From Sipunculus nudus (lineage: Eukaryota; Annelida; Sipuncula; Golfingiida; Sipunculidae), in NCBI GenBank assembly GCA_026874595.1, contig CM049307.1, forward strand, positions 45,691,678-45,755,677: a stretch of DNA of 64,000 bases, read 5' to 3'. Position numbers and translations under genes: made by a program. This document shows, piece by piece, positions 1-64,000 of this stretch (position 1 is its first letter; each line of letters starts with the position of its first letter). The notes beneath the pieces are model-generated. The model had not been told where the DNA came from. It did not search any database and saw only the letters and a program-made list of their open reading frames with translations.

Positions 1-2563
1 GAGGTCACTTTGCTCTTTCAGCTTGATTCAAAATAACAAACAGACACATTGATCACACAAAGAAAGGACACTTTCCTTCAAGCAAGAGACCAACAGCAGG
101 CGGCCATACTGCACTGATTAATCAGGTTTACTGTAAAGATCCTAGTGGGCGATTTCAGAAACAAACTCGTTTATGCAGCGACCATGATCAAAGTTAAGAT
201 GGGCTCACGGGGTGTGATGTTTACTCCTGCTACAAACACAAGATGTGGCATTTCATCATTGATTTCCCATATTTGAACTCCTCGGACTGTGCATTGCCTG
301 ATATTCCCACAATCCTCCTGTTTTTTTCTGAAGCGTCATGCTCCCCATAAGACCTATAGGTCAAGTAAGCATGTACTTGTGTTATATCTGTGCCAGAAAC
401 CTCGTCAGATGTCAGATGCGATTTTAAAGATTCCAATGAGAGTACACTTATAGCTCACATCATAACAACTTGTATGAATCATTCATTTACAACATCTCTT
501 TCTAGTATTATCATGCACTACAAATCTGACACATGAAAGAAACAGGACTGACAAAAAGAAATACACATCCTTCTACAAACATCTGAGAAAAAAATGTTTG
601 ACAAAAAATCAGATAAGTAAAAATTCAAAATAAACGCACCTAAAAATTAAAGGAAACTATTGATATTACTTAACTCTGAAATATTTTTCCAAGCTCTGAC
701 TGAATAATCTTTTGCTATGATCAAGAGTATAGCTTGGGACCCTAAAACTTATATTGACATAATGACATAAAAGTGAAATAAAAAAATAAATTTGCTCTAA
801 AGCTAGAGCTAGTCTGCATCTGGATCCAGATCAACACTTAAATTTAAATGTTTCTTTGAAAATGACTATCAAATTCATCCTGGGAAGTTTCATGAAGTTC
901 ATTATTGACTTTTCAAGTATTCCTGTCCACAGAGCAAAAAACCAACTAACATAAATTTACAAAACTGGTAAAAAATAACCCTTAATCCACACTGGTGAAA
1001 ATGACAAGTATATTCTAGGAATGCCAGGAAATGAGATGTGGGGAAAACAAACAAGGGAGGCTTTTATAAAAGTGCTTCCCTCAATTTCTATTAAGTGAAG
1101 AGCTGCCATTTTATGAATATCTGATGTCTATATTTGTCCTGTGTCACCCTACATAGCATGACAATAATCATCTACACCAAGCTGTGCTTCAAATAATGAC
1201 ATTTTCTTCTTTGTAACAATTAATTTACTACCAGTCTATAAATAAACTAGAATGAGACAAGTGCAGTTCAGGGACCGAGATTTTTACATTCTGATGCTGA
1301 GATTAAATAACACAGCACTCATAATAATAATAAATCACGGCTGTTACTATTATCAATACTTTTTATATGAATGATTCATGCTCTAATCTATGTGTGTCTG
1401 CGAATATTTTCCAGTGTGCATTCATCAAGTCGGTAAGCACCTGGTATGTTATGGAATGCAATTAATGTCAGGTATTGCCGTAGTGATAAATGACTCCACA
1501 ACACCCCCAACTGTGCACACAGCAGGGGCCAACAAAACACTTCTGTTCTGAAGAAGCACCAGTGCTTGTGTATCTATTAAGTACAAGTGTATTTAAAAAT
1601 GACAGTTGAAAAACACAACAGGAAATCACTCTTAGAGTACTGGCACAACACATGTAATGTTAAAGGCTCAATATGATTTTTAAGTGCTGGAATTAAGAAA
1701 AGAGTGCAATGTCATGTCCACTGTTATAACTAGGGAGGTCATGTTTTCTCCCTAGTCTACTTATTTGTTTTGTTTTTGTTTGATTGCAGAATATCACCAA
1801 AACTACAAAACAGATTTCTATGAAACAATGTGGATGAGTACAGAGCATATTTAATTTTGGTGCCTATCTGAATAAAAGGGCAGTTCCAGCTTGAATGTTT
1901 TGCCCTTGCTAGAATCTAAATTACTCAAGTAAACTAACTCCTGCTGCCACCTGCCAGTTGATTTTAACACTGAGTGGAGGGTGATCTGCCAGGGAAGAAC
2001 ACACTAAAGGGACATATTCGGATACCTGATGTGTATTTATTAGAGATAATCCCTTGAACCTTTTATAATATTATCTCAGAAAACACCAATAGCACTGCAA
2101 ACAACCTGTTTGTTTTGATTATATCCACATGTTTATAACATGTGGGGGACTGCAAAAATAATACATGGTGACCTTTCAACTATTACCTTGGGTCATATGG
2201 TTTTTCAGGCAAGCCTCACACTATCTTAGTTATCACAGCCAATCAAATGAATGTGAATAATAGTGAGCCTAACAATGCACAAGCAGGCTTTACACAGGAT
2301 GTATTTGTTTATGATTAAATACTGTTATTTTGGGCCCTGGTAGAGCTAACATACATATGACCAAGTAATATGAACTCATTTCTTTAACATTCACATTTAT
2401 CCAGCACACAGGTAAAGAACATCCTACAGCTGAAAAAAAGACACAAGAAGCATCATGTTGCCCTGCCTGTTGCCTAGCAATTGCCTCCATTATTCAAACC
2501 TAACTGCATCCCTCCAGGTGTGGCTGGGCTCAGGTTTAAGCATCAGGTAACAAGTCTCCTTAC
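1..2563 (-). other. Caskin intron (partial) downstream of the last recognised exon
   Basis: AT-rich sequence after the splice donor of the exon at 2564-2631 and running off the window. I recognise no further Caskin exon; the SAM-domain exons should lie beyond position 1. An open frame at 230-436 on the minus strand has exon-like composition, but I could not assign it to a family or fit its phase to the preceding exon. A short ATA repeat sits near 1320. Around 2005-2030 is a lone TAAAGGGACATA end resembling the TTAAAGG termini of the MITEs at 29459 and 62880, with no partner end nearby. Confidence 0.5.
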
Positions 2564-2631
2564 CTGTCCTGGAAACGGAAGCTGAGGATGAGGTTGCTGT
2601 GGTGATATACCGCTGTCCCAGGAGTCTGATT
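2564..2631 (-). CDS. CASKIN: Caskin linker exon (seventh coding exon in window)
   Basis: A 68-bp internal exon. The acceptor is a pyrimidine-rich run ending tttttacag at 2632 onward and the donor is CAG|gtaagg at 2558-2563. It enters with two bases that complete the codon begun by the exon at 17247-17435 (G+AA gives Glu) and ends in phase 0. It encodes SDSWDSGISPQQ followed by PHPQLPFPGQ, a Ser/Gln/Pro-rich stretch of the disordered linker that in Caskin proteins joins the SH3 domain to the tandem SAM domains. Assignment rests on strand, splice-site quality and matching phase rather than on a domain, because Caskin linkers evolve fast. It could be skipped or belong to one isoform only. Confidence 0.7.
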
Positions 2632-2939
2632 CTGTAAAAAAAAATAAAATAATGAAATATACTAATACGAGAGGCAAGATGTACACAGACTGACAGATAA
2701 AGTAAGGAGTGTGTGAGGTTATTAAATAAGATGTCAATGAATTTCTTATGCATGTGCATGGTAATTCTGAATGTTATCTGAATTAAATCTAATTTTGTAT
2801 TAAAAGGAAATACGGTGACAAAGGACCATCTTAATTCTAGACTTTGGCAGAATCTGGGGTTTTGCCTGTAACAGATAGGAGTCCATTTCAGTAAGATAGC
2901 AAACTACCATTAACTGGACTACCACAATGTCTGTAGTAC

Positions 2940-3092
2940 ACAGGTATCTGTAATAGAGAGAGGTGCCTGTAATAGAGAGGAACCTGTGTACATAATAAAT
3001 AGGTGCCTGTATTAGAGAGGTACCTGTATTAGACAGGTGTCTGTAATAGAAATGTGTCTGTAACAGAGAGGTGCCTGTATAAGAAAAGAATT
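2940..3092 (+). repeat. Degenerate 18-bp tandem repeat (GTGCCTGTAATAGAGAG type)
   Basis: About eight imperfect copies of a unit near AGGTGCCTGTAATAGAGA, with variants such as GTACCTGTATTAGA and GTGTCTGTAATAGA. The same unit occurs in the opposite orientation at 16265-16640, so this is a dispersed family and not a single local minisatellite. Confidence 0.75.
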
Positions 3093-5263
3093 ATCATTTC
3101 CATATTATGTACATATATATTCATGTGGAATGTACATAGAGAAACAAAGGAGCACATCATTAATGTTACACAATTAAAAAATGTGTTAAAGAAATGTGTT
3201 ATAAGCAACTGACTGCCTGCTTTGAATGTCTCTGTCTATTACATGTATGGTATTTGTAATATGAGAAGCAAACACCATTAACTCCAGTCAGTAGGCTGAT
3301 AAGTAAGTAGATGGCTGGATCATGTGACTGTCTTGTGAAGATCTTGGAGGATCATGGGATTTCCATTGGTGCATCTTGAGGGTAATGTGATTGTCATATG
3401 AGAAACAATGTGTATCATGTGACAGTAATGAAAGCCCTTGAACATATGTATGAATACCTGAGAAAATTATGTTTTTAATGAAATATTATTGTTTATCAAA
3501 CCCTAATGTGTCAAACAGAGCAAAAATAATACTATAATATCCAGATATAAAGAGTGACACAGATAATCACTAAGTACTGCACACTGAGTGTAAGACCATA
3601 CAATTATTGTAAAAATAAATCCAATAATAAGTTAACACTAAAAGCAATGAACCTGAAACCCAGTTGGTTTGGTAATTTGCTGAATTCACTGCAGCATAAA
3701 AGAAATTATTGAAAGAGTGCTGTAACTGTGCAGTCCTGCAACTACTGGCTGTCTTCCTTGTAAGCATTCTGTCTCAGGCTGAAGGTACTAAAAAAAAACT
3801 CAAGCTGATGACGTCTCAGTATGGATGGCTGTCAGATTTGTATTCTATTTTCAGAAACTGACAATCCGTTTACCAGGCATACAATTTCAAAGCTAACATC
3901 ATAAGAAAAAGATCTTTTGAAGAGGTTTCTACCTTGCAGACTGACTTCCATTACAAAGGTAAAATAAACAAGGGAAAAACAATAAAAAAATCTCTTAAAA
4001 ATACTGCAGTTATGCTATGAATACACAGAGAAAATAAAAACAGACCTGAATAAAATTAAATTATATGAATATTCAACTGAAAACAAAAACCACTGACAAT
4101 TCAATGTATCCTTCACTGTGTCAACTAACACAGATATAATAGGAAAATACCTTTCCATTTCCACGGGCACTTGCCAATCTTGCTTTACCTTTGACCTTTA
4201 ACCTTGGAATCTTTTTTTTTTAAACTGGATGTGTTTTAAGATGGAAGCAAATATGGAGAGTATATTTCAGTCTCCACTTTTCCAGCTTGCTTTACCTTTC
4301 ATCCCTTTTACTATGATGGACACCTATAGATGGTGATACTCTGTGTTCTCCAGTTAATATTTACCTTAATGAATCTGGAGATAAAAACCATAGTATCCCG
4401 ACTTTGTCTGGGGATACAATAATTTGAGGATAAACTATCAGAAATCACAGAGAATTAACTTCAATTTGTTTCTTACACTATCAGCTTACCATATTTCTAA
4501 GCAAGAACCAGGCTCAGTATAACTTGTGAAAGCACTTGCCCAGTAGGACAAGTAACAACTGCCTTACATGAATTTTTACTTGTCCAACAATAATCAGTGA
4601 TCACAACCACAAACACAAAAAGTGTGTTCCACATATTATTTTGCAACAATAAACATGTTTTTTGTCAATAATATTTCTCATTAGCATTTGCACAGATAAA
4701 CATACAAGTAATTTAAGATAAATTTATTACAACTTTGATTCAGACCTTGGTTCAAAATTAAGGTTTATATTTGACTGACTTGGACATTCAGACAAGTAGG
4801 AGCCCACTTTAAGTTGTCCTACCACCATTTATTGAAACTAATACTTGCTCTGGGCAAGCAGTTAACCATTAATGTCGAGCCCTGATAAACACAACATAAC
4901 AACCTAACTTCAATAATATATGAAGAAAATGCTGTCTGAGCCATCACATTGCTAATATACATATTAGTTATTGAGTTGATCTAGTTCGCTTGTACCAGGC
5001 ACCTGGGTGAACAATTATAGCATGTTATGACTGATATGCCTTAGATAATGCTGAGGCAAACATCAGCATGTCTATATACCAGAAATAGATGGTAAAATAA
5101 ACAACTTCCCCAGCTACTCAAACAGCAAATAGCTCCATCATCAACACTTTATACATTGTATATCACCATTCCATGCTCCCCCTCTATTCAAGAGGGATAT
5201 ACCTCTGAGATTAAGTTAACATGTTCAGTGTTCCCTTATCCAATGTGCCTCTGTAGTGTGTAT

Positions 5264-5308
5264 GTTTTTTTTTTTTGTTTTTTTTTGGGGGGGGGGGGGG
5301 GAGGGGGT
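5264..5308 (+). repeat. Poly-T followed by poly-G tract
   Basis: Runs of T interrupted by single G, then about fourteen G, an A and five G. A simple-sequence tract that gives rise to spurious proline/lysine open frames on the minus strand. Confidence 0.9.
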
Positions 5309-6603
5309 GAGTACTAGGAGACATCACACTTAAGCCACTATGTAAAGCTTTAAACCCATGCAAGTGTTTATGCACAGATGTATGTAAAACTGCTTCAACA
5401 TCCATGTGTGCATATATTAGGACATTAGGTCTGAAACGATCCATTATCTCCCAATATGTATGACAATACTTCACTCTCAATATGATATATTATATGTTAG
5501 GTATAATGGAGTAGCAGATAATTTGGTAATAGATCTACTGTCCACTAATGAGGGCCATCTGGCAGCTCAAGCCTGCTGGTGGTACAAACAGTGCCTGCTC
5601 CAGCACTCACTGGTCATGTTATATAGCATTTAACCTGTTTATAAAAGTCCGCTGCATTCTGTGAAATCACCCCTTTTACACATTAATTTTTTTCAAAAGA
5701 AGGAGTTAAGGAATTCCTGGATTATCTGTAAGCAGATGGATTGCCTCTTTGTTGGAAAAGCCTGTTTATAAACAAGGGACCCATGGGTCACAGCGCTCAG
5801 CTGATCATGATTGGACTATAAATGTATCACCATTGTTACACTATATTGAGTAGAAAAAGCTTATGAATATCATGGTCATGTTGGGCTTTTATAAAGGAAT
5901 ATAATGTAATATGTGAGAAAATGATATATGAAATAATGTGACTGATGGATTAATATGGAGTAAAATATAGTGGTTTATTTTTTATTTATTTGGAAGGGGT
6001 TGAAAAAAAACAATTTATTTGAGCAAATATGAATGCAATGACAGTATACTAAGCAGTGGTATAATGATGATAAGGCTATTTGTTGAATGATCTATAGTGT
6101 ATGGAAAACTGCGAGATTTCAATTTGACAGATACAAGGTTATGATTAACTATGCTGATGAGGGGATTTATGAATTTGTGACTGTATGACATGATATCTTG
6201 ACAAGATCGGTCTTGACAAGGTACATTATTTTGATGACCCTCACAAATACATATTACACAATATTGACATAATTTCTGGCATGTACATAGGTACCTATGG
6301 ACAAATGGTCAACAGTACTGAACCACCAAGAAGGTTAAAATATGATGAAATGTAGATAAAGTTTGAGAGGAAGAGGTAATTTGGGCAATGGTGGGTTTAT
6401 TTGATTGAAGAAAATGTTGCAAATAATATTTGAGATCTGACCATGCCTTTCCATTGGTTACATTTTTGATAAGCTGTTGACAGTTCAACAGTTTACACAT
6501 TTGTCTGATGAGATCCAATTTATTTGGTAAACCTTTTTCATCAATTTTATGATATGTATACAGTTGCCATAACGTCCCCACTCCACAGGTGCAATGACTT
6601 GAT

Positions 6604-6617
6604 GGGGGGGGGGGGGG
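6604..6617 (+). repeat. Poly-G tract
   Basis: Fourteen G bases followed by a short TGT-rich stretch. Confidence 0.9.
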
Positions 6618-7138
6618 TGTTGTGTTGTGTTATGATCAGAGTTACAACGCCTCTGTCTCTCTGTAGATATTTTCTTAAATTATTAAATTTTATGCTATAG
6701 CCATAGAACTATTGTTCACAGTGCCAAGGAGCAAAGCCTCAGTGGGATGAAGAAGGGGATGGTGAGAGTTACAACACCCTTGCATATACATACAGGATAT
6801 GAAATTTAATTCAACAGTGCTTATAAAAAAAAAATTATTCATGAACATTAAATATTTAAAAAAGGCAGAAAGATGGAGAAACAAAGCAAACCATTTTTTT
6901 CCCCATTCTACTGAGCCAATAAAAAATTAACAATATTTGCATTTATTCCTTTTTATCATTACATAATTTTTATCCAGGTTTACGAATGTTACTATAAATT
7001 TACAGTATAACATACATGTGATTGTGAAAATATCAGTTGATGCACATTTCTAAATTGCTTCAACATTTATAGCTAATGTATCTAGTTTATAGTACCTGTC
7101 AACAGGATGGGATGGAGGGAGGAAGGGAGGCCATTAGG

Positions 7139-7142
<4 letters not shown>

Positions 7143-7174
<32 letters not shown>

Positions 7175-7195
7175 TGGAGAGAGAAAGAGAAAAAG

Positions 7196-7259
<64 letters not shown>

Positions 7260-7277
7260 CTGGACTGCCAGAGAGAA

Positions 7278-7308
<31 letters not shown>

Positions 7309-7312
7309 GAGG
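7143..7312 (+). repeat. (GA)n microsatellite, about 170 bp, interrupted
   Basis: Long GA dinucleotide blocks with AAAGA interruptions and two unique spacers (near 7173-7200 and 7259-7270). The purine/pyrimidine mirror character makes triplex formation possible. The Arg-Glu and Leu-Ser open frames across it are artefacts of the repeat. Confidence 0.95.
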
Positions 7313-7394
7313 CTCTCTGGTAATTACTGCCTCACAGACACTCACAGTGGCATAGGTCAGACCTGAAGGTGTTATGTAACTGCCCAGTACACTG

Positions 7395-7560
7395 CATTTA
7401 TACTGACCTGATGTAAACAATGAAGACTTGGTACCTGGAAACTTGAATAAAATCTACAGTTTTTGATCAATTAGTTTCAAATTTCAGATTTTAACAGATG
7501 AAATGCTAATGTGTACATGCTGTGAAAATTAAATCCACAGCACTAACAGGAAAAATTTAA
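7395..7560 (+). repeat. Direct duplicate, copy 1 (partner 8105-8262)
   Basis: Shares with 8105-8262 the same order of words: GATGTAAACA, then AAACTTGAATAAAA, then TTTGAAATTTCAG-like, then ATGCTGTGAAAATTAAATC, then CAGCACTAACAGG. Divergence is moderate, so the two are either an old local duplication or two members of one dispersed family about 700 bp apart. Confidence 0.7.
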
Positions 7561-7988
7561 ATATTTATATTTTTTTAAATGGTATCAGGAAAAAAGAAAA
7601 GTATTCTCAACTATGAAACTAATACATGTGTTAAAATTAATCCAAGGATCAAAACACCCAATATATTATACCAGGAGCAAACTCAAGTTGGGAATGTTTA
7701 ATTTTATGAACTGAAATAATGGATCAGCAATATAAATTTTGATTTTAGCCAGCATCATGTAACAACTGATACAACCATGAGTTATAAGTCAAACAAATTA
7801 AAATCTTTAATGAGCACTCTGATGAACATCCACACTTTCATTGAAATACATCACTTTGTGGACACAATTAAATGTGCACTTTAATCATTGTAACCCTGGT
7901 GGTTCAATACAAAATCTAAAATGTAGCATAGCCAAAAATAAAATAAAATACAGAAAATTATAACATTCATCTGGTTTATGCACCAGCT

Positions 7989-8002
7989 GGGGGGGGGGGG
8001 GG
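7989..8002 (+). repeat. Poly-G tract
   Basis: Fourteen G bases just upstream of the second copy of the local duplicate. Confidence 0.9.
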
Positions 8003-8104
8003 TGCAGGGCAGAGGGGAAGCCTGCTAGTAGTGGCCAAGCTTAGCCAAGGCAAGCTGCCTGGGGTGGGTTACATAATGCAAGTGAAGACTGTATTACTAG
8101 GTGG

Positions 8105-8262
8105 GCCAGATGTAAACATCACTTGATATGGTGTATGAAAACTTGAATAAAAGCTACTCTTTTCAAACAATTCCTTTGAAATTTCAGGTTTTAAAAGATT
8201 AAATCCTTATGTATATATGCTGTGAAAATTAAATCAACAGTGCTTACAGGGAAAAAACGTGC
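8105..8262 (+). repeat. Direct duplicate, copy 2 (partner 7395-7560)
   Basis: Second copy of the block described at 7395-7560, same orientation, ending at CAACAGTGCTTACAGG. It leads directly into the possible Helitron-like relic at about 8270-8840. Confidence 0.7.
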
Positions 8263-8269
8263 CATTGCC

Positions 8270-8840
8270 AAAGTTGGACAAAATTTAAGGTATTGATTTT
8301 TTATTTATGCTAATAACTTGAAAAATTTGCAAAATTCAGATCTAATTTTGGGTAAACAATTGAATCTTGATTAAATTAAGTTATATTCCTGAAAAAAAGT
8401 CTCCAGCATCAGCAATTCTCATGTTAAGTGAGCAAATATATTTCCTGATTTTTAAGAAACTGCATTATATTTGGGCCCATAACTTCAAAATAATACCCAA
8501 TACTAACCTAATTTTTGGTATGTGCACAGAAAATGTATGGAAAAATATGAATACTAAAAATGATCAAAAACAGATCAGTGGTTTTGATATTAGGCAGCTT
8601 TGAAGTGTAACAATGGCTTTTTTATGGAAAACGGAGGTTTTTCCTTAATATCTCGAAGGAACAAAGTCCTAATGACCCAATTTTCGGTATGGTAGGAGAT
8701 TTTGGGGACATCTATTGGTATGCAGAATTTTGGATTCGTAGGTCCAACGGTTTTAAAATGTGCTCTGTTAACGGCCGGACGGACAAAGGACAAAGGACCA
8801 CGACTATAGCTCAGATGACTTATAGTCAGCTGAGCTAAAA
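8270..8840 (+). mobile_element. Possible Helitron/Pearl-like non-autonomous element relic
   Basis: The 3' part has GGTCCAACGGTTTTAAAA, then a GGACGGACAAAGGACAAAGG tail, then a stem-loop in which TAGCTCAG (about 8807) pairs with CTGAGCTA (about 8829). The body has loosely repeated blocks containing CTAATTTT(C)GGTATG. A terminal hairpin after a GGACGGACAAAGG tail fits Helitron-related elements of molluscs, and the layout parallels the better element at 17600-19372. Both boundaries are uncertain and no transposase is present. Confidence 0.4.
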
Positions 8841-9547
8841 AAGGCCTGTGAGTCATTTTTCATGGCTGGTGTACTACAAAAACTTGTTGAATTACAATTT
8901 ATATTTAAAATCTGCCAATCAGTATGATTTAAACCAGGTATTTCTTCAATCTCAGAGTGTGAGGAGCCAACACATTAGGAACAACCCCATCAGAGATTGA
9001 GTTACATTTGAATATTTTACATATGAAATATATATTACATTTGAAATATCTGTGGTCTGTCCATATGGTGCCATCATGTGACCCAAAGTTAACACTGGTG
9101 TATAGCCCTTATTAATTTGTTTTGTCAATGTAAATGTAGGAAATGGAGCTAAGCTGTTTCATATATAATTAAATCTTAACTAATTGTTAAATTTATTTTT
9201 CACTATGACTTGATAAATTTAACTTCATTTTGTGGACTATTATTTTTTTTATCTTAAATTATGCCAATGCCAGGGTGTCAATATAGGGGTGGGTGGGGGT
9301 GAGGAGTATACATTTTTTGGAAGGGGGGGGGATTGTCAATGTAATCATCCCCACTATCCAGAGAATATATTTATATATATTACAAATGAAATATATGAAT
9401 AAACAGAATTATAGACTTTGGTTTCATTTATGAGTTAACTATGGAATATTTTATATCTCAAAATAGTTTAGAATTAACATATACCTATTTTTTTTTAATC
9501 TTATACTTACTTGAAAAATATTTGAAATGTGTCACAAAGACAATAAC

Positions 9548-9550
<3 letters not shown>

Positions 9551-9603
<53 letters not shown>

Positions 9604-9632
9604 TATATATATAAATATATACATATATGTTT
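9551..9632 (+). repeat. (TA)n microsatellite
   Basis: About 24 TA units followed by a degenerate AT tail. Confidence 0.95.
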
Positions 9633-9695
9633 TGTCCCAACTCTGATTACCTTCCCATGCCTGTCATCCCCCATCCCCTCCCACGTGTGAGTCAA

Positions 9696-9711
9696 CCCCC
9701 CCCCCCCCCCC
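9696..9711 (+). repeat. Poly-C tract
   Basis: About sixteen C bases in a C-rich neighbourhood (9664-9720). Confidence 0.9.
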
Positions 9712-10891
9712 ACCCCACTCAACAATGCAACTCTATGATAACTAAAACATAGCGTACAAACTTGAAGTATTATATCTATATTCTAATTCTGTTTATTTAT
9801 ATTTAAGTTCTGTATTATGAAATATTATGATTATGTACTCATCATTATTAGAGGAAATAAGGAATCAAACAATCATTTGCAATACTTTTACAACTAGTGG
9901 TTCATAATCCAGTGTTAAAAGCCCTACATGTGTTGTGAAATTAATCTTTAGAAGTCATTATTTTTTAAAGATATAATTGATATTTTCCAAAATACTATCA
10001 TTAATCCTGATAACACCTTAATTGATAGATACAAAAATTAGTTAAAAATGAGGCATGATATAAACACTGTCTCTGTCTTATTTACATTCAAGAGGTTATT
10101 GGCACTTGTAACCAGTCTTATCTATTTCTCCTTTGATCTTAATTTGGGTTATTTATAAATCTCAAGGTTTCTATGTGTAGCTTCAGTAGCTGCCTATGTT
10201 ATCCATATGGTAGCATTTGATTCTAATTACCCATGGTCATTTACAGATAAATCTAAGTGATAGGGACCCTAGATTATACACACAGCCCTGTGTCCAGCTT
10301 ACTGCTGTGAATCACTGCCTCTGGTCACCAGACACTGTTTGTACCACCTGCAGGTCTGTGGTCAGCTTACAGGGAGTTCCAGATAAGGTCTATTTAGGAT
10401 TGTCCAGTGGTTTTACAATCAGATGCCAATTAACTAATTTCTTGCATCTCAATTTTATATTTCATGCTTTGGGCCGCTGACTCTTATTAAGTGCTAGGGG
10501 TTGCCAGACAAATGCAAGACTTTCTTAACCTATATCACCAACATAGTTGTGTTTATGATCCTGAATGGAGGCCTCAGCAAAAAGGGATAATTTGAACAGA
10601 TTACAACCATATGTAGCCCTTTTCTTACAAATCTATTAAACCTTGTGTAAATCTTAACACTAATCTTATCTTTAAAAACAGGTGTACTCAAGATCTCAAC
10701 AGAACACCTTTAAGCAGATGAGATAAGTTACCTCAGTCATAGATATGACAGAACAAGCTCAGCATTTTACAGATATTTCCTATTTTTCTTCTTTTATAAG
10801 TTAAGGTGAACACCTTGACCTTCAGTCTACATACCTCCTGAATAACAATGAAGACAGATACAAAATGAAAAAATTAATAAGTCCTTTCATA

Positions 10892-11293
10892 TACTGTGGT
10901 TGGCTTTATTTTCACAAGGCTGAAATTTCCCGATTTCTTCATTTTGGACGTTTCGCAAGGTTTTCATTTTCGAGATTAAATCTTATAGCAGTATAGCAGG
11001 ATCTGTATTGATTTAAAGTTTTAAAAAAATCCTACAATATCTAACTAATTTCAAGTTCAGTCATTAAATCAGGACTTGTATAACAGTCGATATGTATCAC
11101 AGTCTGTGTGTACGGCTAATGCATGGGTCAGTTTCGAAACCAGGCACAAATTAGGGTGCTGATGAGGTTGTTTTCAGAGGTCATTTAAGTTGTTGGGGCA
11201 TCTTATCCCCTGGGGGTTTCATTTTTGTGATTATTTCACATTTGCGAATATCATAAGATTAAAACCCTTGCAAATAAAAAGGCAACCACAGTA
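10892..11293. mobile_element. TA-flanked MITE, copy 1 (TTCGCGAG family, decayed)
   Basis: The terminal inverted repeats are clear: TACTGTGGTTGGCTTTATTT at the left and AAAAAGGCAACCACAGTA at the right, each bounded by TA, which suggests a TA target duplication as in Tc1/mariner-like elements. Inside are repeated TTTCGCAAGG, TTTTCATTTTCG and TTTGCGAATATC words in both orientations. Compared with the copy at 16672-17106, many CG dinucleotides have become CA or TG, consistent with methylated-CpG decay of an older copy. It has no coding capacity. Confidence 0.85.
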
Positions 11294-12188
11294 TATATTT
11301 TTACTTTAATATATACATGCATGATTCCTTTACCTAGGCCTGGTTCCTGAATCATCCTGGCAATTAGTTATTCCTTTCACAATACCAGTTAGACTCTGGA
11401 ATTGCAAGTACCACAATGGAACATGTATCTGGAGTTCTCCATGAATTAAAAAAAAACACACACACAACACACACAATCAATACCTGGCCCGAGTCTCAAT
11501 GCGACTCACTGGGAGCAAATCTGCTGTCATGTACAGGTGGTATTTTTTTGCTTTATTTATTAAAGGTCATTTGTTTTTATCACTAGATTTCCCATTAAAT
11601 GTTCTGGTAAAGGAAAACGTAACTCAAAAGTAGTCGTTCTATTTTCAGGACCCCTGTGATTATAGAACCGCTCAAGTGTTGAGACATTCAAAAGCCAACA
11701 AAATTACCCTGAGTGGAATGGGTAGAAGGTACCAGACTACATTGATGATACACAAATTAGGTAATATAAAAGAACCAATATATACATGTAGGCTTGGTCA
11801 GCTCCAGGTGAGTAAGGTGCTATATAAACAAACTGTCTTCAACATAAACATCTCCATTTTCCATTACGGAGGGAATGTCTGCTTTATCTGTAAAGTGCCG
11901 CCAGACAATAAATGATTAATTGGCAACAGCTGAAAAGAAGAACAGGCATTTCCCCTCAGACCAGCTCCTCTGATGGCCATGTTTGTGTACCTGTACTCTG
12001 TGTGACTTTAAATTAACAAGGATCAGGTTGTGTTATTTCTCTGTTTTCATAATCTTCATGGCCTCTGGTCTTCAAATGTGTTCATTTTTTTTTTCAATTA
12101 ACAGTAATACTGAAACAATTGTCTTTAACAAAGTGATTAAATGGAATTCATCAAAACTCTTTCTTCATTCCTGGATTTTGAACCATTG

Positions 12189-12350
12189 TACAGTGAAACC
12201 TTGAAATTATGACCACCAACAGGACCTTTAGAAGTCTGATATGAAGTGCTAAAATGAACTGGGACCGTAAAAAGTGGTCGTTATTTTAAGGTGGTCTCTA
12301 AACTGAGGTACTTGTTAGGTGAGGTTTTACCAAATTATTTTTAATTTAAG
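12189..12350 (+). repeat. GACCACC-family dispersed repeat
   Basis: Begins ACAGTGAAACCTTGAAATTA, continues with GACCACCAACAGGACC and GTGGTCGTTATTTTAAGGTG, and ends TTAGGTGAGGTTTTAC. The same word order is seen at 51270-51462, and related blocks occur at 42936-43035, 52925-53005 and 60460-60640. ACAGTGAAACCT at one end and AGGTGAGGTTTTAC at the other are imperfect inverted termini. Confidence 0.7.
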
Positions 12351-12777
12351 CTGTCCGTCCTTCAAAAACAGCAAATACCTATCATATATTCAACACAAAA
12401 TGAACAATTTTCCTATCAGCTCAGATTAATTATTACTGAAGTCTAAGAAGCATATTTTTAGACATCTGTTGGTAGGGAACTTGGGCTCTCCCGGTTTGAA
12501 CCCAGCCAGTGGTTCAAAAGCAAAATGGTGTAACCTTACAAGAACCTAAGAAATTTGCTCTAAAGTCTCAATGACAGTTTTTGACTTCTGGATTATTCCT
12601 GGCCACATGCAGATAAAAAACTTGATATCAGCTGATTACCAAGTTATTTTTCACCATCTTACAATAGGCTATGCCAAAAACAAGACATGAACTTATCTTA
12701 CACCTCCCCTGATAGGATGGGGAGGCTAACAGAGGTTTATGAGTTTATTTCTATATTGACTCTTTATTCATATTTGG

Positions 12778-12962
12778 GCACAAAATTATTTTGGGAAGAC
12801 CTACTTAACTAAGGTGTCCCTTAGTGCAAAACCATACAATTTCAAAATTGATTTTATTAATTTTTTTTCTTCTGTCAATTCTCTTTGCACCAGATCCCTA
12901 ATACGGCTGATTTTCAAATGCTGAGATTTGAGCACAATATTAGTCTTAGGTCACAGATTTGC
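12778..12962 (+). repeat. Dispersed repeat, copy 1 (partner 38358-38546)
   Basis: Shares with 38358-38546 the words GGCTGATTTTCAAA and GCACAATATT, a T-rich run and a GGGA(A/G)GACCTA start, in the same order and orientation. No terminal structure or coding is visible. Confidence 0.6.
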
Positions 12963-15900
12963 AGCTAATACTACTTTTTTACCTTGACCTTATTCCAATG
13001 GTCATATACTCCATAGCTAATTCCCAATTTTCACTAACCTGTAGGCATGGGGAGTGGGCCTTCCAGTGTTTGCTTGGTGATTGCATACATCTCGTAAGAT
13101 ATTTTTGTTGATGACTGATAATGCAGGCCATATCACTACCATGTAATATTCTTTTTATTTATTTTTGAGAAAATACTTGTTGCAGAAACAATAAACCTGC
13201 CATGCAGAATTGGCCGAGGTTATTGTAAACATAATCAATATAAAATTCTCAGGCATGTTACAAATGTCATTAAATACTAACAAGGGCCATAAATAAACAC
13301 ATAGCTTACAGCAAATCCTGGTGAAGACGAAAGCTTTAAATACTCCGGATTCAGCTCATAGCAATGCCTAGCTGTTAGTAAGTTCTGCGAGTATAATACA
13401 ACAAGGAGCTAACTACCCACAGGGGTAAAAAAAAGTCTCACTGGGAGATGGTATATCTCTGAAGCACTACTACTTCTTCTTCTGTCGGATATAATGGGAT
13501 AATTGAAGTCACATGTATCTTGTACACCTTGCATGTGTTAGTACCAGCAGGAACACTATGTTAACATGCTAGCATAGAGCCATCATCTCAATGAAATGGC
13601 TATATTAATGTTTGATACACCTGCATCTAATATTATCCAAAGTTATATAAACTATGTTTGTGTATGCTGAAGTATGATGTACATTTAACTATTAATATAT
13701 TATTGTGTGGGCTGAAATATGTAAATATAACTATAAATAAATAATTCTAATTATGCAGCAATATGTACATATAACTGTTAATAATATAATTATGTGTCAA
13801 TGTATAAATTTACATTTATAACAGCCAGTTTGGAAATATGTAGCCTTACAGTACAGCATACATTATAATGATACAAAACTTGATCTCGTCAAGTTTTTAT
13901 ATTTTTCTAACTTTAACTTAATAGTTTGACCTTTCTGCTGTAAAGAAAGTTAACAATTGGCTGTATGTAATAATAAAGTGTTTTATATAGTATATAAGAG
14001 GCTAAAAATGGACATACTTAAAATGTCATCACAGCTGAGAAAGGATTTGTTTCATGAAGCTCTGTGGTTTAATGATTGATACAGAATGCTATATTTAGCT
14101 TTCCTGTCAATATCTGCATCAGAACTATTAAGGTCTAAGAGCACGTCTGGCTGAAAGTAAATGGTATTTTAAACATTAATTAACACAAATATGTTATCCT
14201 GGCAATACAATTAATAATAATATTATGTTATGAAGTTTGTTATTAAGAGATTTCATCCTAATATATAAATATACATATAACATGTCAATATTGATGACAA
14301 ATTTATATACTTATCAAAATTAAAGATTGTTACAAATCTGAGTTATATATAGAAATTACGTGTGATATACACTAAAACAATATATTCATCCAGTGGTTCA
14401 TACCAGTTTATTTTGGCATTATCACTAGTCATACTTAGCTAGAATGTAAAGCTATTAATGTAAAGTCACTATTATTTATTTGTTAACTTATAAATGAAAC
14501 TTCAAACACTACGGTGATGCCATGTAAAGGAAATATTCTGTACACATGTGACCATTCCATGAATAATTCATAGACAAGTCCAACAAAATTTGTCACATAC
14601 AACTTGAACCTGCATCATCATAAGAAATGCTCCTCCACAAAAGAAATTCTTCATCTATTTTCATTATTCATGTTGTCATATTTACATTCTGTTCACCCAT
14701 TCTGTGTCTAAATAAATGTTGATGCCAGTATTAAAAATTTCACACAGTGATGTTAATAAATGACAAAGCAGCTGAACACAGAAAAGCACTCACTTGGACC
14801 ATGTTTCCATTCATAAATCAAAGATGTACAACTAAGTCTAAGCCCCAAACCTACTTTACACCTGGTATGTATATAACATGATGTATCTATTTCAGGATTA
14901 ACACGGTTCTCAGTCACTCCCTGCTAACCCTCGGGATGTAATTTACCTGTTTGTTTGTTATCCAATCAATCTTCATCAGCTACCTGTAGATAATACAGAA
15001 TCCGGAGTCTGTGGATCATGTATGCTGTCCCTACAGGGTATACGCTGACCTTCCTTCAGCACCAAGCTAAGGTCAGAGTTGCAGGGCCAGGCCAGGCACT
15101 GCATCGACTGGCACAGGTCCAGTGCTTTACCAATAACAGTTCTCGCAAATGGTCCACTCTCACACTTTACAAATCTCCAAACGGTCACATGATTAAGACA
15201 GCTCCGTTTGAATGGCTATAGCAAGCAGGTACCACTGGTGACTGCTAAAATACTGCTGGTTGCTAAATCCCTGCTTGAAATACTGTAGATATGCTGTTTC
15301 TAAGAACCTGCGCTGCTTTCTAGGCTTATGCAGCAAGGAGGATGCACTGAATCCTTATCCCAACATCTTCAGGTGCTGGTGCAGCCCTGCTCAGTCTTAG
15401 GACAACACAAAAGCAGCACAGCCACAGGCTATAGTCTCCACTGGGCTAGATATCTGTGAATTCAATGCAGTTAGAGCTGCAATTCATTTCTGGTGTCTCT
15501 CCGCTCAGATACATCACTATCTGATTACAGTATTGGTCCCCCTAGCATCACAGCCTGTGGCGTCATTCTATATATCTCCCATGGATATCGGTCCATTACG
15601 AGTGATGCGGCACCACTTTGTCACCAGAAGGATCCGCTAAATGTTTCTGCTCGGAGCCTGGCCGGCACTGACTTAATCCAATCACATCCTCTCCGCTCAC
15701 TCTGTTTACTCTGTTTTTTCTTGCACATTTTTGTTCATTTGCACGATCTCTGGGGAGTTAGTGAGACTATCACATTAACTTGTGTCAAGATTACCCGGAC
15801 AGACTGAGACAGAATGCAAACATTTCCTCAAATTACCTTTCTTTCACCCAGATTAGGCCTATACTGACTGTATGGAACTGTTCTTTAGAAACCACTGTTA

Positions 15901-16264
15901 TAACATTGACCAAGAGGCTTCATTTACTGATTCATGTTTTATTTTCTCATAAAATATTAAATAACACTGGAAGATACAGTCTAGCAATAAAACAGGCACA
16001 TCCTGTCTGGTTAAAGAAGTGACGGCATCAATTTCTGTGAAATATCAGCCAACAGGTATTTCATATAGTTCATTGATTAGTATATATGTAAAATTGTGTG
16101 AAAATTATCATACACATCAGCTACTCCTAATTTTGTTGAGCATGTTCAAAGTAATAGGTTTTATTATTCAACACTGACTTTGCATTTGATTAAATTAAAT
16201 TATAATAAATTACACCATTATATACACACATGCAAAAAAATGGGACCAAGCCCAGAAAAAAAAA

Positions 16265-16645
16265 CCCTCTCCTTATGGGCACATCTCCATTATGGCTTCC
16301 TCTCTAATATGAACATATTTCTATTACGGGTGCCAATGTACTACTGGCACCTCTATTTTATGGATACCCCTCTATTGTGGGGACCACTCTCTTACAGGTA
16401 CCCCTCTATTACAGGCACCCCTAAATTATATCCACCTCTCTATTACAGACACTTCTCTATTAGAGACAAACCTCTTTCACAGACACCCCTTTATAACAGG
16501 CACCTCTATTATGAACATTTGAAGCAATCTCATGAGAAACATAATGAGAGGCTATTTAATGAAATATTGAATGAGAGGTCAAAAACCTCTCTAATATGTG
16601 AACCCCTCTATTATGTTCACCTCTCTTTTACAGACAACCCACTAT
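16265..16645 (-). repeat. Degenerate 18-bp tandem array (minus orientation)
   Basis: About fifteen imperfect copies of CACCCCTCTATTACAGGC-like units, the reverse complement of the unit at 2940-3092. The array resumes at 17107-17215 after the MITE at 16672-17106: a block beginning about GAAGCAATCTCATGAGAAAC (16520) has a counterpart beginning about AAAGCAATCTCATAAGAAAC (17118). The 155-residue open frame on the plus strand (16180-16647) is made by this repeat and is not a gene. Confidence 0.75.
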
Positions 16646-16671
16646 AATGAACATCTCTTAATACAAGTAAC

Positions 16672-17106
16672 TACTGTGGTTGGCTTTATATTCGCGAGGC
16701 TGAAATTTCGCGATTTCTCAATTTTGAATGTTTCGCGAGGGTTTCATTTTTGCGATTTCACCAGAAACTATATCAAATCTTAGGTAAAGCCATACCTGTG
16801 TGTATTATAAAATGAGAATAATTCATGAGTTTGTGCTATTCTGCTTATATAACGATGGTCTCATACACACAGCACGGGTAGTGTAGTTCAAATTCAAGGG
16901 AACGTTTACCCTATACCTGCTTGAATGTAATTAATTATTAAATTTCTCACTGTTCTAAACTATTTACATACAAGTATTGGTTTCACTGAACAAGAAGAAC
17001 ATACTCAACTGGCCAATTATTCCCGAGGGTTTCATTTTCGCGATTATTTCCCATTCGCGAATATCGCGAAATTAAAACCCTCGCGAACAAAAAGGCAACC
17101 ACAGTA
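16672..17106. mobile_element. TA-flanked MITE, copy 2 (TTCGCGAG family, intact CpGs)
   Basis: 435 bp with terminal inverted repeats TACTGTGGTTGGCTTTATAT and AAAAAGGCAACCACAGTA. Sub-terminal blocks TTCGCGAGGCTGAAATTTCG and GCGAATATCGCGAAATT are arranged as an extended inverted repeat. It is inserted within the 18-bp array, so it is younger than the array. It retains CG in positions where the copy at 10892-11293 has CA or TG, so it is probably also the younger of the two copies. It has no open reading frame and would depend on a transposase in trans. Confidence 0.9.
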
Positions 17107-17215
17107 TATCATGGACACTTAAAGCAATCTCATAAGAAACTTAGTAAGAGGTCAGTAACCTCTCTAATATAGATAACTCTCTATTGTGGACAAAATGTGT
17201 CTTTAACTGGGAGGG
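17107..17215 (-). repeat. Continuation of the 18-bp array after the MITE
   Basis: Carries the AAAGCAATCTCATAAGAAAC block and CTCTATTGTGGACAAA units, and ends with AACTGGGAGGGTCTACTGTA just before the donor of the neighbouring Caskin exon. Confidence 0.6.
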
Positions 17216-17246
17216 TCTACTGTATATACATTTAAAAATTACTCAC

Positions 17247-17435
17247 CATGTGATGAACTCTTGCTCATTGGAAGAGGAGATGGCGGTGGAGGAAACTGGT
17301 CGTCCCTGCCTGCCCTGATGTAGTGGCCATTATTTAACTGAGCATGCGAGTGATAGTAGGTAGGTTCCTCATGTAGTTGATGGTCAGGGGATAGCGGGGA
17401 TATTGCTGGGCTCTTCAGACCCCGGTTAAGCACCG
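17247..17435 (-). CDS. CASKIN: Caskin proline-rich linker exon with FPPPP motif (sixth coding exon)
   Basis: A 189-bp internal exon. The acceptor is ctctgattacag (17436 onward) and the donor CATG|gtgagt at 17241-17246. It enters with CG, completing the codon begun by the SH3 exon (A+CG gives Thr), and leaves one base in phase 1. It encodes the segment just after the SH3 domain: SPAISPLSPDHQLHEE, then PTYYHSHAQLNNGHYIR, then AGRDDQFPPPPSPLPMSKSS. The FPPPP core preceded by two Asp (17281-17295) is the consensus ligand of Ena/VASP EVH1 domains, and PPPPSPLP could also bind SH3 or WW domains. Proline-rich linkers are characteristic of Caskin proteins. The segment is expected to be disordered and cytoplasmic. 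Confidence 0.85.
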
Positions 17436-17599
17436 CTGTAATCAGAGCATTCATCAGTATACACAGTGACCCGGTAGAACGTTGTAATTACATTTGCCAT
17501 GATGTGGTTTGTCTGATCACAACTCCAGATTATATTACATATCATCTAAAGATAAAATTCTGTGTATTTCCCCTTTTGTCGGATGAAGGTTGTTAGACA

Positions 17600-19372
17600 C
17601 AACATGATTATGTAAACTAGAATACGGGTAGTCGACAAGCGACTACGTGTATCCACCAAAATCAGAGAAGGACGGGTGAAGAGAGGCATTGATTGAGTGG
17701 CAAGGGGATATAGAGTTACATGTGTTAAATATTAGAATGGATCTCTGCCACATAAACATGATTGTAGGTGGCGCCACCTGTTATTTGAACGAGAAACTAT
17801 CCAAGATATATACACATATATTTCATGTGGAAAAGTCAAACCACTGCAGAGATATGAGTAATTTTATCCCACAGCAGACAAACAGATGGACACTGTGAAA
17901 AAATGGCTGCAGGTGGCGCCACCATTTTTGTTCATGTTATAAAGCTATCCAAGGGCTACATTTGTGTAAAGTTTTTTTCCTGATTGGTCAAACGGTTCCC
18001 GAGATATGAGCTTGGATGCCTGCAGCATAAACGTGAATGTAGGTGGTGCCACCTGTCATAAAATCAAGAAAGCTATCTAGGATGTATACACATGCCGAAT
18101 TTTAGGTGAATTAGTCAAACCACTGCAGAGATATGAGTGATTTTAACCCAAGGCAGATTAACAAATGGACACTGTGCAAACATGGTTGCAGGTGGCGCCA
18201 CCTTTTGTTGTGTATGTAATAAAGCTATCCCAGGGCTACATTTGTGTAAAAAATTTTTCCGGATCGGTCAAACGGTTCCTGAGATATATGGATTTATGTC
18301 TGGAGTGTTAACGTGAATGTAGGTGGCGCCACCTGTCATTAAATCAAGAAAGCTATCTAGGATGTATATGCATGCTGATTTTTAGGTGAATTAGTCAAAC
18401 CGCTGCAGAGATATGAGTGATTTTAACCCCAGGCAGATGAACAAATGGACACTGTGCAAACATGGTTGCAGGTGGCGCCACCTTTTGTTGTGTATGTAAT
18501 AAAGCTATCCCAGGGCTACATTTGTGTAAAAAATTTTTCCGGATCGGTCAAACGGTTCCCGAGATATATGGGATTATAAGTGGAGCGTTAACATGAATGT
18601 AGGTGGCACCACCTGTCCCAAAATGGAGAAAGCTATCTAGGATGTATATGCATGCCGAATTTTAGGTGAATAAGTCAAACCACTGCAGAGATATGAGTGA
18701 TTTTAACCCCAGGCAGATGAACAGATGGACACTGTGCAAACATGGTTGCAGGTGGCGCCACCTTTTGTTGTGTATGTTATAAAGCTATCCCAGGGCTACA
18801 TTTGTGTAAAATTTTTTTCCGGATCGGTCAAACGGTTCCCGAGATATATGGGATTATGTGTGGAGCATTAACGTGAATGTAGGTGGCGCCACCTGTCACA
18901 AAATCGAGAAAGCTATCTAGGATGTATATGCATGCCGAATTTTAGGTGAATTAGTCGAATCACTGCAGAGATATGAGTGATTTTAACCCAAGGCAGATTA
19001 ACAAATGGACACTGTGCAAACATGGTTGCAGGTGGCGCCACCTTTTGTTGTGTATGTTATAAAGCTTTCCCAGGGCTACATTTGTGTAAAATTTTTTTCC
19101 GGATCGGTCAAACGGTTCCCGAGATATATGGGTTTATGTGTGGAAACAGACGCACAAACGGACGCTGGGCAGAGACGAAAGGTCAGAGGTCAAGGTCACT
19201 TGGTTAGGCACCAGTTCACATGTGACCCGATAATTTGTGTAAGTTTCGGAAAAATCTGTCCAGTAGTCTCAGAGGAGTTCTCCGGAAACGAACGCGGAGG
19301 CGGCGGCGGCGGCGGCGGAACCCGGTCAAAAACATAGTATCCGCAAAACTTCGTTTTGGCGGATACAATTAA
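17600..19372 (+). mobile_element. Pearl/Helitron-like non-autonomous element with tandem-repeat core
   Basis: Three parts are visible. On the left is a perfect stem-loop, GTAGTCG-acaag-CGACTAC (17628-17646), followed by GTATCC. In the middle is an array with a 280-bp period (17736-19140). On the right is a unique tail with a (CGG)6 run (19301-19318) and a terminal stem-loop in which GTATCCGCAAAAC pairs with GTTTTGGCGGATAC (19337-19366) just before AATT. Tandem core plus 3' hairpin is the known layout of Pearl-type elements in bivalves, later grouped with Helitrons/Helentrons. The left boundary is uncertain. No Rep/helicase coding is present. Confidence 0.7.
17736..19140 (+). repeat. 280-bp tandem array with ten alternating GGTGGCGCCACC palindromes
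   Basis: About five units. Each holds two related half-units centred on the 12-bp palindrome GGTGGCGCCACC. One series (preceded by TGTA) starts at 17767, 18042, 18322, 18602 and 18882. The other (preceded by TTGCA or CTGCA) starts at 17912, 18191, 18471, 18751 and 19031. Spacing is 280 bp in all inner units. The palindromes at 18042 and 18602 each have one substitution. Conserved phrases between them are CGGTCAAACGGTTCCCGAGA and CACTGCAGAGATATGAGTGA. Confidence 0.9.
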
Positions 19373-22300
19373 GCACTGAGGTACATATTGAAAGAAGGGA
19401 GAACTCAAATTCATTCATAACAGTTTAAAACAGTGAAAGGAAATTTGTCCTTGCACTGTATTAAAGCATATACTGTCTGCCTGCTGGTGCCATTCAAAGA
19501 GCTGACTTTATTCAGTTGTAAAATGTCTTGTGAAATAAGCTGAAAGGATTACCACAAATCTACATTCATATCTACAGTGTATCAGTTTGTGAAGTATCTT
19601 ATATTTTCCATTTAGTGTCAGGTTTTCTCATTTTGATATACCTTTGACATATAGATGTATTTTGTTGAATCAACAAATATATATACAAAAGAAGAGGGCA
19701 ATACACTTGAAGGAGTGCACCCCAGAGTTTTATATAAAATTTGCAGATGAAGTAAAATAAAATATGATCTAGGGAGGTAGATCTAGAACAAAGATTTAAA
19801 TAACAAAAATATCCCAAAATTTCCTCATTCTTTAGCCAAGAAAAAGTAGACCACAGAATAAACTTGATAAATGGGGTCACAGTGACCTATTTTCTAGTTT
19901 GAAAGCAAATGAAAGCCAGCTATCTATACAGAAAATATCATGAGTATATAAACAATAAAGTAAAAGTCTGTAGCAAGATTAAGTATGATAATGAATTGAT
20001 AGATTAATGGATGGACAAAGAAAGGATTATTAGAATGAACATAGCTAATGTATATAGATTGCAAGTGAGCTTGCATGAAACCAGGTATCTATGTGATTAA
20101 ATGTCTGTTCAATACAGGTGTGGACTAAAATGTCAAGTTAATGGAGACCAGCTTTTGAAGGATGTGACCTCTAGCACTATTGTGGGATAGGAGTAGAATA
20201 TTGTGCAGGGTGTATTTGCTGGTCAGGTTAAACTTTCCGGTCAACGTGCCCGTCTGACTAGAACAATATGTACAGGCATCTCGTCACTGACCACCCACTA
20301 ACACTGACCCAACACCACAACAAACGCTGGCAATTTAAAGATATTGATTCAGTCAATGAAGCCATATTCAACTACATTTGTGGCTGATAACTTTGATTAG
20401 CAATCCCTCTACCAACGCTGGGGGTCAACCCACAAACCCTTGCCTGTGAGAGTTCAAGCCTCAAGTCATCAGATTGCCATGGAAACGCTAGCCAGCATGA
20501 GTACCACGGCAACTATTATTATCATTTTTTTCGAGAGCAGATACAACACTGTACGAGATTAACTGAAATTGCTGGTTTCATCGCGGATTTCACAAGTAGC
20601 TGCCACGTCCACGCATCAACTGGTCAGTTTCCGTGAACAATACGTGGGATTCTGATTAAGTCCTCCCCCACCTAGTTCTATCAGGGCTGTTTCCACTGCC
20701 ATTGTGACAGTGACATGAAATCAATGTTTATTATAGATCATGAATATGTAATACATTGATCTATTGGAACATTCACAACATGAGGTCCCTGTATTGATGA
20801 TTTTGAGGAAGGATACTGAAAGACTTAATGTCATCAAAGACTGAATAACTGAACAAATGACTAGACTGTATCACAATCTAAAATCAATTTGCTCACTGAA
20901 TAGAAATAATAAAATAGAGGCCACAGTTAAAAGCAGTAATTAATAATTAATGAACAGTACAGATGATTGTATTAATTAATAAATTAATAACATAGTTTAT
21001 TAATAAATTAATCAAAATGAATTTAGTTTCATCCAAATGTGACAATGTAATTGTGAAATTTTTACTTGGCACTATTTAAAGAATACTTTAAAGTGACTTA
21101 TACTCCATACTAATGGAGAAATGTTTGAGATAATTGCACTTTTATGACAATATTAAACTTGTTAATTGCACCTAATGTGACCAAAAGTCATCAAATGACC
21201 TCCTATATCAGTTGTAACAGCAGTTTTGACCTGTCATCCAATAATCATCTAATATTTTACCTCTCATCCAATCACCATCCAATCTGCTTTAAACTAGCTT
21301 TAATGTTGACAAAACATCCCACTGGTACTAATTTGAAATGTTAAAACAAGTGCTGATATATGCTGTCTGAATCCCAAATTTTGTTAAGTTAGTGTCACAA
21401 GGACATGCTGTCTCTGAAACTCTCTGATACAGTCCATTTTTCAAAGATCATTTAAAAGCAAGGAGATATAAGAATTATAGTCTATTATTGATATAAAGCT
21501 TTCTATTGTCCTTGTGATCATTCCAAAAGATAAAATAGTATTTATTATACATTTAACATTTTGTTCTTAGTTTAAAAACACTGAAGGTAGAGGACACAGC
21601 CTTTATTATGTGAAAAGATGTAGCTAACAATATGACAGTGGGTATCTTACTCTTGGCAGACTCTTAGTAGTTAATGATGAAGTTATATAATCAAGGAAAA
21701 ATTGTAATGTTAGAGAGTTTCACCCTGTAAATTATATATTGTTATTACCAGTACCATAGGCCTGTATACCTTTAGACAAGGGTAATATCATATCTGATTA
21801 ATACTAACCTAATTATTTAATATTCAAGGATAACTCTCTGTGAATAAGGTTTCTATAAGATATGCAGTTGCATGCTCAGTATCATTTCCAGCCTTTTATA
21901 GGATATGAAAAGAACACATCTCTTCCTCTGCATGTGTACAAATGAATACAAGTGTATGTGGGAAAGTGCAAGTTTGTTTATGTTTGTGTGTTATTATATA
22001 AATATACAGTGATCTGTTATTCCAATATATACACACAGATAAACACAAAATCTACATGAATTGTATTAGTTCTTTCTACAAGTATATTTCCTGAATAAAA
22101 GTAAAGATAAGATGTTTTAAAGAAATAAAAAGACTGATAAAATGTAAAACAAATTATAAAGAATCTTGTAATAAAAGTACTGACAGTATTTTACCCCTTG
22201 CATTACGTATACTCTATTCCACAACCTGTCTGTCCATTGATGTTTCTGATATATTACATTAATTGTTGTCAAACATCATGTGATCCATAATTGTTATAAT

Positions 22301-22774
22301 TAATGGAAATTGGACAATTATTAGAATAATGGGAAATGGTAACCCTGAATTATTTCAATAACAATAAAATAAACATTATAACAATAATAACTGATGATTA
22401 TGACTCATAAAGACAAATGCTGCATTCAACATATGACAAAACATAAGATTTCCTTTATATTTGTAATACTGACTTTTTAGCTAGTGAGCCAAATATTTAA
22501 AGCACTTAATGTGCTTGCTAACTTTAATTGGACCACAGAGGGGTATTTTCATTACTCTCAACTGGAAAATAATTTCAATTTCCAATGGACATTCTGTTAT
22601 GGAATTTAGCATTTTGACCTGATGCACATCTGGTGTACAGAAAACATGAGCCAGATCTAGTCAATAAATGATCCTCTGTAATACACCAGAATTTCCTCTA
22701 CGAAGCCGCCATCACCGCAAGCTATTAACAGCGGTGCTAGAGCAAATGCACAGCCAATATGTCTGCCAACTTAC

Positions 22775-22822
22775 ACCGGGGCATGTATGGTCTCCACTGG
22801 TTTTTAGGCCAAGTTTGTCGTC
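22775..22822 (-). CDS. CASKIN: Possible 48-bp cassette microexon of Caskin
   Basis: Bounded by a good acceptor (catattgttttcag, 22823 onward) and a strong donor (GGT|gtaagt, 22769-22774). Its length is a multiple of three, and in the phase imposed by the flanking exons (one base from 25267-25378, two bases into 17247-17435) it is open and would insert RRQTWPKNQWRPYMPR, a basic, aromatic-rich peptide, between the SH3 domain and the proline-rich linker. No homologue is recognised. The match of phase, length and both splice sites is suggestive, but in an 8-kb intron chance is possible. Confidence 0.4.
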
Positions 22823-23216
22823 CTGAAAACAATATGTGATTGATTATACCTACAGCACTCTCATAAGGCATATAATGACCCCACCACTTGTGCAAAGCCT
22901 GGTATGTTTTTTAAGTTTTATTTGATGAATCAAAAATGCAATTAACCACCATGATAAAAATAATCATCCTGGGACATGCTGACACAATTTTTTTTCAATA
23001 TTTAGGAAACACGGGTTGTTTTATAAATTGAGCCACTGGCAAATAATTTTTTTCTGGCATGTAATGCTCACCTTCATCAAAATAAAAATTTAAGTACTTT
23101 TGCCATTAGCTTTTGTTGAATCAATTTTATTATATTCAGCTGTTACACTTATATGCTACCAAACCTTGTACTTTACAGAATCAAGGAAACAAGGTTCTAT
23201 AGTCAAAATTCTGCTC

Positions 23217-23242
23217 ATATATATATATATATATATATATAT
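23217..23242 (+). repeat. (TA)n microsatellite
   Basis: Thirteen AT units. Confidence 0.9.
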
Positions 23243-23740
23243 GCGCCACATTCATCACTGATTATTAGACATATTACCAAATTTCCCCTGTAAAAGTTTG
23301 GACAGAAAAAAAGGGTGCTCCCAGTCACTAAGTGTATACTTTCAGCAGAGCTTTAATTAATGACTTTACCACAGATTTTGCCTCCAAAATTTAGTCCACA
23401 AGGATGAGCCCATTTTTGTGTTTATAAAACCCCCAAACTATAAATTTTAAATTTATAAAAAAAAATTTTCAATGTTTCATATTTTCCAATGATATATGTA
23501 TTCCCCTGGCTTCACACAACTGATGAAGACAACATGCAGCAAAGCAACATAAAGCATCTAACTATAATACTTATCACACATCAACCTTAAGGTAACTAAA
23601 TAAAACCAATAAAAGCTCAATAAACTAAACACAAAACAGGGACTTTTACATTTATGCCAAAATAGGGAGAGCTTTGAGACCTTTCCTGACCTGCTTGTGT
23701 AAACTGGTTGTTAACATTATGATTAATGGTAGCATTACAA

Positions 23741-24577
23741 ATAAAGCACTATAAACCACAGTGTATTTACAGTAACATGTACCTCACACTGGTTACAGTG
23801 CCATCTGGTGCCTTTGCTATAAACTAACATTTATAACTCACTGTCATGTAATACTCTAAATCAGGACTAATACAAAGTGTTAATTGTTATAACAATTATC
23901 AGTAAAGGTTTGGCAATAAATTATTGATCAATACTGATATTTTATTTGTACAGAAAAAAATTCAGTAAATTAATGTAAAAGCAGGAAAAGTGATAACAGA
24001 TGATGTCTAAAAACAATAAAGTGAGCATTTTTGAATGAGATTTCTAGATATAATAATTATATGTTTACAATTTTGATCTGAACTCATTCTGTCAAGGATA
24101 TCAGTCTACACACAAAATTCATAAGGCCACGCCAAGAAAACTAACTGAATCACTATACCTATTTTTCAATGAATTTTTTTATTTTATGAATAAGCACTAA
24201 GTCACCGGTGCTCTTTTCTCTAATCCTTGACATATTTCATGAAAATATAATCTTCATGGATTCTATCAAACATACAAAAGTCATTGACACGCACCACTTC
24301 AAGAATTGAGGCACATTTTTTAAGGTACTCAAATTCCATAAATTTTGTTTCAAAAAATGTTCCGGCAAAAAAAATCACTCGAGCACACCGAATAGCTTAT
24401 ATTACTGTGTGGTATATAGTATCTACCACTGTCAGAGCCCTAACTTAAATGCTTTCCTTATGTTTACAGAAAAAATGAAGTTAAGATTTGCATCAAATAC
24501 AAACACCAGATGGCACTGATTGTCAAGGAACACTTTACTGTAAATACACAGCAGTTTTAAAGCACCATATTACATAA
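23741..24577. mobile_element. Foldback/MITE-like element with about 70-bp inverted ends
   Basis: The left end reads AAAGCACTATAAACCACAGT, GTATTTACAGTAACATGT, then CAGTGCCATCTGGTG. The right end carries the reverse complement: CACCAGATGGCACTG, TTTACTGTAAATACAC, then GCAGTTTTAAAGCACCATA. The two arms are about 690 bp apart and imperfect. No coding capacity or clear target duplication is seen. Confidence 0.65.
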
Positions 24578-25266
24578 ATGTGTTGATTAAAGCAAATAAT
24601 ACGTGATTATATTTCTATATTAATGGGGAATTATCTATTCATATGAATGCACATTAAAACTGGTAACTATAGTAAGGGTAGGTGATCTATATATGAGCAA
24701 GTGCTTTAAGGTTACTGCCAGTTAATTACAACATATTCTAGAAAACACGTTTTGAGCTTGCACAGGCTGAAGCAGGCTTTACTAATTAATGGTAATTGAT
24801 GAATACATAATAATTATGAATGCAACATCGAAGTTTTTTACCATTTATTCTTATCAAGAAAAAAAATACAATACAATGTGACTTATCCAATATCAAGTTA
24901 CTCTAATTCACTTTCAAATAAGAACCTGATAGGACTTTGAAAGATCATTTGGGAGGATTTGAAAGAATAATTCCAGATAATGTGTCTCTCCCATCAACAA
25001 TACATGTGTGCTTGTCATGGAAAGGTGCATCCCACCATCAAACTGTAGCACAGGTAGAGACATCTGGTGGCAAAGAAAGAAATTAATTTTCATGGGGTAG
25101 GGGACTTCAGTTGTAACAAATTCCCCAATCATGCAGAGAAATTTACGGACTACACTAACACCAGGACTATTAACCAGTCAGCCTACACATTTCAAAGAAT
25201 AATTAAATTAAAGGGCACTACCACAGTAACATGCAGGGGATGTTACAGGTGTGTTTAGTGGCTTAC

Positions 25267-25378
25267 TTTGTCTGTCCACCAGCATCACTGCACTGGCAGG
25301 GAAATATCCAGTCTTGGCCATCTGTCCCTCAGCGTTTACATATCCCCGCCATATACCGTCTGGCCTCTGCTCCAGAAC
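25267..25378 (-). CDS. CASKIN: Caskin SH3 domain, C-terminal half (fifth coding exon)
   Basis: A 112-bp exon. The acceptor is ttcctgtttaag (25379 onward) and the donor CAAA|gtaagc at 25261-25266. It starts in phase 0, directly continuing the exon at 36136-36230, and ends in phase 1. It encodes VLEQRPDGIWRGYVN, AEGQMAKTGYFPASAV, then MLVDRQ. Vertebrate Caskins have VLEQHPDGRWKG and GYFP at the same places. The tryptophan of the SH3 pocket (GIWRG) and the GYFP motif are present, but the tyrosine of the usual FPxNYV signature is replaced (FPASAV). In vertebrates the Caskin SH3 is described as unconventional in ligand binding; the same may hold here. Confidence 0.93.
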
Positions 25379-25890
25379 CTTAAACAGGAAACAAACCATC
25401 GGTCACATAACAAAAGAAGGAAATACATTACTAAGGTGTCCACCCTGATTAGCATACTGAAATATATACAGAACAAACAAAGTCGTTGCAAATTTCTGGA
25501 TTACAGTGGAATTTAAAGCTACATTGTTGTATATTGACAGAGCACCTGCTGATCTATGCAAAAATGAAAATAAATCAGACAATTAGGTTTGAAAGATGAT
25601 TATGACTGATTTTGACCAATGTTAGAGGTTTAGACATCCTGGAAGGTGCTGATGATGACTCTGGTATATTTAAATGTATATTTTTATATATTTTAATATA
25701 GGCCTTATTAATTTAAAATGAAATCAGGTTATCTTTGGCTCACCAACAACTACACTGAAACCCTAATCTGTTACTGAGAGAGTCCTCATCAAATAATCAG
25801 TGAACCTGCTGTTCAAATATTCCACATGATATTTCTGAAGTTTATAAGAATAACCTCTTTGTCAATGAAATAATAAAAGTTTCTGAAGGG

Positions 25891-25893
<3 letters not shown>

Positions 25894-25944
<51 letters not shown>
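25894..25944 (+). repeat. (TA)n microsatellite
   Basis: About 25 uninterrupted AT units; the Ile-Tyr open frames over it are artefacts. Confidence 0.95.
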
Positions 25945-25949
<5 letters not shown>

Positions 25950-26803
25950 GTATTATAAGTGAATGTTTCAAATGAATGAGGAATGTCAAAAGCACATGAC
26001 CGTGTGTACTCATTCATACAACTCTGAAAGGAATATGAAGCTAACCCGTTCAAACTCTTATTCTAAATTGATGAAAATGTAAAAAAAAAAATCATGATGT
26101 TCATTTTATACCCCTTTCAGTAGGCAAATGAATAACAGTTTCAAACCATCCTGAATGCAATCTGAGCATTCACACAGCATTCCAAAGTGTTTTCAAATCA
26201 TTTCCAATGCAAATCAATTTATCTGCTTCTTGAAATTTCTAAAGCACCGAATGGGCAAGAGAGCAAGCGATAATGCTTGTGTCACCATGCTGTTAAATCA
26301 TTGTTTCAGATATGAAATGCACATCTCCTGCCCTTGTGATGAAAGTTTGAAACAGATTTGATCAATCCACATTGCCCAAAATGTTTTAAAACCTTTTTTG
26401 TGTGTAAAAAGGGGAACTAAACTCCCTCTCTCTTGACTGACCATGTATTAATGACCGTGTGTGTACATTAGGTAAGAGTGTGCTTGACTACCACTGAGAT
26501 GACCGATCACCAGATGACCAACAGATGGTCAGATGTACCCAACACACAGCGGATGGTTCACAGGTGAGGACACAGGCAGGTGAAGCCACAAATAAAGGTG
26601 TAGTTTATATGTTTGTGTGCCAGGTATATGACACAGTCATGCATATAGATGGAGTTTTGTTCCATTTTACATGATTGGATTGAACATTTTTATTGCTTTT
26701 AACAGGAGGGTATGCCTGCATCCAAGTTTGTGTGTGGATGTTTGTGTGTTTGTATACAACATAGCTCACACAATCACAATTTTGGGAGCATCCTACATCA
26801 GAG

Positions 26804-26819
26804 CCCCCCCCCCCCCCCA
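26804..26819 (+). repeat. Poly-C tract
   Basis: Fifteen or so C bases after GAG. Confidence 0.9.
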
Positions 26820-27916
26820 CATGGTGGAGTCTTGCATTCCTTGAAATGTAGATTTTTAGTCCTGACATTGTGTTTGTGTTCACTCTATGTCAACAGACCA
26901 TTATCTTTTTTCTCTGTTGATACTACTATGTTCTTAGATAATACAATCAATAATTATTGGTTTAATGATAATTATTATCAAGATGTACTGCTAGTAATAT
27001 TAGTTTGGCACATAGTAAATTAAAAGAAAAGCCTTGTGGAGCTGTTGATAGTAAACATTACATTATCCAAATAATTACACACTATGAAGACCCCATTTAC
27101 CCAACAACAAAAGCCTCCAGCCACTAAATAACTACTGAGTCATGTCTAAACAGCACAGCGGGTCCACCCAGCCCAGCAGTAACAGCTTATCTATCATCCT
27201 GTTCTAACAACAACCCCTAATCTCACCCCCCTCCCCCCCTCAAAGAGTGAGCAACATGTAAAACACTTGGTTTGTAAAGATATGTAATGCCATGTCACCT
27301 AAGGATGGCCAAACTTTACATACTATTTGAAAATACAAGACTGATTTTCCCCAAGTGTTATATGAACTTTCACCATTGTTTAAATATTATTACGTGTTCC
27401 GTTACTTTATAAAGGTTCCGTCAATTATTCCAAGCTCACATTTTGTTCTTCATTTTCAGTTTCCTAGATATCTTCTTCCACTAATGTATGCACAATGAAT
27501 TTACATTCCTAATATTTAGGTTAACTCACACAATCCTGTATAAATGAATGGTTTGATAATTGTTCTATTAATAATTGTGCTTTAATGATGTTCCTATATC
27601 AGAAATGCAAATTTTAACTGGGCAGATTTAGGACATAAAACTTGCGGTTGTGTACACCAAATAACCCAAAACACTGCCAATTCAAAGTTCACACTTTTGT
27701 TATAATCAACAAGAAATATCCACACCTCTCATGATGATTATATTATAAATATTATATATTATATTAAATGCATAGTTTGCATGAAATAAATGATAAAATT
27801 TATAAAACTGATAAATTTTGACCCCAAGTAACAATTGGTGTCCAGAAACTTCATCATAATGACCTTACTGACCACCGACCCAAAATTACGAAAAAACAAA
27901 GAATCTAAATTATTAC

Positions 27917-27997
27917 CTGTTCCACTGAAAACTCAGAGGGGCCCGTGTTACTAACATATCCATCCTGAGTAAAGTCAACCAACTTGTAACACTTTTC
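27917..27997 (-). CDS. CASKIN: Possible alternative 81-bp exon inside the SH3-splitting intron
   Basis: The acceptor ggttctctggcttacag (27998 onward) is pyrimidine-rich and the donor is CAG|gtaata at 27911-27916. In the only phase that fits the host intron (phase 0 both sides) the exon is open and reads EKCYKLVDFTQDGY, then VSNTGPSEFSVEQ. The same frame stays open upstream to a second candidate acceptor at 28172, giving a 255-bp version of 85 codons. CYKLVDF...SEFSVEQ loosely resembles the ALYDF...ELSF start of an SH3 domain, so a diverged, mutually exclusive SH3 exon is conceivable, but the GD(Y/I)IT segment is missing. It could also be a chance open frame in a less AT-rich patch. Confidence 0.35.
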
Positions 27998-29458
27998 CTG
28001 TAAGCCAGAGAACCTGTGGATGGAGCCTGAAAGCCTGATGGCATAAAACCCGAGGATGCGGGATGCACAGCACACAGGAGGCTGGATGTGACGGCGGTGA
28101 TTAAAGCATAGACACCGTGATGGAACTGTGTCGACTCCCCTGTTGGGCCTCCCAAATATTAGTGGACTAACCTAATCAAGCATTGTGACTGAGCAACTGG
28201 CATTAACCACTGATGTATGCTGAAGCAGGGCGATCAGCGGTCCGGAGGGATTTGCTTAGTGCAGTTCACTTGCGGAATCCAATTAGAAACCTCCTAACAG
28301 ATGTCAGTTCTCCTGAGCAACCACCATTCATTTACTGAACAAGAGTTCAACAAGCTTTATCCCTGGTGTTGTCTCAACATTAACACAACTGATGGAGTAA
28401 ACAGCTCTGGTGCATAAGGTCGTAACCTCTTAAACGAAATATCTACTGGTTCTTGTTTTTAATATTATCCCAGGATGGAAAGTGAAGCTTCCTGTATCAT
28501 CACTGTGGATGTTACTAACCTGGTATTAAAACCTTATGGTAAAGAGCAAGGGTTTAAACCTTGGGGAATTTACTGGGGGTGTGGGAGGGGAGGGTGGTTT
28601 AAGCTTCCCCCTACCTCTCTATCAGAGGTTAAACCTACCCCTGCCTTCTTTTGAAGAAAAACTACCTTTTTTGTATGGTTTTCAAAATAATGTTAATACT
28701 AAAATCTCGCCCCCCCCCCAAAAAAATGCACATTTCTTATGATAAAGAACTGGAAAATATTCTTACAAATATATGCATTTGTGTAAAAGGTCTGATCCAG
28801 TTGCTGGGGGGTTGGGGGGAGGGGGATCACTAAAGCTTTACTAAAAAAATATTTTAAAATGGTAAAAAAAATTGCTTAGGTTTTCACACTTATTGTTGAT
28901 TGCTGGTTTATCTTAAGCTGAATAACTTTCATGTTTTCTAAGTAATATGCAATTTTAATTGTTATATCTATTATTCATCCAGTCACAGCTACACTTACTA
29001 TCTCAGCTTTGCATGGGTTAATCAAATAATTACAAGTGACTATAAATTCTTCATCACGTCAAAAGGTCAAAATGATGCACATCTATACAGAAAACTGTGT
29101 GATGATGTCATCAGTGATGTGAGATTCACATTCTCTTAACATACACTCAGCTTCCTAACAACAAATGTTACAGTAATACAGGAAACCTGGGAAAAGCCAC
29201 ACCTCGCATTTGAGATCATGGTAAAATAAACAAGCCATCTCACTGAGGCTTAATGCTGTGTATTACAGATCCTAAACAAATCATCTAGGGTGGACCTCAT
29301 CCAGGGTTCATGATATATTGTACATTATACATGTATTATTGTTAGACTGTTAGCCCAAGTTATGTTTACCAGGACAGTGACTTTGCATTTATATTTACGA
29401 TAATTTTGTGAGTTCATAACTGAGGATATTCAGTGTCACACAATGTAGATGACAAATC

Positions 29459-29838
29459 TTAAAGGGGCCAAATCACCTATCTGACCTTTATAAACTTAAG
29501 GTAATCCCTTTGAGCTTTTATAAAAATAGGCCAGAAAAAATTGGATATCACGGATATCTGGCAGCAAGTCAGATAAACCAGAGCTTTGCAAATGGCATTT
29601 GCAACAAGACACCTTTTTACCTCTGTATAAATGCAACCTACCACCTTAGGATACATGTCAGCATTGCTGTGTTTACAAACATGTTGTTGATAAACAAGTT
29701 CATACAGCCATCATGAAAAGCTTAATAAGAACTTTTTTCACAACCAAAATTACCCTTAGATCATTAATATATATACACAGAGGAAGCCAGAAATCACATA
29801 AATTCTTTCTCAAAAAGTAGGTGAATGGGCACCTTTAA
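29459..29838. mobile_element. TTAA-flanked MITE (piggyBac-like ends)
   Basis: The left end TTAAAGGGGCCAAATCACCT and the right end AGGTGAATGGGCACCTTTAA are inverted repeats matching at 17 of 20 positions. Both outermost four bases are TTAA, the target duplication used by piggyBac-type transposases. The 380-bp interior has no usable open frame. A related element is at 62880-63373. Confidence 0.8.
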
Positions 29839-32800
29839 CTTATAGATGTCATCTTTATATAAAGAAAACAATGGAGTAATAGGCCTGCATTGCTATCTAC
29901 CACATTGTTTACTGATCACTTTTTCTTATATATCCTAACAGTATTTTAAATACCACACAAATCAATAATGCATAAACATGACTATGGAGTTAAAGTTAAT
30001 ACAGCATACTGACACTGCATTCTTTCAAGCTGTATTGATTTTACTTTTTCTGCACTAGAAACACATTATGTTTACAACTATGTGTCATTCTGATATTTAT
30101 TATCATTGTTACATCAGGAAAGCTGGTCTTAAAACTTGGGGGACTGAATCCGTTATTATGTTAATTTAAATGTGAGTTAGCTACAATCTGAAGGTCAACA
30201 CAAGATTTAATCATTTAAATGTGCAATTAAGTTAGTTTTTACATTTGTCATTCTAAAGAACTGTACATATTAAAATATCAGTATGGCAAGTACATATTTC
30301 TGCCAAACTGAATAAAGATTTGCATAACAAGAATGTTAGGTTTATTAATTACTTGTTTTTTCAAACCACAGGTAAGTTCTTGTGTTACCTTTATACTGAA
30401 TTCAACAAATTAATAACACAAGAACGCAATCTAATGCACTGGGGGAAACCTTACACCAATACTCAGCTCACCCATACTGGTGCTCACCTTCAACACACAA
30501 TAGACTGGCTCCATGCACAAATTTATCAACTTACATGAAATGTTCAGATAACTCATCTTTCTTCCAAGTAATACTGGGCCAGATACCACAGATGTTAATG
30601 GACTGGCCTCATGTTTGATTTACAGAGCACGGAGCCTGATCAGATTGCTAATTTTGCTGACACTAAATACCAATTAGAACCCCTGTTTGTCAAAATCAAA
30701 ATTTGTATTCTGTAAGGGTTTGTCTGGGTATTGGATCAGCTGATGAAAACAAGACAATGGCCTGGATTGTAATCAATAAATATATGCCCGTACGTTTAAA
30801 CAGGAGCAACCAATCCAGATACTAATTGTACATCAGGGTACCAAAGCCAATGTGTGGTAGTCTGTGTGTTCTCTATTTTTTACTTGTTGGCTATGGATGT
30901 TGTAGTCTGAATATACCAGTATAGGGTTTAAGGTAAAATATTATTCATATTTACATGTTTTGCATTTTTGAATTTATATGATTAATGATCAATAACACAC
31001 ATGTAAATCATGATTTCACAAGTGAAAAAAGTGATTCTACACTATATAGTGGAACATGCAAATGATGACTTTAAAATTTATTTGCTTGGTTCTATTCAAT
31101 TTTAACATCTTAACTTTTTAGTTGAAATATACTTGTATCTTAAGTTTTTTGTAAAATGCATAAAATGCATTTGCAAACTTGGGGCTTAAATATTAATGTT
31201 TTCATAATAGTTAATAATTTCATTATAATAATGATGTTTTACGCCAACATTTATCTTAACACACCACCCAGTGGTAGCAGAACCCCTGACCAGTCTATAG
31301 ATCTCAGTAATTTGTGATAGGAACGCACTTTCCCAGAAGTCTTGGTATCTGTTCCCTGTAGTTAATGGTGGGGAGGGGTAAGGTGAGCAGGAAGTTCTGG
31401 GGTCCTACTATAAACATTATCCCAGGCCGGCCAACCCTGGCCACCCACTACACTCTATACTCCCATAGCCAGAGGCTGCCTTCAACACTAACAGTGAACC
31501 CAAAATGAGTGTTTACCATCAGTCCAGCCCTCTCTATTCCCTGTGTATTCTTGGAACGCTGTTACAGTTCAGCAGCACCTCTCTTGACCTGGCTACCCTG
31601 TTATCTGCCCACCTTGCCTGGTATCTGGTTATATGTACCTCGTAAGGTTACACACCCGGCAAGACCATGTAATATAACATTTCTATTGGCAGGTGTATAC
31701 ACATGTTGTAAGGCTTGCCGTCATTATTTCAATGATAAATTTATTTTAACCTACGGTAAAATTGTTTCATGTCCAATATAAAAACACACCAATTCTCCAA
31801 ATATTTGTTATCAGAAAGTTAAATTATCTCAATATTTAAATCTAAGATCAAGATAAGTTTAATTTAATCTAATTTAATTTTTATCAGAATTTTTAATTTG
31901 CAGCAATTTTTATCTAAATAAGTACACTTACTGATTTAGAGAACTGTGGTTTTACTGAAATTCACAATGACAAAATTAAATTTGAAGATAACATGTGCTG
32001 ATCATTACAGTTCTTTAAATGAGAAAGTTTTTCAACCAAAATAACATCAACATTTTTCATATACATAATTAAGGTGACAGCATTAAAGCACAATTTCCTA
32101 CACTGTCACATTCATTTCACTGAAAAATCAGTCAAAAACATACATAGCAGGTCACAGAAAATTAAGGGTCATTCCTTATTTTATGAATAAAATTTTGTAT
32201 TTCTAATAACAATTAAGAGTTGATGAAGACTTTAACTGCTTAAAGTCTGTGAAATATGGGAAAAAACATTATTTTGTATGTGGGTCAGTGTGTGGGGGTG
32301 TGTGTTCATCCCATGGATGAAATCATACCCCTTTGAATGTCACAGAGTCAGCAAACAACAAAGCTAGAAAAACCTGGAAGTGCTATGGGATTGGGAGTAA
32401 TCGCTCTGTTTAGATATCCTGTAATTAGGAAGTTAGGACAAGTACAAGCACTCAACCTTACCCAAAGCACCCAGCCGATGTTTATATAGCATTAAGCAAA
32501 AACATGTGAATTACAACCAGAGAGCAAGGGCGGCCAGTGTTTTCACTATCAAATAAAACAATATTTTGAGACAGGGCTGTCATAAGCCGGACCAGCTCCT
32601 GGAGCATTCTCCCACAGTGCTGGGTTCTTTATTTCTGTGACTGACACGTAAAACGCATCCAGCCATGGTTTTTCTGCTCTTATTTCACTCAAACGCAGCC
32701 TCAGAAAACTTGCTATGATTCATACTCACGAGATGCAATATTAAATTTCCTCTAACATTTTTCAGATTGATCAATTTCTCTACTTTTTGCAGCACCATGG

Positions 32801-35800
32801 CATTATATTCTATGGGAAAATACCATCCCTAAGCAACTAGATTTTAATGCAATATTGTATTCTCTTGTTTATTCTGACAGTGTTTGCTTTTTTAATAAGC
32901 GGTTTATTTATTGAAAGTTATGTTATAAGATTGTGTTATTTAAGTGAAACTAGAATTGTGATTTAAATAACTGTGTTTTTTTTAACATAAGTGAGTATGT
33001 TTTAGGTGAGAATGTAAATAGTAACTCTATATTTTCTTATTTGTAAAGGAAAGATTTTGCTACCCATACAAGAATTTTGAAAGTAAAACCTTTATTTGTA
33101 AAACAAAATAGCACAAAAATGTGTTACAAAAATGGAAAATACTTTAAAGATTCAAACTGTCAAGCTTATACGCATAACCTGAAATCTTATATGCATTCAT
33201 TATTTTATAATTTAACACATTTAGAAATATGACTCCTCTTATACAGAGTAATGATTTATCTACCGGTACATTTTTGCCGCCTTCTGAACATGATCCCATC
33301 AAACTTAACACGGCTAATAGGGAAATCTTGTTTCTTATTGTGAATATGATCCTTGCAAGATAAACGGTGTCAATATAAATGTAACACACATGATATTGCC
33401 TACTGGGGACAGGTTTAGATGGCACTATGACAATAAATCAATTGTGCGGCTTAGCTGACATGGGTTTCTGAAGCAGTGAGGAACATTTATGCTACAACTA
33501 AGCTGTTAATGGTTACGATAAAGAGCTTGGTGTAATTACATCTGGAAAAGAGAATATCTTTTCATAAGTGTCTGTCTTTCAGTAGCTAGGCTTTTCACTA
33601 TCTAGCACTTTCTTGGTATATAGTGTATTGTCCTTTAGTAAAGAAAGTTTTAGAAACTATTTTGGATCAAATATGATATGGCCTTTATTTACACCAACAG
33701 AAACAGTGACCTGGTTTCGAATCCCAATACAATTTGACTTTCCTGGATAACATTCCTATTTGATTACCTGTAACATAGATGTGAATGTGTGGACTTGCTG
33801 CAGACATCCACACTTTAACAAGTTTAGTTTTTAGAGGTTTATGGCAGTAAATGATTGAATCTGTGAGAATTACACAATATAATCCCTGGCTGGCTGTACA
33901 CTATTCAAAGTCATAGGGTTGTGAATAGTCGATCAAACTCATTTATTTTTGCTTGCTGAATGCTAAATTTGCAATGAAAACTGTTTCTGTAATTCTCTAG
34001 TTGTGTAGTAATATCGAATAAGGGACTGAACATGACTTTCAGAAAGGCAGGGTAAGCATCAGTGATGCTTGTAATGTCTTTTGAACTCTAGGTTCTGAGC
34101 ATCTAATGAGTAGTAATCAGATATGCAAAGTTCTGGCAGTGGGACCAAGAGATTGAAAGCTGGTCCCTGTAGCTATCACTGACCATTCCCAACTACCTCA
34201 CACTAACCAGTCAATTGTGTAAACTCAGCTAACCTATGTATTTCACTATAAATAACCAGATCATCATATAATGACACCATTTATTACCATAGAATGATGT
34301 GATAATTATGTGAAATAATTTATAAAATGATTCATTTTTACTTAACCCTTCATATTATAAAAAAATCACCTCCCTTTGGGATACTGCAAATTCCGATGGG
34401 ATACTCCAAATCCAAATATTTTGGCCCTAGTGTCACAGACTTTTCTTTGTATTGCAAGCCCTGCTAAACGTTTTTATCTGACGAATCATGATGATAATTA
34501 ATATCTTAACAAAGCAGCTGAAGATACCAGTAGCCTTGTACAATCAAAAAGCAGAAAGATAAAGTAACACAACACAGATATTGAGAGAGTGATAAAATTG
34601 AACTCGCACGAAACCTGAAAGCTCCCCAAAAATCAACTATTTTCCATGAAAAGCAAATAAAATGTGCTCTGCATATTCAATGAAATATAATAAAAGTAAA
34701 AAAAATCTGCACTATCTCTCATCCAACAGTTCAATCGAGTTACTGCCAGGTTGTGTTATATCTAACTTAGTAGCTAAGCTTTAGTTATTCACCAAAACTG
34801 TCCTAATATTGTTATAATAATTAAGACACTGACTCTGTTAATTTACTCCCTGGATATCAACATGAATTAACAAAGGCCAATGGAATAAATTTACACATTC
34901 AGCTGCTCTTATAAGACCTAAGTATTGGCATTTATTTATGTATTTACACATTTAGCAGGAAGAAACATATTCTTTACTAATCATGATTTTGCTTTTATTT
35001 ACATACACTATGATTCCAACACATCAAAGACACATTCACAGAATTGCAACTAACTCCAAACTGAAGGATAAGGTGTCACATTTTGTGCTGGGTAAAAGCC
35101 ACTCAGGTGCATTGACACTGATGTTTATCAGAATATAAACAGTTCATGTTTAACTGTTGCTAATATTCTTACCATAAGAACATCCTATTGTAGCAATAAG
35201 AAAGTGTAGGGTATATGTATAGGTAATATATAAAAGCATCTACACCTAGCAGTACACACAACTTACAGCATGATTCCATGAAAAGGTCTGACAGAAACCA
35301 GTATATGGTAAATGACTGCATAAATGATAAAATTAGAATATTTCTGTTGCAAATTTCAACCATTCAACGCCAAAATATTGACTTCTAAATAAAGTCTCAT
35401 GTAGGCCTTTTTAACAAATGTAATTCTGACATTACAGAAACACAAAAGCAAAACATATGCAATAGAGTAGATATGATTTAGAAAACAAGGGTTATTTTTT
35501 TCTATAAACTGAATAAGAACACACAGACAGGTCTGAAATAGTACAACTGCTATCTACAGGAATGTGCAATCTAAATGTTGTATACAAGATATTAATTTAC
35601 AAAAAAATCTTAAATACTCTGACTGATCATGATTTGAGCATCCAGACAAATTATTCATTGCCAGACCCTATGGTCATATTAACCAGGCATATTGTTTTGT
35701 GATAATGCTGACAAATAATGCATGTGTATTAAACTTTAATTCCCATTTGAATTATATTTAAATTAAATAGTATTTTTAACAATTTAAAAAACTTAAATTT

Positions 35801-36068
35801 TCTTAAATCCAATACATCCCATGAAACAAATTAGGAGGGGTATACAAATCATACCTGAATATTTTCCACTGTTCCATTTTTCCCATGTAGAGATATTTAT
35901 TGTGATGACACTTTTAAATATAAAAAAATTATGCCTGATTAAGATTAAATTGATATCTCCGAAGACATTCTGACATTTGAATCATAAACACTTAAAGTAA
36001 TTTTTAAAGTTTTATGGACATAATTGCTCTTCAACCAGCAATGTAACATATAAAGTATCCTAGCTGGT

Positions 36069-36122
36069 GGTGTCACATATAAAATAGGCCCCCCCCCCCC
36101 AATGGTGTCACATAAAAAATAG
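36069..36122 (+). repeat. Short direct repeat around a poly-C tract
   Basis: TGGTGTCACATATAAAATAG, then GG(C/A) and about twelve C, then TGGTGTCACATAAAAAATAG. It lies immediately downstream (in gene orientation) of the donor of the SH3 exon at 36136-36230. Confidence 0.8.
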
Positions 36123-36135
36123 TCTTTGCACTTAC

Positions 36136-36230
36136 TGTAATGTAGTCACCTTCCCTGAAGGTGAGGAAGTTCTGATCGTCTAAGTTATTGTAATCCTCTA
36201 CTGCCTGAGCATGCACGGCATAACTGGCAT
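36136..36230 (-). CDS. CASKIN: Caskin SH3 domain, N-terminal half (fourth coding exon)
   Basis: A 95-bp exon. The acceptor is ttctttcag (36231 onward) and the donor ACA|gtaagt at 36130-36135. It enters with AT, completing a codon begun by the ankyrin exon (G+AT gives Asp), and ends in phase 0. It encodes ASYAVHAQAVEDYNNLDD, then QNFLTFREGDYIT. This is the RT-loop half of an SH3 domain: AVEDY stands where ALYDY is usual, and FREGDYIT matches the (x)xxGDxIT strand of Caskin SH3 domains. Together with the exon at 25267-25378 it makes one SH3 domain of about 60 residues. The first ALYDY tyrosine is a glutamate here. Confidence 0.93.
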
Positions 36231-38357
36231 CTGAAAGAACAAACATAGAGTAAGTATTAGTACTCTCCATTCAAATGTCATCACTCAAATTGAGTAGTCG
36301 TCATATGCTGTGCAAAAGACACTTAACACATATTCTTGTTGTTGATGTGTTGAGCTGACTCTCCTTAGTCATACATGGATTTCCACCATTTTTGCAAGAG
36401 ACTCTGAGGAAAATTTATAACATACATGCAATACTTATATACTGATACTGATACCAACTCGGACAAGACACTGGCCCAGTTAGGCTACACACACCTGTAA
36501 TACACTGACACAGAACTGTTCATATTTCCGTCACTTTTAAGTTGTACTCTTGATCATTTTAATATACAATACTTCATATATCAACAATGGTATATCACCT
36601 CCGACAGAACATTTACATAGTAATGTTGAAGAGACTTGGAACACACTGATGTAAAACTGAATGTTATCACTGCATGCACTCTCGAGCAATCAGATACAAT
36701 TGTGAATGGATCAGACATTGACTTTGTTTTTTACAGTTTTATGATCTTTCATGCACAAAACACTGGCTCTTTTTTTAATTTTTTTTATGATCTATTCTTC
36801 ATGCAGAAGTATGGGAAATCTTAACACTTGAATTCAATACAACCATAAAGATGCAAAGAAGGTGACGGCTACTACTGAAAGTCTTTCTTAACCACAAATG
36901 CAAAGAATAGCCAAGTTTGCAGAGACATCAAGCCCCAATATAAGCTCTCACCTGAATGAACCTCACAATTTCTCAAATGGCTCGCAAATTATAACGATGA
37001 GTAAAGCCATAAATTACTACACTTAATGGAGGTCTGTAAAGATACACTTAGTTTTTATCACACAAGTCTTGGCACACTGTCAAATGATGTCATGTTGGGA
37101 TATCACTGTTGAAAGTTTTTTAACTTTCCAGGGGGTATCTTAAGTTTATGGCTTAGCTAGTTTCACACTAAAGTAACATAGAGACTACTGGTTTAAGTTC
37201 AATGTAAACTAAATCATGTTTTATACAGCACATGTGTGTTATATATGTCTGCACTGTTTACACCATAAAGATAGAGTTGTTTACCCAATAAGTACTTACC
37301 TGAACCACACTTTTTCTATATATCCAACAGACAACTCTTGCATATGCTATTATGAACATATCCTGATGCCAATATAGGTACATATAACAATTATATATCC
37401 TTCTCTGGTGCATCTACATATAAATTAACTCTATAGATATGCAGCAAATTTTACATTAAACCATTGATTAACAGGTTAACACGACCTGTGCTTAACATAC
37501 TTGCATATGTGTTATAATTATATGCACATGTCAATCAGTTCTATGAACAGAAATTTCTCTATCCAGCCATCCATGATATCTGTTACAATTTAGCTGCATA
37601 CCAACACTACTCAGTGATTTATGATTGTAAAGTCATAAGTTTTATTGTCTACAAGCCTGGATATGCAAACACACTGTACGTGCCTCATTAGGTGCAACAC
37701 TAATACAAAAACAGAGCGAATATACCATTGCCAATTCACATACCGGTAGTTTTAGTAATATGCATGAACATGAATACAAATTTCATACATAAAGAGCATT
37801 TAGTATTAATTTATTTTCTCTCTAACGTCTCCACAAAGATCCAAATTATAACAAACACTGTCCACTATGTGACTGTTTATTAATTATTTATTACTTCTGC
37901 CTTTTTCTGATGTTATTGGTTGGACCCAGCCCATACTTTAAAATAAGTACAGGAACCTGAAACATAAATGTCCTGTCGTGAGCTAGCACATTAATCATAT
38001 ACACCCTTCACAAAGACAGATTATTTCCTTATATTTGGTGCTGCAATGTTTTTTTGTAACCACAGGGTTAGTGTGATGACCTCCTATCCACATATGGAAC
38101 CAATCTGAGCCACATGTAAGAAACACTGGGATCAGAAACCACAAGGGTTGATTATACTGTGGTTTGTAGAAAAAAAATAGCCCTCAGAGGGCACTTGTAC
38201 CAACCAATGTTACATTCTTATATAAAAACCATGCATCCATACTCCTTTCATTGTGTCTTTTTCAATAATGTCACCATTATTTCTGAGGATATGTTTATGA
38301 TAATGATACTATAATACTGATATTTTATTAAGATTCTACTTTTCATATTTAGGTATA

Positions 38358-38546
38358 AAAAAAAATTTGTGGGAGGACCTATTTAGTCTCCCTACCCCCA
38401 CCAAAGCACGACCCTCAATTTCAACATTTTTTGGGGGTTTTTTTTCTTTCTTTTACCAATTTCTGTTGGCATTAGATCTCAAATATGGCTGATTTTCAAA
38501 GTTGAACTTATGGCACAATATTTGTCCCAAGACACATTTATGTACA
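38358..38546 (+). repeat. Dispersed repeat, copy 2 (partner 12778-12962)
   Basis: Contains GGGAGGACCTATTTAGTC, a T-rich run, ATGGCTGATTTTCAAAG and GGCACAATATTTGTCC in the same order as the copy near 12.8 kb. Confidence 0.6.
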
Positions 38547-40554
38547 AAAATATACATTTTAAATATACATTTGCAAGCATAATTGTGATCTTGAAATAAA
38601 TATGTTCAAACCATACCTTAATGAACTCCATCAAGAAGAATATAGTATCATTGCAGTATATCTGACTTACTTCTATACATCACAAGGTCTGATGACACAG
38701 ACACTGTTGTAAACAAGTATATCAGACTTAGGACAGAGATGGGAGAATACATTATACAGTGACCCTTGTGTTCTGTACAAATGTAAACATCATGGATCTA
38801 CATACAATGACCTTGCAGTAAATGAAAAATTCAACAAAGTAACTTTCCAACAGAGAACAACAAATCTCACCATATGACATTAGATGACATCAGTGGGAAA
38901 TGTGGTATACCTTCAGATCACTTAATTTATTCAAAGGCTTCTTAATTTTTTAAATGTCAACAAAAAATCAAATATAAATATATCTATAACTTAAAATATA
39001 AAATAAGTTGAGATTAACAAAGCTCTGAATAACAATATGCCTAACTCTTATCTATTCATTTACCAGATGTTTCACCTGTACATCTTGTCATTCTTGAGGT
39101 GCAAAAACTACAAAAGAATGTGTCATAAAAATCTCCATGATGATTACCAGCAATAAAGTATAACATAATTAAGTTTAACATTAAACCAAACATTTTTTAA
39201 TCACCCCTATGATTCCATAGCCAAATGATTCCTGCAAAATTCCATTTAAGTATATGTACTCTTAGGTATACAATGTTTTCACTCATTTTTCCTATTTTTA
39301 GCTTAACTGCTTAATAAATATTTAATGGTGTATGTGGAAATACACAAGCATCAGCTGGGTACCAAATGCCCTCTGCATTTGACCCTATACAATTTATCAA
39401 ATCTCCTATTGCAAAGGATAATATTTTGTCAATTTCTAACAAATCTGTGTTGTCTAACAAATCTGTTTGGTTATTATAGAAATAAAAACGTAAAATATGT
39501 TCCAAATTCAGATTAATGGGCTTAATTTCAGAAAACTGATACACTGCAGGATGGATGGACATGCATAGAAAAATATAAGTCATATTATCATTTCTACTAT
39601 TCATAAAAATATATAAAATTCCAAGGGAACATTTTATAAATCATCAACTGTAGTAGTATTAATGAAAGGAAAATATAATGTTACCATGATACATTTACTT
39701 GTACTTTGAGATATTCACCCATAATTTTTAGTTTTTAATAGTGATTGAAATCTTTCTTCTTTATCATGAACCAGCTGTATTTGTGTAATGAGGAATTAAC
39801 CTACCCATATATCCAGACTATCAGAATTATAGCTCAAGTCCACTCCATGTCAATTTGTAGAGTGACCTATGACTGGTCATCTTGCCCTCTTTGACCTCTC
39901 AGGCACATGAGTGTTGTCCACTCTGATCTGACAAACCCCCACTCTTCCCACATGTAATATTCATTGAGCAAACATGTCCAACACTACAGCACTCATTAAT
40001 AACCAGGTGATGTGAACATGCCCTCCCCAGACAAACAATCATCCTGAATGCTTGGTTCTCCTAAACCCTTGTCAATCTCTCATTTTCCTACATGTGTGAT
40101 AAACACAACTTAAGAAATTTGTCTATGCCAGAGTTCAAGTGGCAATTCTGGAACAAAACTATTGTCTGCCTTCCTGAATGAAGTTCTCATATTCTTTGTG
40201 ATGTCAAGTTCCATAGGAAGTGGTAGTCTCTCACAAGGAGATTGTGCTTAATAGAAAAGTCTGATTTTAAAGTGTGGTATTCCCATTGCACCAAAAGGAA
40301 TGATTGTTCAATATCAAACAAAGGCATAAATCTATAAATCATGGATGTTCAATTCAAGCTGTCATGATGTGATCAACTTGGCACATCTCCAACTCAATTA
40401 TACAACTTTTTATATAGTTTCTTTTTAAGGATAGGTCCATGGCCTGTAGGTGACACTGTCTAATGAATGAGGCTAAAATCCATATAATAAGAATAATATA
40501 TTATTATTAAGCCTTCTGGATTTCAGGTTTTATATGCACGGGATTAGGAATAAT

Positions 40555-40705
40555 CGAGAAGTCATAAACTCCCGTTAAGACAGAGCGAATCTCCTAGGTT
40601 CAACAAGATTTATCCATTATGCCATTGAGTTATCAGTGGGGTTCGAACCAGGGACCTACAGCTCTAAAGTCCAACGCCTTAACCACAAGGCTACATCCTA
40701 CCCTT
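40555..40705 (-). repeat. tRNA-derived SINE, minus strand
   Basis: Read on the minus strand, the head is GTAGCCTTGTGGTTAAGGCG (A-box-like) followed about 30 bases later by CCTGGTTCGAACCCCAC, a perfect B box with the T-arm. It continues into a non-tRNA body (CATAATGGATAAATCTTG...) ending near AATCCCGTGC. The acceptor and anticodon arms do not fold as a functional tRNA, so this is an RNA polymerase III-type SINE and not a tRNA gene. Confidence 0.75.
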
Positions 40706-42556
40706 ATTATACAGAGTTCTTTGAAGAAAGTATCTTGTTAACTGAAGAAGACAGCTGGCACATTTTGGTGTGATAATATCATTATCAGAAACTTTGGAAA
40801 TGTGCAACTACTTGATTATAAAAAAAAATCCTGTATTTCTTTCACCATAGCATTTTAAAATAGAGAATCTCAAATGCCTTTGCATAATGGATTATTAACA
40901 AACAAACACATCTAATATTGTTTCAACAATCCAATGATAAAGTTTAATTAGTTGTTAAATACAGTATGCAGTTTATTTCTGCAGACATTTGATCTGAACA
41001 GCTTTAAGTTTCAAGATCTTTGTCCTAATGACCTGATCTGTATCAAAAACAAAGGCAAATATGTTTCAGTAATGACAAAACTTTACAAAAGGTCACAGGC
41101 TGACTTTAAAGTTCACAGAGCCTTTATGCAAAGACAGGATTACAGAGGTTAAACTGCCATTTCTATCACTCTTCTTCCCTTTCATGGATCCTGTTTCTGA
41201 GGACATACATTGTTAAAACTTCTATTTATTACTTGTATGGTATGATGCATGCATGAAAGGAAATGCAGATTAATTTGACAAGTAACCATAACATTTGGGG
41301 GACAAGTTATAAGTTTGAAACTGTTTTTGACCTTTTGAACCCTCTTGGAAAGAGAAGTGACTTTTCTAGGACTGTCCTTGACCTTATGGACACAGGCCAT
41401 GGAGATAAGCAGAAACTTCCTAGCACTGTCCATGACCTTTGTGAACCTTGGCTGTGAGGACATGAGGTAATCTGTTGTTTTGACACCAGATGTCAGCAGG
41501 CATGCCACATCATGTAAGCAGCTGACCTACTTCAGCAGCAGACCTTCGTTTACTTCAGGTAAGGTACAAACACAGGTGAGGGCTGCTTTAACAGCAGCTG
41601 CAGCCCCATCTGGGCCTATTTCTGCATGTGTTGTTACTACGGTAGGTATTTCTACTAACATGTGCTATTAAACACATTCCTAAGAAATAGCCACAGTAGT
41701 CAGCCAACAATAAGGTTATGTTAAGGTCACACTAGGAGAGAGGTCATACTGGGTCACAGAATTGTTGTCCTTAACTGTTGAACCATGAATAAACAATACA
41801 CGTAAAAATAAACAATGAATTTATCTGAATACCTTATGTAGGCACAAAATCTTATTTTTTTCATTGCAATGAACATATTAACATAAGTGATTTGATAGGT
41901 GTCAATAATCACAGCACGAATTTGGCCTTACCTCCTGAACAATAAAACTCAGTCAATAGAAAACTGATGACTTATCATTTTGTGGGATCAGCATAATATT
42001 TCTTTTTTTTTTTGTATATAAAATATCACAAGCTGTTTCATTCACTGGATTGTAAGAAATCAGACATGATCAATCATAAAATGGTTTTCCAAATCCACAT
42101 CAAATGACTATGAGTAAACATCCTGCCCCATTTCTTCATGACATGCAATATGTCAAATCCATGAAATCACAGTTATACTTAGTTACTTCTGTTTGCAACA
42201 ATGACTGAAGTGTTTTGAAACATGGAACCCTTATCTCAAACAGATATTTTTCATATTGCTGAAAATTTGTGAAGCAGCCTGAGCCCATATCATCTCGGGA
42301 ATTAATCCAACTCTTATTCATAATTAAATTCACTCATTACTCTTACCAGTAAAACTAAACTGTATCAATGGAAATACAGACATTTAAACTTCTGACCATC
42401 TTGATCTTACCACCAGGACATACCAGTTATCTGCTAAAACCAGCTGTATTTCATATGTAATATGATTAGTGATCTGTCACTATTTAGTTATTTAAGACAT
42501 CTCTTTACACAGCATCTTGTAGCACTGCTATCAAGGATTTAACAAACAGTACATAC

Positions 42557-42665
42557 CTTTCAACAACTGCTTTAATTCTTTAGCTGCTCGACTCCCTGTG
42601 AACTTGTTTACAATATCCAAAGCTGTTTGGTCATAGGAGTTGGGCCGATTTACATCTGCTCCACA
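42557..42665 (-). CDS. CASKIN: Caskin last ankyrin repeat and cap (third coding exon)
   Basis: A 109-bp exon. The acceptor is tttctttgtag (42666 onward) and the donor AAAG|gtatgt at 42551-42556. It starts in phase 0 and leaves one base. It encodes [19 protein letters not shown], then [17 protein letters not shown]. Vertebrate Caskins have [11 protein letters not shown], followed by a (K/R)(D/E)IKQLLR helix, at the corresponding position, so this is the final ankyrin repeat with its capping helix, immediately before the SH3 domain. This is the clearest family signature in the window. Confidence 0.95.
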
Positions 42666-42935
42666 CTACAAAGAAAATGAGAGTAACAAACGTGAGAAAC
42701 ATTAACCACGTACCCTAAACATTAACTGTGTCCTCATCCAACATGTGATGTGGGTTCCCTTGTTGCTTGTATTCTTTACTGACACACATTTAATTGCCAA
42801 AATATGTATCATATTGTTAAACAGTAAAAAGATGGAGAAAATCTGACAAAATAGAAACTTGATACATAACAACCATCCAAATTCTAAATTTGAGATTATG
42901 AGAGACATGTCACACATCACACATAGCACCAACAG

Positions 42936-43035
42936 TGGAGCCTTTCTATTATAGTCACCAGCAGGACCTGACAGTGATTACTGCTCATAATAGCAAGTGT
43001 CTACATTAGACTGCACTGAACTGCAGGTCTTCACC
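42936..43035 (+). repeat. GACCACC-family dispersed repeat, degraded
   Basis: ACAGTGGAGCCTTTCTATTA, GTCACCAGCAGGACCTGACA and TCTTCACCTAACAAGGG follow the order of the family at 12189-12350, with more divergence. Confidence 0.45.
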
Positions 43036-45429
43036 TAACAAGGGCAGATAGAAGAGGGGGGGTTGGAGGGGTAAATTATCTTTTTTGCAGTTTTCCCCAT
43101 ATGGCTTACCCTCGACCCATGCCCCTAAGGGAGTTGTTGGCCTTTATTTGGGGTATGAGTTCCATCCTGTAAATAGTTAACCCCCCTCCCCTTTCCAAAA
43201 ATACTGGATTTACCCTGCCCCAGCAGAGGTACAAGCCATGCAGTAAGTTAAGGTGTCCCTATATTGTTTTTTTAAATATCATCATCCCTATCAAGGAGGT
43301 TATGTTTCCTTACAGGTTATAAAATTTTTGCATAACCTGGTTCTGGGACCCTTGATAATCAAACAAACCACATAAATAATATTGCTGATCCTGAAATCAT
43401 TCAATAGTAATGTTATACCTCTGTCCCATTTTTGTATTAATACCATATAGATCTTTGATGACAGATTCCGCCAGTCTGACAATATCTCACTACACCATCA
43501 GTCTAATTTAATCACAGTGCCAACCTTTACTTGAGGATATTGTTCTACTCACTTCCCCATTCACAAGACTAAACTAAATCTATGTGACTTGTGATCTGCA
43601 GAGCACATACAGTTTTTTATTATATAAGATTTTCATTTTTACAATAATGAGATAATTGTAGTGGCATCGATGCAGTTAATCTGTATGACAGCAACGGTTT
43701 TCAAGGCTGCAGATCATTTACTCATGCCCTGCACATATGCTGCGGCTAATACCAGTACATGAAAAATTGAAAAATGTGAAGATAACCTCAGGGATCTGAA
43801 CAAAGTTAACAACTGCTTAATTATTCCTTGCCCTAAGGAAATAAAACTCAGAGTAAATCAATTTTCAAATATCAATATTAAATGAATTCAAGGTATGTAA
43901 AATGTAGTAAGTAATGTTCTATACTGAGACACATTTATAAGATTTAAACAAGACCAAAAGATATACTGGAATATACACTGTTCTTCTCATTCAAGCAATC
44001 ATATAATTCATTCCAATGCATTCTCTGATTACAATAATGGGTGCAGACTGTGCACAACATCAAAGGGAGGCCTTGTCTCAGGTCTGGGCTGTCAGACAAA
44101 TCACTTGTCCATGTAACACTATACCAGAGGTTTAAAGCTAACCTTACCATAAAAACAAACACATCTCCATAATACAGCAAACTGACGCTGATACCATTAA
44201 CACACAGCCCGAGCTGTCGATCTATTAAACCAATGGACTTGAACTAATGCAAACCAGGTTTTTTATGCCAAGGGTTCAATAAAGAAACAACTCCGCACCA
44301 TGTCTATGCTGTAACTTCACTCATCACACCGCACATCCTGAAAACCTGTTATCTATTGTTCTGGTAATGGCTTCTGTGACAGCCCTAGAACCTGAACCTA
44401 ATCACCCAACAGCAGTATCATAGGTTTATTTTAATGGCATGGTGACCAAAGCCTGACAATCTAATTAGCTGCACCTTAATTCTGATGCAAACTTTTATGC
44501 ATTCATTTTTTTTTCATTCACTCACTAATGAAGAATGACATATAAAGAAGTACAAAATAAAAATATTACCAGTAATCAAAATAGCATAAAAGTTCCAATA
44601 ATGGTTTTGGGTGACCCATACATAAAGTAGCATGGTATTTTTATTAATCAACAAAAATCCATATTTGTTTTTTTTTCATTTTCAATCAAATATCCATGTT
44701 TTACTTCAATAATATTCATAAATCAAATATCCATACCATTTTCCGAGTCAAATATCCATATTTTTTTTGTGCACCTGCTACTATTTTTACCTTAATATAT
44801 AAATTGCTAATGTCAGTAAATGGTAGCTCTATCTCGCTTACATAAATATAAAGAAGCAATAATACATGTCACTTCCTCCTAATTACCTGCAGTTAGCCAT
44901 AAACATTTGGAGATAATACACAGGCAGCAATTAAAACTGTTGAATTCTTTTAAAAAAGTTTGACTATTTCACTTAGACTTTATTTTCTGAGACTTGATTT
45001 TCATAAATACCAAACACCATTCAATTTCCTGTTACAAATACAAGAAAATATTAATATAAATATTGTAGTTAAGTAAATTAAGAAAGAAAGCAAATTGGAT
45101 GTGACATTGTTTATACATCCCTATCTGAGCTTCAAGCTGCTCATAAGTAATACACAACTCACTTTCACCCAAAGCTGACAGCACAGATGGTTAGAACTAC
45201 CTTCTGTCTCATTAATGCCACATGTTAATTGGATCAGTATGAAACCGGATATACAAACTCCTTGGGTGAGTGTTAACTGATTATCTCTTTAATTTGGCTT
45301 TATCTAAAAAGTCCAAGTACATGTCAAATCCAATTTTGAGGTAACAGCGGTGACCTATGGTTCTTAAATCGGTGGTCTGGTGAAATACCATTTAAATATT
45401 AAGTCATCAGTTATCACTGGTAATATTTT

Positions 45430-45990
45430 AAATACAAGGGTAACATGTCTATATCTATCAAGTAAATACAGTACTCCGTCATACTGTGACCCCTAACATG
45501 TTGTTTCACAACTCTACACTTTGCTATCCAATAAGTAGTTGTTATCAATTATTTATATTCAATAGAGAAATCACTCATACTTGAATATATATGTAATAAC
45601 TTAACAGTAATAAGTCTACCTTTTGCCCATTTATGATTATATTCAGAGAATGGTTATAAGTCAATTTCTATGCATTTCTACAAGTAGTTGATAGTAATTT
45701 ACTGAAATTCTAGCATAGTAAACAGTCATACACTCACTGACACCCATGATAAGTTTAAGAGAGAGGTAACAAGTCTATACCTCACTATCATCTGTGATAT
45801 ATTAAGAGAAGGGTAATAAATTTATAACTTGCTAATCTTCGAATAGCTGACAGTGACTTAGTGAAATTCAAGCACATCAGTCAGTCATACTTTACCACCT
45901 ATAATAAATTTAAGAGAAAGGTAACAAGTCTATACCTCAGTATCCGGCCAGCAGCTGATATTGGTTTATCATCACCTGGGGTGTAATTAA
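45430..45990 (+). repeat. Degenerate minisatellite, about 155-160 bp period
   Basis: The phrase GGTAACAAGTCTATACCTCA starts near 45765 and again near 45920. Older variants (GTAACATGTCTATATCT at 45440, GTAATAAGTCTACC at 45607) and half-unit variants (45652, 45812) keep a similar spacing. A second phrase, TACTGAAATTCTAGCA or TAGTGAAATTCAAGCA, recurs with the same period. Confidence 0.7.
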
Positions 45991-48900
45991 GCTGGTATAC
46001 TTTTACGCACCTGTCACCATCACTCAGGATGAACCCACACTGACGGGGCAGAGTGCTCCAGACCTGGGCAAGCTCTGACCAATGGAGGAAGCAAAGTGTG
46101 ATGCCAAGTAGCCTCCTGATACTAACCAGACATACAAATCCCCGCCAGACGTATTCTGTGAGGGTATCATCCATTTTCATTACAGGGCATTTGGGGCCGA
46201 CCCCTGTCTCTTAACAAGTGGACTCCAAGGCTAAGAGGTGCAGGGGACCCTCACATTTCTTTCAGCAATAACAATTCTGATTATTTCTGTCTGCTTGCAC
46301 TTGAAGGTGCCAAGTGCGGTAGAGCTCACAGGGTCAAGTATAGAGCCTGGTGAAAATGGCAGGGGTAAAAATGCCCTGTACTTCAGTTAACTAGCTGTTA
46401 GCCACCCTGATATCTAGAGTTTATTGTAATGTAACAGACACAAGCTGATACCTATACTTACAAGGCACACTTGTCAATTATTTTTAAGAATATTTTCTTC
46501 AAGATCTCTATGTTTGTAAATTAGCTTCATGCATAAGTGCATGGTTTGCATCCATTTTCCCCACTGACTGACTCATGTTTTTAGTCCTTTCTTGTGGTAA
46601 CTCTGTTTCTGCTGTTATTCTCTGTAAAGTATTATGCTATTAAGTATTTTTATGTGCTTTTTACAGGCTGATTACATCTGGTGACAAGATTGAAAGATCA
46701 CACTACAATGTATATCAAAGTAAAGAATTGTCACATCGAAATGAGATTTACTAAGATTAAGCATCAATTGACTTAAAAGAAATTAATACAGGTTCTCTCT
46801 CTTTCTCTCTCCCTCTCAATTCTTTCAACACAAATGTGACCTATTTACACTATATAATTAAAACAATCTGTTACTTATGTTTTCTACAATTCATTGCATA
46901 TATTCCAATTAAATTATTTATACTAGGTTTACCAAATTACGGATAAGTGAATGTGTCAAAATCAATGTTTTATCAAAACTAATGCTTTAAACAAGTTTTC
47001 CTCTGCAATGTGTTATTTATTATTACCTTGCTAAAACAATAAATAATTATCTACAATGATTCAGCTGGGCAGGTTTGCTTCAGTACCTGACCTAATATTC
47101 ATTTAAAAAAAGGCACTGAAGAGCTTTTATTTCAATTAAATTAACAACCACTGACCTGTAATAATCCTCTGTTTTAATCTTTTTAATCCTTTCCCAAATA
47201 GTTAAGACCAGGTAGAATAGATTTTGTTTTATACAAATAGAACTATACTTGCTTCATTCCTCATAACACATCAGAATATCCTACTTCTCCAGCTGTTTTA
47301 TCCAATGTAAGCACCATCAGAGTCCACCAGTATTGATGGTGTGAGTACTTGTGTTGTGTGGAGTAATCTGCATGGAGGCTAGGCCAGAAAGTTATTCCTA
47401 ATCTGCTTGGAGGCTAGGGCAGAAGTGAGTGAATTTATAATCTGCAGGGAGGCTAGCTAGAGCAGCCATGAATGAGACACTCTCCCTGCAAGGGCCATTT
47501 CTGGTGATGTATGGAGTGCAGGGTCAAATGGGCTTTAATCATCTAGCCCTGAGCTAACTCCTGCCAAATGTGCAAGCTACAGTGTCCCTGCCATGCTAGA
47601 TATTATGCACACTCACACTTTCCTCAGGTTTTTAGTGTACACCAAAGTCACAGCACACCTGTGCCTCAGTGAATCCAGTAACAGCTAACTCTATAGACTA
47701 TCAAGATAGGGTAGGATTTAATCAAGTTGGTCCCCCTGGGAACAATAGTGCCTGCTTCATATCTTACCCCACAGGTAAACAACAGCCTGATCCTGCATCA
47801 ACAAGACCTGGCCGACCTGCCAATCACCTCGCTCAGTCCAGGCAATGACCTCACTATCAGTCCTCAATGAGGTCTTGTTGTCTTGGTAACACCTGTCTCA
47901 GGTGATACTTCTCTGAAATCTAGTCAACCGTATCTTAATTGAAATCAAAAGAGCAGATTATAATTCCCGTTGAGTATGACATCATTTAATCAGATTAATG
48001 TGTCTCACATTGGAACATAAGAACAGGAAATATTAATGAAGTCTTGGGAAAGTGTCAGGAGTCATTACATCAGTCTAGTGTCTAAAAGGTTTTATGTATT
48101 TGTGTAGCTTATAATAGCACATCTTAATGACATACATGTAATTATTTCTTTAAATGAAGCATGCGCCTCGTTTTCTATTCAGCTATTCAGTAAAATAAAA
48201 ATTAAATTAAATCAATATAACCATAAAAACATTTTTTTTGGTTTCACTGACTGCACTCTGATTCAAAGAAAGTGTTTCAAACAGAATCAATGCCTGAAAT
48301 TTTGTCACTGTAACCTCGACTACAACTCACACCAGTAGTGTGTATGGATCATTGCTACTGCTACCTATACCACTGTACATATATGTTTACTATTACATAT
48401 TTAATAATTTCCTGGTTATCCTGATGCTTTTCCACTGGTTTACTTCATGGTATCAAGTTAAGGCTAACAAAATCATTAAATGTGAATGTGCTGGTCACAT
48501 TTACGAGGATTCTGATGTCACCCAAAATGCATCAGTGACATCTAGTGGTAAGTCTTTGAACGAATGTACACTGATAATATTATACTGACTAAGGCACAGG
48601 AGCAATGTGTAATTGAGTGAAACTGCACCATAACTTTTTGCAAATAAATGCTCTATATTGGATCTAAAACTGTCATCAACTAGATCCTCACTTCAAACAC
48701 ATCTGAAACATTCAAAAGAGGGTTAAGACATCTTTTCCATGGATGATAATTACTTTAATAACAAATACATTGCAATCTAAACTCACGTGTTTGTTTCATA
48801 TTCAAATTGTTTTGCTGATCTAGACCATAGAAAATTAACCATAAAGACCCTATTCAACAGACATTCATTAAATTTCAATAACCATATTCCTTTCTCCAAA

Positions 48901-51269
48901 ATCCAAGATTTCTTGCCATCTGGAATACTATATGTTCTCTCTAAAACACTTACTAAATTTTCCCTTTTACCATTGAGGTTGCTCCTTTGCAAGAGACAGA
49001 AGGAGAGAGACAATATTTGCAAGAGACAATATTTACAGAATATGTAAAGGTGCATGAACCTTAAAGGCTCTTACAAAATATTAAGATAATTTTACTCATC
49101 AAGAACATGGTACAGAAAACTAAAATTCTTACTAATGATACTCAATCAAGACTCAACAATGAGTCATTGTTCAGAAGATACCAAGAGAGAAACAAATCAT
49201 ATATTGTACAAGCATCACTTGTAAAAATCAAAGACTACAAACAATTTTTTTTTCCTCCAGGATATAAATAATTGACAACAAACCAAAAAGTCTGAACAAT
49301 TGATAGATCCTGAGTGAAAAGCACAAATCCTCAAAGCAAATATTCAAATACAATTTGATGATGAATGGAAACAACAAACTTTACTCCAACACCCATCCTG
49401 GATTTCACATACCATGGAATGTTCCAATTTCAAAACACAGAAATGTCTGTGTACTGGTATCAGAAAAAAGACCATCCTGGTTCTAAACGCTCCAAAAGAT
49501 GCAATAAATTTGGTTTAGACATCAAATCTGTTCACTGAACAGCAGATAGAGGTTTTCAAGCAATGTGCATCTCAGTCTTATCATATGAGTGATGGATCCT
49601 CCTTCACAAATCATGTATATCCATAAGTGCACAAAAACCTGTAGTTACACTTTATTACCTTTGCAAATCCACTTCATAATGAAGTCACAAAAGCACAATT
49701 TACTTTATCAACTGTGCAACTTCACAAGAATAGACTAGACTGGCTGGTTTAGCTTGTCCAACACTCCATGAAGTCAAGAAAACACTATTCTGGCACTGAA
49801 TAAAAGGGCAATCCTGAGGATTTTGTGCACACTATACTTATATACCTCATTTGTTAGACATCCATAGCTATGCTGGCACTGTAGGTCTTCACACATGTTA
49901 AATCTTGGCCTTTTTCACTGACATAGTAGATTTTTACCAGCTGCATGCACTCCCAGGCACAACTTGAACAATGAATCACCAGTTCTCTATGGCTAACAGA
50001 ACAGCACTTCCTAACCAAATAGCATAGCGTGCTAAAGTGATGTGTTTATGAACTGGTGCATACTCATCAAGCTGTTTAGATTGATAATGATTGATATTTG
50101 TTGTGCCATTACTCACCTGTGGTGACTGATACTGATTGATCATATGATTATGAAAAGTTACTCCTGCAGTTGTGTGTTATAACAAATCACCAGTGCTGTT
50201 CAACAAGCTGCAACAGCAAATTTCTCAGCAGCAGATGTCTTTTAGCAGTCAGCAATGATCATAGGAACAGTACATTAAATTGTAGCTGGCTCTTAGTGAC
50301 CTATAAATACTATAGAATCTGAGCAGAAGCCATAAACACAATCCAGCTTGGCACAAACATTGCAAGGGTTGTACATTACAATATTCACACTTTAGAAACA
50401 GCCTGATATCAAGTGTCTGCTGAGTTTTTTTACGAGTTCCTTGTGTGCTATCACCAGTTCTTCTTCAGGACACTCCCGGCATGTTCTGCACACGTGAACT
50501 GAGTTTGCTAGAACCCCCGAGCTTGGGTTTTGTTTATTCTGTTATATATGGCTGTCCCCCTTTCCTCTCCTGCCCTCTACAGACTCACTACAAATAGTTT
50601 CTGATGAAACAGAAACAATGTTTATACACAGCAGTATGTAACTTGTTTTACTCCTGTTACAGAGGGGACACAAAGTAATTTGTCTCGGGTGTATCCATAT
50701 CAGCAACATTTGTCTAGAGACTATTATGTTCGATAAGGATGAGCCAAAATATACATAATAAACAAATGAAAAACAATCACAGTTTATCTATGAAACATTT
50801 GTCTGGGAATATTGTTCCAGAAAATACTGGATGATCAAAAGTAAAGAAGTTTTAACAGGTATATATATAACTAAGTAATGAAAAACATCAAAGAAATGTA
50901 ATCTATGAAATATCTGTCTGAGAATATCGTTCCAAATACTGGATTATAAAAGAATAAGTAGTCCCCATGACATGGAGTCATAGTGGCCAAGCTTCACTTA
51001 TGAAGGTGAATTTTACTAAATAGTAAATACCTGTTTTCAGTTCATTTGTAACAATTACAAGACAATGATATGCCATGTTTATAGGTATATTTCCTCAATT
51101 TAATATTAACCAAAGGAAGGAAAAGACATCATGAACAAAAGAAAATACCACAGCATAGAGTAAATGTGTTCTGATCAGTCCAGTTTTTTTTTATATCTGT
51201 TGTTAATGCAAAGCACCATCATATTTCAGCAAATGAGCACAAGAACTCGTGCTAGGCATAAGATTCCAC

Positions 51270-51462
51270 TGTACAGTAAAATCTCATAATTAGGCCCACC
51301 AAAAGATTCTTATTTAAAGTTTTCACATTTTCTAGGTGGTTGTCTGAGCAAAGTCTCATTGAAAGAGCAAACAAAAAGAATCAGGACCATGATCAAGTGG
51401 TCATTATTTTCAGGTGGTTGCTAAACAGAGGTGGTCGTTAGGTGTGGTTTTACTGACACTCT
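51270..51462 (+). repeat. GACCACC-family dispersed repeat
   Basis: TGTACAGTAAAATCTCATAA at the left, AAGTGGTCATTATTTTCAGG in the middle and GGTGGTCGTTAGGTGTGGTT at the right match the order of the copy at 12189-12350. Confidence 0.7.
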
Positions 51463-52399
51463 ATAACAGTTATGCAGTGGGTATGTTTGCGCTCCTTAGA
51501 CCAAGATTATCAACCATTTCTCTTTCATATTATCTAGTCATCCACACATTCTTCATATACAAGCCACTGGTGATATGAATGGGTTATTGGAATGAGAGAA
51601 CTCTTTCCTACAAATAAGCTAACATAGCTACAAAGCTAAACAGCACAAGTTATTTAATAATACTGACATGAACTGTAACAAACCTATTTACAACTGTGTA
51701 TGGCCTGAATACTCTACAAATATGAGGTACCTTTGAATTATCTTATTTATTTGGTGTGAACAATATAATCTTTCTATGGGACACTGTTGTCTCCCACAAA
51801 TACCTCGCTATTAATTTCCTTCCTGGGATGTAGAAGAGGGTGTGATAGGGCTATTAGCGAGATAATATATCTGGCTGTATGAGCAGCGCTGTGTACCAGA
51901 GTATGGGCTGTCACCAGTCATCAACATACAGCCTGTAAATGGTCCCTGCATGCTTTGTATTATGGTAAACAACTCATTAATCACACACCTTATAAACAGG
52001 CGGATAAACACTACAAGACCTCCTAAATGTCCTTACAGTCATATCTTATCAAGAAGGCAGAATCAGAAAGCTTGAGACCCATACTCTATTAGTATTTTAT
52101 ACTTTTTCCTTTATATAATAATTAATAGAATATTGGGACACGGGTCATGTTGCAGCATATTGCCGCAGCCCTGTAAGGTAGTGAATTCCCCAGAACTGTA
52201 GGTAGGAAAGTTTGGTGGTTGATACGGAACCAATTATTTATGTTTTGTTGGTAATGGACCAAGGTGAAGGTCTACAATGGTACGGTGGAAAACAGTGTGA
52301 TGTTGAGCGAACAAGCTGGGATGTGATGCTGCCAGGAATTCAACTGTGTGCAAGTGGAAGGGCCAAATTGGTGTGCATTCTGTAAGTTAGATTACTGAC

Positions 52400-52774
52400 T
52401 AAAGGTGCTTTTCCATGTACGCGTTTTGCAAGCGTTTGCCGCGCGGCTGCCGCTCGGCAAAAATCCAGCCAGTTAAAAAGTCATGTGCTATTTCCATGTA
52501 TGCGATTGCCGCGCGGCAAACGCACGCGTCAGTTTTGGAATCCAGCAGTGCTGGATTTCTGCGTTTGCCGCGCGGCAAATGCAGGGGAATTCCGCTTAAA
52601 TGATGTCACATGTGGGGTTTCTCCTTATTCGTATGTTTTAGTCCGTTCATATGTGACAGGAAGGCGGTTTTTGCCGCCCGGCAGCCGCGCGGCAAACGCT
52701 CACATGGAAAAGGACTGGCCGCGCGGCAACGCATGCGTTTGACGTAAACTGCCGCGCACATGGAATAGCACCCT
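52400..52774. mobile_element. GC-rich hAT-like MITE with GCCGCGCGGC palindromes
   Basis: The ends are inverted: AAAGGTGCTTTTCCATGTAC at the left, and at the right CACATGGAATAGCACCCTG, whose complement begins CAGGGTGCTATTCCATGTG. A CAGGG start and an imperfect 8-bp flank match (TTACTGAC against ATACAGAT) fit a hAT-type element, but weakly. Inside, GCCGCGCGGC occurs five times, within palindromes as long as TTTGCCGCGCGGCAAA (52564-52579). Base composition is strikingly richer in G+C than the surroundings. Open frames in it are by-products. Confidence 0.75.
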
Positions 52775-52924
52775 GATACAGATAGCAGAACTGGCCCACT
52801 GTCATGGCCCGTTTCTTCTGGAGTTCTTGGACAAACAAACATACAGACAGGACAATTTTTGTAGTTTATAGATTCATCACTGATTTTCGGCTATGATAAA
52901 ACATAAAACATATTTATCTTCAAA

Positions 52925-53005
52925 GGGAAACCTGTTTGAAAGACCACCTATCTAATAAGACCACCGGTGCAAAAAGACCACTTTTTTAAGGTCCCTCAGG
53001 TAATC
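52925..53005 (+). repeat. GACCACC-family fragment
   Basis: GAAACCTGTTTGAAAGACCA, TAATAAGACCACCGGTGC and AAAAAGACCACTTTTT resemble the copy at 60460-60640. Confidence 0.5.
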
Positions 53006-53238
53006 TTATAAAACAGGTATCACTTACTGTATACATCAAGTGAAGATATCTCAGTGTAATCACAATCTAACTCCCACCTTAATCTTAGCCACATGTGGAA
53101 AATGTTAACTCAATTATATGATAGGCACATGGTTTCAACCTTTCAAGATCTTTAACAGAAAGTATGGGAAACACTTTTGGGGAATAACAATAGATAGGAA
53201 TGAATTTATCGGACCTCAGAGTATGGTTGATGACTTAC

Positions 53239-53280
53239 CTCCATTAATAATTGTACAACATCTAATTTTTCATGACTTAC
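53239..53280 (-). repeat. CASKIN: 42-bp tandem copy of exon end plus splice donor
   Basis: On the minus strand, the last 33 bases of the ankyrin exon and the first 9 of its intron (GTAAGTCAT) are repeated once with four or five substitutions. The second copy again ends ATGGAG|gtaagtca (donor at 53231-53238). Using that donor adds 42 bases, an open in-frame extension reading [14 protein letters not shown], which repeats the [10 protein letters not shown] helix of the exon. Confidence 0.85.
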
Positions 53281-53389
53281 CTCCAGTAATAATCGAACAA
53301 CATCTAATTTTCCATACAAGGCAGCTTCATGTAAACATGTACCCTGAGCAGTCTGTAGGTTGATGCTAACACCCGCTTGTAAAAGTAAC
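53281..53389 (-). CDS. CASKIN: Caskin ankyrin repeat exon (second coding exon)
   Basis: A 109-bp exon. The acceptor is gtttgttgcag (53390 onward) and the donor CTGGAG|gtaagt at 53275-53280. Its first base completes AG+G (Arg) from the exon at 60039-60166, and it ends in phase 0. It encodes [17 protein letters not shown], then [19 protein letters not shown]: the outer helix of one ankyrin repeat, then the hairpin and both helices of the next. Vertebrate Caskins read LLLQAGIDIN and ALHEAAL(C/Y)GK at these places. In Caskin the ankyrin block is a cytoplasmic protein-interaction module. A second, in-frame donor 42 bases downstream would give a longer form (53239-53389). Confidence 0.95.
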
Positions 53390-56300
53390 CTGCAACAAAC
53401 ATAACATAAATATTACACATACTATACCACACCATTATAATGTGGCTGTTACTATAGTCGGGGTTTGGAGGGTTGGAAAGTTTAAGCATTCAATATGTAC
53501 TTAGTATTTTGTTCATGTGTTTAATGGTAGGAGGATATGCGTTCATTCCAATTCTTGTATGCGTTCATTCACAAAACATCCTGCAATCAAGGAAGGAATC
53601 TCATGAAATTTTCAGCACATTTTCCGTAATGAGTCTATGAAGAATCTTTTTGATTTTGGTGTGGATCTGGTACATGATCAAGATTCAGGAATGGCATTAA
53701 GGAATTTTCACAAAAACAGTCACTTAATGAACCTCGGAATATTGGCTGGATAAGTGAATGTTAACACCATCCCACGGACCCCCACATGGCAGAGGCCTGC
53801 ATTGCTTAGTATGTTTATTAATATTACATAAATTTACCTTTCGAGTTGGAATATTTGAAACCAGACAGCTTTCAATTCTCTGAGAAAATAAAGCATTTTC
53901 CAGACCTTGACAAACCCAGATTTCCTCCCCTAGATTTTCCAAGTTCTCCAGACACAACCATTCAGCAATAAAGAAATCTCTGCACTTAAGCTAAGATTCT
54001 GTTAACCCTAGTCAGAGACTGGAACTAACAGGGAGACCTGCCTCATAATTCACATGGTCAAGGCCAGCTCCCCCATCTGATCTTACACTGCGTGGTACAG
54101 TGGTACCGTCAAAAGCTACATCTAGGCCCAGAATCCTTGCCAAACTCATAACAATGTCTATGACCCTGTCCAGATTCCTTGCCAAATTTCTTCAGCTGGC
54201 ATTGAAAAAGCACCTTCAACAAACTATTCACTTCATGTTTGTGATAACTTTTAAGTTACAGGCCTAAGAAATACCTGCTGTTTACCCGAAGTGTGGAGAA
54301 TAATGCCTAATGTTTTCTAAGTGTTCATTTTCCATAATTTCTCATAAACCCTGTAGAATTTGACATTATTTAATGAAAGGACTATCACTGCAGCATCTAT
54401 CAGACGCTTTGGCAGTGTATCCAGCTGAGCCCATGAAAACCATGCCAGGTTTTAACTTAGTCCATGGAAAACCTTTACCAGACAGATTTGTGCTGATTTT
54501 TCCAATGTAAGATCAGGTAATATACTAGTGTCAATAAAAAAATTTGAAAACTGTCTGGGTGGAATTACAAAATCTTTCTCTGACCGCAGTCAATCTTTCA
54601 CATCAAATTATTTTCTATATCATCTGAATGTATATTACCATTCATTAAAGAGAGAGAGAATTAAAATGTTTTTGAAATCTTAAGAAGACTTCTGGATTTA
54701 CCTTGTTATACTGAAGCTTCAAAGTACAAATGTATAGATTTGTGGCTTGCTTGCCTTTCCTGATATTAGCAAGAATGAACATTTCTTTCAACTTGACAAG
54801 AACACTTTTGGGAATGTCAAGGTGAAATGCAATTGCCATCAGGCAGTGGGTGGGTCAACTTCACACCATGTGGATGCTTGAATGCAAAATTAGACTTTAA
54901 TAAAAGCCCAGACAAGGAATGTTGATTGGCCAGACTCCTCCACCCTCCAGAACAGAAGAGCCCTTCCATAACCATCGCCCACTCTGTGAACCCGAGATTT
55001 TATAACTGAACATAAGCACCGTCAAACATTAATCTGTTCCTTCAGACGTATCATGTCAGCAGTGGTATCAGTTTACTGTCACTGCACTTGATTCACTGTT
55101 TAAAGTCTTTCTCAGATTACATTAAATAAAACAGTTGACATGTTTTTTTTACCTAGACGACAGCTTCATTATTTAAGGCCTTAACCAGGTTTATTTAAAA
55201 CTCTCTCAAATTACATTAACTGGAACTCTCTAATGATTTATCTCTGGCTGACAGATGGAAATTATGAACTTCAGATGACAAAACCATATCCTTGACAAGA
55301 GGCTGTATGTGAAATAGCTTTTAAATAATACAATTATAGAAGTAATAAACTAATTAAATTGTAGTATGTGGGAAATAATGTACTGTCAAAGAATTTGGTG
55401 TTCAAATTTGAAGATATTTAGTTCAGTACCCACTACTTCCATCAAGGCAAGTAAGATTTAAAGAGCTTTAACTTTTAAATTGAAATGTCTTCACAACATT
55501 TACCTCATTATACCTCAATCAGCCAGGATGAATGATGCTTTTATTGCTGTTGGTTGGTTGGCTGATTGCATGGTTGGTTGTTTAGTTACTTGGTTGCTTC
55601 AATGAGCTATCCGTTAGCTACCTTATTCAAAAAGCTTTGAATGGATATGTTAAAATTTTATGGATGGTTAAGGAACAATCCAATAAGTTTTGGAGGAAAT
55701 CTGAATCACTATAATAATGGTTTTTTATAAAGAATACTTTTACAATTTAAATTTGTGTGAGAGACACATCCTTCAATACATATAATTATCTTCATCCTTA
55801 CTGAATAAACAGACCCAACAACCGGCCGTGGTTCTACATGCTAAAAAAAAAACAAATTAAATGATCTGCCAGCTGCCTATTTAAACACTGGTTCCCAGAC
55901 ATACAAAATTTGAAGAACAGGGGAACTGGGGTTCAAAGGACAGTAATAGACAGGTAATTGTAACTATCATGTTACGCAGCCTACTTTTCTATAATTCAAG
56001 TTCTTTAGCCGGAGGCGGCTGACCCGAAAAGGCAGCATACACAATATCGTGTGAACTATGCATGCGTGAACTTGGGCGACTAATAATAAAGATAAGAAAC
56101 AACTACATGACAGGCCTGTTATTTCTTATGACTATGTCAAAGTTGCCTACAGCAAGTCACTTCAGCCGATAGTAAAGTTAAATACAATGAATAGGCTGGC
56201 CTCTACTCATAAATCTGTAACATGACACAGTGGAAATATTTATATATATATATTTATCGTGATACCACCCACAGACATAAGTAAGAGAGTCATACATATT

Positions 56301-56780
56301 TCTCTCATAAAACTTTTGTTCACAAATTGAGGAATCATTTTCTACATAAACCTTTGGAATGTATCCTAAGATATCACTGCTCTAATGTATTTTTAATAGA
56401 AAGGACAAAATTTGTCTAAGATAATGTCACCCATGATATCAAGATGAGAAACCACTTGTCTCAGATATCATAAGATTGTATCAATAAATAAATTACATTT
56501 CACACAAATCTTTAGAAAGACACAGTGAGTAAATGCACTTGAAATTATGTCACCAACACATTCAGGGTTGAGGACTCTTTATCTCCATCTTGTTATTACA
56601 TCATCTAAGTTGCTTCATCAGGACACAGCATTATGAAACACTTTATTATGAATCATGTGGAACATTGTCATACAACAGAATTGCATTCTCAGCCAAGACC
56701 AGAATCATGCATAAGAATAAAGATGACATGAATAAACATATAATGGTGAGTAGAGCTGGCATGATGTAATGTTAGATCAT

Positions 56781-57060
56781 GGAGCATGGCGGCATAATGG
56801 TTAGGGCACTGGACTTGTGACCATAAGGCTGTGGTTTTGCATCTTGTTCAAACTGCTATCTGTGCTAACCCTCATATGGTAAGGGAGCACTCTCTTGAAT
56901 TCCTGTTATGGCTGCTTGGGTTGTATGCTCCACAAGGAAGGGACTAGGGAGAGAATAGCTACAAGAATAAAGAGGCCCGAAACACCAGGAACGCAAAGTG
57001 TAGTCAGATGAGACTGACACTGTCAGTGATATCAGACTAGAAACCCACTAGCCTTACCTT
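56781..57060 (+). repeat. tRNA-derived SINE, plus strand
   Basis: The head CATGGCGGCATAATGGTTAG, GGCACTGGACTTGTGACC has tRNA-like A-box and anticodon-arm spacing. The B box (GTGGTTTTGCATC, about 56832) is decayed. The body continues through CTTGGGTTGTATGCTCCAC and a GACACTGTCAGTGATATC palindrome-like stretch. Confidence 0.55.
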
Positions 57061-57089
57061 TATCAATAAATGTGAGAGGACTGATATGA

Positions 57090-57240
57090 TAATCAATGGC
57101 CCTGACAAGAAATGATATGATTACTGATGGCTCTGACAAGAAATAATATGATTATTGATGGCTCTGACAAGAAATAATACGATTACTGATGGCTCTGACA
57201 GGAATTAATGATTATTGATCGCTCTGACAAGAAATGATAT
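57090..57240 (+). repeat. 31-bp minisatellite, about five copies
   Basis: The unit is near GATGGCTCTGACAAGAAATA then ATATGATTATT. The CTCTGACAAG phrase starts at about 57100, 57131, 57162, 57193 and 57222 (spacings 31, 31, 31 and 29). Confidence 0.9.
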
Positions 57241-60038
57241 AATACATGCAACAACATGCATTAACCAGTTATAGTATAGAAAACTAACCAATTTTTCAGA
57301 CTTGTTACTCTTTCCTGATGATGTGTAATTACAAACAATCAGATGGTCCAACATTACATTCACTTACATGTAAATTTACAGCTATATTTTTATAGTATAG
57401 TAGCACAGATGATAAGTGGGCATACAGCACAGGTGGTAAAAAAGACATGTTGACTTGTTACCTTTTATTACAGGACTTTGTTATAACATAGCACTCACTA
57501 CAAAGGAACTTTATGAAACTTCCAGTTTCAAAGAAAATGTTCAGTATCTTACTCTAATATTACTCTAACCTATTCCTCACAAGTAACACCAGCTATGACT
57601 GTGACCGACACCACATGATAGTAACATCTGTGACCATGTTACAGTTTCAACATAAACCAGGGGGCAGGGTATAGCAACTCAAGACCACAAAATTGAAACA
57701 GCTCAGACACAAAGCCTTACAGGTCCCCAACCCCCCACTTATCCACTCCACACTTTATATATGGCCCGGGGGAATCTCGTAGGAATCCATGCTATGTCAT
57801 CACTCTGTCCACAATCTGTACAGCGACCTAGTACTTAACCTGTTATTGCCCTCTCAAGCCTCAGGGAGGGCTTCTTGCTGTAACAGCCTCTGTGGAGGAC
57901 ATATGGACACCAGAATAGCAGCACACTGATCCATATGAGCAATCACCAGTTGCTGGCCAGCCTGTATGAGCAGCCAGGAGATTGACCATATAGCACATGT
58001 GGTCTGGAGTCCACAATTAAGTCAGTGTTCAGTTTTACTTAATACATATTTCACCATTCCTTATTTTTAAGTGATGAATCTTGTCCTATCAGAGCAGCTT
58101 ATGGTCCCTTGTTTAAAATATAAGAAGATTAAATCTGGATATATTTATGGTGCTGAGTCTTAAATACACTTTCACACAGCACTTCAACAATGCACTTGTT
58201 CTAAATCTCCTTTGTGTAAACTGCTGCTTGGATAGCAAAATTCTCTCGGATCCATCACCAGGGCTGGCACATAAGCAAAGAATTGCAAACAGACCAATGA
58301 GAGTGGGTTTAAAATTGATGCTGCATGCACAATGCAATACCTCCCCTATTTAATATTTGCACACAATGAGTTAAGATATTTAAGCAGAACCATTTTATTT
58401 AATAGTTTCAAACAACATAATACATGTTCATCTGAACGCTCTGTGCTGGTCTAAGATAAAATATTAAAATATATTTGAAAGGTTTAAAACATGCAGTTTA
58501 ATGACCATATGGTTGACCTCCAGGACTAATTTATCACAGTATGAATCATCTGTGAACATCATTAAGAAGCAAAAGTACACAACTGAAGGGAAAATAAAGA
58601 AATAATGCATGACATTTATGATCAAAACATACCTTGTCCCTCCTTACTTAAACAGCTGAGACCAACAGTTATCCATACAAATTATTAAATATCCACAGGT
58701 GTTGCTCAGTGGCCAGAGAGTATAGGCTCTGTTGATGCTCCAACTGTTTAGATCTTTAACAACTCAGGGCAGCTGACCATGGATGGACCTGCAAAGCTCC
58801 AATCAGTGTTTACTCTATGCCTGTGTTTGGATGAATAACCTTGGAAGTGTCTAAGGTACGCTGTCTCTAACCTTGCTTTGTGCAGTCATGTGCGTACAGA
58901 CTTCACTCAATTTCGACCGGTGGAGGGCCTCACCATTAGGCCATGGACAGTGAAGCAAAATATTTGTTTAGGCAGTCGGTGGGGGATCTAGACCTGCCAG
59001 ATAAACTACAATGTGATGGATCAGGGGTGGGATCCGAAATAGTAATAATCTTTCAGTGCCGAGTGTAACACCAATAGGGCACGAATGTTTATAAACATTG
59101 TGTAAATTACTCCTGGCCGGGAAGAGAAATAGTCCATACTAACTGTTGCTCATATCATACTGATATATTGCTGGAATGTGGGTAAACACCCCAGATAAAC
59201 GCTCTCCCAGTGTCAATTTAAACAAACGTTCGGTCACTTGCATAAATAACCCCAAAACATTTATAAATGCTGTGTAAACTACTTTGTTATTTGATACCTA
59301 CTGGTGATATTTTGATATAAAACTGATACTTAGATAATTTAACACACTTTCTCTATCACAAAAAATGTGAACTTTATATACACTTTTGCTCTAACTCCCC
59401 TTGCCCACTGAATGAATAGAGATAAACAAAGATGCAGGGCAAAAATATTATTACGCATTCCTACAGGTACAGCTCCTTTGATCTCTCTCAGTCTTCAATT
59501 TACCTGTATGACTGTCTGGAAACCAGAACCCCTTGTTTAATTAATATTGCGTTAACCAGGAACTGTGACAGGGTTTGATGTTGTGATTAAGCTGGTCTGT
59601 ATTTAGTTTGAAATGTATGGAAATACCCAAATAAAAGGACACCCCTCAAGACTGATGGTAACCTCAGACCACCAGGTTTCAATACAAAATGGTGGTATGC
59701 TCATTAATCTAATGATTTTTAGACTGCACATTTTGTCAAGCCAAAATGGCATGCCCGGACCACTTCAAAAGTTTGATAAAATCATTTTGAAGAGACGATG
59801 ACATCATCAGATTTGATATTTTTAACAGTTCTGATGATGTCAACAGATTGTGTCTTTTTTTAGTGATGATGTCATCACCTGATTGGGGACACACTGAGAA
59901 GTCCAGCTGATTATTTCTCTCTGGCAGTTCTGCCAATGAATCAGTGATGGCACTTCACTGGCAGCCTTACCATGGTGATTAAAATGATGATGATGAAGGA
60001 GATGAAGAAACACAAAAAGTCAAATTGATCTGATTTAC

Positions 60039-60166
60039 CTGATTATGTCACTGTGACCGTTCTTGGCAGCTAAATGCAGGCAGCTTGTGCGACCATTGTC
60101 TAATAAGTTTCGACTGTCCGTCAGGAGTGCACCACAGCGATCTGTCTGTACCAGGAGTTCCACCAC
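60039..60166 (-). CDS. CASKIN: Caskin ankyrin repeat exon (first coding exon in window)
   Basis: A 128-bp internal exon. The acceptor is gggtgtgtcttcag (60167 onward) and the donor CAG|gtaaat at 60033-60038. It starts in phase 0 and leaves two bases (AG). It encodes VVELLVQTDRCGALLTDSRN, then LLDNGRTSCLHLAAKNGHSDII. Caskin1 has LHLAAKNGHIDIIR at the same place, preceded by a helix followed by a loop longer than in a standard repeat, as here. The gene must continue upstream, since the initiator methionine and the earlier ankyrin repeats are not in this window. Confidence 0.94.
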
Positions 60167-60459
60167 CTGAAGACACACCCAAACAACACAATGACAATAA
60201 CATATACAGTTTAATAAAATCAAGCAATAATGCTGGCACCTTAGTGTTAAAGAACTTAAAGAACAAATGACATATATAATAAGTGGTCATACTTTCTTGT
60301 GAGTCAACCCTTTGTATAAGAAATAAAAGAAAAAGTTATGCACACTGTATTGTGTACATTACTTTATGTTCTGTTAGTACAAATACATAAACAAAGAATG
60401 TATGACTCTTTTTCCACATAATGAAAAAAAGATTAGTTGTACATAATTTTATATAAACA

Positions 60460-60640
60460 GTGAAATCTTGCCTGACGACCACCTCACAACAGTGACCATT
60501 CTGCTGATATGACCACCTTTTTTTGTCCAGGACTTATGTATTTCATCATAAAAACCTCCAGCTAACAAGACCATCCACTAACATGACTATTTTGGCTGGT
60601 TCAGCAGGTGGTCATGTTTGTGAGATATCACTGCTTTATT
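60460..60640 (+). repeat. GACCACC-family dispersed repeat
   Basis: CAGTGAAATCTTGCCTGACG, ACCACCTCACAACAGTGACC, TGATATGACCACC, then GCAGGTGGTCATGTTTGTGA. Same family as 12189-12350, with tandem GACCA-type sub-words. Confidence 0.65.
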
Positions 60641-62879
60641 TTATAAACCTGTATATATTTTGTGTATATTTTACTGTATAAACAAATGAGCTGACAAATA
60701 TATTTTTTTTCAAAATCAGATTGACAGTAGACTCCTGGACACACATAAGCATGTGTGTGTGAGTGTGTGTGCACATTTATATTCACTTCTGCATATATCT
60801 TCATGTAAAAGCAAACATACTTATAGGCAGACATCATATGGAAATATTACAGGTATGTTAAGTATACATCACAAAAAACATGAAATATAGGCTTTACATG
60901 CTTGTTGAAGCATGTGACAGAATGCATGTAACTGCTAACGCACCATAGCTACAATTACCGGTACATAACAAGACTCAGAGGAGGCTGCAGGAGCAAAAAC
61001 TACAGCGACGGACAAAAGGACCAGCCACGCATGGCTGGATAAGAAACTCTCTGAGTGGTACTTCTAGTGACAGTTTATTACTGAGGTGTTTTCGTCAGTA
61101 AGCGCAGAACTCAGCTTCCCCCATCACCTTGACCCGAAGAGGTCACATTCTGTTACACTAATTTATCATTCAATCTGGGTGTGGCCAGATGATCTTTTCA
61201 TGATAATGGTTCAACTCTCACGTTCGGAAACTTGATGACATTAAAAGAGGATTATTTATCATGTCTGCTTGAATTGATGACACCATAACGACTTCACTTG
61301 TTTATTACAATGATTAAAATGAAGGGGAGGGTTAAACGTAAACATCAATCAACAAATTTCCGTACAGGGTAGCATGGTTCAATGGATACTCACAGTCCAA
61401 TGAATTTAGGCCACCTGGCATAATGGTGTTAAGGTAGCTCTGACCACAAACACAGACAGATAGATCTCTTGCAAACAGGTTTACTTTATAAACATAAAAA
61501 GGCAAGATTCATTATTATAATGCAATGCCTTACTTACACAGTCTAGATGGATTATTTCAATAATTGTTCTTTAAACTTTTACAAAACTTTATGTAAGACA
61601 CTTTTTTACCTTTAGTTTTAAATTACTTGTTCAATATGCCGAACTTGAAGACTAGTCTTATTCAAAATATCATAGACAGTACTGTATGTGATATACTGGC
61701 ATAGTGTCTGAAAGATGGCATTGCTAAACACCCTTTGCACAGTCTCCAAAATTATGTCAAATTCTAAAGGATTTAGGGGAAAATATGGAAAACAGCCCCC
61801 CTAAGGACACAATTGGCAATATTTCTGACACTTTCTTGACACAAAAGAGATGTGTGAAACAATTTTGTGCCCCAGTCAATTATAATATAAGATTATGATA
61901 AGCAAGAATGAAGCTAAGTTGAGTGTCCATTAGAAAATATAAATATTTGTTTATCATATACCCAATCCACACTTCTCCTGATGTCATCTGTATGAAGAGA
62001 TACAGAGATGAGAGTTTATAAATTTACGGCTCATCAGTGACATGGGTCAATGAACACTCAGATATGACCAGCTTTGAACCACCTGGCCTGGATTATTCCA
62101 CAATGTTGCACCTGTTAAAACTACACTCCTCTGTTCTAGTTAAGGCCTATAAGTTAAAGTAGCCTGCAGTAAAGTACAATTTTAATACACCAGTGTCAAT
62201 TTCCATCACAGGAGCTATGATTATACCAAGACAACTGGAAATAAAACAGCACAATATCCAACTTGGACTGTCTCAGTTATTCACCTGACGCGCCGTGTGA
62301 CTGTGTTATGGCCAGGGAAGAACTCCCCTAATTCCCCGTTGTAACAATTATGTGAAACAATTCCTATTAGAGTGCAATAAATGTTATACTGATTAATTTA
62401 TATTGATAGAAAATAACCTCAAGTTCAAACATAAGAATACATTTAATCATGTCACTCACATAAGGAGAGTTAACTGTAAGGGAAATTGTATCAGACCATA
62501 ATTTGGAGGCAGCCACTTCAGAGGACATTAACTAACGGTGCTAAGATTAATTGAAAATCAATGACATGCAATTAAGAGATAATGGTTTCCCATATAATGA
62601 TTCAGGCTTGCTGAATCAATATTTGAATTTTGCTTTAAATGCACCAAATAATTACTAGGCTGGCTTGATTACATCTCTATTTTAACCCAATATGAATTTT
62701 GGCACAATATGACCATGACAGTTAAGGCTGATCACTACCTTGCTTTGACTGACAACATTGGGAATATTTATTTAAATTTGGAAAATTATGGAAATTTGAT
62801 TAAACACTGATTTTGTGTCAAGGGAAAAGAATATTGTGAAATAAATTTTTAACCATTTTTAATATAAATTGGGAAACAC

Positions 62880-63373
62880 GTAAAGGGGCCCAATCACCTA
62901 TAAAGCATGTTGAATTGCCACAAAAAATAACTTCTTTCCTTTAAAATAAATTTGTACATACCAAAATATTGCCCTGAAACTGTTTGCTTACTTCTGTAAA
63001 CAAGTGTTAAAAACAGTGGACCAGGCACGATCACAGGTGTCAACATAAACACAGCGCGTGCATCATCTGGGCCATAACGTGTCAATCAAGAGATTGACTG
63101 ATTTGGACCAAAAATGCACCACATGTTCCCGCTGGCTGAAAAACTGCACGTTGTGGGTCACAATGGGACCTCCAGTGGAGTGGCCATGTTAACAGACACA
63201 CTTGGACTATGTTTACCAACATGCAGAACAATAACAAGCTGTTAAACAGCCATATACCAGGTACTGAGATTGTGTGCTTAGATGGTTTTTCTGGGAAACT
63301 TTTGTATAAAGCAAGACTGATCTGATAGTGTGAAGTAATAGGCACAATATTGCTCCTGATTATGTCCCTTTAA
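62880..63373. mobile_element. Diverged relative of the TTAA-flanked MITE
   Basis: The left end is (G)TAAAGGGGCCCAATCACC. The right end, CTCCTGATTATGTCCCTTTAA, has a complement that starts TTAAAGGGACATAATCA. About 13 of 18 end positions pair. The right end has TTAA but the left has GTAA, so one target duplication is mutated or the true boundary differs. Interior words such as TATGTTTACCAACATG parallel TGTGTTTACAAACATG in the copy at 29459-29838. Confidence 0.6.
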
Positions 63374-64000
63374 TATGGTTAAACACTTGACAAATCCTAT
63401 TAATTATCATAGATACTGACAACCCAAATGCATTGTAAATTAATCATAAGCCAAAACATCCATTAGGTTTAAACGTATCACTGGTAATTACTGGTTTATA
63501 ATATAATTCCCACTGCAAGGAAAGGCATTAAAATGTGTCCTCTACATACACAGGGCTGCAAGTTATGATGTCATCATAACTGTAAAATGTGAACATGTGA
63601 AATTATCAAACTTTCCTCTTATTTTCTGATGGTATTTATCATGTACTAATGGATGACATTATCACTTTATTTTAGTTTGGTGTATTTTGGGATATCATTA
63701 TAACTATCTGTGTGTGAAATGTATATGAAAGAAAACTGAGAAGCTGAGGAATCAAGAAGAGTGTATTACACAAAGTCAAAAAATTAAATAGAACATAAAG
63801 AAAATCAAAGTATATTGACCTCTTGCTATTGTATATTAAACTGAATATACTGTGGGAACATGTCACATTTATGTATTGTGTGGGGGGGTATTATTATTTT
63901 GTGTTCTGTTTTTTATAACTTTTATATTATTTGGCTCCCCATCATGATATAGCATGGGAAAGTGACATCAGTAGAAACAACAGTACAGACAGACAGATGT

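Follow-up and report, generated by a model that had tools for sequence, protein, structure and literature searches.

The locus described here lies within a 64,000-nucleotide stretch of the Sipunculus nudus genome (assembly GCA_026874595.1, contig CM049307.1), which is referred to as the window and whose own numbering is used for all positions unless otherwise indicated. An ankyrin-coding exon is found on its minus strand, and, in the minus-strand reading, this exon starts after TTTGTTGCAG at 53389 and ends ...GTTCGATTATTACTGGAG/GTAAGTCAT, where the slash marks the exon-intron border. The short form of the exon occupies 53281..53389 and consists of 1 nt of a split codon followed by 36 codons. 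The end of this exon is repeated in tandem, given that a 42-bp unit composed of 33 nt of exon and the adjoining GTAAGTCAT (copy 1, 53272..53313, minus strand) is directly followed by a second copy (53230..53271, minus strand), which ends in the same manner (...GTACAATTATTAATGGAG/GTAAGTCAT). The two direct copies, which run from 53313 to 53272 and from 53271 to 53230, differ at 4 of their 42 bases (K2P = 0.10), and all four differences fall in the exon-derived 33 nt, where copy 1 has G, T, G and C and copy 2 has A in each case. Three of the four change the amino acid (G to E, R to Q, and L to M). TRF delimited the same array at 53230-53315, with a period of 42, 2.0 copies, 90% matches, and a score of 144.

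Chance similarity between the two copies was considered and rejected, as 38 or more matches in 42 would be expected at about 1e-17 per site for a fixed lag and independent bases, and at about 6e-11 over 64,000 sites and 100 lags under the same assumption of independence. When a 173-nt query that spans the border was run against the 1.43-Gb genome, it matched a single place, at 100% identity.

Each copy carries the donor GAG/GTAAGT on the minus strand, that is, donor 1 at 53275..53283, with its first intron base at 53280, and donor 2 at 53233..53241, with its first intron base at 53238. The exon is 109 nt long up to donor 1 and 151 nt up to donor 2, the latter adding an in-frame extension of 14 residues (53239..53280, minus-strand reading). 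The upstream ankyrin exon (60039..60166, minus strand; ...TSCLHLAAKNGHSDIIR) ends ...HLAAKNGHSDIIR, and its phase fits the acceptor at 53389, where an arginine codon split as AG/G matches the 1-nt start of the duplicated exon. The next exon (42557..42665, minus strand; 36 residues) follows the acceptor TTTGTAG/TGT and starts in phase 0 with TGT GGA GCA (CGADVN), which joins either donor in phase. Most of what the initial annotation had proposed for this region thus agrees with the minus-strand reading and the TRF period of 42, including a tandem 42-bp duplication at 53231..53311, a period that is a multiple of three with an open insert, first intron bases at 53280 and 53238, a common acceptor at 42665, and the addition of 14 residues, among them a near copy of a helix, through the second donor. 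The ankyrin context that it had assigned to the exon is supported by the ankyrin exons found both in the window and in its upstream flank.

The two donors had also been called strong, and this holds, since the same 9-mer (GAGGTAAGT) is present at both sites and nowhere else on the window's minus strand, and 3 of the 4,027 minus-strand GTs score above them in a donor weight matrix. Given that the donors are identical letter by letter, any model that reads only positions -3 to +6 will score both alike. In the predicted RNA fold, both donors have a largely paired GU core, with unpaired probabilities of 0.04-0.06 at donor 1 and 0.14-0.22 at donor 2, and the means over the 9 nt are 0.37 and 0.45, respectively. 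Predicted pairing may therefore favour donor 2 slightly, an effect too weak to act as an arbiter. A very strong donor-like sequence (CAGGTGAGT) is also present on the minus strand at 50116, in the intron between 53238 and 42665, where it may represent a cassette exon or a decoy.

The domains encoded around the duplicated exon have the layout of a Caskin. The SH3 domain is divided between two matched stretches of the minus strand, 36130..36222 and 25268..25381, which do not give exact exon ends (the second exon probably starts at 25378), and its best relatives among 13 PDB sequences are Caskin-2 (9.9e-12) and Caskin-1 (1.3e-9), followed by Intersectin-1 (2.5e-5). The first SAM domain, with its two exons joined, is closest to Caskin-1 (4.9e-29) and Caskin-2 (3.8e-27) among 29 PDB matches, the first non-Caskin appearing at 8.6e-9, and the Pfam SAM_1 scores are 54.2 bits for this domain and 37.3 bits for the second SAM piece, against a cut-off of 23. 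When 100 kb on each side of the window was searched, SAM-like exons were recovered downstream with typed consensus seeds (C2:45669467-45667817; 1.2e-6, 0.0024, and 0.44), and ankyrin-like exons upstream at C2:45802332 (3.3e-4), 45796133 (7.7e-9), and 45766307 (0.02, weak). Ankyrin exons are also present within the window. Six repeats were counted by eye from the translations.

N-terminal ankyrin repeats, a Caskin-like SH3 domain, and two SAM domains after the SH3 are thus all found here, and ankyrin repeats, SH3, and SAM are common to this gene, Caskin1, and Caskin2. To our knowledge, the human Caskins have no 14-residue insert at the equivalent place. Further Caskin features are a conserved C-terminal tail and, in Caskin1 only, a CASK-binding segment. 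The published layout comprises six ankyrin repeats, one SH3 domain, and two SAM domains (PMC4994250). On these sequence similarities, the duplicated exon is assigned to a Caskin gene. In the genome, the SH3 query matches its own two exons alone, while the ankyrin query, for which 150 of 501 candidates were scored, matches its own two exons (1.1e-16 and 1.1e-14) and at least nine further loci with weaker ankyrin similarity, none better than 1.8e-4. No Caskin ankyrin structure was found among the 60 listed of 351 PDB matches, and, of the pattern matches in viral (158) and prokaryote (404) contigs, none was confirmed, as expected for an animal gene.

At the level of the protein, the 14 residues of the insert duplicate the second helix of a single ankyrin repeat. 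A full ankyrin repeat has about 33 residues. By our count, the insert would follow the second helix of repeat six and precede the next loop and the C-terminal ALDIV segment, whereas in the short form the ankyrin spacing is the normal one. The long form would thus be read from its sequence as a repeat with a doubled second helix, rather than as an added repeat. The graded change in repeat number suggested by the initial annotation is not supported, then, given that the insert covers helix 2 of one repeat only, and its description of the locus as a clear example of a duplication-made alternative 5' splice site was overstated. In the spliced model, inclusion of the insert lowers the Pfam scores of Ank_4 (71.3 to 59.6), PF00023 (66.4 to 63.6), Ank_5 (64.4 to 60.8), and Ank_3 (54.1 to 52.1), and slightly raises that of Ank_2 (59.7 to 60.4), with three PF00023 stretches present with the insert and two without it. 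AlphaFold, run with no alignment on the contiguous 50 amino acids of exon plus extension, predicted a single helix from 3 to 49 (mean pLDDT 73.9; other models 50-63), which misses even the ankyrin loop, so this run is uninformative with regard to the insert.

The direction of change was assessed through the strongest further ankyrin match among those listed for the genome, which encodes GTALHEAALFGKLEVVKILLRA and is located on contig C14 (locus L004). The exon in question, which we take to be ANKS1-like, lies at 1501-1605 of that locus, and its likely donor is displaced by 4 nt downstream relative to that of Caskin. No tandem copy is present in 400 nt of this locus, where the best identity at lags of 20-100 is 0.65. 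The paralogue and Caskin copy 1 agree in 15 of 21 residues, and, where the two Caskin copies encode different amino acids, the paralogue has G, K, and L, against G, R, and L in copy 1 and E, Q, and M in copy 2. As the G and the L are shared with copy 1 (with K in place of R), the ancestral state seems to have been kept by copy 1, while copy 2 appears to have drifted, a polarity provided by one paralogue.

The four differences between the copies contain no signal of selection on the insert, and are too few to provide power. Neutral simulation gives a mean of 2.9 amino-acid changes per four hits, near the three observed, and purifying selection on the insert is accordingly not demonstrable; as 26% of the simulated copies with four changes contain a stop, the open frame is weak evidence. 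Similarly, both donors are intact in units that have drifted 9.5% apart, but a 9-nt site will survive about four times in ten when 4 of 42 bases change (our own arithmetic), which makes the conservation of the donors weak evidence as well.

The arrangement of the locus is best explained by a single tandem duplication of 42 bp that straddles the 3' border of the ankyrin exon, with 33 nt on the exon side and 9 nt on the intron side, and that left two identical donors, 42 nt apart, which would compete for the single acceptor at 42665. U1 snRNP could bind to either donor, and splicing would then yield two in-frame proteins, one with the usual ankyrin spacing and the other with 14 extra residues that form a second copy of helix 2. 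With equal donors, the ratio of the products would be set by position and by enhancers, and the intron-proximal donor at 53238, which gives the long form, is likely to be used substantially. We infer that both donors are used, at a ratio determined in this way, and that the insert is tolerated; the reading as a whole, that is, one duplication, both donors in use, and a substantial long form, is given a probability of roughly 0.55. Neither donor can simply be called the new one in this arrangement, since the native exon flank stays with the upstream donor and the native intron flank with the downstream one, so the second donor need not be the alternative one that the initial annotation made of it.

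The precedents for donor choice come from human systems, and their transfer to the Caskin of Sipunculus nudus is by analogy. According to PMC6002489, of two comparable donors the intron-proximal one is preferred, by a means that is not known, and in exon 1 of the estrogen receptor alpha, where two donors with MaxEnt scores of 8.6 each lie 33 nt apart, it is the intron-proximal one that is normally used. The same source puts the U1 footprint at 23 nt upstream and 12 nt downstream, which implies that a spacing of 42 nt would allow U1 to sit on both donors simultaneously. In DOK7 intron 4, as described in PMC5585400, an SRSF1 site upstream of two donors shifts the choice to the proximal one, and in a minigene in which the upstream donor was swapped for a copy of the downstream donor, the suppression of the upstream site was weakened, more so without the SRSF1 site, and the upstream copy was used more. 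This minigene suggests that truly identical donors can allow upstream use, which counts against a simple proximal rule.

Given this, two other accounts of the same donors have to be weighed, both of which are unlikely and neither of which is negligible. The duplication may be an inert relic, in which donor 53280 alone is used, copy 2 is plain intron, and the short form is maintained by the native exonic enhancers next to donor 1 and by selection on the ankyrin domain. The normal spacing of this form, the three amino-acid differences that look derived in copy 2 by comparison with the presumed ANKS1-like exon, and the weakened suppression of the upstream site in the DOK7 minigene are all consistent with such an outcome, although donor 2 has the same letters as donor 1, retains the native intron flank, and is at least as open in the predicted fold, and the proximal preference reported for equal sites (PMC6002489) would itself draw splicing towards it. 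On the other hand, that same preference, together with an extension that is in frame and open, would be expected if the border had shifted, with donor 53238 being used nearly always, the long protein constitutive, and donor 1 buried within the exon. Such an outcome, which is of the same low order of probability, would amount to an exon extension, or a shift of the intron border through duplication. It is similarly doubtful that the long form is the default, with a border moved 42 nt downstream through competition between equal donors, a sixth repeat with a doubled second helix, and the ancestral form reduced to a regulated minority isoform in neurons. The 14 residues would be put between helix 2 and the following loop, four of the five ankyrin Pfam scores above the cut-off drop, and donor 1 has not been weakened although it would be free to be, all of which speaks against a shifted border.

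Far less probable than either of these is an artefact of the assembly or of a haplotype. The duplication is known from one assembly, but its copies differ at too many bases for a simple stutter, and the locus is found at one place, within a 98-Mb contig. The least probable account is that the 42-nt interval from one donor to the next (GTAAGT...TTAATGGAG) is itself spliced out as a tiny GT-AG intron, with the donor re-formed in a recursive, stwintron-like manner, to give the short mRNA. The end of copy 2 has the AG/GT of a proto-splice site, as in the tandem-duplication model of intron gain outlined in PMC3443670 and PMC2891723; inspection, however, revealed no pyrimidine tract, and the branch-like TTAAT is only a few nt from the AG. 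The smallest animal introns known are about this long or longer. No retrocopy of either junction was found when 30-nt junction patterns with up to three mismatches were searched genome-wide (0 and 0 places). The use of both donors after a single duplication is retained as the preferred reading.

Tandem repetition is common in the vicinity. In 264 kb, made up of the window and 20 flank pieces, 33 array rows with periods of 20-150 were found, low-complexity units having been dropped, and these were merged by eye into about 20 places, or one per 13 kb, which cover about 1% of the sequence. A satellite-like array (17834-19144; period 280, 4.7 copies, 91% matches) lies between the SH3 and SAM exons of the Caskin gene, and a 31-bp array (57082-57240; 5.2 copies) is located in the intron upstream of the duplicated exon, with 31-bp arrays also filling part of another locus (L030). 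A 17-bp minisatellite (AAAGACCACCGATCCAA) is present at 52939-52981, near the duplicated donor.

About 20 array places in 264 kb imply that such duplications should recur throughout the genome. If this density holds over 1.43 Gb, and about 100,000 donors are assumed, many hundreds of donors would be touched by chance, before selection. The kind of event is ordinary, and the Caskin case is a neat one, in that length, frame, and donor all fit. It constitutes a natural minigene, with identical donors 42 nt apart and nearly the same 33 nt before each, in which the role of position in the choice of a 5' splice site can be tested, and its long form would also test the tolerance of an ankyrin domain to a doubled helix.

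An identical case, in which a donor is duplicated across an existing border, was not found in the literature searched, from which subscription journals were mostly absent. The closest functional parallels are exon 1 of the estrogen receptor alpha and DOK7 intron 4, which, like the Caskin exon, have two nearby donors and one acceptor, the spacing being 33 nt, 11 nt, and 42 nt, respectively. In the parts of PMC6002489 and PMC5585400 available, the natural donors of these two genes are not described as derived from duplication, unlike those of Caskin, and the DOK7 donors differ in strength, with one choice frame-shifted, whereas the Caskin donors are equal and both in frame.

With regard to structural change, tandem GYNGYN donors are described as two close donors that produce small protein variation (PMC1779574), although these lie 3 nt apart, whereas the Caskin donors result from a 42-bp duplication. 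In Drosophila, 9 of 31 novel near-intron-pair positions are attributed, in PMC2891723, to intron sliding via nearby cryptic or tandem sites; here, by comparison, the donor side alone could move, by 42 nt. In the intron-gain model, as presented in PMC3443670 and PMC2891723, a short tandem duplication that carries AG/GT makes new splice sites, and a length that is a multiple of three permits differential splicing in the form of intron retention. The likeness to Caskin is the creation of splice sites by a short duplication with AG/GT, but the intron-gain duplication sits inside an exon and yields a whole new intron, whereas that of Caskin spans an existing border and yields an extra donor only. 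The Caskin event is, then, a new example of a well-known type, and a simpler sister case of the splice sites that are made by duplication.
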